Origin: Chondrosia reniformis
Taxonomy: Eukaryota; Porifera; Demospongiae; Chondrillida; Chondrillidae
Direction: 5' to 3'
NCBI GenBank assembly: GCA_947172415.1
Contig: OX359189.1
Coordinates: 5,718,501 to 5,782,500, forward strand
Length of the DNA: 64,000 bases
In this document: positions 1-64,000 of the stretch, piece after piece
How the letters are laid out: the number at the start of each line of letters is the position of its first letter
How positions within the stretch are numbered: the stretch's first letter is position 1
Position numbers and translations under genes: made by a program
The notes under the pieces: generated by a model
What the model saw: the letters and a program-made list of their open reading frames with translations, nothing else
Database searches by the model: none
What the model was told of the DNA's origin: nothing

Positions 1-88
1 CAAAGTAGCCATTTATTTGTTATGACTATGAAGGTCGGATAATCCGAGCAGCCGGTTAATTGGGGTGCGGATAAGTGAGGTTCTACTG
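1..88. mobile_element. Right end of a pogo/Tigger-like DNA transposon or MITE
   Basis: The window opens inside an element whose last bases, read inward on the minus strand, begin CAGTAGAACCTCACTTATCC. This is the form of a pogo/Tigger terminal inverted repeat and is followed by a TA dinucleotide at 89-90, the target these elements duplicate. The left end is outside the window, so neither size nor coding content can be judged. Confidence 0.45.
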
Positions 89-452
89 TATGTAGTGTAC
101 CAGATACAGCTACATACATACAATACATATATACATACATAATTGTGGACAAGCTTGCTGTTGTCCCTACAAGAATTCGTCTGTACATTGAGGGTGTACC
201 CCTGAAAAGACTATCAATTTTCTTGTGCCTTAAATAGATTTTTATTTTGTCATTATATTAGTGATTGATCAGCATCCATCTTGTCTTCAGCTTACTTTTG
301 CATTCTAGTTCATACACATATCTTCTACCATATGCATGGTGTTACATACAATATGTACTGATTCCTTATAAGAGTGATGGTTGTTTTCAGTTAATGGGTA
401 TATTTACCTAAAATACTGTATTCTAAAGGTGTGCTTGTATTCTCTTATTTAG

Positions 453-1960
453 CATATCATTCTGGCAGTGCAAAGGGAAAATGCCATTTGGTATTTGAGC
501 CAGGAATTGAAATATTTCCAGCAAGCCTCGCAAATTAGCTCAAATTCTGTGGAATGTAAGTTGATTACTTCCTTGTGTTTCATTGCTAAATTGGCTATTC
601 AATTTTCTCTGTCCTCTTGGTCAGTAATAATTTTTGTTGGCTCAACCTAGCGCTCAGTATTACTGGACTTCAGTTGCGCCTCTCTCGATTGTTTAGTTTA
701 GCACAAATTTTCAGCTGATTATCCATCTCACACTTGGCTTATATACATTAGTCCATCAGCTCTTAACTCCCATTTTCACACATACAGTACATACACTGTG
801 TATATGCTATTATGAAAGACTGCATTTTGGTGCATCCAGGGTCTGACTCCTATGAAAGAGCCTGTGAGGATATTGATACATACTTCCCTAATGGACTCTG
901 TTGTAGTCCTGATTCTGTCAGTTCAATGATGCTTACCTCTAAGGTAAGTTGATAATACTGGTTTCTTTTTAGATATGGCTTCATGGTTAATTTAAACTAG
1001 AATTAATAGCAACTGATTTACTCTTGTGAGTGTAGTGCAACTGATTATCTAAATATGTACTGCATGTGATTTCTGTTAGGAAAACTTTCCTTGTATTGAC
1101 CAACCAATGCTATACGATTCTGAGTGGTGCTTGTCAACTTCAGGAGAGTCACCACTTACTGAGACGACTTGTATCTTGATTCACCAAATGGCTTTCACTT
1201 CACTCCCAGAGTTGCTTGAGGGATTACAGGCATTGCGTTTTGTAGTGAAGCATCTTATGCTAATAATGCTGTCTTCTGACAGAGCCCGTTGCCTGGCTGT
1301 TGTTGCTGAGAAACCAGAGGTTTGTTCGAAACCACTTGATGTAAAATACATTCCCTCTTATGTTACTTTTGACATCAGCCTTTTGTAATTGGTATGGTGT
1401 TTGTGTTTACGAAGATGTTTACTATTTACAGAAAGCATCAAGTTTGACTGGTTTGTGTTTGGCTGTTGTCCTAAGAAGAGACAATGCTGCCTCCTGTTTC
1501 CATTCTTTAGTTCAAAGGTAAGGATATACCAAGTCAGCAGAGCTCTTGGTCTCAAACAGAGATCTGCTGATTTGGTATTACAATTTGCAATTTAGAATAT
1601 TTGCTTATTTGGCTGTGCTTCGGTACTGCATAGTGACAGGTGTATGCGTTCCACTGTTCCATAATGCATACAGTTAATATGGCATGCAAGGACACTATTG
1701 TAAAAAGGTTGTGTGAAATAATGGTTTTGTCTTTCATTTTTTCTGTAGTAATCAATCTTTGAGGGAACTCTTACAACATGTAACATTCCCTTCCAATTTA
1801 AAACAGGTATGTATGTCAGGATTACTTCACTTGGTATTACTGTGCTACAACTGGTAGCTGAGATAGTAATTAACGGCTTCATAATGTTTAATCATTCATT
1901 TATTTTAATGTCCCTCTTTTGCTTTAGGTCTCGACCTTCTTTGACACTTTGAAACAGTAA
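453..1960 (+). CDS. C-terminal exons of an unrecognised protein (partial)
   Basis: Six exons can be joined with consistent phase: 453-555, 840-943, 1080-1319, 1432-1517, 1749-1806 and 1928-1960, giving at least 207 residues and ending in TAA. All five introns are GT-AG and the reading frame stays open through every junction, which is the main evidence that this is real. Upstream exons must lie left of the window or in unread sequence before 453. The protein is helical-looking: it begins with an ENAIWYLSQELKYF stretch and later has a hydrophobic, leucine-rich part (LPELLEGLQALRFVVKHLML). No catalytic motif is visible. A tetratricopeptide or armadillo-like C-terminus is possible, but the family was not recognised. 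A possible polyadenylation signal AATAAA lies at 2200-2205. Confidence 0.6.
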
Positions 1961-2338
1961 TCTCTTGGGATCATTCTTTCTGTACTGTATGTAACAAGTC
2001 ATACCAGTACTGTACTTGTTTAATTTCTGTATGAAAGAGAGTTTAATATCATCGATCCAAGTTATGTCAAAAGAATACATGAAATATTGACCAGTTTGAA
2101 AGTTGTATCTTAATTGCTATACATACCCCTAATTAAGTTGTACTTATTACATAAATCATAGCTCTTTGTATATAATACAGCTCTAATGACATATAAAGTA
2201 ATAAAACTGCTGTCATGCCTGAAGAGCACAATTACACTGTTTAAGCTTCCTTGTCCATTAGTGTAACTGCTTAATTGAATGTACTGTACTAAATACTACC
2301 TAAGTGTACCCTTTACTAGTCTCATTAGTGTCTTCACC
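1961..2338. other. Intergenic spacer
   Basis: About 380 bases between the stop of the upstream gene and the start of the next plus-strand gene. Apart from an AATAAA near 2200 and AT-rich sequence, nothing is recognised. An in-frame upstream ATG at 2279 offers a longer alternative start for the following gene. Confidence 0.5.
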
Positions 2339-4703
2339 ATGAGCCTCTTGAAGGCAGTAGTGTATTTACTTGTTGGAATTGAGTTATCTTTAACTCAAGA
2401 CAGTGCCAATGATCATATGAGTAAGCTTTACAATGCTTTAAGAACCCAGGCATTGCCCAATACTGATTCCTCCTCAAGCAAGCGTCTAGTTTTAATATCT
2501 CCTGGTCAGGTGTTGAATGAAAGAGATTACTATCCCGGTGCTGCCTATGTACGATATGTCACAAATCCAGATTCCACACCAGTCCAATATATTCCACCAG
2601 TAAAGCAATTGAATCTCTTTAATCTCGTTGACAAAGTACCTGCTCCTCATCTCATACAAACTGATAGCGGAGAACGATTTTCGGTGCTGTACAGATTAAT
2701 CCTAGGCGAAATGGACATAGTCGGACTTAACGAGTTGACCGCCCAGGAACAAATTCGTGTAAATCAATCCTTGGTATATTTGGAGGAGCATGTGCCTGAC
2801 CCGAGAGATAGAAGTAGATCTATCAGCAGATGGGATTTGTATAGACGGTACGAGACTCTGTACTACGACGAAGTTCAAGCCGTAGATGACGAGATTAGCT
2901 ATCAGCGATCCTTGAGGAGTTCGGTTGACTATCAAATCTGGTTTCAACGTCAGTACCCCGTACTTCAGTCGCGCATAGATGGACTTTACACAGATTGGAT
3001 AGTAAATGGAGACAAAGAGCTGGTTACAATGCATCGTGCTAGATTAGGAAGCACTTCACCCGGTAGTGTCCTAGGAGAGGCCAAGGCAGCTTTGAGAGTT
3101 TCGGGACTTATAGCCCTCGATCGATCTACAACAATTTATCCCATTGATTATACACCTTCTAATTGGTACAATTTCTTGAAAGACCCGTGAGTTATATTTA
3201 AGGAGAGAGTACGTACGTATAGAGTAATCTACCATTTTCCTATATGCTATGATCTGTAATAAACTAAAAATCCTATAGGGAGCTTAACCTGGAGAGAGCT
3301 TTGGATGAAGATTTACAGGAGTCTTCTCTTTCCTCTTTTGCGCTGTTTCTGGGAATTCCACCCTTCGTCAATGACCCTGGGAGTCTTTGTCTTTTTGTGA
3401 ATCCATGGCTCTCTATATGCTAAATATCTAGGGGTCTTACATACACAACTTGCGCTATACTGTCAGTATTTGCATCTTTGCGAAGATTTTTAATTGCATT
3501 ATTTTATGTACCTTGTTCATTTAGTGTCAATGAAATGACTTACGATCAAATTCAAACCAAACTGGGAGTGATTGATGGTCAAATTAACTTTCTTGAAGCT
3601 ATTAAAGATTACCAAGAAAATGGAAACTGCACACTTGATGATGCTGCTACTCTAGTAGAGGAGGAGTTTGCTGACAATGAAGGCTACATAGCATCAAATA
3701 CAACTGCCTATTTGATTCAGAGACTGGAATGCTTTGTTGACACATATGATGAATTAGAAGGTAGTGATGACTGTGATGGCTTACAGGATACATTAGACAG
3801 TGCTTTGGAAGCTATTGGTATAACTGCAGAACAATATCAAGCACTCAATGCCTTGTCCTTGCTTAATGGGGATTCAGAAACAATAACAGAAACTATAGCT
3901 AGACTCAATGAAGAGAGATCAAGTTTAAGTGCAAAATTGCAAAATAGTAAATCAAGAATATCTAGCTCAATACTTGGCATCTCTACAAATGATGTTCAGC
4001 CAGAGGATGGTTGGGTGACATTTAGCTATGACACTTCTACTAGTCCAAGCTATGACGGGATCTTCACAACCAATGTCCCAATGGGTGAAACTGGCTGGGT
4101 ACAGAGACGTTCCAGCTCTGGAAATTCCCTACCTGCAGAAACAGTGGAGGCATATAGTTCCTTTGATTCTGCTAGTTTTACATTTTCAGGAGAAATATTG
4201 CGTGTATTTATTCGATATCCTTGGTTTCGTCCTTCTATGTTCAAATCACCATATTTTAAAACAGTGAGTTGATGAAAGACAATATATCAAAGCATCTTCT
4301 TTTTGCTATGTACGTATATAGCAGTTTTTTTTTCTACCATTAGGAGGCTCAAGTTTCACCTGGACCACCTGAAGAAAATGAAAATGATGATGATTTTGTT
4401 AGAACTGTTGTTAGTGGTAACTATCTGATTCCCCAGTACATAACTGGTCTTCTACTGATGAGGAATATTACAATGGAATCGCAGGTTTCCCCATCTGTTG
4501 CCTCAACATTGCTAGCAGATACTAGCAGAACAGATCCAGATATCTCCTACGGCCCATTTTCTTTGACCACACGATATGGTAGCCAGAGACCACCTCTCAC
4601 TGCATCTTCTTCAGTTGATTCAGGTTTTAGTATAAAAGTTCCTGGAACTCAGATGGTTGGATACTACACAGAAATTCTTCCCAAATTTCCTATCAATGAA
4701 TAA
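2339..4703 (+). CDS. Unrecognised probable secreted protein, about 648 residues
   Basis: Three exons join in phase: 2339-3186, 3525-4263 and 4344-4703. The ATG at 2339 was chosen because it starts a hydrophobic signal-like segment (MSLLKAVVYLLVGIELSLTQ); the ATG at 2279 would add 20 residues. The first half is rich in Tyr and Arg, with a motif ISPGQVLNERDYYPGAAYV and a helical middle with WDLYRRYETLYYDE and DYQIWFQRQYP. A helical acidic stretch with a few Cys follows (about residues 290-430). The C-terminal third reads as beta-rich, with GWVTFSYDTS, RVFIRYPWFRPSMF, an acidic linker, SGNYLIPQYITGLLLMRNI and a closing VPGTQMVGYYTEILPKFP. No enzyme family was recognised. Codon use and introns look like the neighbours, so recent transfer is not supported. 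Splicing is well supported; function is unknown. Confidence 0.7.
3275..3425. repeat. Interspersed repeat, copy 1 (about 150 bp family)
   Basis: Lies in the first intron of the 2339-4703 gene. Shares long blocks such as GAGAGCTTTGGATGAAGAT, CTGTTTCTGGGAATTCCACC and TCTTTGTCTTT with copies near 27725-27905, 29345-29470 and 40195-40350. Some copies sit in opposite orientation. No terminal inverted repeat or poly-A tail was found, so the class is unknown; a SINE or MITE are both possible. Confidence 0.6.
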
Positions 4704-5366
4704 TGACTGTTACTACCATTGCTGTGTACTTCAATTATTAAAATCAGCAGCCTTTGCATGTTCGCACATAATAATAACTATGTACGTAGGTAATTACAGT
4801 ACTAGAATACCCAGGAATAGCCAGCCCCTTGTGGTTGATAGGCCATATCTGTACATCTATATACAGGCTACGTATCACCACTTGGAAGTCTACCAGCCCA
4901 TGTTTCCCAGACAATCACATGTATATACAAACCTGAGTTCAAAGGTACCACATCAGTTCTAGAATGGGATGATGTAGATAAATTGGGTGAATGCACAATG
5001 AATATATGGAAAAGGCTATTACAATTATGTACATACATTTTAATGTTGATCAAGGCGCAGAGTTATTACACAGGTGAATTTTGATCTTGTTACTCTTAAA
5101 AGCCACAATAATGCCACCGCCAGAGTTTAATTATCTATTTAGTTAACTCTCTATCCTAAAAATTTACCTTTCTTACCTTTTACTATATCTTTATAGCTGC
5201 AGTATCTAAGCTGTGTATACCTCTAATCCTCTCATCTTGGTTTCTATTTTATGTTGAGTTCTAGTGTTTTAATAGATTTTCTTTTGGCTCCGTATATTTT
5301 CATTTCATCTATATACATATATTTGACCTATCCCTCCCCATACATTAGGTTTGCACATATATATAC

Positions 5367-5660
5367 TTCACACCTTTCCATTTAACAGAGTTACAGCTAT
5401 AAATGTACCTAAATTCTGGTATACAAAGTCAATGTATGGCGAGACATAGGGCATAATAGAAGTATCCATCAAAATTTCAATTCCCCATTGGACATGCTTT
5501 ATAGCTGTCTGTGAATGCTGACACCAAGTATTAGCTTCACATCTTTCCATTTAACAGAGTTACAGCCCTAAATGTACATAAATTCTGGTATACAAAGTCA
5601 ATGTATGGTGAGACATAGGACAAAACATATGTATCCATCAAAATTATCAGAGTTACAGCC
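5367..5660. repeat. Tandem duplication, period about 169 bp
   Basis: The block containing CTTTCCATTTAACAGAGTTA and TGGTATACAAAGTCAATGTA occurs at about 5374 and again 169 bases later, with a few substitutions. A third partial start (CAGAGTTACAGCCATAAAT) appears near 5648. This looks like a recent unequal-crossover product of a unique sequence rather than a satellite array. Confidence 0.7.
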
Positions 5661-6072
5661 ATAAATATGATATAGTGAAACTTTATGCATACATTGCTAC
5701 CTCTCAATTTAAATCTAGGTCTGCTATTGGCTGTGAAGTGAGACCCCTTAAAAGGATTACCAGAGTCTCTTTAGAATATATTATTACATAGAGGACCTTG
5801 ACCATCATGTTAAAGTCTGCTAGGTGTGGGAAATTTGTTATTTATCTAGTTTACAATCTGTCAGGCATTTCTCTTTATGTACGTAGGTTACCAAGCTTGC
5901 TTGCAGCAGGAGTACATTTTTGATGTTTGCACTGTAGAGCAAAGTGACATTTTTTAATACTTACAAAATTGCATAGTTGTAGTTGTCCAGCATTTTTGTA
6001 ACTTGTAACAACACTGTGTAGTAACCACTTTGCTCTGTTTATAACAGGGAGTGGATATTCAGCGGTATATAA

Positions 6073-6134
6073 CAAGTAGTTCGAGTTTAAAAACTCGTGG
6101 GGCTGCCGCCCCCCGAATTTACTCGAACTACTTG
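6073..6134. repeat. Perfect 14 bp inverted repeat enclosing a GC-rich core
   Basis: The left arm CAAGTAGTTCGAGT (6073-6086) is the exact complement of the right arm ACTCGAACTACTTG (6121-6134). Between them is a short second stem and a GGGGCTGCCGCCCC core. A diverged relative occurs at 18616-18671. This suggests a small fold-back element family rather than a host terminator. Confidence 0.65.
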
Positions 6135-6276
6135 GCCGCATCGTTGGGCTTTGATATACTATTCTTAATCCTAACGATTGAGGACGCTTAAGTGTCCTGA
6201 AAATTATAAATAACGACAGAAAAGCTTCGTTAACTAAAGCTTCCTGAACGCCGCCATTTGCAAAAACGATGTATTG

Positions 6277-6379
6277 ACGTATAAATTAAGTGTTATAATA
6301 GTTGCGTATGAACTCGTATTATACATAATTCGACGTATAAAATGTGTTATAATAGTTGCGTATGAACTCGTATTATATA
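6277..6379. repeat. Tandem duplication, period about 54 bp
   Basis: Two near-identical copies of a unit containing GTTATAATAGTTGCGTATGA and ACTCGTATTATA sit side by side, followed by a short AT microsatellite. Confidence 0.7.
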
Positions 6380-6436
6380 TATATATATATCCGTAACATG
6401 AAGCCATACATAAATCGCGTTATGAAAACAATAGAG

Positions 6437-6457
6437 GGGGCTGCCGTAGGCAGCCCC
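6437..6457. repeat. Perfect GC hairpin in AT-rich DNA
   Basis: GGGGCTGCC (6437-6445) and GGCAGCCCC (6449-6457) pair perfectly across a GTA loop. It shares the GGGGCTGCC word with the fold-back at 6073-6134, so the whole 6073-6457 stretch may be one degraded element. Confidence 0.6.
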
Positions 6458-6699
6458 TAAAAATGTTTAACAGTCATAATATGTGCATTCCCTGATAGTG
6501 CCCAGCTACATACCGCATGAGCAGTGTACACACGACAACCTCAGGGTTAGTACATGAATATCAACTGCTAATCTGAGACTGTCACAGATACCTGTAAATA
6601 CAGGCAGAGTAACACGTGTATTATTACGCGTTATGCGGTATATATTGGCTGGTTACGTCATTCGTTTAATTCTTCTTGATTGGCCTTTCCGGGGTGAAG

Positions 6700-9600
6700 A
6701 TGGTTTACTTGGTGGTTCTGTTTGCCTTTCTGTTCTATAGAGCTGAAGGAGTTACAGAAAGTGAGGCCTGTCGTTATCTAACCAACCATTTAGAGGAATT
6801 GCCTCACAGGATAAGAACTGTCAAATTCTCTAGTAAGATCAACCATTCTACGTATATCGAACCACTCCAATAATAGCCGTGCAATACGCCCTCAAAAACT
6901 ACTAAGAAGTTACTTATCACTATTTTCATGTCTTCTCAGTTCTTCAATTCACTCCTTAACCTTGAGTATCCCTGTCAGAATCACAGAATTTGACGTATAC
7001 ATACGTAACTTAGTTAATGGAGTAATACAACGAATTTTGGTGTGCCTATAATCAGTTAATCCTTAATCCTTGACCTTTAGACACTATGTATTATATGTAG
7101 AGAAGCTGAGCAGGACAACTGTTGTCGCCCTTGTTTGGAGTAGTCTTGTAGTAGTAGTAGTAGAGTAGGAGTGTGTGTGTGTATGGAAAGTCTCAAGACC
7201 ACCAATAGCATGGCTTGATACTGTCACATGTAGTACTATGGTCAGTTTTGATTTTTGGCAATAAAACGTACTGAATCCATTAATCATAGTTGCACCTATG
7301 CTAGGAAACTGCCAGTTAATATTAAACATTTATATATACATCTTATTCAGATGCTATTTAGAAGTATACTTGGTATGAGTGCTTTATTTTTAGCTGTCTT
7401 GAAAAAATGTCATTTTCATAGCATTAAGTAGATACGTATCTATTCCTAAATATGATATACAAGATTAAGGAATGCTGTACAATTAATCAGCTGTGCCATG
7501 CAATGGCTTACTCGTTGTGTTGACATGACTACGTAAGTGTTCCTTCCTTGCAGATATCAGTGACAAATTCAGTTTCACAACTACTTGTCCAAACACTATT
7601 AACACATCTTGGTGTGTGCTCCTCAATGATGCAAGGTGTTGCTGTAATGGATGTACTGGTTTTGGTCTCAACCTTTATTCGTATGACATGGCCTTCTCTT
7701 GGAACATATCCATGTTGGATTATTTTCTTTATGACGGGACTGTAGTTGGGTGTTTTGAAAATGAACGCTTAATACAGGCAACTTACGCATCTGGCTATGG
7801 TAAGTCTACACTGTCATCGTTCACAGTGTGGTTCTTATGTATAGTAGTCATTATGGTTTGTGGAATCCAGTGTTGGCTGTAACATAAGCTACAGTATATG
7901 CTGGTTAGAAGAAATACTTGGCATATAGTATATGTACTAATGATACTCATGTAACTTGACTTTCATAATATGAATACCAGCATATGTAGTGAGTATTTCA
8001 TGGAACTTTTCTCTTTCAGCATCTGTAATTTTTCTATTGAAATACTGTACTCCTTAGGAATCATGTTACTGTAGTAAATTTGACAGTGAGACAAATTTGA
8101 GGAAATATTTCTAATAACTATGTAGAACATATCTATCAGAACATTCATTGTTGACTATTGAGTCTCTAAAGACACATTTTTAATTTTTACTCAGAAGGAA
8201 AAGAAATTTGTATTATTGTTGCTCTTCATTAGATGAGAGTCATTTATTGTACCAGTAAACAGACAAGTATTTGGTAATAATGTAACACTACGTAGTGCAG
8301 CTGATGATGACTACATACGTAGGCTTATGTTTAACAGTGTATATAAACACTAATATTTCAGTTTCACACCTGCCAGCTTTTGGTAGTCCTGTGTGTTAAA
8401 GTAGCAGGCAGTGTAATACTGCACCTGGTGTGTTTGGTAGGTGAACACATCTGTTTAGTAACATAAGTGAGTGTGTGTGTAAACTAGTTTGTGAAAGTAA
8501 TTACAGTGGAACTTGCATAATTAGGCTTGATGTGGAACAAGAAAGTGAAGTTAGTGATAAACCAGTAACATCTAAAGCTTCTTTCTGTATAACACTGTCT
8601 CAATGTGCTCTTTATGACATGACACTTGTGAAAATAAGGACATTCTACAGTGTATTAGGAGCTACCTGCAGCAGTGCCTAAATTGTGTTCATTTTTACTT
8701 TCAGTTGTTACACTCGTCTCATATATAGACATATACGTATATATGATATAGATTCATACACAAGTATCATAACACAACACAAATGAGATAGGGTTCCGTA
8801 AGCTTAAGTTTGTTTACTTTTGCTACTCTTAATTTTGAGGATATTTAGGAGTCGAAATCATTAAGATTATGACTATATCCAAGCCCACCAAAGTAGCCAA
8901 ATAATTCAACTCTGGGGAGTGGCAGTCTTAACCTCAAATTACTTGTTTCGAAGTTCTTTGTTATTATTTAGTATTTGCCACTCTCATCAATCATGCCCTG
9001 TTTTGTATTTATCTTTACTGGTGTCACTATAGAAGTATGTCTTTATTGTGCAGAAATTAAAAATGGAGATATGTCCGAGCAGAGAAGGATGGTGACCATA
9101 TACTCTGTTGTATTTGGGCTGCTATCGACTGCCTTGTTTATTACACCCTGCTTTGTACTGGTCATTGTGTCCTCAAAGAAACAGTCTGCTCAAAAGGGAA
9201 GAAGAAACACCATGGCTGAATCAGTAGCCCCCACTACTAGAAGGTACGTAAGCTGTCCGTCACAGTACATCAGCAGCCTATACCAGTGTAATGATTGTAT
9301 TACTAGCTTGTTGTATGTTTCCTGGTCTAGTAATGGAACATTTGATGGTGGTATTCTATACTGAATATGGGAGGTTACTGAATACGGGAGGTTACTGAAT
9401 ATGGGAGGTTACTGAATACGGGAGGTTACTGAATACGGGAGGTTACTGAATACGGGAGGTTACTGAATACGGGAGGTTACTGAATACGGGAGGTTACTGA
9501 ATACGGGAGGCTATTGAATATGGGAGGCTACTGAATATGGGAGGCTATTGAATATGGAAGGCTACTGAATATGGGAGGCTATTGAATATGGGAGGCTACT

Positions 9601-12600
9601 GAATATGGGAGGCTACTGAATACGGGAGGCTATTGAATATGGGAGGCTACTGAATATGGGAGGCTATTGAATATGGGAGGCTACTGAATATGGGAGGCTA
9701 CTGAATATGGGAGGTTACTGAATACGGGAGGCTACTGAATATGGGAGACTTTGAATATGGGAGGCTACCATATCCAACTGTTTCCGTATTTGTGTATTGT
9801 GAATACAATTTGTTATTAGCCTAATATTACCTTTGCTACTTTAAAGTCTGTTTCTAATTTCAAATACCTCACACATTGAGTGGGATTTTTTATATATACA
9901 CATTTAATGTACTTAAATATTAGTTTATACTCATGACATGCACAGCTATGTATCAAGGGGTCCTCTGTGTATGATGCACTGAGAGTGTCTCTTGAATATG
10001 TGGATAAGGTTCCTTATGTTAATCATGTCTGGTTTGTTTTTAGAGGAAGCTCCCGGTCAAGCTATCGACCGTCTATACCTAGTGTATCGGATGCAGGGGA
10101 TACCAATTTTAAGTGGAAAGATGTCAAACAGATCAAACTGATTGGTATGATAAGCTGCAAAGCATACTAGTTACAGTTCAATATTTCATCCAGATATACA
10201 CATATAGTACAGTATGTGTATATCAAACCTACATTGTATTCAGTTCATTATTCTATTGGAAAACAATGTATAAATAAGTTTGTTTACTGACCTGTTTTCT
10301 TCCTAACAGCAAAGAGTAGAATTTGTGGGGTTTGGAAAGCGGAAGTAAAGGGTGTTTGTCACAACAATCCTAACAGAAATCTCGTCTGTTTAAAAATTCT
10401 TAATGATGGTAAGCATGCATGTACATATGTATACACACATTATATGTACGTATGAACATATGGTACGTATGAACATATGGTACGTATGAACATATGAAAG
10501 GTAAAACTGCTAGCTGTGGTTCATTACCAGGGCTTGCATTAAACAGATAGAATAGGGTCCCTGTTTAAGTCAAGGTATAATAGTCACTGAAGGAGTCCTG
10601 AAGCTCACCTGCTCAAGCTTCAAAGCAAAGACTCCCTTTTTACACCTTGTAATGATGTACAGTCAGAGGGCTGATATACATATACGTATACGTACTGTAC
10701 ATTCTGTTTGGTATACGTGATTTCCAGCGCATGTGTGATTGTTTACTTGTTCAAGTGGCTACTTTGGTAATTTTTTTCATCTTGTGAACAATGGTTGAAA
10801 AGACTGTCTCTTTTGCAGATAAAGAACAGGCAGAGGCTACAAGATTTGCATTCCTGCAGACTTTTGAGACAAAGCGATCATTAGCAGCACATGCTAACCT
10901 TATAAACTATCTTGGTTGTTCATTTAGGAATGGTAAAAGTGAGTTTTATAGGTAAAACCATTTCTTTTCATGGCCTGTCTTCTCTTCATGCATTGCCTCT
11001 CTTAACTGAAATACAGATGCTCCTTTAGCTCTTGTTGTTGAGCTGGGCTTGTATGGGACACTTTATGACTTCCTACAAGCCAAGAGAAGGGCAAAGATTG
11101 TTGACTCCAATCACCAGTGGAAATTGATAGCAGAATTAGAGAAGGAGAAGGATTCAATTGCTCACCATGACAATGTTGGGTATGTATAGTGTGTCAGTAT
11201 CATATGTATACGTACTTAGGTATGCATCTACTTCCTTTATGTTCCTATTATCTGCATATTTAGTATTTATGAATGTAATTAGAGTCACAAGCAGTTTAGC
11301 GCACTATTTTGGCACTGTTATGCAAAAATTTAAATATGAAAACCTCTTCTTTATAGCTACCAAGGTTTACTGTATAAGCCCATGATCGTCTTAGGCAATG
11401 GGAGCAACTTGAAGCTAGTTAATAGCAACATAGAGCATAACTAAATGTACATAACATGTATACCACAGTTACCATGGTTACTTCACCATTGAGTCTCTAT
11501 TTGGTTTAGTGGCAATTAATACAGTGTGGCATATTACGTACGTACGTATATGCGTAGCCAGCTGTGGCACTGTTATAAGCTATATTCCATCATCCCTTTC
11601 TGTCACCATGCAGATACTATGTTAGCAATGTACATGAAGATTACCAGCATCCATTTACAGTTGCCATGAACACACCATTTACTGAAAGAGATTTAACTTA
11701 TTTTGCCATTCAGATTGCAAAAGCTTTGGACTTTTTACATGAACTTTCAGTAAGATGGTAGCACCAAGTGTATAATTGTGATCTAATAGAGATCTTACCC
11801 CGAGATACCCAGAGTTAAATGATGATGACATCAATGCTTTAAGATCGGCTTTAGATCTTGAAGTTCCTCTATTTTTTCCATATTAGTGGTCAGCCACACT
11901 TTCGGCTGTGCCCCTTATCTGCTGATAAGGAAACCACAAGCTTTTTTGCTTCTGGGAGTACTTATTAGCAGACTAGCCATTCAAACTTCCATCGTATGCC
12001 ATACTGATGAGTCCTAATAAGGACAAAACAGCTGTCTATGGCTCGACCATCTTTTTGAGTGGCTAGGGGGAGGCTCTGGTTCCCATCAAGCGAACTTTGG
12101 TTCCGCCCATTAGCTCATTGCGCTCCTCAGGGGACATGAGTGGGCAGGGGTAATACCCAGAGTTAAATGATGATGACATCGATGCTTTAAGATCGGCTTT
12201 AGATCTTGAAGTTCCCCTATTTTTTCCAAGAATCCATATATTTATGATCATATACAGTATTACTAACACTTACGAGAACTATACCTACAGTTGGTTAATG
12301 TTTATGTTCTGTCTGTGGTGCCTCTCTATTGCTAGGGAGTGTTCAGTTCTTAGTTTTATGGGGTTTCCATATTCAGAGAAGAGTCTCATATTTGTTAGTG
12401 CTCTATCTTTGCTGTTGTTAGGTTGTTCATCGTTCACTAACATCAGAGTGTGTGTATATTGGTGAAAACTTTGTACTGAAAGTTGGTGGATTCCATTATG
12501 AAAAGATTTCCACACCACCCAGGATGCAACCAAAGAGATTGAAACCAGTATGTGTTGCTTAATCTACTCTACTTACTGGTTAGATTACTTCTATATAATC

Positions 12601-14080
12601 TCTTTAGGCAATGGAACTTCAGCTTAGAGAAAAAACTTTCAAGGTTGGTGTTGTTCTTAACACTTGCCTGAGCATCAATATCTATTTCAACATGCACTAC
12701 TTTAGAAATTACATGGTCATCATGGTGTACTATGATGTAGTACACTTGCTTTTCAATTACCCTACCATCACCTAAAATTGTGCCTACATGGCAGTGTTGG
12801 GTGTCATCCCTATAACTACATACAGTGAAATCTCATTATAGTGAAGCTCAAAGGAGACCAAAATAATTACTTTATATTGAATATTCATCATATATAATAT
12901 ATATTCACTATATTGAATGTATATAAAAGTATACAACTTTTGCTGGGGCTAGCAAAATTCTTCACTATACTGAGACAATCACTATAAGTGATTTCGTTAT
13001 AATGAGATTCTACTGTATATACTTGCAGTGTGTATGTGTATCTTTTATTGTCACTCTATCCTTGTGACACAGAACAGGAAATTGGCTCAGTGGTCTCCTC
13101 CAGAAGTAATTCTAAATTTAGATTATTCACAAGGGAGTGATATGTAAGTGTTCCATACACTAAGGATAACATTTCTGTGTTCACATGCATTTGTACGTAC
13201 GTATGTACTATAATCAGTCAATTATGAGTTTGCAGATGTACTGTATCTACATTTTCTCATTAAGATGAAAATGGTAATATTTTATAATAATGGAAATTGG
13301 TATTTTAATTTGTATGTAATGTTTGCATTGCTTTATACCAGTGGAACCTTTCTAAACTTTTATTGTTGATGTTAAGAAAACTATACATTTAGACTAGACA
13401 TATTCAGTGTAGCTATTATTAGATTTGATTGTTCATTAATAAGTGTAAAAGTACCATTTTCATTATCAAATACTTATATCCATACACAGGTGGTCATTTG
13501 GCATGACCCTTTGGGAAATTGCATCTTATGGTGAGTATACGAATTTGGCCAATCAGGCGACTTGTGGATGGATTGTTAATGAACTCCCTTTTTTTAGGTG
13601 AGCCTCCATTTGATGGAATTCCATTGAAAGATTTATCTGAAAGGTTTTACAATGATGAAAGACCATCTTGCCCTGAAAATTGTTCTACAAGGATGCATGA
13701 AATCATGAAGCAGTGCTGGAAGCTTCAACCTATTGAAAGGCCACTATTTTCCCAAATTTTACGTGAATTTGGAGTAGATGGTCCCTTGGTAAGTTTGCAT
13801 CAATATACCTACCCACAACCTCTTTCCTGTTATAAACCCAAACAAATTTGTTGTTTGAAAGGATCAATTCTTGCTCTTTACTAACACACAATATTCACAT
13901 ACGCTATTACCTGTCTTAGAAGTATGTGTCTCAAGGTATTGAATTTCTTCCTAAATGCAGGGAGCAAATATCAACAAAAGAAGGCCCACAGTGGTGTCCA
14001 TTGATCCCACCCTTGATGCAGTCACTGAAGAGGGGGAGGAGAACATCAACTCTGAAGATGACGAGTGCATAATGAAATGA
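6700..14080 (+). CDS. Single-pass receptor-like protein with a tyrosine-kinase-like pseudokinase domain
   Basis: Exons read: 6700-6832, 7554-7799, 8488-about 8665 (end uncertain), about 9054-9243, 10044-10144, 10310-10408, 10819-10932, 11017-11179, 11614-11749, 12422-12547, 12608-12643, 13073-13143, 13490-13530, 13598-13788 and 13961-14080. The protein starts with a signal peptide (MVYLVVLFAFLFYRAEG), has a Cys-rich ectodomain (DARCCCNGCTGF), then a membrane span (YSVVFGLLSTALFITPCFVL) with basic residues after it. The kinase-like domain follows: VCLKIL keeps the ATP-site lysine position and WSFGMTLWEIASYG and CWKLQPIERPLF are typical of tyrosine kinases. The glycine loop is absent, HRD reads HRS (VVHRSLTSECVYI) and DFG reads VGG. 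All three losses together mark it as a pseudokinase. Likely a signalling receptor or co-receptor without phosphotransfer; ligand unknown. Ends with an acidic tail. Confidence 0.8.
9362..9769. repeat. 17 bp minisatellite, about 24 units
   Basis: A tandem array of CTGAATACGGGAGGTTA-like units within an intron of the receptor gene. The first third is mostly the TACGGGAGGTTA variant and the rest mostly TATGGGAGGCTA or TATTGAATATGGGAGGC, so the array has sub-blocks that expanded separately. Units are contiguous with no unique spacers, so it is not CRISPR-like. Confidence 0.9.
10441..10496. repeat. 18 bp tandem repeat, three copies
   Basis: The unit GTACGTATGAACATATG is repeated three times in an intron of the receptor gene. 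It is one local expansion of the TACGTA-rich sequence common across this window. Confidence 0.8.
11805..12228 (+). mobile_element. Retrozyme-like non-autonomous element: 348 bp unit with direct repeats and a hammerhead motif
   Basis: A 76 bp block starting ATACCCAGAGTTAAATGATG occurs at 11805-11880 and again at 12153-12228 with only a few differences. The offset of 348 bases defines one unit plus a partial second unit. Between the copies lies a type I hammerhead ribozyme motif (listed separately). Known animal retrozymes are small tandem units of a few hundred bases carrying type I hammerheads and are thought to be mobilised by Penelope-like reverse transcriptases; such an element is present 3.5 kb downstream. 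No open reading frame of note is found. It sits in the receptor-gene intron between 11749 and 12422. Assignment is by structure only. Confidence 0.6.
11998..12042 (+). ncRNA. Type I hammerhead ribozyme motif, probably inactive
   Basis: In order: helix I strand GCCATA, core CTGATGA, helix II GTCC/GGAC closed by TAATAA, AAAA, a tiny helix III from CAGCTG, the cleavage triplet GTC, and helix I return strand TATGGC. Helices I and II pair perfectly, and the order and spacing match minimal type I hammerheads. The second core strand should be GAAA but reads AAAA, which changes the G12 residue that acts as general base. From known hammerhead biochemistry this copy should cleave poorly or not at all. 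Chance occurrence of all these parts together is unlikely. Confidence 0.7.
12823..13015. mobile_element. 193 bp TA-flanked MITE, pogo/mariner-like ends
   Basis: The left end CAGTGAAATCTCATTATA and the complement of the right end, CAGTAGAATCTCATTATA, form terminal inverted repeats, flanked by TA on both sides (12821-12822 and 13016-13017). No coding capacity. A partial second copy lies at 39690-39785, sharing ACAACTTTTGCTGGG and CTTCACTATACTGAGACA. It sits in a receptor-gene intron. Confidence 0.8.
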
Positions 14081-14273
14081 TGTCTCTCATTATTTCAATA
14101 CTTAAGTTTCATTTATTTACAGACAGGCAAGACTGTCTGGTCTCTAACCTTAGCCAATAATCCACAGCCAATGTAATATATACTTTACCTGTTTAATATC
14201 ATTACATACAAGTATATTCTCACTAACGTATTGTGTAAAAATCAAGTATAACCATGGATCATTCGGCCATGTA

Positions 14274-14318
14274 GTCACGTGACATGTAATTACCGGGTTA
14301 TACCCTGTTAACCACGTG
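14274..14318. promoter_or_regulatory. Two CACGTG E-boxes upstream of AIMP1
   Basis: The palindrome GTCACGTGAC (14274-14283) and a second CACGTG (14313-14318) stand 20 to 64 bases before the AIMP1 start codon, in the 257 bp between the receptor gene and AIMP1. CACGTG is bound by bHLH-zipper factors such as USF and TFE/MITF, and GTCACGTGAC is the core of the CLEAR motif. That these act as a promoter here is inference. Confidence 0.45.
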
Positions 14319-14337
14319 CCTTATCCTCACTAAGGTA

Positions 14338-17300
14338 ATGGATGAAGATCGCCGTATTGCGCGGCTTGAGAAACAGATTCTCGAGGCAGAGAATACTATT
14401 AAACAGATGAAGAGTCTTAATGAAATACTTCAGCTTCGTGCTGGTAAGTGTCACATATCCATACTTGATGAAGAATCATTACACAATTTACTAACTAAGC
14501 GAACCTATAACTGTTCTTTTTAGGTATTGGATCTTCTTCGGAGAGTGTGGTGAGTGGTTATGTTATGTTAAAAAGTATAGTTAGATATGTACTGTATGAG
14601 CTCGAGAATGTAGAGATTGTTTAGACGTAAAGTAGTATCATTTTTAGTTAATGAGATATATTTGGTATGTTTCTAGCATTAATTTGTATATGTCTTACCA
14701 TATAGGATAGTAATGTGTTTGAACTTCAGAACGAGAACATTCACTTGAAAGAAGAAGTTGAGCAGCTGAAACTTAGATTGGTTGACTTGGAAACCATGTT
14801 AGGAAGTAAGTTTAGTAACTTAACTTTTACCTTTGCTGCATGCTTTTTTTACTAAATTCCTAAAATCCTATGCAATGTTTGAATTTTTATTGAAGCTTAA
14901 ATTTGTCATTCAACAGTTCCACAAGTTTCAGTAGCTGTGGTTCCCAAGCCCACAAGTACTTCAATGGATGCAGTGCCCACAAAGGTTAATAGAAAGAAAC
15001 ACTAAATTTCATAACTTTGTTTTTGTATGGCGCATTCCCCATTTCATAAGGAGGATTTTCAGAATGGAGTTCTAATTCAAAATATGTAATCTGTGGAGCT
15101 ATGAGAATAATGGAATGCTATAAGTTGTAATACAAGTTAAATTTCTTCTACAGGAACCAGAAGTGGCAAAAGAGACCAAAACCAGTAAGAATATTGAGAA
15201 AAAGAAGAAAGAAAGTAAACCAGCCACACAGGCCAAAGAGACTGGTAAGCCTCCAGAATGTCAGCTCTTAGCTTTGCCATTTTGTACAATAACTATGTAC
15301 GAATATCACAACCTACTGTACATACGTATGTATTCATACTTATCGACTTTGTTTGATATCTTATTGTTTTGTATTGTAAATGTACGCAAGTGGTACGTAT
15401 ATGGGTATACAGTGGAACCTGTCTGATCCGATCACCTACGTATGGGACCTAATTTATATGACTGCATTTGACAGGTTGCCGCATTGTTAAAGAATCATTA
15501 ATATTCATAGTAGATGAATAATTATTTTTGAGTAAACCGAGATCTTGGTCTTGGACTTGAAGTACCATGTGTATCGTTTTAGCGGTAGGAATAGTTATGT
15601 GTACAAACTCGGAGCTTTATTAAATAGCTTGAAGACTATTTATTTGTCTCTGTTACTAAATTCGTTCTTTATTAAACCTGTTACTCATCTTTGTAAAGGT
15701 TCATCTTTCGACTTTTAGAGCGTCTAGAGACGCAGTTTTTTCGATTCTTCTGTCTGCCAAACGTTTCGACCCTGGGGGTCTTCTTCAGTGACTGGTGTTG
15801 GTCTTCAAGGTGTCTTCATTTATAGGCATCTTTTCCCGCCATTTTCGATTACTCATCAGTGGTGTCATCGGTTATATCATTTCCGGAGGAAGGAGAGGTG
15901 AAGGGAGTATTCATAAAAAAGGGTTTCCAACCACTTTTTAGTACAATTCCTTGATCTAAGTTCATTCTTACCTGACATTGTTGGATCTTCAGGGCTTCCT
16001 TAATTCTTCTTTTGTACCAGTTCTCTTCCCTCTCCACCACTCTGGCTTGGCTCCACTCAATTGGATGGCCAGTTTTTAGGGAGTGAATGGCTAAGCCATT
16101 GTTCACATCCCCCATCCTGACAGCACGTTTGTGCTCCGCCATCCTGACTTTTAGTGTTCTTCCAGTTTCTCCAGTGTACACTGCAGGGCAACTAGAACAG
16201 GGGATCTGGTAAATGCCACCTTTATATCCATGGTAGGCTGGGGTTGTTTAGGCCTAGAGAGAATACTCCTCAGTGATCTCTGCTTTGTGAAAATGGTTTC
16301 AATGTTCATCTTCCGGCATGTTCTGGAGATCATTTCACTGAGGCCTTTCACATATGGAATAAAAAGTTTACGTTTACCATCTTCCCTACTTCCCTGGTTC
16401 CGTTGTCTCTTCTTCATGTGCCTAGCAGCAACCTTACTGGGGTATCCGTTGGCCTGGAGAACCCCTTTCAGGTGCTCTTTTTCCTCTTGGAGGACACTGG
16501 ATCCAGCACCACAGATCTTCTCCGCTCTGTCCCTGAGGCAAAGGGCAATGCCAGCTTTCACCCTAGGATGGTGATGAGACGAGAAGTGAAGGTATCTATC
16601 CGTGTGGGTTGGTTTTCTGTACACGGATGTACTCAAACTTCCTTTGTTCTTCTTCACTAGCACGTCAAGAAACGGGATAGAGCCATCTGTCTCCTCCTCC
16701 ATGGTGAACTGGATGTTTCTGTGTCTTCCATTAAGGAAAGACAGAAAATCCTCCAGCTGATCCCTACCTTGGCTCCAGATGACAAAGGTGTCGTCTACAT
16801 AACGTAGCCAGAGCCTAGGTTTGGAGCCAGCCTCCTGGAGGGCTTCGTTTTCAAACTCTTCCATGAAGATGTTTGCCACCACTGGAGAGAGAGGAGAGCC
16901 CATGGCTGCCCCATCCTTCTGCTCAAAGAACTCGTTACCGTACTGGAAGTACGTTGTCCTAAGACAGAGTTCTGTGAGCATTGTGATGGTGGGAGGGTCC
17001 AGAGTGGTCCGGTCTGATAGGGTGTTGTCTTCCCTCAGCCTCCTATCAATGATCTGTAAGGAGAGATCTATAGGTACCTTCGTAAACAAGCTCTTCACAT
17101 CAAAACTGATTAACTTATCTTCATTCTCTACTTGTAATCCCCTGATTTTCTTCACAAAGTCCTCTGTTACTCATGTTATAAATGGTCAGCGCGGCCGTTA
17201 GTGCCGCTGGATATGATAAAAACACTCAAAAAAACATTAGACTAGTGACCGCATTATCAGGGTTTAAATATGGCGTATTCAGGACTTGATCCAGGTTACC

Positions 17301-19711
17301 AAGTGACCATCCTAGAGAGGTGTAGGTTCCACTGGGTTATGTAACTTCCTTTTTACCCATAGCAACAGTAGATGTTTCAAGACTCGACATGCGAATTGGA
17401 CAAATTTTAGAAGTCAAACTACATCCTGATGCAGATACTCTCTACATTGAGCAAAGTAAGCTTGTTAGCACTAGTGTTTCTGAATACATATTTACTGTCT
17501 CTCTAGGTACTTCAGTAATCTGTCTAGGAAATCTATTCGATTCATTAGCTCTTATGTATTTATGAGAAATGGTGTTTTAGAGTATTTGTATACTGATAGC
17601 CATGTAAATGCATACTTAAGCATAAATGAATAAAGTGTCTGATATTTAGTTCAAATTTAGGGCATGCGGCAATTTTATTTGGCTTGAGAATTTTTATTAT
17701 TTTATAATGATAATTTTATTATTTTTATTTTTTATTTTTAAGGTTTATAAGCACTATTTATTTGTAGTGTACATATTATGTATTGTTTATAGTCTGCATG
17801 CATTACTATATACATACGTATGTAGTTGATGTTGGAGAGGAAAAGCCCAGAACAGTAATTAGTGGACTTGTAAAGCATGTGCCAATTGAGGAAATGCAAG
17901 GCAGACTGGTAATAGCAATGTGCAACCTCAAACCTGCCAAGTAAGGGGACTAGGTAACTATGTACATAATTCAAAACTGTAAGCACTCTGAGATTGTAAT
18001 AACACGTGACTGGTTACTCTTCATATTTAAGTTCTTGAATTATTCAAGAAATTGTTACGACAAATTTTATAAATTTGTTCTTGCGTTAGTGAAATATGCG
18101 ATTATGTTGATATTTGTGTATCTGAATGCCAATCCATAAAACTGTTGTCATAATAATCAGGTCCTTTTGTTCGAATGCTACAGGAATGCGTGACTAGTCA
18201 TTGCCTGTTTGACAGCTTAGCCCTGTAGAGTCAGTTTTAATATCTCTTTATTTTAATACCGTAATTCCGAAAATTAATGCGTACTTAAAAAATGTTAATT
18301 GGGGCGCCATATATTTTTTGAGAAATTATGTTAACGTATGGCATCCTGTTCGTGACCTTGTATATATGTTCCGCGCAATGTAGGAATTTGTGCAATCCTA
18401 TAAGATTGTGCAATGCAAAGCAGGAATCCTTACTTTCTAGTTAAAAAATTAACTTTCTCTTCCTTAGCATAGAACATTGAACGAACGAAATGGATTTTAA
18501 AACCAACCTTACTAACGTAAAGCTTGCGCAAAAACGTTTTCTGCAAGATATGGTCTTGAAATTGATGGCAATCAAGCAACGACCGGAATCGGTTAACCGG
18601 ATATCTAAGAATCAGCAAGTAGTTTGAGTTTTGAGGGGGCGCCAGGCAGTTTTTTAAACTCGAAATACTTGTTTTCCCTAAATAGGCCTTTTTAAAATAT
18701 ATGCTATATAAAAATGCTAAATGAAGGGCATGGTATAAAATACTTATGATATCCACGCACAATTGGTTACATACAGGTCAGCCATTTTGCAATAGCTAGG
18801 TTCCCCTAACATCTATAAATATACTTGTAGATACCGAAACGCTCTCTACTCTGTAATTGGCTTTTAATGATGTTTGGGCCATAGGAAGGCTTCATTCCAA
18901 TCAGCCCAATTTGGACGTTTCATTTTGTATGTTTCGTTTCGCTTTTCAGAACTACCCCATACATGTGAAGTTTCATTAAATGCTTTTAAATAAATGCGTT
19001 CAAAAGGAGACGCACAAGTTCACATTATTAAGATTACTCCATTAATTTCTGAAATTACAGTACTTTGTTTGTGATGGCCTCTCTGTCTCCATAGAATGAG
19101 GGGAATATTGTCGGAAGCTATGGTGATGTGTGCATCTAGTGATAAAGTAGAGCTACTTATTCCTCCTGAAGGATCAGTGCCGGGAGATAGGATCATATTT
19201 GATGGATACCCTGGTAAGTAACAAATGTAGCAGTTACATCACTTTCATTTGCCATCCAACATTCCATTTTGCAATATCACAGGGTCATGCTCATTGTCCC
19301 ATGCGTTACCTTCAAATCCTTTTGTATCCTCCTCTGGGCACAGGGGTCTGGGTACACAACTGTAGCACCTTATGGTAGACATTCCATCTATTTCCTATGT
19401 GGTCGCTGAATAGTAAACACCTTTTGTTGAGTGCTGGTGGTCAAAACTGGCTATCCAGCATTTAATTCCTAGCAAATGGTTAATCCTTTATGACATTTGA
19501 CGAGGATACTTGTGGTTTCATTATCACTTTGATTATCCATATAGGGCAACCTGATGCTATCCTGAATCCTAAGAAGAAGGTATGGGAGCAAGTTCAACCG
19601 GACCTTTATGTTGATGATAATAAGGTTGCAACATACAAGGGAGTGCCTTTTAAGGTGGAAGGAAAAGGTGAATGTGTCGCTCCAACTCTTGCTAAAGTTC
19701 CCATCAAATAG
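14338..19711 (+). CDS. AIMP1: AIMP1 / EMAP-II (p43) tRNA-binding multisynthetase cofactor
   Basis: Nine exons: 14338-14443, 14524-14549, 14706-14805, 14917-14984, 15154-15244, 17363-17455, 17826-17940, 19095-19213 and 19545-19711. They sum to 885 bases, an exact 294-codon frame plus stop, close to vertebrate AIMP1 length. Residues 1-80 are a heptad-rich coiled coil ([33 protein letters not shown]), used in vertebrates to bind arginyl-tRNA synthetase. A Lys-rich linker ([11 protein letters not shown]) follows. From about residue 130 comes the OB-fold tRNA-binding domain, with [31 protein letters not shown] and [13 protein letters not shown], and then the EMAP-II extension. Known role: scaffold of the aminoacyl-tRNA synthetase complex in the cytoplasm, and cytokine after release. 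The fifth intron is expanded by nested mobile elements; the gene itself looks whole. Confidence 0.95.
15410..17334. mobile_element. Pogo-like terminal-inverted-repeat element, host of the Penelope insertion
   Basis: CAGTGGAACCT (15410-15420, preceded by TA) and its complement AGGTTCCACTG (17324-17334) form the ends. Without the inserted Penelope-like element the unit would be about 440 bp and non-coding. Inner parts of the two ends are only weakly alike (ATCACC versus GGTCAC region), so the element is old or the pairing is partly fortuitous. Confidence 0.45.
15689..17163 (-). mobile_element. Penelope-like retroelement, 5'-truncated, with RT and GIY-YIG endonuclease
   Basis: Read on the minus strand, a reverse-transcriptase region (about 17155-16151) shows motif A ([15 protein letters not shown]), motif B ([15 protein letters not shown]) and motif C ([11 protein letters not shown]), then a thumb-like [10 protein letters not shown]. 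It is followed in an overlapping frame by a GIY-YIG endonuclease (GIYQIPC...YTGETGRTL...MAEHKRAV). RT plus C-terminal GIY-YIG identifies Penelope-like elements. The N-terminal RT part is missing at the 17163 end, and the change of frame between the two domains shows it is not intact. An 11 bp repeat CTGTTACTCAT at 15678-15688 and 17164-17174 looks like the target-site duplication. It lies antisense in an AIMP1 intron. The terminal region carries GTCGAAA-type sequence also found elsewhere in this window. Confidence 0.9.
18616..18671. repeat. Imperfect fold-back, relative of the 6073-6134 hairpin
   Basis: CAAGTAGTTTGAGTTT (18616-18631) pairs, with two mismatches, with AAACTCGAAATACTTG (18656-18671). 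The enclosed GGGGGCGCCAGGCAG resembles the core at 6073-6134. It lies in an AIMP1 intron. Confidence 0.55.
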
Positions 19712-20486
19712 ACGGACATAATGTAGACACTCCTTTATCAATTGTTAGCTGATATGTACATGTCTTTAAATTAATAATGATTGAAATTAATATTGAATTC
19801 AATTAAATGTTCATCAAAGTCACTTTGAATTAAATTAAATGGTAATGTTTTAATATTCTTTACAAACCACTTGCACTTTACAGTTCACTTAAATTGCATT
19901 TTGTATTTGTATTAATATTAATGTTTTAAACCACAAAAATAACAGTATGAATAATCAATACATATATAGTTGGAGTGTAGGCTTAATAGAATTGACTATT
20001 GTCCTAGAGTGTATGACTTATTAATTTGGGAAAACATATTGAGCTTTGGATGAGAATACAGTTTGATCTGTAGCAGACTGGGTTGCTGTAACTACATATA
20101 CCTACGTATAAGGTCATGCACTGATATATTACATGTTGCTTATCAACAGCATCACAGGTTGTGTTTAACTGCTGACAAAGAATTATCAGCATTAACAGTA
20201 GTACATTTAGAGGAATTGTCTTCCAGATCACTTAAGGTAAAATTAGTAAGTTAGACGATAAATACAAAAATGCTTGAGCTGCTGAACTGATTATTTCCAG
20301 TATAGAGGCTATCTTCTGTCAGTTATTTTCATAACTTGATTGGCAAGTTGCATATAAGTATATAACACAGAAGTGCTTCTGTAAACATGTATTATTTGTA
20401 CATACATACTGTACATAACTAGTTAAGATAAATATGTATGTAGTATTAAGGTAGGTCCTATTCGAATGTTTATAGGGAAGACAATG
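19712..20486. other. Intergenic spacer between convergent genes
   Basis: Tail-to-tail spacer of 775 bases between AIMP1 and the fumarase gene. AT-rich, with no gene, hairpin or repeat that could be supported. Confidence 0.5.
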
Positions 20487-23400
20487 TCATCCCAGCCACT
20501 CTGTAAAGAAGTCATTTCCCTTATCATCTATCACAATAAATGCTGGAAAGTCTTTAACTTCTATCTTCCAGATTGCTTCCATTCCAAGCTCTGGAAATTC
20601 CTTTACTTCCAATTTCTTAATACAGTCTTTGGCCAGTATAGCCGCTGGACCTCCTATAGATCCCAAATAGAAACCTCCATGCTTCTTGCAGGATTGTGCT
20701 ACCTGGTGAACAATGCCAACAAAGGAATTTGCTCATCACAATATAGACATTACAAGTAATCTAAATGGAAACTCTTTGACATAAATCTGTGTTCATTGTG
20801 CAGAGAAGAGAATCAGAGGTCCAGATCCAAGAGTCCCCGTGAGCCAGTCACTGGGACTCTTGGGCCTCTGAATGTCTCAGTGGAGTTCCTAAAACAGCTC
20901 TCTGGTGCAGGACTATCCCCAATGCTCTGTACACAAATGTGTATGTTCAACCCAAATCATAGATCTAGGAAAATGCTCTAAACACTGTATGTAATACATC
21001 AAGAGATATCATTATACTGATCATGACGTAATCCTCACTCCTAAATGATCAGATAGATGCATACGTATATAGTGTAGCTCACCATTTTACTTCTATTTCC
21101 TTTGGCCAACATAATCATGCTCCCACCTTCTGCCTGAAATGCATCAACATAGGAATCCATACGACCGGCTGTAGTAGGGCCAAATGACCCACTAGCGTAG
21201 CCCTGAACGGAAGGGATAGGCCATTTTTAAGCTACACTACAAGCACTAATTAACAGCTAATTATCTGATCTATACCATCTATTGCGTGACAATTTATGGC
21301 ACTAACACCAAATAAACATACAGTAGCTTACATCTGGAGTCTTAGCCGGTCCAGCATAATATACTGGATGATTCTTGAAGTAGTCAGGTAATCCTCTCCC
21401 TTCCTTCAAACCTTCAAGGAGCTTGGCATGGGCGATGTCTCTGGCGACTATCAGGGTGCCGGTAAGGGACAACCGTGTCTTGACAGGATACTTGGAGAGC
21501 GTCTTTAAAATCTCACCCATAGGATGGCTCAAATCTACCTACAGACCAAGTTAAGGAATGATTCAATACTGCATAATCAGCTGAACACAGAGAGTGGCAT
21601 TAAAATATAAACCAACACTGAAATACATCAGTTTATACCATCAAGGTGTCTGCTATACCAAGAGACCATACGATAGTAGATTGAAGGCAATGGATTTACT
21701 GCAACTATCACAGGGAGATGAAGTGTGTATGTATTGCTCACTTTCACAACCTGTGAACTCAAGTCCTCCTCCTGAACATCAGGTATATACTTACTGGGAT
21801 CAGTCTCCAGTTGCTCTAGAAATATTCCTTCACGGGTAATTTTACCAAGTGCCTACATACGTACGCATACAAACATGTTCCAAACAATTAATAAGGCAAA
21901 AAAATTGCACCATATGTATCAGGCCACCACGTCCATATATGGTATCCATATACTGCAGGTACTCTATATATTGTCATCTGACTATACCGTACCTGTCTAT
22001 CAGCTGAACAAGAGACCCCTATTCCAATAGGACAAGATGCTCCATGTCTTGGTAATCTAACAACCCTAACATCATGACAGAAGTACTTTCCACCAAACTG
22101 AGCACCAATACCCAACTGCTGACACACACCATGAATCTAAACGAAGGGAAAAGGTGTTTTCTAACAAGGTTTTAGAAGAGAACTTAGTGCATTTTATCAC
22201 TGCATTAGGACATGTAACTGCACTTGTATTAGCAGTGTACTGTTTAGAGAACCCTGTCTATAAATAATTATAAATAAATGGAGGAAGAAAGGCATTTAGA
22301 AAAAGTGTAGAAGTAAGGGTAATAACCGTCATGCTTAACATACAGAGCTACATCATCTAGTTTGGCACTTCTTACCCTTCTTTCTAAGTCCAAATCTCTG
22401 AATGCTTGGCCATGCTCGTTGCCTTTAACAGGTAAATTATCAAGATATCTACATTTATAGAGACAAATACTTATATTGACTAGCATAATACCATATACAT
22501 ACTGTACATACGTGTATACATTCATTAAAGAAAGCACACTATAGAATAAGCAACAAGACTTGAAAATAAGCCAGTCATTTTCAATTTAAACAGGGCAGGA
22601 AATGAGAGACAATTAATCACCTTGCTGATGCTTGTTTCACAACTTTAAGGTTAAATTCAGCAGACATTCCACCTACAACTATTGCCAAGTGGTAAGGTGG
22701 ACAAGCAGCTGTTCCAATGGTCCTAATCTGACCAGTTAGAAACTCTATCAGTCTCTCTTCATTCAACACGGCTTTTGTCTGTTGGTATAGAAAGGTTTTA
22801 TTGGCTGAACCACCTCCTTTAGCTATGAACAGGAAGTTGTACTCTTCCCCAGGAGTTGAATGGATCTCAATTTGAGCTGGCAAGTTTGTTCCAGTGTTAA
22901 CTTCCTTATACATGTCTAAAGGGGACACCTAAGAGACCATCAGAGATGAAGGGCAGATCTAGAAATTTGTAAATGTGAATGCTTAGTACGAGTGTAATTA
23001 TTCCTATGCATATTAGATGCTGGAGATGTAAGATATATAATAGAAAGCAGTCAAAATTAATAGCATTTTGTTCACTACGTATTCTATAACAGTAAAACCT
23101 TTTCTGGCAATGAAGAAGTAGTTTCTCATTACCTGAGAATATCTCAGGTTTCTGGATGTGTAGGTATTGTACACTCCTTTTGATAAATGTTCTGCATCCC
23201 TTCCATCAGTCCATATGTACTGACCACGTTTACCATTAATAATGGCAGTACCTAAGAGAGCAATATGAACAAAATGTGTGTAGGGAAGATTGCTCAAATT
23301 TTAAGGGGAAAATCAACCATGGCTACTACATTAAGACTAATTTTGAGGTAATTGTTGTGAATGATTAAAAACATGTGACAGGCCTCAAATGGTCCTTTGT

Positions 23401-23982
23401 CATTTTCAACTCATGGATTAGTCAGTAAAGAGATGTATTCAAACCTGTGTCCTGACAGCCTGGTAACACCATGGCAGCTGCTACACTAGCATTCTTCAAC
23501 AAAGTCATGGCAACATATCGATCGTTGTCAGAAGCATCAGTGTCATCTAATATATTTCGCAGCTGCTGCAGGTGTCCTGGTCTTAACAGATGAGATATAT
23601 CGATCATTGCCTGTTCCGACAGCAAAGTGAGGCCCTCTGGAGCAACTTCCACTATTCTCTTCCCTTTAAACTTGGAAAAGAAATAAAACAATAAACGAAG
23701 TTGGAAAAACGTAGGTACGAATAACAAGTGTCTCATTTTACCTCTGTGGTTGAGACGTATTCATCAGAGAGCTTTTTGTACGGGGTACTTGAATCGTTTA
23801 TTCCACCTGCTAGTACATCTTGATAAATGAACGGCTTCACTGAAGCAGATGAGTATCTCACGTGAAAGATACTACTAGTTAGTCGACAGATTCTCTGCAA
23901 AGTATGTAAATGTCGATCAAAATAGCCTGTATAGGGCTATTAAAAAGTAGTAATTACTTACCAAAAATTGTCTGACGGCCAT
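20487..23982 (-). CDS. Class I (iron-sulphur) fumarate hydratase
   Basis: Eleven exons on the minus strand: 23982-23962, 23894-23742, 23670-23445, 23251-23133, 22928-22621, 22448-22376, 22136-21993, 21852-21795, 21534-21332, 21202-21083 and 20702-20487. They total 1641 bases, a 546-residue protein, the normal length for two-subunit-fused class I fumarases. It catalyses reversible hydration of fumarate to malate with a [4Fe-4S] cluster. The three expected cluster cysteines are visible: GCQDTGTAI near residue 131, [14 protein letters not shown] near 246 and SCSADRQ near 343. The C-terminal domain has [16 protein letters not shown] and [18 protein letters not shown]. The N-terminus ([21 protein letters not shown]) is basic and could be a mitochondrial presequence. 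Most animals rely on the unrelated class II enzyme, so this gene is notable. No breaks seen. Confidence 0.95.
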
Positions 23983-24243
23983 ATTTTATTAGCCCGATTA
24001 CAGGTAGACTAACTTACAGTATTTGGAATCCAAATATTTTATAGAGGTAATTTAATTTACACAACATGCAGTTTTTAAAACATTTAACATATCTATACTT
24101 TATAAAATTAATTATACATGCAATATACATAACTATTGTAACAAAAAATCTGCAAATAATTATTGGTCATAATTATATGTCACTTAAGTAGGAAAATAAG
24201 AACTAATGAAAATTCAAAGTTTCTTCTCACTTCAAAAACCAAT

Positions 24244-27200
24244 TTAAAGATTAAAATACAACCCATAAACTGAAATATAGTTTTGCATTAGCATAGAAAC
24301 CAGTATTTCTCCTTTGCTGTTAATACGAATACCACCAGGCATGGTTTCTGTCTTGAACTTGTAGATTTGTTGACCATCACTGGAATATAAAACAATTGTG
24401 TTACTGTAGGAGAGCGTGATCAACAGATCTCCATTTCCAGTAACACATATGTCATTTGGTTTTTCTCCTGTTGTAAAATACTTAATAAAAGCACCAAACT
24501 CTGTGTACACCTGAATACTTCTGGCTTCTACATCCACAACATATAGAAGACCATCTGGACTGAAGGTAACGGAAACCGGTTTTATAGAATGACCATGACT
24601 TGCAGTGCTGAATTTAAATTGGAATTTACCTTCTTCACTGTAGACAGACACAGAGCGTCTCTCTGCTTCACAGAAATATATTCCCCTTCTATTAATTGCT
24701 AGTCCAAAGGTTGTGCTATCTGCTTGTATACTGCGCACAAATGCGCCATTGATTCCATATACGATAATGCTACTACCATAAACATCATTTATGGCAATAT
24801 TGTCCTTCATTGTAAACTCAATGCCAGTAATGTCTGTAATTAGTCTCCCATTATTCCGAACTTGAATTACTCTTACTAATTTTCCAGCAAGGTCGAACAA
24901 ACATACAGAGCTATTCAAGATATCAGCCACTGCAAGTAATCCATTTTTATTCATAGCTAATGTTGAAAACTTCCTGTTAGCTTTGTCAGTTATTATTCTC
25001 TTACATTCACTGGTCACATTACTCATCTTATTCTATATAAAATACATTAAAATTTTTTAAGGTGGTACAGTATTATACATACATATAGTGTACAAAGTAC
25101 ACACATATCTTAGCTACAACTTAACAACGCAATATAATGTTGTTCCAATGACTTTATACCCTTGCATTGAATAGATTATTTTAGAAAATCCTAATGGTAT
25201 ATTTAATTTGGTTATCAACCATTGAAATTCAACCCTATAAGGCTAGTTCATTGTCATCATGAAGATTAATAGAAATTAATCACACAAGCAACATGGCATG
25301 GTTAAGGACTTAATTAATTCTATAGGGAAGACAAATCTAGATAAAACAAATATAAGCAGACAGTACATACGTAAGTTAGGCAGACTTTGTTCACACTAGC
25401 CAAATCTAACAGTATAATTTCACTTGCTTTAGCAGTTTACACCATCCGCACTTCAGACATCATGTAATGTGCACCCAAACACAGAAGTGATGTATACATT
25501 ATTAAGTCTCTTAAATTTCAAGATGCCACTTTTTAAATTAGTATAATAAGTCTTATTACATGATCACTATCTTGCTTCATTACTATTTCCATGCAGATGT
25601 GCTAGTCACAGTTTTCGACAGAGGGATTTGAAGTATAACGTAAAACAATAAAAAAGATGTTAGTTGTAGGGATGGTAGTGCTGCAACAGTGTTTTGATTC
25701 CCAAATGTTTGGACAACAGTAGCATTAAAGACATAAATGGCACAAATATATACGTATTTTGTAATTATTATTACTGTCACACTAGATACAGGTACAGAGA
25801 TTAAGAAGAAGTCATGCAAAATGCATGTGCCAAGCCCTCTACTTAAGTTTTCATTAGCTACAGGTGATTCTAATCGTCAGAGTACACAAGAGCTTTGCAA
25901 TGATGACACAATTACCAAATGGCAGACATAAATGCCTGTCATTGGGATGATTGAGGCTTCAAGTAAACAAGCTTTGATTAAATCAATTTAAGGTTCCCTT
26001 AATTGTATATACGTATATATATACAAAGTTTAGAGGTACGGAACTCATAAATTCTATAGATAGTATTCTCACTTTGGAAGACTGTGTTGATCGAAGTTGA
26101 GTTATGTCTTTGGAGATTTGGACATTGCGAGACACAATTAGCTCCTTTTCTGAAACGATTGCGAGGTTCTCACTCTTAAGTTCGTTCACATCTCTATTGA
26201 GTTGAGCAATGATCACATTTTGACTTGCAACATCCCCACGAAGCTGTGATAATTCTGCTTCCTGTCGTTCGTGTTCTTCTCTCAAATGCTTTTCCAACTT
26301 TTGCTCTAGTTGGACTCTCTGTTTAGCCTCAAGATTAAGTTGGGAAATAGCTTGTTGAAGCTGATTTACTTCTGCTGGCTGGACACTCTGAATAGTGGAT
26401 TCTATCCGTTTTATTTCTGTTAGTAATTCTGCACTGCTGGGTCGTGAATCGGCACGATTGGCTAAACACCCTTTAATGAGAGACAGAAAGAACTGCTTCT
26501 CATGGGTACTTATCGAATTAATCTGATGCTCTCTGCGTTCATACTCAGTCAGAGCTACTAATCGATCACCATCTTCTTTAGTTGGATGTGTTGGATTAGG
26601 CCATTCATGAATTAACGTGGTTGTAATACAATTTCCATAGGAAAATACATCCAATTTTTCAGTATATCGAGGAGGTATCCGTAGGGCTTCTGGTGGCATA
26701 AATGCTTGCGTACCTTTCACAGATGACTGACGGGTCAACTTCGACTGACAGATGGTTCGGGTCATACCAAAATCAGTCAACTTCGTTAGGAAACTAACTT
26801 TATTCATCAAAATATTGTTTGGGCTCAAGTCATGATGGACTAGAGGTGGGTTATGGTGGTGAAGATAGCACAATCCTTGAGCTACCTGACGAAGAACGAA
26901 TACTTTGTTTAAAAGGTGGAAATCCTCTTTTTTATGATTCTCTAAGTAATGGCGAAGGGAGATGTCCATCTTTTCCAACAAGAAAAGCGGCACATCACTG
27001 TTCTTTTGGTAGAAATTTCCTAGAAGCTGTACAATGTTAGGATGCCTCAAACTGAACCAAGTCTGACACTCCCTTTTAAAATCACTGATCATCTTCTCTA
27101 CATCCGACTTTGGCATTTCTTTGAGGAATATTTCGTGCATTCGCTTGGCAGCACACAGAGTACCACACCATTCTACTTCGATAACTTCACCATAAGATCC

Positions 27201-27266
27201 ACGACCGAGTGTTTTACCAGTTATACGTACTCCACTTAAATTAAACTCCTTACTGATTACGGACAT
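24244..27266 (-). CDS. Protein kinase - coiled coil - NHL-type beta-propeller protein
   Basis: Two exons, 27266-26073 (398 codons) and 25032-24244, joined at a phase-0 GT-AG intron, give 660 residues. Kinase domain, residues 12-305: glycine loop LGRGSYGEV, lysine in CAAKRM, catalytic loop VHHDLSPNNIL (HRD reads HHD, aspartate kept), DFGM, and APE-like FMPPEALR. It should be active; HDLSPNN resembles TKL and related kinases. Residues 310-398 form a coiled coil (QLEQKLEKHLREEHERQ, QLNRDVNELKSE). The second exon is a six-bladed NHL-like propeller with repeated phrases: LAMNKNGLLAVAD, SVTFSPDGLLYVVD, ICVTGNGDLLITLS, IRINSKGEILVS. The ATG at 27266 begins just before the kinase. The alternative is two genes, as an ATG opens at 25026, six bases inside exon 2. 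Substrate unknown. Confidence 0.75.
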
Positions 27267-28048
27267 CTTCAAAAGTTTTCGAGGGCGTTGCTGCACTGTT
27301 GTGGTAAAATACCATGTACCAGTGTAATAGGTTCCGCCCCCTCCCCTCCCCCAATCATCAGTTCCGCCGGAACTTAGATGTAGATATAAGTCACAAAATT
27401 CTCTAATTCCTGGGACATTTACAGTCATGTTAAACTGTGTTAGGTGGACACCATGAAATGCACTCCTGCTACCATCACACTTGATATTGAGACCATCACA
27501 CTTATGCATATAGAGCAGTAGCTATTAACCACCTGGTTTATCAATTGTATTTTCATACCTAGTAGACTGTAGGTCTAGTGTGTTACTTTAATTCCAAAAA
27601 GAGCTTGTTTATTTAAGGGGTATTAGTTAAAAACAACAGCAAATTTGATGTATCTTTAGAGTTAGTTAAGACCATGACTTAATTGGGTCAATATGGCAAA
27701 TAATAATTTAAGTAGGCCTACCTGTGCATCTGTGCCAAGGATTCACAGAAGATCAAGATAAAGAAAAAGACAAAGACTCCCAGGATCACTGATGAAGGGT
27801 AAAATTCCCAGAAACGGCTTTCTGACCCAGTGGAGAAGAAGATGAAAGAAGGGAAAAGAAGGAAGAAAAGACTCCTGTATCTTCACCCAAAGCTCTCTTC
27901 AGGTTTAGTTCCCCTAAAGGCTCTTTTACAGAATAGGCATATAGCATGTAGGAAAATGGTATCTTAGATTTTTCATCTGAAAAATGACCACATCACAACA
28001 GTTATTAAAATTATACATAACATATGTATACTTCATAAAGTAGCATAT
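27267..28048. other. Intergenic spacer
   Basis: Spacer of 780 bases between the kinase-NHL start and the DCAF15-like stop codon. An open frame continues upstream from the kinase ATG to 27509, but its residues look non-coding (Gly-run, low complexity). The spacer contains one copy of the interspersed repeat. Confidence 0.5.
27725..27905. repeat. Interspersed repeat, copy 2
   Basis: Opposite orientation to the copy at 3275-3425. Shares GGATTCACA, CAAAGACTCCCAGG, TCACTGATGAAGGG and CAAAGCTCTCTTCAGGTTTA with the copy at 40195-40350. These two are the fullest copies, about 170 bp. Confidence 0.7.
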
Positions 28049-31000
28049 CTAATCAAATACAACACTAAAAGGTAAAAATGGATGATGAAGAAAGGCAAGG
28101 GTCTGTCCTTTGAGAACAGAGCTATTTGTAAGTGTATTTTGGATGGAGGATTTATCTGAGTCAGTTGTAATACTGCTGTTGTCAAACAACAAATGATGAC
28201 TGTTTAAAACTTCTCTTACAGCTAATCTCTTTCTGGTAAAGAGCCCTAGATCAAACACATAGAGAAATACCTAAGTATCTTAGCCAGGTAGTTCAAATAC
28301 GTATAGACATACACTTCAACTTAAATTAATTAAAATGTATGTCAATGTACAAACCATTCTTTATGTTCCATTCTGATAACACTTGTACATGAAACTGTTT
28401 GGAAGTCAAATTCTTCACAGTATGTAGAATAGCAGATAATAGTATATCTATACAATATGTGAGCGGACAGACCTGTATGAAAATAAAGTTTCTGCATAAA
28501 AATTCATGAGATACCTACTCAAACTAGTAGCATTTTTAATAATTACGTAAGTCTGTACTAAATGGAACTTTTGATATATTCTGAGGAAACTAGCACATTC
28601 ATACTTAAGAGCAAGTTCAAGAATGGAATACAACACACAAAGGTTTTCCTATTACAGCTCACTTACTTAACATAAGGAAGCTAAATACATTGGCCACTCA
28701 CCCCCATTAACTTAACATCATAGTCTTTAATAGAAATACAACGTCCAATTTTATCCTGCAGATCTTTAGCATACTGTGTCAATGCTACTTCTGCATCATA
28801 GATGTGCTCAACTATAGTCCACTTGAGACCACTGTGGTTTGGTTTCGTCAGCAGGCACACTGAAGTAAGGTTGCATTCATCTGCAGATCATCAGGAGGCA
28901 ACAAAGAAGTATAACAGTTAAGGTACTCATTGCAGGGCAGGTTAGATGAAGAGTAATAGAGTAAGGATTCCTTCTAACTGTGTTGAACTTATCTTTTGAA
29001 ATTAAGGATCATCTTTCGACTTTTAGAGCATCTAAAGAGCAGCAGTCACTGAAGAAGACCCTCAGGGTCGAACGTCTGACAGCCAAGAAGAAACAACAAA
29101 ACTGCGTCTTTGGACGCTCTAAAAGTCGAAAGATGATCCTTTCAAAAGATAGATGAAGAGTGCTATTAATCACTTAAAAAACACATTAATACAGGCCTCA
29201 GTTGTCTAAGCATTCACCATCAGCAGACAACTTCATAAACGCAGCAGTAGTCACAAGATATTGTATACATATATATATACGTATGTACATACATATGAAT
29301 AATCTAACACCATTTTTTAATATGAGACATCTATTTTAGAGTAAAAGGCCAAACTAAACCCAGTGAGAGCTTTGGATGAGGATACAAGAATTGTCTCCTC
29401 CTTCTTCTCCTCTGAACCAGAGAGCTGTTTCTGGGACACCCATCATCAGTGAGTCCTGTATGAGTGTATGTACATCTTTATGTGGTAACTCACCTTTGTC
29501 AATGACCACCTTTCTTGCCTTAAGCCAGTCCATGTCATACAAGTTATCAAGACCTACAGTTGTATCATTTTTATAGCAAATAATAGATACACTGTGGCCG
29601 ACATTAATGATGACATGATCAGGGATGGCCAGTGCTAAGTGGAGGGGTACAAGCTCTGTAGATTGGAACTTTACAAAAGTTAATAGAAATGATGTTTCAT
29701 CGGCTGAGTCAGGGAAATTCGGATTCACCAGGAAATCCATGCAGCACTGATTGGTAGTTGCCTCATGAACTGGAAGATCCCTAAACCAAAGTTAGATAAG
29801 TTTTTAAATTACAGGTGGTGCTGAAAAATGGCAACTACAGAATGTAATCTAGAACAATTAAACCAGTACAATTACAACTACAAATATTGTATGTTATAGC
29901 TTTACTTGTAATATTTTAATAATTAGATCAACTGACAATAACTTTATAGGGGATTTTTTATAGGGGAGTGAGAGAATTCTTGACTTACAACTAATAGAAA
30001 GGAAACCATTCTACCTGTATGTATATAAAGATTCATATGACCATGTTCTCACTTACCTACAGGCCTGCACAACAACATACAACTTATCAGGAGTCTCTCT
30101 AACAGCCATAAAGAGGTCTTCCTGAACAGCAACACCTTTAAACAGCTCCTCAAAGTGAATCTTACAAAAGGTCAAAGGAGAGCACAAAAAGCATGTAAAA
30201 GGTTTGATGATACAGGTTAAGATACAAAAGATTTGATGACACAAAGTCGTTTAATGGATCAGCAAAATTATTCATTAAACAATCATGGTTGAAAGTGAAA
30301 AAGGAGGAACTTAAATAAGACATTAGTAGCGTATAATGTATGAATCTCATTGTAAATGAATGATGTAAGTATGACAACCATTTATACATGTATGAAGATC
30401 AATTCCTGACAATAAATTGACCACAAATTAACATATTAAATCCTTTAAAAATAATTTCCTTACTAACTGAGATTATTACATTAAGGATTCACATCTCCAT
30501 TAAACTTCTGGAGAACCATTTAGTAGTTGGTTAGAATCATTACTGAAAACCAAGTGTTCACATACATAAGCCTTATACATATTTACAAGGTCTACTGTAC
30601 GATATACATGCATATACTATAAAAATGGTTCTGGGAGGGTACATATTTATGCAAAGAGGCAACACATACAACAGGCTTTTGTGTCTTTCATACTGACATG
30701 ATGCATTTTCAAAACATACCATCCTCAGAGTAGACATGTTATGACCAATTTTCCACCAGTATAAGGTGAAGGTTGCTGTAGACCACAAAAAGGGATCTTC
30801 ATCTAGGTCTTCACCACCAGTCACTTGATCGTAGGATAGCATGTGTCTCCCATCACTTGTATAGCCAAGCATCACATGACTACCATACAAGACCAAGCAT
30901 CATCAATTAGAGAGAATGTTTGAGAAAAATAAGTATAATTATACATTGCAAGGGTTTAACAAGAAATGAGTGGAAAGAAATTATATTTATACTTGTGCGA

Positions 31001-31546
31001 GGAGAGGAAGAGTGAAGAACTGAGAAAAAATTACAAAGTGATAATAAATTAAGTACAATGTTGACCCATAAACTGTCAGTTAAGAGAAACACAGACAAAC
31101 ATCCACTTGATTACATGACTTACTTCCTTAAAGAACTTCCAGAATTAGTTACAAAGTGATAATAAACTAAGTGATATGAGTAGGCTAAAATACCGTTCTC
31201 CTAGACCATGCACTGAACATCTATACACTGTAGCACATTCTCTAAGTACAATGTTGAGCCCAAAACTGTCAGTAAAGTTTAATTAAAAACACCCACTTGA
31301 TTACATGACTTACTTCCTTAAAGAACTTCCAGAATTAGTTACAACCGACTTAACTAGTGTACTGAACGATACGACGTAACGTTTAGGCCTCAACTTCACT
31401 ATACGTGCAATATCTCTGCAAATTCCAAAATTGTACACTTCATACGTACGGGCAAGGAGAAGTTTGCTTATTGTTACATTATACTCTCCCTTGGAAGAAA
31501 TCGTATCAATAGAAAACTTGACACACTTGTTCTTTGTTGCTTCCAT
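28049..31546 (-). CDS. DCAF15: DCAF15-like substrate receptor of CUL4-DDB1 ubiquitin ligase
   Basis: Six exons: 31546-31314, 30879-30720, 30160-30057, 29780-29494, 28880-28702 and 28270-28049, summing to 1185 bases and 394 residues. The second exon reads HVMLGYTSDGRHMLSYD and later LYWWKIGHNMSTLRM, matching the DCAF15 N-terminal propeller signature (glycine-x-x-x-GRYVLSY, LYWWEFNVHSKL). The third has ELFKGVAVQEDLFMAV, equivalent to RLFQDEEIYSDLYLTV. Later LALAIPDHVIINVGHSVSII matches the mid part, and YDAEVALTQYAKDL with KIGRCISIKDYDV and VFDLGLFTRKRL match the C-terminal part. Vertebrate DCAF15 is about 600 residues with a long disordered middle; here that middle is missing. Known role: presents substrates to CRL4. 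The C-terminal end is also shorter than the human one. The starting ATG at 31546 was preferred to an upstream in-frame one. Confidence 0.8.
28991..29150. mobile_element. Short fold-back element with Penelope-type terminal sequence
   Basis: ATCTTTTGAAA plus GGATCATCTTTCGACTTTTA at the left is complemented at the right (TAAAAGTCGAAAGATGATCC then TTTCAAAAGAT), giving arms of about 35 bp. The interior contains CACTGAAGAAGACCC and GGGTCGAACGT, which match the terminal region of the Penelope-like element near 15705-15790. Likely a non-autonomous product of that element family. It lies in a DCAF15 intron. Confidence 0.7.
29345..29470. repeat. Interspersed repeat, copy 3
   Basis: Partial copy next to the donor site of the fourth DCAF15 exon. 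Contains GAGAGCTTTGGATGAGGATA, CTGTTTCTGGGA and CATCATCAGTGAGTCC. It is more diverged than copies 2 and 4. Confidence 0.55.
31050..31347. repeat. Direct duplication covering the end of DCAF15 exon 1
   Basis: A block with TAAGTACAATGTTGA, then AACTGTCAGT and TTGATTACATGACTTACTTC and its donor, occurs at about 31050-31155 and again at 31243-31347. The right-hand copy is the real end of exon 1 with its splice donor; the left-hand copy lies in intron 1 and preserves an equivalent donor. Confidence 0.7.
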
Positions 31547-31954
31547 GATCCTACGTAGCAATGCTTCAATAAGCAGCCATTTTCCCGCGTTTAATTTGCC
31601 AATATCCCCGGCAAATGGAAGTGCTATTTAGCCATCAGTAAAATCAGCATAGTCACATCGACCTATGATAGGACCTATAGTACGTATATACACGCACATC
31701 CCATTGGTCTCTTGGATGCTGTATATAATATGTATGCACACATACAGTTAAATGTTTGGTTAACCCTTAATTACTGTTGGAATACATTTGGGGGAGACTT
31801 TTACACATATTGTAAAGAGTGCCACAGGATGCCACAATTAAGTATTCAAATTGTTATGGAACAAATATACGTACTTCTTTACAAGACATGCTAAAACATA
31901 TTTCTCATTACGCTACAAATTATAAAGCTTCAAAAAGTGCTTGTGACAGCAAAT
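31547..31954. other. Intergenic spacer between two minus-strand genes
   Basis: Spacer of 408 bases between the DCAF15 start codon and the bHLH-PAS stop codon. It should hold the DCAF15 promoter, but no specific site could be supported. Confidence 0.5.
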
Positions 31955-34900
31955 TTATGGTACAAGTTCCTGTAAAAGCTTGTCTACATCCAAATTATCA
32001 ACATTAAAAGTCTGTGCTGAAGAAAATCCAGTGCCATTATAGAATTCCGTTACAGCTGGGTGTAACTTCTCTAAGTGAAAGTCATTTATCGCAGGTAGAT
32101 CGGAAGTATTAATGTAACCCATTGTTTCAGAGGATTGTGGTGGAGGAGAGGGAAACGACTGCTGCCTATTTCCATTAGATGGTGAACCGAGGCTGCAGAA
32201 ACCACTGGAGTCAGAAGGGCATGGGGATCCAACAGATGAACAAGTGTTCTCTAATGATCTTAATGCTGGTATGGGGTTCCTCAAAGCATCAAGTTGATTC
32301 TGTGGGTTTGATAGGTTTGAGGAATGTGAGTTAAGCGATGAATCAGAACTAGCACTGCATCCTTCAGGAGTGGTACGGGGTGTCAGAGGAGATGAATATG
32401 GTATGCTATCAACCAAAGTAGGCTCCAGGAAAGACTCTGTCAACTGATTGGTAGTCACCTTCTGTGGGAATCCTGGTGGATACAAGCTTACAGGTTCTTC
32501 TCCTTGAATTGTCATGGCTGGCTGGACACCTCTCCCATCAGTGAAACTACGCAGAGCAAACTCCCTTGAATGATGAACAGTTTCCAGTAGGTTGCTTTGC
32601 AGGGAAGGCTGATGGATTGCTTGATTCAGAATATCCTGAAAGAAGACAATGAAATATGGTTACCAGTAATTACAATATCTAGTAACATAACAACATACGT
32701 ATGTAAACCATGTCATAAGTACATCAATAGGATACAAACCTTTCTCAGTACATCTGTTGAGTTATTGGGTGCTTCTACAAAATGAGCATAATCTGGAGTA
32801 ATGGATCCTGAATGGGAAGGTTTCAGTTTAGTGTTCTCCACAAGGTGAAGTCTGTAAGGCTCAGCTATCACTGAAGAGTCACCTTTGTATGACTCAGTCC
32901 GCTCAATCAAGCTAACCTTGCCAACCTCAGAACTGTGGGAAACAGCAGCTGTCTAACAGTTACGTATATAGGTATATAGCTACGTACGTATGTTCATACT
33001 CATAGTGAGCTAAATCAATGATGGGTTTCGATTAAACAACAGGTAGAAAATTTGAAGTCAACCTAGACACAGGTATATAACTGATTAATTGCCAATATGA
33101 GAATATACCTCTCTTTTGGTAATATCTGTACTATACAGACATAGGGCACAACAAAACTGACCTAACAATCCGAAATGTAACTTTGACATCAAAAGGTTTT
33201 TTGGTCCCTGGAACATAACTAAGAACACAGACCATCTGTACCCACACCCACTCTCCTGATTTGGTGAGAAATCTGTGGATTGGGCTCACAACACGTCCCT
33301 GGTTCAACACTACAAACATTAGGTTCAAAGATGACCATTGCAACGTAATTGTTACAGAATATAAAAAGGCAAAATGAATGATTACAAGTAATGCACTACA
33401 TTTACCACTTGAAAGAATAAGGAGTACTTGTCACGATCATTCTGAGAATAAAGCCTTATTAAGCGTCAGTAATATGGATTTATTAATTTAGGACTATTCG
33501 ACCCAGAGGTATTCATCAGCAATACATATATGAGGAATGGGAGCTTAAATGGGAAAGGATGTGACATCTGGTTTTGTTATAGGTGTACCAAATAATTAAA
33601 AATGATTGGCTAATCAATTTATCATTTATATACAACTTACAGGTCAATCGACACTTAACAGCTCTTGGACTACCAGGTGAACAGGCCTTGAAATCACTTG
33701 GGTGGAAGAAATCATAGGCAAATGTTCCCACAAGCTCCTCAGGATCATATCCGGTCAAGGTTCTCACCCTTTCAAACATAAAAAGGTACGTAAATCTGGT
33801 GATTACATTTTTAGTTCTTTATTAGTATGTTTTAGCTCAACAATCAAGTCCATGTGACGTCCATGTACACCACTATACCTGATTTTTAATATTATATACT
33901 AACCTTGATTCAACAGCAGTAAATTTCAGATCTAAAGTAGTGGTTGTTGTAAAACTGCTCCTTTCTATTGACAGCTCCACAATAGACATTGATTCAATGG
34001 GTCTACATTCACCTACAATTCCTACAGATTTTGGATGTTCTTCTTTGATGTTGTCTAAGTTATCTGAATCATCTTCTTCACTGTGGCTTTTATCAGAGCC
34101 TTTTGAATTCTCAAAGGCATCTGAATCTGACCCGTTTATATTAATATATTTGAGAAAGCCCGAAATCTGGATCATCTGGAGACCAAGTTGGAACCATTTG
34201 GACACAAGTATAAAGTCAGCACTCTAGGACAACTGACCTTATGCCCACTAAACTTTGACAGTGGGGATCTTGGAGCGTTCAGTGAAGTCTTAAATCGTAC
34301 ACAAAACTGTCTCCACTGTCTTTCAGACAGATCTACAAAATGGGAGCAATTGTAGTCAAGCAAAGACGTCTACCACCTGTGTTCCTCAAAGAGCTGCATA
34401 GTCTCCTTTAGCAAGACAACTAGGTATTTATAAAGGTTTTCCCATCATGCATCATGATGAAACCAGCTAAGGCACAAATACATATACGTAAACAGCCTTA
34501 TTGAACAGTGTAAGGTATTCATCCTTTTATCATACAGTTAATGATTATCAGCATGCCATGTTCAAAGAAGAAACAGATGAAATGCATTCAAACAAGAGAG
34601 AGGACAATGTAGTCACAAAGGAATGTAGATTAGGTAGGACTTGTAAGGCTTCCATGCCAGGCAGCATCATGTGAGGCACCACTTCCCAGTAAATTAGTGA
34701 ATACTTGTCTGACCATTGGACCAATAACCAATACAGAGACCTTGGATGTATGACATGATGTCAGTCAAAAGAATCCTTAAACTATCCCTACACAACTAAA
34801 TATGTACATTAAGTAGCAACTTGACCAAAACACACAACATACAGTTGAATAAATAGTGAAAACGTGATGATAAACACAAAACAGTGTTACATTACAATTA

Positions 34901-37900
34901 AGACAGCCTCTGAGATCTGCTAAAGGTACGTAGCACTATTTTTGTGGTGGTCCTTAATTTGAAACCTACGTATGTACTGTACCACAGTAGCACAAGTATT
35001 TCAATATATTGGTATTATGCATTGAAAAAAGTATTTCTCAAGCTCAAGGTAAAAAGCTTGTGGGGCACCATGATGTCCCAAACCCAAACTACTTACTGGT
35101 TCTCAGTTGTTAGCCTTAATCACATGGAGGGTTTCACCTATTCCAGTTTGACTAAAGTCAATTTCAAGGCCTTATCTCCCAGAAAACCACTTGTATGTAT
35201 GTACAGGCTTTACAATGGTCTAGCATTATTAATGAGTTTGAAAGGCTTGTCATCAGTGGTGCAAGTGAAGAGAAAAGTAATTTAAAGCCTAGATAGCCAA
35301 AGAGAACCCGAATGTTTGCCATTTCTGACAGAGATACACAAATGCAAAGTATGGCTACAAACAGGTATTGCATAACCTACAAGTGATAACAATATAGGGG
35401 CAACTTCAGTGCCCCAAAAGTGGTTGTGTTGTTGGAATCAGTCTAACTTTAGCTGCAGTTCCACCATTGATACATACGTATATAAACTCAGTGCTCATAC
35501 ATATATATGTACATATACGGGTCTAAACATCCCTTAAATTCAAGATAATCTTAACCTAAAACCTTATGCATGCAGACTGATATGCTTAGGGTGAATAGCT
35601 GAATGTCTGATTTAATTAAACCAGACTGAAGTCATACAGCCTCAGGATCAATGCCTGAGATATTTTATCAATAATATGTACATGTATGTATGCTAACGTT
35701 AGTATGTGCAATCCAATAAAAAGAGAATATCACTGATCCCAACAGGAAATGTTTGCAAGAAATACATATAGATTATGTGGAAAATAACTAACAAACTGTT
35801 AATGTGATGCAACAGTTGACAGCCACACAAACACAAACAAAACACCTGTCAAGGAAAGAACTGGAGAAGGTCTAGGACATATACCTTTGAATTACACAAT
35901 TTAGACAAAGAAGTTCCAACTGTAGCTTACCAGAGGGATCATAAATCAGGTTCCTCTCTATGGCTCCATGGTCATCGCTGTGAGTAAGTTCAAATAGGCT
36001 CTGCCCAATAATCTCAGCTTGAGTGAGACCAATGTATTCTGTAACATAGTCTGGAACATAGAGAACAGTCGAGTCATCAGCAACCACAATCAAGAAACCA
36101 TCCATAGCCTAAGAAGGAGTAAGTACCACATGAAACTGTAAACACTACACGTATACCTTCAATAAACCAAAAGCAGTACATAAATCATATGATTTTCTGC
36201 CTTATTAAAACTGTAGAAAAATCAGTCGTACATACACTGCTAGAGCTCTCAAGCAACTAATGATGTACTGTAACATAAAAATTAGGTGCACAAAATAGGA
36301 AAACTGTTACTTCAAAATCTCCAATATGCACAGGAAATAGACATCAACAGTAAATAATTTATTGAGAAATATATATAGGGTACAGGCTGTTTACATACAT
36401 ATACATGCGGTTTAATAACACATGTGCTATGACTACCACTTATGGTTAGTGAGACCACTGATGTACAATATCTATACATCCTTGTTTTGAATTGGACAAC
36501 CCATATCCACTGATTAAACATTCTACACCTTCCAAGGATACAAGCATGAAAAGGAGACAGAGTTCATTTAGGTACAAGTACCTACTGACCTTGTTTATCA
36601 TCTTTCCCATATCCAAAGTAGGATCAGTCATTCGACTCCTCTTTCTGTAGACATCTACCACCAAACTGCTGTTACTGTCACTAGTACTTTGACCATCAAG
36701 TGGTGTCCCCAGAAGCTGTTCATAAGCAGATGCAGGATCGGGCCAGGAAATACCAGCTACACAGAGAGCCACATTAGACTTTAAATAAAGGAATGATCAT
36801 TGCATGCCAATATAAGACATAGCCATTCCTTCTTCAAAAGTTGATGGGTTTCGATTATATAGCTAAACAGAATTTTGATTAAAAAATCATCAAAATGTTG
36901 GGCTATTGATGACTTTACAACAGTATTATAGTTGGTTACAGTTCAAAGCACCTGAACTATAAAACTATTTTGTATATTCAATTCAATTCAGTTCAATTCA
37001 ATTCAATATTAGAGTGCACCATAGGACTATAGGACTCAATGCGGTCCAATGCAGCACTATATACAGCAAACAAACCAACCAAAACAATATAGATAATCAG
37101 TTGATGAGCACACTAAAATGACATACATTCCTAACTAATGGTTTCCGAAACGAGCATACCACATTGACATACTAATAGATAAAATGTTATAGTTCCTACA
37201 TGCACCTGATGGTAGGTAAGCTGTGTGTGTGTGTATTATCTAGTGATAATTGATCCTGGATAGCAGCAATTAAGCACTGCACACCACAATTAAAAGGTAC
37301 CAGACTATCACTTCAACAAATCAATTTCACCTTCATTCAAAAACTTTCTAAACTTGACATACGCTGCAGTCAACCTCAAAACAGAAATCTTATCAACCGA
37401 AGACTTGTTCTTGTCAATCGGCAGGAGGGACGCCAACTGGTTGAGTTCACTATTCTCATCCTGCCGCCTGACAGCTGTGGTACGCTTAGTGCCAACCCTA
37501 ATAAAACAGTCCAACTGTAACATTACACATTCAAAATGATATCTATCACTACCTATACAAAAGACTATCTAACTGGTGGTGGAGGGAAGAGAGTCACATG
37601 CACAAAATATAAATAACGAAGCAATCTGAAGTTCAAACACAGACCTTGGCAATATGTATAACAAATGTCATAGAAATAATCACTGGGAGATATTACGCCT
37701 GACCAACCAAGGCTTAGTGCAATTAACTCTCATTAAAGTATAGCAAATGCCCTACACGAAGCACATGAAAAGTTTTAAAGGTCTAATCTTATTGGAATTC
37801 AAACGCCAATTGCACTATGGACAGTTGCATAACTCCACAATCGCCACTTGTATCATTGGTTAACGAGTTTGTTCGTCACCAGAACACACTATTCAAGCTA

Positions 37901-38143
37901 CCAAAGTCCTCAGATCACTACATCCTTAACCTCTCATTAAAGACAACAGTATAGATACTCACGGAATTTAACGACGGTATTAAACAAAAACGACTCACAT
38001 TTATTAGACAACTATAACTGGTAAATTAATGCTGTAACACTGCGTCTCAACATACAGTCACTCAAAACAACTTTACGAAAGACCAAAGGACTCCGCAAAA
38101 CAGACTGAAATGACACTTACCGCTTTCCCTGAGCTTTCTCCAT
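31955..38143 (-). CDS. Class I bHLH-PAS transcription factor, AHR-like
   Basis: Ten exons: 38143-38121, 37497-37331, 36756-36590, 36108-35931, 34332-34238, 34175-33904, 33768-33641, 33309-33162, 32932-32740 and 32635-31955; 2052 bases, 683 residues. The bHLH (residues 8-62) reads NSELNQLASLLP and SVDKISVLRLTAAYVKFRKF, closest to AHR (NTELDRLASLLP, LDKLSVLRLSVSYL). PAS-A starts MDGFLIVVADDSTVLYV and has LFELTHSDDHGAIERNL. PAS-B has RVRTLTGYDPEELVGTFAYD and FLTKSGEWVWVQ. An acidic insert (SEEDDSDNLDNIKEE) lies between them. The long Ser/Pro-rich tail ends in a short acidic leucine-rich motif (NVDNLDVDKLLQELVP), a likely activation domain. Such factors dimerise with ARNT in the nucleus. AHR, SIM and HIF share this layout; AHR is favoured from the helix-loop-helix alone. 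Confidence 0.85.
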
Positions 38144-38518
38144 TACCGTCTATATCCCGGAAATCGCTGCACACATTCGTGACGTAGCCAATCATGCCCC
38201 GTTGGGAGGTTTCGCCTCCGATCCATTGGCCTCCATTTACCTTTTTAACACTACCTCCCACTTGTAGTTAGGTCATGCACTCATAACCCAACACTCTAGT
38301 AAGTTATAATTTATGATAACCACACTTCGTGCAACTCTATATAGCTAGCTACCTTGTTCAAGGAAGGCGTGTACTCTCAGTCCAATGAGTCTTTTACCAT
38401 ATACCACACAAGGAATGATGTCTAATGAACTTTATCATGCACAGAAAACAATGCGCTTGTATTAAAGATGTCTTACAAAGCTAAAGTTATTACAATGTTA
38501 AGATAAACCTTTGTCCTA
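38144..38518. other. Promoter-containing spacer of the AHR-like gene
   Basis: Spacer of 375 bases between the TRAF stop codon and the AHR-like start. Contains a CRE-like TGACGTA and adjoining CCAAT box near 38180-38193. The rest is without recognisable features. Confidence 0.5.
38180..38193 (-). promoter_or_regulatory. CCAAT box adjoining a CRE-like site
   Basis: TGACGTAGCCAAT lies about 40-50 bases upstream of the AHR-like start codon. CRE (TGACGTA/TGACGTCA half) plus a CCAAT box is a common proximal promoter pair bound by CREB/ATF and NF-Y. Functional use here is inferred from position only. Confidence 0.35.
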
Positions 38519-41500
38519 TTAGTGTACGTAATCTGGTCCTGATTTTATGCTTTCTGTGTCCACTTTACACTTAAAGTAAACATTATTGTTCTTCACAAAT
38601 GCAGTATCCGAAAGCACTGCACTGCTAGCAAATTTTGGAAACCCTGATGCCAAGTTGAAGCTGGAGGATGGCTTTTTGAAGGAGGCACTTTCTCTGTTGG
38701 GCAGAAAAGTCTGCTTCACGCCTTTGGATGGATCATTTGGGTATTCTTGATTAATGAGGTAGAGAGATACCTTAGACATGAAAGGCCAAGAGAGAAGGTC
38801 GTCGTGATCTGATTGCATGAGCACCAAAAATAAGGAGACATATTCATCCTTTCCTGAGCCGTCTCCATTAAGGTACACCCTTAAGCACATCCTGTAACCA
38901 TGGTTACTTGTGGTAAATGGAGGACTATAAAGGGACACAGCACTCCCACTTTTTGCATTTCCTATTCTTTCATGAACTGAGTCAATTTTCCACACAAATA
39001 TTCCATTCCTTGACTGCACCTCCAATATATTAACCCTCTTAGTTAAGTCCCTCATTTCAGATCTTAGCCGATTTACTTCTTTTATATTTTCTTGGATTTT
39101 ACTTAAATTTTCTGGAATTATTGATTGAGCTGCAGAGGTAATAGTAGCATTACCTTCTTCTGACTTTTCTAGCGAGTACTTTCTACTTTTAACATCAAAT
39201 TTCATCTTCTTTACAATTAACAACATGTGAATGTTGACCTTTTCCTTCAAATGTCGATCTACATCATCAGCTGTACCCTATAAAGCAGGAATTAATAGCA
39301 AGCAAGTTATGTAGCTTTGAATACGTACTAATACACTTCAACCAGCTATCCTCACACAAGCAGACAATAATGTAATGAACTGTAAAGGTGTATTGCATAG
39401 ACTGATTAATTGAAACACTTATTAGGCTATAAAAGTGCATGGTAACTATACGGCTATTCTTTAGAGTGTGTAAGCCTTTAAGAAAAAGTTATTATAAACC
39501 AGTGGGTGGTTCATTTGCGTTAGCAGCATCGAAGAATGGGAATCAGTATTCAGAGGCACTCATAGAGGATTATTGGCATAACAATAATACCAAAGACCAT
39601 GTATGGTAAATTACATAAATCACATAAAACACCTCTTTTCAGATAGTTTGCATATAAAATTATATATAAAGCTCAACATTCCTTATATTAAATATTCGCC
39701 ATACAACTTTTGCTGGGACTAGCAAAGTACTTCACTATACTGAGACATTCACTATAAGCGATTTTGTTATACTGAGATTTTACTGTATTTTATTCATTGA
39801 AAACCATGCATACAAGGCTTGTAATCCTTTTAGCTAAAATACTAATTATTCATGTAAAAATGATAAAAAAAGTTATTATTAGTAGTCACTTCAGTCTGCC
39901 AGTTAAGGGTACATACACAAAAACTATACGTACAGAAGTAGCATACCAAGACATATGCATTTCACTTACTTTCTCCTTACATCCCACTTCATAATAGGGA
40001 CAAGGTAACAGTGCTTTCTGACATTTGATAACATGGTCACGCAGCTTGATAGAGCTAGCAGCAGGATCACTCTAAGCAACGGCATTGCATACTACTTCAA
40101 GACAATATACAACTAATTATATTTCCAAACAGAAGTAGTAATTAAACTTAAGATTATAATGTTGATAGAATATTAGTTAAATTACTTATGGATTCACAAA
40201 AGATCAAAACAAAGACAAAGATTTCTAGGGTCACTGATGAAGGGTGGAATTCCCAGAAACAACTGTCTGGCCCAGTGGAGCAAAAGAAGAAAGAGAAAAC
40301 TCCTGTATCCTCATCCCAAGCTCTCATCAGGTTCAGTTCCCTATAGGCTTTGTATTTCTTTACTGAGTATAACATGTAGGAAAATGGTGCATTCAATTAT
40401 TCACATATTAAATATGAGGTATATGTTGTAGGACTAGAATGGTGGTGTATATGCATACGCAAACCACAGTCATTTGTATATACTCACTTTTCCTCCTTTA
40501 CCTGGTGACTTGAGACAAAATGGACATTTCGTTGCATCGTATTGCGTACAGCTTAAGATATAGTGAATCTAAGGTATATTAAAACATATTTAATACTCTC
40601 CACAGCAATTATACACTAAGCGGTCAGTAATCGTATGAGTTAGTGATTGACACTTACTTCTTTCTCTACTAGTTTAATCTCCCTTTTACAATAGTCACAG
40701 AGTATAAACCTCAAGATACATTTTTGTGCATGATCTTTCTGTTTGTCATACGGTAGCACTTCACCACAGCCATTGCTGCACTCACTGACTCCCCGGGAGC
40801 TAAAGTGTCCCTGTCAAATATAACATGGTATTCAGTTATCTTGTCCAATCAACCACTCACTCATATATATGTACTTGTATACATTGCTTGCCTAATAGGC
40901 CAGACCATTTACATGGTATGTCTATGTGTATTAAAGGCTGGGTCAATGACTGGAATAAAGTAGAAGCCCAGGCATTTATTTGGACCAATACGGGTACATA
41001 TGTCATGCAAAGTTTTTTATACAAGTGTGCACAGTTTAAAACATACAGATCCTACTTACAGGTATCTCTTCAAATTTCCCTTCCCAGTTACACAATGGAC
41101 AAAGAGCAATCACTTTAGAAGCCTCCACTTTCCTAAAGCTGTTATCAGGATTGACTGTTCTCTGTAGAGCAAGACAAGGAATTACAAAATAGGCTGGTAG
41201 AGAATTCTATAGCACCAATAACTCAAGTATGTAACAACAAAGCAGATAGCATGTCCATATCCTTGCACAGCCCACAAAATAGTAATTAGGTAATAAACAG
41301 ACAAGACAGCACTTTTACACATGCAACAAAGTAAACTGTGATCTCCTTTATTGTGTACATATTTGAGATGCTGATACGATAGAGATCATATTTATCAGCT
41401 GCGTGTAAAAATATAATAAATATGTACATATTATATTAACTATGGTATGTAATTTATTCCAATCGTTTGCTTTGTTTTGAATATGCGTACGTAGGTAAAG

Positions 41501-42792
41501 TACATCTAATAATTAAAGAAACATCTATATATGGAATCGACTTACAGTATACAAAAAAGAAAATAAAAATATCGAACAACATGTAACCACTCCTGACACA
41601 TAAATTATGAAAAGTAAAAAATGTTAGATCTACATAGCTACGTATATATGCACCTCTATCCTACAGGATGCTTAAATAAGCTCCTATAAATAGACACAAA
41701 CAAATATACACTACCCAAATATCTTACATTGTAAACATCTCCATCTGAGGATGATCCAATTTCAGATGGGTTTAATGATTCTTGGCAAATGGGACACTTC
41801 TTATCAGAATATCCCCTAATAAGGGTACCAAATAAAATACTGTAAGTATACATACATATATGCCTTATATAAATCTTTGTAACAGTCATACTGAACAAGA
41901 CGCTGTCATCTATATGACTGCGCAGTGGAGATAGGCTTTGACTAATGACCTTCTTCTACCGAATGAAATCTATACTTTAATGTCTGCTGTGGAACAAAAG
42001 AAGGCTGAAGGCCTCCATTTTGTTATTCCTGTGCACACAGCTGAATATGGCGTCCGCTATCTTATACGTGGTGCTGTGTAGGACCTTCATCACTCTTAGC
42101 ATTTATTGGCCGATGTCGAATCCTTGCGAATGTGATACACAGTGGTGTACCTATATACTACAGTATCTATCCATGCCTTAATTTCGCTTCTCGTAAGCAG
42201 GGTACAAGTCGATGTTAGTAATAGATTGTCTGAAAATTGGTATTTACGTTTGTGTGGTTTATCGTAACTTGCCGCAGACGAGAGAAGAGAATTTTTCGGT
42301 ATACCATTCTTTCTATTTTGATAAATTGTATTAGTATTACCCATGCTATCGGGCTGAAGATGATTCGTCTAGCAATTGAGAAGATTAAGTATTCGACAAT
42401 AGATGGTAGTCAACAATGAAATTCTACATATACTATGAAAGCATTGAAATCACATAAAGACGTCTAACCATCCACAATACGTTTCGGAAGAGGGTAAAAT
42501 CAATCAATACGAAGAAAAACAGTAGTCATAATGCAATGCAAACACAATGCAAACAGCTTAATGCTTACTTTTGTTCAGAATCTGCACCAAGACACTCATA
42601 ACACACTCTGTGACCGCAATGAGTTTGCAGAGCTCTTAGAAGTAAGTTACCACACGATGGACATTTAAATTTCACCTTTTCTTCATCAGTCAAAGGCTTC
42701 CTGTCCGACTTCCAGAGAAGTGTCAAGTTATTTGCTGTATGGATAGTTTCTTTCTGAGTATAAATATATAAATCTAACATCGATGTAGCCAT
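38519..42792 (-). CDS. TRAF-family adaptor with RING, TRAF zinc fingers, coiled coil and MATH domain
   Basis: Seven exons: 42792-42569, 41815-41728, 41161-41060, 40810-40658, 40568-40488, 40071-39970 and 39277-38519; 1509 bases, 502 residues, a usual TRAF length. The RING is split between exons 1 and 2: [17 protein letters not shown], then [14 protein letters not shown]-type zinc fingers follow with Cys/His spacings in [35 protein letters not shown] and CPYYEVGC. A coiled coil ([20 protein letters not shown]) leads into the MATH domain (about 340-495): [42 protein letters not shown]. Known role: trimeric E3 ligase adaptors linking receptors to NF-kB and MAP-kinase cascades. MATH sequence places it near TRAF1/2/3/5 types, but the exact orthologue was not decided. 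MAP3K1, a known TRAF2 partner, is the next gene. Confidence 0.92.
39690..39785. mobile_element. Partial copy of the 12823-13015 MITE
   Basis: Right half of the same MITE, sharing ACAACTTTTGCTGGGACTAG, CTTCACTATACTGAGACA and ending in GAGATTTTACTG then TA. It sits in a TRAF intron. Confidence 0.7.
40195..40350. repeat. Interspersed repeat, copy 4
   Basis: Near-full copy in a TRAF intron, in the same orientation as 27725-27905. Shared blocks include GGGTCACTGATGAAGGGTGG, AATTCCCAGAAACAACTGTC and CTCCTGTATCCTCATCCCAA. Confidence 0.7.
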
Positions 42793-42992
42793 TTTGTATG
42801 ATATAATTTAATTCACTCTTGGGTGGGCAGACTACATGCCCACGCGATAATTTCATTACAGCTCCATTGGGAACATGAGGGCACTTGTAGACAGACAGAC
42901 AGACAGACTGACAGATAGATAGATAGATAGATAGACTGACAGACAGATAGATAGATAGACAGATAGATAGATAGACAGATAGATAGATAGAC

Positions 42993-43027
<35 letters not shown>

Positions 43028-44736
43028 TAGATAGATAGACAGACTGACAGACAGATAGATAGACAGACAGATAGACAGACTGACAGATAGATAGACAGAC
43101 AGATAGACAGACTGACAGATTAATAGACAGACAGATTAATAGACAGACAGACAGATAGATAGACAGACAGACAGATTAATAGACAAACAGACAGATAGAT
43201 AGACAGACAGATAGACAGACAGATAGACAGACAGATAGATAGATAGATAGACAGATAGATAGACAGACAGATAGATAGATAGACAGATAGATAGACAGAC
43301 AGATAGACAGACAGATAGATAGATAGACAGATAGATAGACAGACAGATAGACAGACAGATAGATAGATAGACAGATAGATAGACAGACAGATAGATAGAT
43401 AGACAGATAGATAGACAGACAGATAGACAGACAGATAGATAGATAGACAGATAGATAGACAGACAGATAGACAGACAGATAGATAGATAGACAGATAGAT
43501 TGATTTGATAGTCCTGATGTCACTTTTGGGAGCAGGTTCCAGTCATGTGTTCCTGAGGATTCACTGTCCTTCTTCCCTTTTCTCTTCATAGGTTTCATCA
43601 AACTAGAAGCTTTCCTCAAATTGTAATGATTCATTCTAAATATACCTAGTGACAACAATCTGAGTCTCTTCATTGCCCAGAAGCTAGTGGTTACGGTTTC
43701 AGTGATGGCTCCATACATCTTGTAGGGCAAATGAGAGCAAGGCCTACAGAAAAGAGTCTCTCTGCAGACTCACTTGCCAGATTGGTATCTAGTTGTACCC
43801 CATGTGTAAGGCATCACGGAAAGCTCTGGGCTGTTGGAAAGCAAATTCCTGTTCCTCTGTTGGTAGGGTTTAGACCCGCAAGGAGGCCTCTTTCTGAAAA
43901 CCAAGTTCTATAGTTCACTGTTAATTACAGAGCTACTGTTTTTTTTATCTTGATAACATATTTTGTTGTATCAGATATGTCAAGCCTTTGCATGTTGTTG
44001 ATCTTGTATGGCATCCGGAGTGCATGAACTGGTTGTTGGAGAAGAATGAGGGCTACTTGAGAGGAAGTCAAATTCATATGAGGTGAATTCATAGCTACAT
44101 GTGTCCACAGGGTTGATATATAGCTAGCTAGTGTCAAATAAGTTGTTTGGTGGGACTAAGAGATTCCTTTGCCTATATTTCATCATTAGGGGCTGTAGTA
44201 AGTCTGCAGTGTTGGGGTGGTACCTAGTAAATAGGTCCCCTAGTTGGCCAGGCCATGGGTATATTCTAAGTAGGCCGTTTGTGGTATACAAGTGAGTCTA
44301 AATTGGCTGTTTCTCAGAATCTGGGGAAAAATAAACACTGCCCATTTGTTCACTTTGGCCAGCTCAACCTAATCTCCTGACCTAAAGGGTTTCCCCCAGG
44401 TGCTGCTTCCATTCTGTCATGATATTCACATCCGTACTTGCAAATAGCTCAGTTACTGTAGCTAACTAGGCAGGCGAGCTTCTTCAATATAAGCTAAAGT
44501 TCACTAAAGAACCAAAGGGTAGACCAAGGAACTATATATAGCTGGACTTTAGCCATTGTATCATCTGCAAACCATACATTTTAGGATTGTATATACATGT
44601 AGCTGATGAACCAGTGGGAGGAAGACCTTTCTTGAGCAATAATTGCATAATAGAAGGGTCTGATTTCACCAGCCCATATAAGTACTCTTTAGACCCTCCC
44701 TCTGTAGTGACATAGATAGCGAACAGAGTTGTGAAG
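42793..44736. other. Spacer between divergent TRAF and MAP3K1 genes
   Basis: Nearly 2 kb. The TRAF side carries the tetranucleotide satellite. From 43504 to 44736 the sequence is unique-looking and must hold the MAP3K1 promoter. Short open frames on both strands (for example 43731-43913) have no recognisable product. Confidence 0.45.
42891..43503. repeat. Tetranucleotide microsatellite (AGAC/AGAT), about 610 bp
   Basis: Nearly pure AGAC and AGAT repeats. The right part has a repeating higher-order pattern of roughly 60 to 120 bases mixing AGATAGATAGAC and AGACAGACAGAT, a sign of recent block duplication. On the minus strand it yields a long open frame of Tyr-Leu-Ser repeats, which is an artefact of repeat composition. 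Confidence 0.95.
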
Positions 44737-47700
44737 ATGTCGTTTTTCAGGAGCGCTCCCAAGACTAAAGCTAGTTCTAAAACCTCTGGAACGAATGACA
44801 AACTTACTGACGCTCAGAAAAGGTAAGAATCTGCTACACAACCGACAACGAATGTTTCTATTAACAATCAATCTACATTTTATTTGGCCTGTATAAAAGA
44901 ATTTTGTACATATTTTCGTGTTTTAGTATTTCTCTAAACATCTTAAGTGTCTTCTGTAAAGATTAGGTCAGATTATGTCTTATTCGATAGAGTAAGCTTA
45001 CTTAGCGTTTTTAAAAGTCTACAAGGAGAAGAATTGTTGTAGTTGGCAATAATCTGTTTGGGTATTAGCATTGCAACGTGTTCGAAACAAGTCCATTTGT
45101 TTTTGTGTGTTTCTAGGAGCATAACACATATTACAACTTGCATTTATTACCAACGGATCACTGCTACCGTTACGTACCCTAGCTTTCTGTTGTAATATCT
45201 CTCACTACTTGCTATTAGTAAATCTCTGGAACGTCTCAAGCGCTATGATACTACTGCTGCAGCTACTGAGAGACCCCGGCAGCAGAGTGTCCCTGAAAAT
45301 TCCAAAACTTCAGAAAAGGATCACGGAGCACAATCAGGTGCTTCTCCTAAGAAGAATACAAAGAAAAAGGTATATGCATTTTTATGTGTATCTGTGTATT
45401 AATTTTTATATGCTCATGTATGCATGTATGTACGTGTGTATGTAATTAACATGCTCCTACAGCTGATAGTAATTTATAATGGAATAGCAGTTTGTGTATT
45501 TGTTTGGTTACCATTGAAGATGACAATTTTGTAAGATTTCAAAACTTTGTACTATTTAAAATGGGATCAGTAATGGTTATTGCTAATATATGTGCTAAAG
45601 TCCATTTTCAGCAATAGATGCAGTTCATGTACATCAGATTTTAGTGTAGTAGAATACATTATGTCCCTTCTACAGTCTTCTAAAAGGTCTCACTCTGATA
45701 TTGGAAATCACAAGCTAAGGGTTGTTCAGCAGGTAGCTGTACCCTCTGGTCCAGATGTGATGCTCATCAATGGTAAAAAGAGGACTAAGAGTGCTGGAAG
45801 CAGTGCTGAAATCCATGGGGAGACATCTCCCAAGCAGTCAAACTCTTTGGAAAAGGAGATGACATCACCTAATGTTAGCCATCAGCGTAAATCTTCTTGG
45901 TCTGGATCTAAGGAACACTCTGTTGCTACTAACATACCAAAACCTACACATCCTATGTCTAACCTGAAACCGTCAAAAGAAGTTCGAGGTCTCCCTAGAC
46001 CTTCCTCAGTGAATGAGATACATGTATCTCAGTCTTCAGCCCCACCCATATCTCCCAATGAATCTGTTAAGAGTATTACAAAGTCAACCCAAATAAGACC
46101 CAAATCTGGAGGTACGTATGTATCTTGCTCTCCCATACCTTCAGCTAGCATCTCCACAAACCTCTTCTTTCATTCTCAGTCTTTTTTTGAATGTAAATAA
46201 ATCTTTCTATGTAAGTGTTATAGTAGCACAGTTTGTCTGCTTAGACTTCCTTTTATGCCCAACTCTTTTCAACTCATGCATGCATTTTTATGCATTTAGG
46301 ACCAACCTCTTTGAAATCTCAAACAGCCCAAACTCACAGTCCTACTACAATGCTGCTTTCCAAATCAAGACTGCCAATTCCCACAGCAACCTCTGCTGGA
46401 CACCAGCAGCAGGCATATACACAGAGCACAAGATCTACAGATAGTTTAAATTTGGCGGCAAGAACAGAGAAGGCCATGAAAGCCAGACTTTATCTTGTGC
46501 AGAAAATGGGGCCAGCCACTTTTATTGTAACTGGTGATAATCTGGAGATTAAGTATCGTGTTACTATCGGTCCACAAGTACGTTCAGTTTTTGACATTTA
46601 TGAATACATTGTTGTACATATACTGCAAGAGATGTGTTACTCTTTAAATATTGTGTGCCACAAGTTGTATTTTTTACTTCAATTTCTACTATTATATAAA
46701 AACGGTTATTTAAAAATTGTGTTGTTCTATTGGTATTTCTTTTAAATATGTCTAACATGACATATAAACATATATCCTGCTTCTTATATTGTATTATACA
46801 GTTTTCAGTGATTCAAGATACTAGTTTCATTCATTGTAGTGAAAGATCTTTAGACCAAAATATCATTTTCCTTTTTCTATAGTCATGTAGCTGTGGTAAG
46901 CCCGTTTGTATCCACCTATTATTTGTCATGTTGCGAGTTCTTAAGGTTGAATCTAACAGTATGCTGCTGTGGGCAAAGGAACTCAAGAATTTTGAGGTAC
47001 GCATTTATATGTTTTACTGTGGCATTCTTCTTTTACTTACGTATGTACTAGAATAAAGTAAGGAGCTCTTCTAACTGCTTCAAACTTATCTTTTGAATGG
47101 TACATCTTTTGACTCTTTGAGCATCTAAAGCACTGTTGTTGTTTGTGGATGATGAACTTACCCAATCAACCAAAAGATTTAAACCAAACTGCATTTTTAG
47201 ATGCTCAACAAGTTGAAAGATCTGTACATAGCTTCTTAATTATACATAATGCAGTGTTGAAATAATATTGTATACAGAGGGTCTTGAGAGATCTATAGCT
47301 CACCTTAAAATATGTATGTATATATTAATCACAAATTTACATACTCTAGACAGGTTGTTGTATATTTTTAGCTGATTTGTTATTTTTTTGTAATTACTGC
47401 GTGTAGGCTCAATTGAAAGTTATTATCTCTGTGTCTTTGTGCAAACTTTATATGCAGGTGGAAACCTTGTTAGCAAATTATGATATGAGAGTAAGTAGAA
47501 GGACATCGTTTGGAAAAAAGAGGCAACTGTCTAGAGAAGTATCTTCTAAGAGGCAGCTTGACAGCTCGCTCCAATCATCAAAAGGAAGTGAATTTTCAGA
47601 TGTAATAAGTAGCACTCTAAGTGACACTATGGAATCAGTTCATCTTTCAAAGTCACCAGACCCTGAGGTATGTACATATATTAGTGTGAGATGTGCTAGT

Positions 47701-50700
47701 CTTAGCCTAATTCTGACCAGTTAAACATTAACTTCTTTCTTCTTTTATGTACGTATATCAATGACTAGGGAATGTTAGTTATGCATACAATTGACAGTCT
47801 ATACAAATGTACAATACTTAGGAAAATGTAATTGGTAAATTTGTACATTTTCTATATTCATACGTACATATTCACTTGTGATTCCAAAGGGAAGTGAATG
47901 CCAATTCAGTTGATATCATTACTTAGTGAAAGTGTTAACGTTTGTTCTATGCATGCTGTATTTAAACATTTCCATGAATTAATCATAAATCATTTAGCGT
48001 TAGGAAACTGGGTTTTCATAAAAATTACTTTTAAAGTTTATTATGTCCAATGTCTTGAATGTTCAAACTGTATAGATACGGATATTTTTTCATATTTATA
48101 TCAAATTACAATGACAACTTGAAAATACATGCCATTTAGATGTAATGCATTTAATGTAGAGGCTAGAGAATGAGAGGGGGGAGAGGAATTGTTGTACTAC
48201 GTACATAAATATTAGGTATATTCCTAGTGAAGTCCTTAATACGTACCTTTAGTAGTGTCTAACTCTACAGACCTTGTTAATATAAACACAATTCATGTTC
48301 ACAAGCAACTACGTACTTAATGTATGCTGTAAAAGCTAACAGCAAGTGCATGTTTAAGTTGTGAAATATTAATATAATGGCAACAGACAGGGTTATTGTG
48401 AACTTTAAATGATAATAGCACGTACTCGTATGCACTGGTGTTTATATTGATATTACTAAAGAGCTAGATGATAAAGTACTTACGGCAGGGCTATCTTTCA
48501 AATCTAAATGTCCTCATGTCCTTAGGCTGATGCAGAATTTTCTAGTCAGTATGGATCAGAGCACGATGACCACAGCACTTATCAAGGAGATTTAGCTGCT
48601 GACTTCAATGAAGACGATGAAGTAGTGTGTCCTATTTGCATTCTAGAGCTAGTTGAAGGTGAAGATGTTGTTATATGTGCCAACTGCCAAAATGAGCTTC
48701 ATCAACATTGCATGGAGATATGTAAGTGGCTATATGAATATGTAATTTAAGTAATAAAAAATAGAGATTTTTAAGATCAAAAGTTGATCTTCAAACTCTG
48801 ACTATTATCATCACTTTACTCTAGTGAAATGATGATGTCTAACTTAACATACAAATCATGATAAAACCTGCAAAGCTGGCACTTCAATGATATTTGTCGT
48901 TTTCTTCATAGGGGCTCTTGAACTGGAAGGACGTGGTGAAAAGGCACAGTGCCCTGTTTGTCGTTCTCATTGGTGTGATGATGCCCAAATCTCTCATTCT
49001 AACTTTTAGTTAGTTTTACATCCAAACAACCTGCCTACGTATGTGTCAGTAATTCATGGAAGTACATTATCTGAATTTGGTCCTTGTAAATTGTAACTAT
49101 ACTTCACAAAAGTGGTACTCTATCATCCTTTTTTTCTTTAATATGTTAGCCATTTCTTTGATAACAATAATGTCCTTTTATCTGAAATTTCATTCAAACT
49201 TAATGTATGTACAAACATATATCCCCCTATGCTTGTATGAGCATGTGTTAAATACTTATATGATTAATTTAAGTAATGTACAGTAGTTTTTATTTTGCTC
49301 AACGCAACAGTCATTATTCTCTCTTTACTCCTCAGCCAAAAGCTACACCAAAGAGGTGATGGAAAAGATGAATTACCAACTGCTTACAGACCAAAACTCA
49401 AATCTGATGCTGTCCGCATAACACTGAGTGAAACTAAAATTGAGGATGCAGACAAGTTGATCAGTGTTTTAAATATGGTGTGTCAGTCTCATTCTGAAAT
49501 GGCTTAGTTTAGGTTATCTTCATTTTGCTGTTTGAGGTTGTAGACGTATAATGTAATGTGAAGCCAGATGGATGGTATTTTGGAATTCTTTTTCTGCACT
49601 TAGACACACTGTACTAGACTGTGATTGATACTTGTGGGAATCATCCCAAATTGTAAATCTAGCAGATATTCATGTGACGGGAATGATATATGCAGTACAT
49701 ACTGTATATAGCTAAATGCGTGTATACATTTATACAGATGTACATTCAGATTACCAAATGTTTCTTTAATGTAGCATCTCCCTAGTTCCTATAATGGTGT
49801 ATTTGGGCGCTCTTGGAAGATAAGAGAATCGTATCTCTTAAAACTCAGAGAGAATGTGGTATCTTTCCTGCTTCCAAAGCCCCATGAGAAAATTGACCTT
49901 ACCCAGTCTCCGTACAAGGATGTTGTGGGAGCATGCCTGAGCATTGTAACATACAGTTGTGCTGACCCTGTCCTCAAAGTATTTCTTGCTGCCCTGGTAT
50001 GTAAGTGGTGTAGTAAACTGTTTATTCAACATGTATATATGTATACATATGTGTGTGTGTGAGTATGAAGGTAATTACCGGAAACATGCCTAGCCAACCA
50101 TATGCCTTTGAGGACCAAAGTTCTTAAAAATAGCAACCACTGATCACCTCCCTGTCATACTAAATGACTATTCAATGAACCTCAGATAGCTGTTTCACCA
50201 TCATTATATGGGTCTCATCTTTGTGCTACACTGTGTTAGTGAAGTTGGGTGACTGCCTTTAACTTATATCCATCACAAGTGAAGCACTTGTGGTTACATA
50301 AAAAGATAATGAGGAGGCTATAGTCTAAACAAGACTAAATGCCCACAATGATAACGTGTGTATGCATGTAATATATACATACGTACGTACGTATGTTGAT
50401 GTAAAGTCACAGTAATTATTTTGCAGTCTCTGTAATCATAGTGAACAACTAAGATATTTGTAATCATTATCTTTCAACGTCATTCAGGAGTTGCTCCGTA
50501 GCCTACTTGGCTGTTTTATCTGTCCAAATGACCAGGAACAAGTTTGGTTGAGAGTTAAACTGAAACCTGCTGTTTCTGTGCTTCTCACTAGATGTACAGA
50601 TGCACAAACGTAAGCTATTTAACTAGGAGCCTCTTCTATAACTTAAAATATATGGTAGAGACTCATTTGCTACATGCGAAAATGATCACAAAATAGATTA

Positions 50701-53700
50701 AGATTTAAACAACAGTTTACCGTAGCATAACCTATAGATTCAACTTGACAATGCCTAAGCATCCAGTTGAATCTATTACTGTGGGTTTTGTGCTATGGTT
50801 AACTTTGGTTTAAGTCTAAATCTATTTTCATGCTAAGCTTATATTATAGTGTAGTCTTCAACTACAAAGGGTTTCTATAACTGTTGACTTGCTAGTAAAA
50901 TCAGCCTCTGTCTTTTCAAGGTACATGTGTGCATACATCTCTCACCTCAAACATTCTGATACTCTACATATGTAGACGAGTTAAAGAATGCTCACTTCAG
51001 TTGCTACTGGATTTATGCCTTGGAAATAACGGCCCTTTCTTTGCTGCTACTCAGTCTGGTGGTTCTAGCAGTACTATTGGAGGGATGGCTTACATATTTT
51101 CAATGCTCTGTGAGGATCCATCTCCACCATTGAAAAATATGTCTCTGTGGTGGTTGGGTAGGCTTGTGCTTCTGGATAAGCTGATTGCCAAGTTTGAACA
51201 ACATTCTGTTTTGTTGCCTTCGTTGTCAGTAGACTTCAATAGAAAGTCACTAGAGAATTCTACTACTGAAAGCACTCATGGAGAGATTTATGTGTTTAAG
51301 AAGCTTTTTAGCTTGAGTAGCACCTCTTCAGAATCATCAGAGTCATCTGATTTGAAGTTTTCAACCCCAATCCTTTCTGGAGGGATGGTCACACCCACAA
51401 CAAGCAATGATTTCTTGCTGATGGCCATAGCTTATGCATGCAAAGCAACCCATGTTCAGAACTATAAGGTCTGTCGCACTGCCAAAAGGATAACTATTAA
51501 AGCAGTTAAATACCTAAGTACCAATCAAGATGTGTTTGATCAAGTAGTAGACTCTGTGTCCAAATGTCTGGGCTCTGTGAGGAAGCAGTGGCTTCGTAAG
51601 GTGGCCAAGATGATGTTGGATGGAAACAGCACACTAAAACCATCTTCTGCCCTACGTGGAATACTAGATGAAGTTACTGATGAAAGGGGACAGATGACAT
51701 CAACTCCAAATTTCAAATCTGGACAGCTGAAACGCGAAGCACAAAAAGGGATTCGTGTCTCAACTAGTGACTTTGATTGCTGTGATGAATCAGCTTCTGA
51801 CATAGAACTGAAACGATCTTCTAAGTCATTTCTACACATTTCCCTAGATGGTGTAGGTAATGAATCATCTCCCCTTCCTACTTTAAATGGGGATGTCAGT
51901 GATCAGAAACTTAAACAGGAATCAATCTCTACATCCTCACAACTTCCTGTGGAACCCTCAACAAATTTGCCCACTAAAAAAGTGAGTGACTACTTTATAA
52001 TGTAGTCATACAGTTAAGGTAGAGTCAGCTAGCTTTACCAGCTATCCAGTGCAATCTTCTAGCTGACACAGGTAGTACTATTTTTGATATACGTACATAT
52101 GGTTCATATTTCTTTAGAATGAAGAAACTGTCAAAGCAGTCAAGGACGATTCACAGGATGCTTTGGATTTGGTTTTTGGATGTTGCAAATCTGTTGAACG
52201 AGAAGAAGATGAAGCCTTGAAGAAACTAATTGATGAATTACCTCCCGAGTATCCTTTGCCTCCTCTGTCTGGAATAGAGCCACCTGGGCCTGAAGCTGTA
52301 ATTTACATGCAACCAGGATCATTAGTAAGCCATTGGATGGATTGAGATTATGACTTGTATATTTTATTGAAATTTGGTACATGAGCATATAGCTTACTAA
52401 CTTACTTCTGGAAAGAGTTAATACATAATTTTGGATTGTGAAATAGTAGTTGGTTGTATAGAAGAACACTAGCCTCAGCTGTAGTAACTGTTATTGTTCA
52501 TTCATTATGTGATACTTGTTTTAGTATAGACAAGATTTACATAGGAGAATGGTATATGGTTTTTAAAATGATATTTTTTGATTTTATTAGGTTGACCAAA
52601 TGGATGGTGACTCAACGAAGATCAGTGAATATGCTGAGGGTACACACTGGTCTAAAGGTCGGGTCATAGGAACAGGGGCTTATTGTACCTGTTTTCTGGC
52701 TCGTGATATGAAATCTGGAACCATAATGGCAGTTAAACAGGTACTTAAGTATGCAATTATGAACATGCTAAACATTGATGTTACTATGTGTTTACAGACA
52801 GGGTAAGAATGCTGTCTTTGGAAATTCTACTATTGGATCTTCATTTGAATGCCATATTCTCTTTGTAGGTATCGTATTGCAGGAATACAAAGGAAGAGGA
52901 AGAAAAGGAGTTAAAAAGACTGCGAGAAGAGGTTGCTATGTTGGGTAGATTGCAGCACCCCAACATTGTGAGATGTTTAGGTGCCACTCAAGTTGAAGGC
53001 CACTTTAACATTTTTGTTGAATGGATGGCAGGTACATACGTACATATTATATATACCCTTCTTGTTATGTATATAGCTTAAAATGTTACCATCTTTGTTA
53101 AAAATATGATACACTCTGGCATACTGTATTTAACTATTACCTAAGTTGCATAAGTTTTAATTTATCAAAGTCTCATCTGTTAGATTGTTTCCATAGACTC
53201 TTATACTTGAAAACAATGGTGATTTAAATTATTGATATTTCTACGTCCTAGTACCAGTTGTTTATTTATTACTTCTGGTGTAGGAGGGTCTTTAGATCGT
53301 ACATTGAGTGACTTTGGAGCATTTGATGAGGCAGTCATTGTCAAATACTTGAAGCAAATCATCTTAGGTGTAGCCTATCTACACGAGAACAGAGTAATAC
53401 ATCGGGATTTAAAGGGTACACACTTGCATACATTATATAAATCAAAATCATAAGTTGTTCTGAAAATACTAATATTAAATTCTACTAATAGGAAGTGTTA
53501 CAGTTATGTTATACGTATGTCCATAACACTGAAGTTTTTTCAAAGGACAAGTCAATTGTCTTTTGATTAATGCAGCTTAATTATCCCATCACCTATTCAG
53601 GACTTGTGAATATAAAATTTCCTACTAGTTCTACCTCTTTTTTTCTTCTGAATGATGTGAATGTAAACATTGCTCTTTTATCATTAGGTTTAAAACCCTG

Positions 53701-55278
53701 GTGCCATCTATAAGTGAATAATATCTAAAGCCAGCCAGTTTAATGGTGCCTGTAGTTCCTAACTCTAATGATTGGTCATGCATATACACAGTGTCAAAAA
53801 GCTGTTCATAGAATGTACGTACCTCAGTCTTGCCTGTCATTGATCCTGTAACAATGTTTACTAATCTTTCACATTGTTTTCTAGCTATTTTAACAGCATT
53901 AGATTTATGCATGTGATTATTATTCATTGACCTTTAGGAGCTAATGTGCTATTGGACTCCACCGGACAGCGTGTGAGACTAGCAGACTTTGGTGCTGCTG
54001 CTAGATTAGCAGCTCAAGTCACTGGAGCTGGGGAGTTTAGGAATGATATGCAAGGAACAGTGGCTTTCATGGCTCCTGAGGTGACTGCTATTGCAGCAAA
54101 TATGGAATAGAGTAATTGTATAAAGATTCATTGCTACGTTGTTTGATAGATAAGTTATTGAGGTTTCCGTGAAACAATCAACTTATTTCTGGACGTATCG
54201 GTCCTTAGACCTTAATCAGCTGAATAATACAAAATCGCGCTGCTACGGAAAGCTCAATAATATATCAATCATGGAATAGAGTACTCAATGTAATAAAGTT
54301 AAATAGCTAGACAAACAGCGATCCATTCATACCCCTGGATTTAGCCTCCCAGTGTCTACACCAGTACTTTTTACCACTTTTCCTCTTGCTTCTGCAAATG
54401 TTTGAATACTTATGTGTATAGATTTGTTTTTTTATAACAAATTTTACATATTTTGTTGCAGTAAAATGTTTTCTTTACCAGTCACTATTCTTTAATTAGT
54501 GTTGGTAGGATTTGGGATGCAGTTCTCACCTTTTCCTCACATATGTAGCCTGCTCATATATGTCCTGTAACTACTGAAATTGTATTGGCCTTTAAATTCT
54601 CATTAATGTAAATTCCACTCTTCAGTTTCCCATCAAACGGATATTTCACTCAGATTAATATTCTCTATGATTGAAATAAATGCTCCCACTACAGGTAGTT
54701 CGTGGTGATCACTATGGTAGGAGGTGTGACATTTGGAGTATTGGTTGTGTAATTATACAGATGGCCACTGGTCAACCTCCCTGGGGATTTTACGATGTGA
54801 CCAATAGTTTTGCCCTTATATACAAGGTAAATAGCATATGTCTACAACATGTGTTAGCAGAAAGAAATTATGTACATACGTATATATATATGTCCATAAT
54901 ACAGTAGATACTTATGCAACTTAACAATCAACATGAACATGTTGAAATATATATGTATACTTTTATTTGATGTAAACAAACTTAAAAACCTTTATGAATT
55001 TCACAGATAGATGAATTAGTATATATATACATATGTACGAACATGTACGTATTACAAATGGGCCATTGTGACTATCCATTCCTGAAGTGTATGCTTGCTC
55101 TTTGAATATTCTAATCTCTTTCCGCCAGATTGCAACAACCAAGGAACCACCTCCAGTTCCAGAGTTTCCAAAAATGCCAGCCTTAAGAGATCTAGCACTT
55201 AGGTGCCTTGAGGTAGAACCAGGAGATAGGCCTCAAGCCAAAGAATTGCTTAAGCATTCTCTTTGGCAAACTTTATAA
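44737..55278 (+). CDS. MAP3K1: MAP3K1 (MEKK1): SWIM, RING, armadillo-like region and kinase domain
   Basis: Nineteen exons: 44737-44822, 45219-45369, 45676-46111, 46300-46577, 46883-46996, 47458-47667, 48526-48721, 48912-48972, 49336-49477, 49775-49996, 50488-50609, 50976-51981, 52118-52324, 52591-52740, 52869-53031, 53284-53415, 53938-54080, 54695-54826 and 55129-55278; 4101 bases, 1366 residues (human 1512). A Ser-rich N-terminus precedes the SWIM zinc finger ([13 protein letters not shown], about 318-330) and the RING ([28 protein letters not shown], about 460-510). An armadillo-like part follows ([20 protein letters not shown]). Kinase 1090-1366: [50 protein letters not shown]; all catalytic residues kept. 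Known role: E3 ligase and MAPK kinase kinase acting on the JNK/ERK paths. SWIM plus RING plus kinase is unique to MAP3K1. Confidence 0.95.
47085..47235. mobile_element. Diverged relative of the 28991-29150 fold-back element
   Basis: Starts with GTAAGGAGCTCTTCTAACTG and CAAACTTATCTTTTGAATGG, like the left flank of the 28991 element, then ACATCTTTTGACTCTTTGAG, and ends with CTCAACAAGTTGAAAGATCT. Arms are still partly complementary. It lies in a MAP3K1 intron. Confidence 0.6.
53631..53927 (-). CDS. Possible antisense open frame inside a MAP3K1 intron
   Basis: A 98-residue open frame fills most of the 522 bp intron between exons 16 and 17, on the opposite strand. Its composition looks protein-like rather than random ([40 protein letters not shown]). 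No family was recognised. It could be an exon of a nested gene, a retrocopy fragment or chance. A GT donor-like site follows at the GKTE residues. Confidence 0.2.
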   Translation of the reverse strand: MNNNHMHKSNAVKIARKQCERLVNIVTGSMTGKTEVRTFYEQLFDTVYMHDQSLELGTTGTIKLAGFRYYSLIDGTRVLNLMIKEQCLHSHHSEEKKR

Positions 55279-56118
55279 ATTGGAACACACATTAAATATT
55301 GTATTTTTGTTTTTTTTTGTATCTATGTATTGAATTCAAATGTGTATATACAGTAACTTATTTTGTCTCTGATATGTGTGAGATTGTATTATAGCTTTGC
55401 AAGTTGCGAAGTGAGGGTTCATGTTTAAAGATTGCATCATGTGCTTGGTCTGGCAATTAATGCTTTCAGTGGAAGATCTAGAGCATTAATTGGTGATCAT
55501 ATCATAACCAGGCAACTGTCCTGGGTTCAATTCCTAGCAATATTTACTTCTTTTGCATTTTCCTCAGAATGGTACATAATTGGGGGTAATTATACGTAGT
55601 TAATTGATTATCACTTCAATTATATAGTCATAGATATACCGAAGTTGGTGCATGAAGTAAATATCTTATATATACAATTAATTTGTTGGTATGCCAAAAA
55701 CGCTTTTCTTCAGCTATAATGTAGATGTATGGCAACTGGATATATCAATAATTATTATGAGGGAGTAGTCTTAATGGGAGCAATATATGTAAGTATATGT
55801 ACATAGGTTCCATATATACACAACAATTTATACATACATGTAATAGAGCACTGCCAAATAAACGATTTGACCAAGAGGTCTTTTTAATGAAACATAGAAA
55901 AGGTGTGACATAAACATAACATTACATAAACATTAGATAGGCAAATACACTCTTCATTATTATATGTATATCTACTGTCACATAACATTTTTAAAAGATA
56001 CACAATATAAGTAAAAAAACACTTTTATTAGTTTTTGAACATTAAAAAGACAGTGAAAGGAAATGTAAACAGAAAAGGCTCTCTGGAAACTGGAGGGTTA
56101 TCCACTTAATGCACAACT
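55279..56118. other. Spacer between convergent MAP3K1 and USF genes
   Basis: Tail-to-tail spacer of 840 bases. It holds the tRNA-like sequence described separately; the remainder is AT-rich with no supported feature. Confidence 0.5.
55440..55540 (+). repeat. tRNA-like remnant (tRNA-derived SINE head or tRNA pseudogene)
   Basis: A Pol III B-box-like GGTTCAATTCC (55524-55534) sits in a T-arm that can pair (CTGGG with CCTAG). Upstream, CAGTGGAAGATCTAGAGCAT resembles a D-arm and A-box of the form CAGTGG..AGAGCAT. No matching acceptor stem was found, so this is not a functional tRNA. Confidence 0.4.
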
Positions 56119-58542
56119 TTATTCTACTTCTGCATCCTTTGTGTTGTCAGACTTTGTAGCCTTTTCAGTGGAAGTGGTTGGAGAATCTCCAAACGAGGGC
56201 AAAAGTGACCGAGACAGATACAAATTTGTGTTGGCCCCTCCTGCTGAAGACTGTGTTGGTGAAACTGAAGAAGCATTCATAGAGGCTCCATTTGAGGCTG
56301 GTGACCCATGAATAAGAGGAGAGTCAGAGCCTAGCGATGAGCTGAGATTTCCACCACCACTTTCATCACTTTTGAGAGATGACTTCAGACCTTGCAAGAT
56401 TAATTGGCTCAGACCTTGCTGACTTGTGGGTGGTTGCATACTAAACTGCTTCAATTGAAAGCGAAGGAATTCATTTTCTTTTTCCAAAATAGTGATTTGT
56501 CCCTGTAGCACCTGCAGAGCATTGTGAGCCTGTTCTTTGTTCTTTACTAATTCACCAAGCTGATTGTTCAAAGCAGTCAACTCTTTGACATATTCTATAC
56601 CTTTCTCCAAAACAAACCCCTTATTAAGACTTGCCTGCAAGACGTAGTACGTATATGTATGTACACAAATTACAACCATATGTACGTATGTAAGAATATA
56701 TGTATGTGAACTTAGCATAGGAAAAACATTAAGAAGTTGTGATGAAGCATGCTATTTGTAATGGGTAAACACCACACATACTTTTCCAGAAGTTGAGCTC
56801 TCCTTTTGACATGCTGGGATCAACTTTGCTAAACTCTTTGTCAGTTCATTTATTCTCTCTCTTCTTCTCCTTTCAACTGTACAAGTAGATATATATACAC
56901 ACTAAAATCTTTCAGCAAAAGTCCTTAAGTGAGCACATGTGTAATAATAAAAATAACAAGGTGGATAATACTAATTTAATCACCCATATCAAATGTAGTC
57001 ATTAGGCTATCCATATAAGGTAAAACTGATAACAAACTGTTTAAATTTAACTGTTTCACAATACAGCTACATGTATATCTAAATACCTTCATTGTGAGAG
57101 GCCTTTCTTTGCATTTCACGATCAGTAACCAACTTTGGACTAGACCTATTCATGTACACAGAATGTCAGTAAAATGAAAGTGTATTATTCTCTTATTAAA
57201 TTAGCACTTATACATAATGTTAGATACCTAAAGCAGCTGCCTATTGAAATACAAATATTCTACCTACTGATCACTTTCTCTTGGTGCTATAGCTCTTGAT
57301 CCTTGTATATACTCAGTTGGCGTTCCTGAAGGTACCATTAGATAAACTGGAGCTGCAAGAATGACAGAAAGAGAATTAATGAAAAACTCCACAATCATGC
57401 AGTTGAAAGGCACTCATTTGAAGAATCTACAGTGCACAGCTTTTATATTCCCAAAAGGTATAGGTGGTACACAGCCCAAACAACTGTAATTGAAGTACAT
57501 GAGCCAGCCAAGTATTCCTTTCTAAACCAACTCAATCGAACAATCATGGTCTTAGTAACATAGGACTAAAACTAGCACAAGAGCCTTGCACTCCATAGTG
57601 CCCAGTAGGTATGAAGGCCAAAAGGGACCAAATCATTGAGTGCCTACTGAAAAACCATGTCTTATATTACTTTGTGAAACATAAGAGGTCGAGATTCTGA
57701 TGATGCTCCCAAATTAAAAGTAGTTTACACCATAAACTGACTGACTGCTTCCTTTTCTATCTATGTAGCTGGTTATTAAGCAATATTATGCGAAATATAT
57801 CACAAAACCTAATTTAAGTAAGACCATTTTCAGCAATTGAAAGTTTCCTCAGGTAAGTCTTCATCAGCAATGAATACAATGAAGACCTCCGGGCTCGCTA
57901 AGCTAATGTTATTCTCAATGAGCACTAAACACAATCCCTATCATCTTTTAAATAACATTACGAAACAATAATGACACGATATTAATACGAACTTAACTGT
58001 TTACCTATAATCGTATGAAAGATATATATAAAATCCATTGCAAACTGCGCTGCAGACTTACCTGATTGATTAGCTTCGGCGTCGGACACTTTTCCACTGT
58101 TAGTCGGCCCGGCCGCTTGGCTCATTTTGGGATTAAATGCCTGTTGCATTTGCATAAGCATTTCAAGAGCGCCACTGATTGCAGCTGGATTTGTCTGAAA
58201 ATTTACCATATTCGATGGCGAGTATATAGAACTGGGCCCATAGGATACGCTGGATTCTTCTGGCGATTCTTCGGAAACTTGAAGAACGTCATGCTTATCC
58301 GATAGAGTCGTAGGGTCCTGCTCTGTTGATATTTCTGTCGTTGGAAGGGATATTTCTGGATCAACTGCGACCTCCTGAACATCTTCATATTCTGCTTTCT
58401 TTGCGCCCGGTACTTCATTATCATCCGAGTCCCTATCGACTCCCCTTTTCACGCCTTTGCCGACCTCTTCAGACATTCGATTCGCAAATTCAAAATAATT
58501 CAAGGCTGAGCGCGGAGTGATGATCTCTTGACAGTCACACAA
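56119..58542 (-). CDS. USF-type bHLH leucine-zipper transcription factor
   Basis: Five exons: 58542-58062, 57352-57268, 57139-57087, 56876-56782 and 56634-56119, giving 409 residues; a second ATG at 58476 (MSEEVGKG) would give 387 and may be the true start. The USF-specific region is recognisable just before the bHLH: VYLMVPSGTPTEYIQGSRAI then APRESDHPKLVTDREMQRK, matching the vertebrate YVMM...RSIAPR segment. The basic region HNEVERRRRERIN has the His-Glu-Arg residues that read CACGTG. Helix 1, loop and helix 2 follow (KLIPACQKESSTSGK, FVLEKGIEYVKELTALN), then a leucine zipper. The Ser/Gly-rich tail after the zipper is longer than in vertebrate USF, which ends soon after. Acts in the nucleus as a dimer on E-boxes; two lie directly upstream of this gene. 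Confidence 0.88.
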
Positions 58543-58584
58543 CAGTCACAAGCTTTCTACAATCACGAGACCGTGCGACTGAAT

Positions 58585-58612
58585 CACGTGTTGCAAGTGG
58601 CTGCTGCACGTG
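58585..58612. promoter_or_regulatory. Two CACGTG E-boxes upstream of the USF gene
   Basis: CACGTG at 58585-58590 and at 58607-58612, about 45-70 bases before the most upstream start codon. USF proteins bind exactly this site, so autoregulation is plausible. The spacing of 22 bases centre to centre is about two DNA turns. No experiment supports this here. Confidence 0.5.
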
Positions 58613-59061
58613 CTACTCTTTAAATCTGATTGGTGTTTTGTAACCACAAAAATGAAGGAAATGGAGGGTAGGGGGTGGGACCACAAGTAATTCGAGTCAA
58701 TAAACACTCATTGGCTAACCTGACTTTTCCTGAGTCAATTCAGCCTAGATTCGGCCTATGATTTCATACAAGAATATTTGGCTAATTCTTAAGCTATTTG
58801 AATGCTTTTTGTTTTAAACTATGGCTTCATATAGCTATAGCTACATACTCTGAAAATCACTTGAAAGAATTAACCAGCCAAGTGACCATGGTCTTACCTT
58901 GTCTGGGAGACAAGTGGTGTTTGAGAATTTTATCCAACTTTGGATGACTGGAAGAATGGTTGGCATTTTTTACTGGGGGCTGCCTACCCTTCATATTATT
59001 TGTGAACACAGTTCATGACCCTGCCTTTTATACTCTTTGGTTAGAATGAAGAGAGCTAATG

Positions 59062-59546
59062 CAGAGATGCCAACCTTTAGAAACCAAAATCAGTGAGAAG
59101 ACAAAATTTTTTGCTTGCTTTGCTCGCAGCATATATACTTCATACATTTTATCATTCATTTGCTGTATACACAGTCAAATCGAATAGATATTTAAAACTC
59201 ATAGATGTTTTCTGATAAACGTTCTCTAAAATTATAAAAGTGAAATCGAATAACAACGGTTTTTCACTTACAGTACCTTATTGCCAAATCGTTTTCTATA
59301 ATCGATTACGGTGACATTTAAATTCGTTGTATACACTATTATTAGTAAAAGTCGGGCGAAATAATTAATATAACGAATGGCTACGTAAAGCTAAGTGGCT
59401 AGAGAGTGTTGAAGTCGAGTATGGAGAGTTAGTGTACCATTTAAAGCTAAGGAATTTCCGTGAGTTTATTTACATGCCCGTGAGAACGTGAGAATGCTGT
59501 CAATTTAGTGAGACTCACGGAAAATACGTGAGAGTTGACATGTCTG
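59062..59546. mobile_element. hAT-like MITE, about 485 bp
   Basis: The left end CAGAGATGCCAACCTTTAG and the complement of the right end, CAGACATGTCAACTCTCACG, form imperfect terminal inverted repeats of the CAGNGATGNC hAT type. CTAATG flanks both sides (just before 59062 and just after 59546), part of the expected 8 bp duplication. The interior GTGAG/CTCAC motifs near both ends are shared. No transposase remains. Confidence 0.6.
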
Positions 59547-59698
59547 CTAATGTGTTGTTGAAATGTGTTCTTTCATGACTCTTCTTCGTTTAGCAATATT
59601 AGATAATGTGTATTGTTCATGATCACGTATTACAAATGCACATCTTTTCACTCTATAAGTTCTCCATTTTTAACTGAATCAAAACAAAACCAAATAGA

Positions 59699-59941
59699 CT
59701 ATTCTTGTTTCATCATCTGATAGCGATCAACTGGTATTAGAGCACAGTTTGTATGAAACCACTTGTTACATAGATCACAAAGTACAGCGAAATGTTGAGC
59801 AAATGCCTGCTGATATAATGGGCAAGCTCCTACCGGCCCAGGCTTGATTTCAATATTGCCAGACAACAATATTAATTTTACAATGAAAACTAAATGTTTA
59901 AATAAGTTCCTTTTGGCTCTTTTTGTTGCTGGACAGACCAA
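59699..59941 (-). mobile_element. Fragment of a CR1/jockey-type LINE ORF with PHD finger and 2A-like peptide
   Basis: The open frame reads FIVKLILLSGNIEIKPGP, then a zinc-finger start (CDLCNKWFHTNCA). A hydrophobic run ending in a GDIExNPGP-like motif followed by a PHD-type finger is the known N-terminal layout of several non-LTR retrotransposon proteins in marine invertebrates, where the motif acts as a 2A peptide-bond skipping sequence. Here the motif is GNIEIKPGP, changed at two key positions, so probably inactive. No reverse transcriptase is nearby, so the copy is a short remnant. Confidence 0.6.
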
Positions 59942-60121
59942 CTTTCAGAGACAACAGCAAATAAGAAGAGGTACCTCAGAGATTCCCCATCCTACTCATC
60001 TCATCATTGAAAATACCGCTGCTGCCTCAGAGCCACTTGTTCCATTCAATGCCACTCCTGTTCCAGGCTTGTCCACTCCTGCTCCTGCCTCAGAGCCACT
60101 TGCTCCATTCAGTACCACTAA

Positions 60122-60663
60122 TAATGAAGACGATAAAGATTATTATGAAGAATGGAGACCTACATTCTCCAAGGGGAAGCTATATAAAGAGGAAGGTGCC
60201 TACTTACAACAAAGAGGATGAAGAATTGGATGAAGATTGGGATGGAGAAGGTGAAGAATTGGATGAAGATAGCAAAGAATGGAGACCTACGTTCTCCAAG
60301 GGTAAGCTATAAACAACAAAGAGGATGAAGAATTAGATGAAGATTGGGAAAGCGAAGAATGGGATGAAGATAGCGAAGATTGGAGACCTACATTCTCCAA
60401 TGGGAAGCTAAAGAGGAAGGTGCTTACTTACAACAACGAGGATGAAGAATTGGATGAAGATTGGGATGGATAAGGCGGAGAATCGGATAAAGATTGGGAT
60501 GGAAAAGATGAAAAATTGGATGAAGAGTATGAGGAATGGCACAAAAAAATGAATTCAAGCCAGAGTACAAAGGAAGCAGTTTTGACATTAAGGAGCATCA
60601 AGAGTTATTCAGAGATTAGTAATATGCTAAATGTCCATTCACCTCCTGTTAATATAGAGCGAT
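60122..60663 (+). pseudogene. Decayed acidic tandem-repeat coding sequence
   Basis: Three units of roughly 100-120 bp encode variants of WRPTFSKGKL, then TYNKEDEELDEDWDG. The repeats are clear but frame changes between units break any long product, and an in-frame stop follows the third DEDWDG. The downstream frame EEWHKKMNSSQSTKEAV keeps a similar composition up to about 60663. This could be a dead host gene for an acidic repeat protein or a live gene whose short introns were not resolved. An upstream open frame from 59844 with a signal-like start overlaps the LINE fragment on the other strand and is doubtful. Confidence 0.4.
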
Positions 60664-60889
60664 AAGGATTCCCGTTAGCAAAAGAAACACATGCACAGAC
60701 TCTGTAAACTCCTAGTTTGCATTGGTTCACTAACATTTACAACCTCTCGAGTTGGCAGAAATTCCAAAACATTTACATTCGTTTACGTAGGAAAACAGAG
60801 ACTTTACGTACTAGGGAGTAAAACAGCTTATTGTTTATATAGTCTTATAATAACAATGAATATTGAAAGGTAATCAAGAGAATATCATA

Positions 60890-61280
60890 TACCGTATATG
60901 TCCGAATAGAGGCCCAGGCCTCTATTTCTTTCCAGGGAGTTTTGACCCGGCCACTATTCAAGCCCGGCCTCTATTTGAGCCCGGCTTTTATAAAATTACC
61001 TGAATTTTTGAGCGCCTACTTCTGTCGTAGAAGAGAGCATTGTTAGAGGGCCACGACATTGTACGACTTCCTCTTAGACATCGTTCGCTTGCAGCAAGAA
61101 TCTCATGTGTAGCGGTTGTCGTACCTCACAGTTGCCCACGAAGCACAAACCATGTCAATTGAGAGGCCTTGCGTATTGGGCGATCCCAGCCACTATTCGA
61201 GACCCAGCCTCTATTAAAGAATTGGCCTCAGCACCCCCGGCCTCTATTTGAGCCCAGCTTCTATACGGACATATACGGTA
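60890..61280. mobile_element. 391 bp MITE with 21 bp terminal inverted repeats
   Basis: TACCGTATATGTCCGAATAG at the left and the complement of the right end, TACCGTATATGTCCGTATAG, are nearly identical. Inside are several copies of CCCGGCCTCTATT, arranged in both orientations near the ends. No coding capacity. The superfamily was not decided. Confidence 0.8.
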
Positions 61281-62201
61281 CGTAACATGTGAATTAAAAT
61301 GGCCACTTTTTGATAGTTTTAATTGTTTTTGGGCTTCATTCACCTGACAAGCGAGTATTGTTGTAAGTTTCTTTGTTGTTCATGTTTAGGATTTTATTTA
61401 GTCACAATATTTGTTTTGATTTTTTGTCAAATTGTTAGTTTATGTACGTGTGCTGCCTACAAGTCAAAATTACTGACAGTATCAGAGTATTCTGATCTAT
61501 TTATACTATTTCTAAATGAAACGCTTATTTATATCCTTGATTGTAACCTTTTTGTAATTATTGCTTCGAAATTATATAGAGTTGTGCACATATTGCCTTC
61601 GTCTGACCTTAGAAATTTGGCAACATAAAAATAATGTTAAGCTTCTTTCAAGATATGTAACGTAAATGAAGCTATCCACAAGAAAAAGAAAGTTAATGAT
61701 TTTTTAAACAAAATCTGATTTAGGATCTTGCTAAGTGTCATATACGTACGTATGTGTATAAGCTTATAGGGTTTCCTTCATCAATCTTCCAGGCATGAAT
61801 TTTGTATTTACAAGATATACAGTTAATGTATAAATGAGAATATAACTGTGAACGTATATATATAGTAAATTACAAGCAGTTAAATAATTCAATAAATACT
61901 AGTTCAACAATACATCATGCATATTAAAGCTATCACATCAGCTATCACAGCTGTACCAGTTAACCTTTAGTGACAGCCACGAGAACCATTTTGCCAGCCC
62001 TAGATGCTCCCTCTATATTTCTGTAGTACTCTCTAATACTTAGTTTTGACCTTTCATGTTTGGTTTTTAGTAATTACATATCTACACTTTTCTCCCCCAA
62101 TTTATTTCTGTAGTATCTGGTATTCTCTACTGATTGTTTCTCAAGGTCTTTTAATTCACCTAAATATTTGTTTACTGCATGCTGTTCTAAGTTTTTCTTA
62201 A
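61281..62201. other. Region without recognised genes
   Basis: AT-rich sequence between two MITEs. An open frame at 61323-61628 is hydrophobic (FCQIVSLCTCAAYKSKLL, FIIVASKLY-like) but unlike known proteins and probably chance. Confidence 0.4.
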
Positions 62202-62822
62202 CCCTTTATGCGCGAGTGACGCATATTTGCGTCAATTAATTAGGTATCTTCAATAGCGAGTGCCGCATATTTGTGTCAAAGATACCATGGACGTTTTGTA
62301 GTAAGATTTACAGAGCTACATAACACTGCTGCAGCCGAAATGTTGGCGATACAAAGACTAAAGACGGTGGTTTATTTGTGCGCCTTATTCTGCTTGCCAC
62401 CCTTCACTTGACGGTTTGGTAAACAATTTGTTTGAGGCTACGACGCTTCTCCAATGTTCTAGGGCTTTGAAAAGACTACATAAAGATATACCGTTACAAA
62501 AGGATAACCAGGGCTCTTCCTGACCGAATTTGCTTCCGTAGATAGTCAGAGAAAGCTTCTTACCCGAAGGGAACTTAGAAAACATAGCCGTGCTTACTTT
62601 CTTCACTAAAAGAGGTAATATCTCGAAAATTAGAGCATCTTAGAAGCCAATAGAGCAACAAAATATGGCTAAAAATCGGCATCAAAGTTTTACCGTCATA
62701 AAGAGTTACCACATTCCTATCGAGGTGACGAATTTTAATTCCTGCCTCATGGTGTCCTCGTGACAATTAAATATCGCTTCTGGTGATTATTACGCCCACG
62801 TAATTATCTCGCGCATAAAGGG
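62202..62822. mobile_element. piggyBac-like MITE with TTAA target sites
   Basis: Perfect 15 bp terminal inverted repeats CCCTTTATGCGCGAG (62202-62216) and CTCGCGCATAAAGGG (62808-62822) are flanked by TTAA on both sides (62198-62201 and 62823-62826), the hallmark of piggyBac insertion. At 621 bp it is too short to code for a transposase. Perfect ends suggest a fairly recent insertion. Confidence 0.9.
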
Positions 62823-62826
62823 TTAA

Positions 62827-64000
62827 ATTATATCCTCTGCTAAACCTTTATATTGACTATGTTTGATTTGACTCTTATTAGAAGTATGTTTTTTCTTTTC
62901 CTTACCCCACCAACTTTAGAGATAACTTGACATTTGTTAACCCATTCTTGGGTTCTTAGGTTGTTGGCTTCCCTATAGAAAGGATTCTATTTTCCATGGT
63001 TATATGGGAGGTCAGGATCCTCTATTTCTGGTTCTACAGTGGTAAGGATAGGCATCCTAGCTTCAACTATTTAATATTCTTCCCCTTGGTCCTCATTTGC
63101 TGTCACTATGGGCATTAACTTCTTAGCTGTGTCAGGTGGGGTCAGCAAGTCAGCAGGTATAGCCATATTAGGATTTGGGTCATTTTCAAAAAGTCTCCTG
63201 ACCACAAGGAATCATTTTTTATGTTGCCTTCTTTTTCTGGTTAGGTGCTTATACCTTTGCTATGGGACTGAATATGGTTGATGGAATTTTAGCATCTGCA
63301 ATGAAAAAAGTGAGTTAGTAATATGTATATGCATGTATGGTCGTCCACTCAAAACTGCAGAATGTATGACCTATAGTGGATAGGTACCACCTGAATCAGG
63401 CACTCCACATCCACTGACAATACTGTTTACCTATACTAATGCACCTACAGTGGATAGGTACCACCTGAATCAAGCACTCCACATCCACTTTATTATTTTA
63501 TGTATATCTACAACCTATTTATTCAGTGCATGCAGGCTCTGGTCACCTTCAGTTTTTTTAGGGCTGAACCTTTTTAAAATGCTATAGCTGTTATTCTTCA
63601 TATATAAGGATATAAGTCACTAAATGTCAGATACATGTCATGTGATTTTGTCCAAAAATAGGTGATTTGACATTCTGATTCCTTATTTGTACATAGGCAC
63701 AATCAAGGCTATAAATAGTACATGGAATCAGTCTATACTTAGAAGTCAACTTCTGAGCATGCTCAACTCCACATTACTTTTACATATAGTTTATAATGCA
63801 ATAATTTGTATAAACAGTAATGTATAAAGAAACATTGAAATGGTCTTAATAAACAGGTTTTACTGTATATAAAAAGTGCATGGATGTGTATGACCTTCCT
63901 ATCCTGGATGGACCATGTGCTTGCAAACATGGAGCTTTTTCATTGGTTATCTATTTTAGGAAAGAGTATATTTAGTATCCACCTACAACAATTATCTGGA
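62827..64000. other. Right-end region, no gene established
   Basis: Contains a direct duplication at 63371-63489 (unit of 73 bases with GTGGATAGGTACCACCTGAA and CACTCCACATCCACT). A candidate exon at 63245-63309 (AYTFAMGLNMVDGILASAMK, AG before and GTGAGT after) could belong to a gene continuing to the right, but no partner exon was found. Confidence 0.4.

Follow-up and report, generated by a model that had tools for sequence, protein, structure and literature searches.

Retrozymes of animals and plants are non-coding retroelements that carry a hammerhead ribozyme (HHR). The system closest to the family reported here is that of the animal non-LTR retrozymes (Cervera and de la Pena, 2020; PMC7229834), which, in the accessible text of that paper, have a type I HHR in a repeat of 150–450 bp, are non-coding and multicopy with tandem units, have a GC content under 50%, and show target duplications of more than 4 bp and a strongly self-paired predicted circle. 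All of these traits recur in the family from the sponge Chondrosia reniformis described below. Plant LTR retrozymes resemble it as HHR-bearing non-coding retroelements with a circular RNA stage, which is a prediction in the sponge, but differ in their type III HHR, their LTR/PBS/PPT organization and their 4-bp duplications (accessible parts of PMC4918200 and PMC7761336).

Penelope-like elements (PLEs) have been proposed as the movers of retrozymes on the basis of shared HHRs, tandem occurrence and co-existence (PMC7229834; PMC7761336, both in the parts accessible). The purified PLE protein of Anolis (PAc) cuts and extends both strands of DNA, and it initiates cDNA at two neighboring positions within the RNA, which correspond to the limits of the genomic tail; the start site is reported, in the accessible part of the paper, to be no different between the top and bottom strands (PMC11167929). 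Penelope of A. vaga has inverted pLTRs, one of which carries a 31-bp tail, and target site duplications of 8–10 bp; for its head-to-head junctions the authors favor self-priming on an antisense template, not two primed cDNAs (accessible part of PMC3846280). The main text of PMC7229834 does not use “inverted,” “head-to-head,” “sponge” or “Porifera,” and neither such tails in retrozymes nor sponge retrozymes were found in the literature searched, from which subscription papers were mostly absent.

Here, we describe a repeat family of C. reniformis that has intact HHR cores, arms arranged head to head, and two alternative 3′ sites around a predicted hairpin, usually one used by each arm. It is quite probably a non-autonomous animal (non-LTR) retrozyme family that has been inserted by the reverse transcriptase (RT) and GIY-YIG endonuclease of PLEs. 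What is new is the anatomy of the insertion ends, a PLE-type signature in the retrozyme insertions themselves.

The copy in the window and its family

The window is a stretch of 64,000 nucleotides from C. reniformis (assembly GCA_947172415.1, contig OX359189.1, positions 5,718,501 to 5,782,500), and its features are collected in Table 1. A sequence-only reading had singled out in it a small unit bounded by two direct repeats, holding a type I HHR with GAAA changed to AAAA and lying within an intron, and each part of this description was borne out. The two 76-nt repeats are spaced 348 nt apart, and the copy is a single arm whose 3′ end is at the site termed L below. Helices I (GCCATA/TATGGC) and II (GTCC/GGAC) of the HHR are paired at 6/6 and 4/4 positions, helix III (CAGCTG) is minimal and palindromic, and the core consists of CTGATGA, AAAA where GAAA is usual, CAGCTG and TC; cleavage would presumably occur after position 12036. 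A search of the window with Rfam gave no HHR match over the gathering cut-off, this copy included, which is to be expected because G12 of the core is changed to A. The 348-bp unit has a GC content of 45.7%, and its longest open reading frame (ORF) starting with methionine has 38 amino acids. The copy lacks a second arm, and the search for a target duplication gave nothing longer than a 4-nt word common to its two flanks; it is an ordinary mutated member of its family, probably dead. A tRNA-derived SINE was rejected, as ARAGORN found no tRNA gene in 11700–12330, a search that decayed tRNA heads could escape.

Table 1. Features of the window (positions are counted from its first letter; q, position in the 348-bp retrozyme unit).
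Feature	Position	Strand	Basis or remark
Host intron, GT..AG, of a tyrosine-kinase-like gene	11750..12421	+	Sequence, joined-exon domain match
Retrozyme insertion	11805..12228	+	348-bp unit, then 76 bp of the next unit (q1 to q76)
First 76-nt copy of the unit's terminal part	11805..11880	+	
5′ strand of the 13-bp predicted helix closing the HHR (q169–181)	11973..11985	+	Sequence, predicted circular fold
Recurrent 5′ end in the family (q176–178)	11980–11982		Inside the predicted HHR-closing helix, just upstream of the uncut HHR
Type I HHR motif	11998..12042	+	Sequence
G12 of the HHR core is A (GAAA to AAAA)	12025..12025	+	Sequence
3′ strand of the predicted HHR-closing helix (q250–262)	12054..12066	+	Sequence, predicted circular fold
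Second 76-nt copy of the unit's terminal part	12153..12228	+	97% identical to the first
S site, short 3′ end in the family (q24–27)	12176..12179	+	Unused by the window copy
Tail hairpin between S and L, 11 bp predicted	12184..12212	+	Predicted circular fold
L site, long 3′ end (q73–76; aligned ends q71–83)	12225..12228	+	
PLE-A, 5′-truncated PLE (RT, GIY-YIG, 3′ end with HHR-like motif)	~15689..17170	-	Profile matches
PLE-derived short element	28987–29169		HHR-like motif with CTGAAGA core
PLE-derived short element	47084–47221		

The borders of the intron can be read off the sequence as a donor GT at 11750 and an acceptor AG at 12420–12421, and the two flanking exons, when joined, match PK_Tyr_Ser-Thr (2.4e-07). 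The kinase-like gene (window 11640–12520) has HRS and VGGF in its sequence. Kinases usually carry HRD and DFG at those motifs, and from this the host gene is perhaps a pseudokinase.

The unit is far from single-copy. At least 78 genomic matches to the 424-base window copy were found when 40 of 1,126 first-look candidates were scored. A genome-wide search with Rfam Hammerhead_1 listed 65 matches, of which 51 are over the cut-off (73 of 11,921 candidates scored); other copies of the same repeat do, then, pass it. A 33-base core with GAAA was found exactly at 67 places and, with one mismatch allowed, at 166 in all, and at none when the pattern was read backwards as a control; the genome copies, the matches over the Rfam cut-off and these near-exact cores together rule out a single chance motif. 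The exact core with AAAA occurs at 39 places, the window copy included (control, 0), and that with GGATGAAA, the other CpG transition, at 11. Since GGACGAAA contains a CpG, the AAAA in the core is likely to be a product of CpG decay, and the ratio of 39 to 11 hints that such decay alone is not the full explanation.

The core is conserved among copies of the repeat, and neither of the two outcomes that were named as refuting the sequence-only reading occurred. GAAA is present in 50 and the whole core intact in 48 of 57 HHRs from 43 independent insertions (12 HHRs from loci found by the HHR search, 44 from loci found by DNA similarity, and that of the window copy), and one of the nine non-intact HHRs, in the plus arm of L026, is a misalignment. 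Among the loci found by DNA similarity (L009–L047, duplicates dropped), a hand tally gives GAAA in 38 of 44 HHRs. The idea that a retrozyme-like family with active-type members stood behind a dead copy is thus upheld at the level of sequence, many type I cores being intact and the window copy being one mutated member. The family agrees with animal non-LTR retrozymes in every defining trait that was tested, and it lacks the ORF that characterizes PLEs.

Arms, outer ends and target duplications

How are the copies built? Loci were taken around 39 DNA-similarity matches and 30 HHR matches, 16 that overlapped earlier ones being dropped, and the window copy and 53 loci were aligned to the unit; 43 insertions were retained. 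Nine of ten loci from a segmental duplication (L012 was kept) and two loci of a second family (L049 and L052) were left out of the counts, and three short second arms (L032, L039, and L059) were added to the arm count. L015 and L047 have their right flank in common and may not be independent.

Twenty-nine of the 43 insertions have a two-armed, head-to-head form and 14 have a single arm. In the two-armed insertions the minus arm is on the left and the plus arm on the right, so that each insertion is bounded on either side by a 3′ end of the HHR strand. The sequence-only reading had looked to tandem copies; a direct tandem arrangement is indeed present, as head-to-tail units of 348 bp in multi-pass arms, with about two units or more in L009, L010, L014, and L015, but it lies within insertions that are mostly head-to-head. 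Several arms exceed one unit in length but many fall short of it, and there is no long array among the loci examined. Nothing was drawn from the arm lengths in L009–L047, which are biased because high scores against the 424-base query were selected. The arms of one insertion differ in length and their inner junctions vary. In being mostly head-to-head and in having two alternative 3′ ends, the sponge family is unlike the animal non-LTR retrozymes as they appear in the accessible text of PMC7229834.

The outer ends are concentrated at two sites. Among 72 outer ends, 24 are at q24–27 and 29 at q71–83; in wider classes, which were defined after the ends had been seen, 34 belong to S (q20–36), 32 to L (q59–90), three to a site at q54–55, and three lie elsewhere. 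The predicted 11-bp hairpin sits between S and L. An S end on one arm is paired with an end at L (21 insertions) or at q55 (2) on the other in 23 of the 29 two-armed insertions, against a mean of 13.2 when labels were permuted, 23 being reached in 8 of 100,000 shuffles. The six exceptions comprise two insertions with L on both arms, one with S on both, and three with an odd end. No common poly(A) tail was seen among the insertion ends inspected.

Target duplications accompany over half of the insertions. A word of at least 8 nt common to both borders was found within 28-nt windows in 24 of the 43 independent insertions, the words being 8–14 nt long, vs. 3.1% of mismatched flank pairs; the remaining 19 have no common word of 8 nt. 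The common words compare with duplications of 8–10 bp in PLEs (accessible part of PMC3846280). The flanks are 70.6% AT within 20 nt and 64.9% further out, a mild preference for AT. When the flanks of L047 were joined with a single copy of the target word, they aligned across the join at at least 38 other places with 83–88% identity, in a different repeat (40 of 2,534 candidates scored), and these places are empty sites.

The two arms of an insertion also share variants. Raw identity within insertions is often no higher than between them, but derived variants are common to the arms of one insertion in 130 of 444 cases, where 51.7 were expected. Rare derived variants are shared in 20 of 214 comparisons within insertions (9.3%) vs. 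179 of 14,239 in control pairs (1.3%), with the caveat that the pairs are not independent and that subfamilies or conversion between arms could yield the same excess.

Ten loci (L012, L013, L016–L020, L041, L043, and L046) look like one insertion copied together with its flanks, some of them later rearranged. These and several other insertions sit in repeated sequence resembling ACTAGTTGTATGTA. A long near-perfect hairpin at L009:836–979 matches mir-4524 at 3e-07, below the Rfam cut-off, and is probably another inverted repeat.

Penelope-like elements and rival accounts of the insertions

A PLE about 3.5 kb from the insertion had been taken as a sign of PLE mobilization. The element exists (PLE-A in Table 1): its RVT_1 match is over the cut-off, and its GIY-YIG match, at 21.3 bits, is just under the cut-off of 22.6. 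However, its nearness is weak evidence for mobilization because PLEs are common in this genome, with at least 119 PLE matches (119 of 930 candidates scored) and open frames of up to 858 amino acids, and proximity was therefore dropped as evidence in itself. The insertion ends are better evidence, because the asymmetry of the tail is common to the PLEs and the retrozyme of C. reniformis. The two PLE-derived short elements of the window carry short and long ends that lie on opposite strands. With such an element as the query, the scoring of 40 of 1,329 candidates gave 14 opposite-strand pairs, one of them the query locus itself, and in all 14 one arm ends at query position 71–82 and the other at 110–142; the scoring favors arms with the long end, yet any second long arm would also have been listed. 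The 3′ ends of a second PLE family, PLE-B, occur in a short form (L079) and a long form (L080) with the same kind of tail difference. Tails are about 36–40 nt in the PLEs of this genome and about 49 nt in the retrozyme, and for the PLE tails only short, weak hairpins are predicted.

The retrozyme thus shares with PLEs of the Penelope/Poseidon clade an HHR (as in PAc) and two 3′ ends around a tail (accessible parts of PMC11167929 and PMC3846280), and with Penelope of A. vaga the head-to-head second copy (PMC3846280, likewise in part). It differs from them in its lack of an RT/endonuclease ORF, its length of only 348 bp, its canonical type I HHR, and its tail, which is longer than the 30–40 nt of the PLEs in the accessible texts. 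The PLE-derived short elements (window 28987–29169 and L031:865–1052) have the same short/long asymmetry, an HHR-like motif and no RT ORF; unlike the retrozyme, they are similar in sequence to the 3′ end of PLE-A, and they are shorter. The retrozyme itself has no detectable similarity to three PLE-B ends (best E 4.2), nor any at E 1e-3 to the PLE-A end in the window. The ends of retrozyme and PLEs are therefore alike in anatomy and not in sequence, and derivation from the PLE-A or PLE-B ends examined is unsupported.

These comparisons bear on the reading of the unit as a deletion derivative of a PLE rather than a strict retrozyme, that is, a solo pLTR composed of the pLTR with its HHR, the start of the ORF, and the tail. 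The order of HHR, S, hairpin and L is that of PLE-A and PLE-B, PLE-derived short elements do exist in the genome, and q1–q76 reads as an open frame fragment. Against it, no similarity was found to the ends of the two PLE families compared (PLE-B, and PLE-A of the window); moreover, intact copies pass the Rfam type I cut-off, which the HHR-like motifs of the window PLEs do not, and in multi-pass arms 348-bp units follow one another head to tail, with no ORF from a methionine longer than 38 amino acids in the unit. We consider this origin unlikely.

Mobilization by a LINE is an alternative of another kind, in which ordinary target-primed reverse transcription would insert the retrozyme and the inverted arms would be products of twin priming. 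Twin priming does generate inversions of the 5′ portion, along with target duplications comparable in size to those found here. LINEs are also left open as movers in the accessible text of PMC7229834, and that of PMC4918200 likens the 15-bp duplications of Nematostella repeats to those of LINEs. Under twin priming, however, the 3′ end should be constant and the second priming point should vary. This fits the insertions poorly, since each of their two outer ends falls at a favored site, these sites being some 49 nt apart and usually each used once per insertion, as in the PLEs of this genome, and the ends inspected show no common poly(A) tail. A LINE is accordingly quite unlikely as the mover.

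A DNA transposon or MITE-like inverted repeat, or a plain segmental or tandem duplication, that holds an HHR by chance is extremely improbable: MITEs do show inverted arms and target duplications such as are found here, and ten loci do look like one insertion copied with its flanks, but the arms are unequal in length with variable inner junctions, four loci (L009, L010, L014, and L015) hold more than two head-to-tail units, and the outer ends form no terminal inverted repeat, S bounding one arm and L the second.

Insertion by PLE proteins, with the PLE protein as the presumed actor, remains the preferred reading. It is weakened by the six of 29 two-armed insertions that break the S/L rule, by the one-armed window copy with no target duplication, by the 19 of 43 insertions whose flanks have no word of 8 nt in common, by the lack of sequence similarity to the PLE ends compared, and by the absence of an arm starting at the HHR cut among the 67 arms. 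The use of S by one arm and L by the other is, furthermore, not explained by the work on the PAc protein, because the start site did not differ between the strands in the accessible part of that paper (PMC11167929). Self-priming on an antisense template, as favored in the accessible part of PMC3846280, is another route to the same head-to-head shape.

A possible route of copying and a second family

A route from RNA to insertion may be outlined as follows. The repeats would be transcribed, and the HHR, probably acting as a dimer through its palindromic CAGCTG, would cut the multimeric RNA into monomers, which would be ligated into circles. A PLE protein would then bind the segment of S, hairpin and L and cut both strands of the target; one target 3′ end would prime synthesis at S and its counterpart at L; the two cDNAs so made, both of minus sense, would be joined head to head, and filling-in of the staggered cut would give rise to the target duplication. 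The specific proposal that a PLE protein copies a circular RNA on which the two ends left by a single staggered cut prime simultaneously at separate sites, with the S-primed synthesis circling until it stops at the L junction and with the S-hairpin-L segment as the recognition signal, is offered tentatively, as a real possibility rather than as the expected outcome. Synthesis of this kind from S would account for arms with a start at q66–76 and for those of almost exactly one or two turns.

The form of the template was approached through the 5′ ends of the arms and through predicted folding. Folded as circles, six of six units are strongly self-paired, with z from -5.1 to -7.2 (40 shuffles each). 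Nine of 67 arms begin at q66–76, the L site, where about 2 would be expected if starts were uniform, and this cluster would also be explained by a linear RNA that starts near q70. Multi-turn arms, the q66–76 starts, the predicted self-pairing and the sharing of rare variants together make a circular RNA template plausible, and this is a weaker conclusion than that of insertion by PLE proteins. The strongest cluster of 5′ ends within 11 nt, at q346–8 (11/67), could have been created by the choice of loci, which biases 5′ ends toward the start of the query.

None of the 67 arms begins at the HHR cut itself (q233). Six of them, in six insertions, begin at q176–178 (scan p 0.007). It is possible that these 5′ ends mark a transcription start or an RT stop. 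Because they look like the 5′ end of an RNA, some templates were probably linear and uncut.

By analogy, the retrozyme would resemble a passenger of PLEs as a SINE is one of a LINE and, should the two-site copying proposed above hold, retrozymes and Penelope elements would stand in the same relation as SINEs and LINEs. The insertion ends support the idea that PLEs copy ribozyme parasites around animal genomes. PLE mobilization would also explain the presence of type I HHRs in both retrozymes and PLEs, and it is directly testable with a purified PLE protein and the 348-nt RNA.

Two of the loci found (L049:1434–1740 and L052:1434–1740) hold a second, diverged retrozyme family, 77% identical to each other. 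It resembles the first mainly in the HHR, in which helices I and II are changed. Covariation was counted in 14 sequences from both families, three of which lack the 3′ strand of helix I. Changes on both sides of a pair were found in three pairs of helices I and II (shuffled mean 1.1; 15 of 500 shuffles reach 3) and in six cells (shuffled mean 1.3; none of 500 reaches 6), and they vanish when the helix partners are slid. Against covariation, three further pair types were observed vs. a shuffled mean of 4.1. By eye, the second family ends in CTCCCC and a run of T, like the L end of the first, with a possible hairpin before it; the start of the L049 copy apparently lies some 16 nt before its HHR, likewise like an RNA 5′ end, and its insertion has CATATAACAT on both sides.
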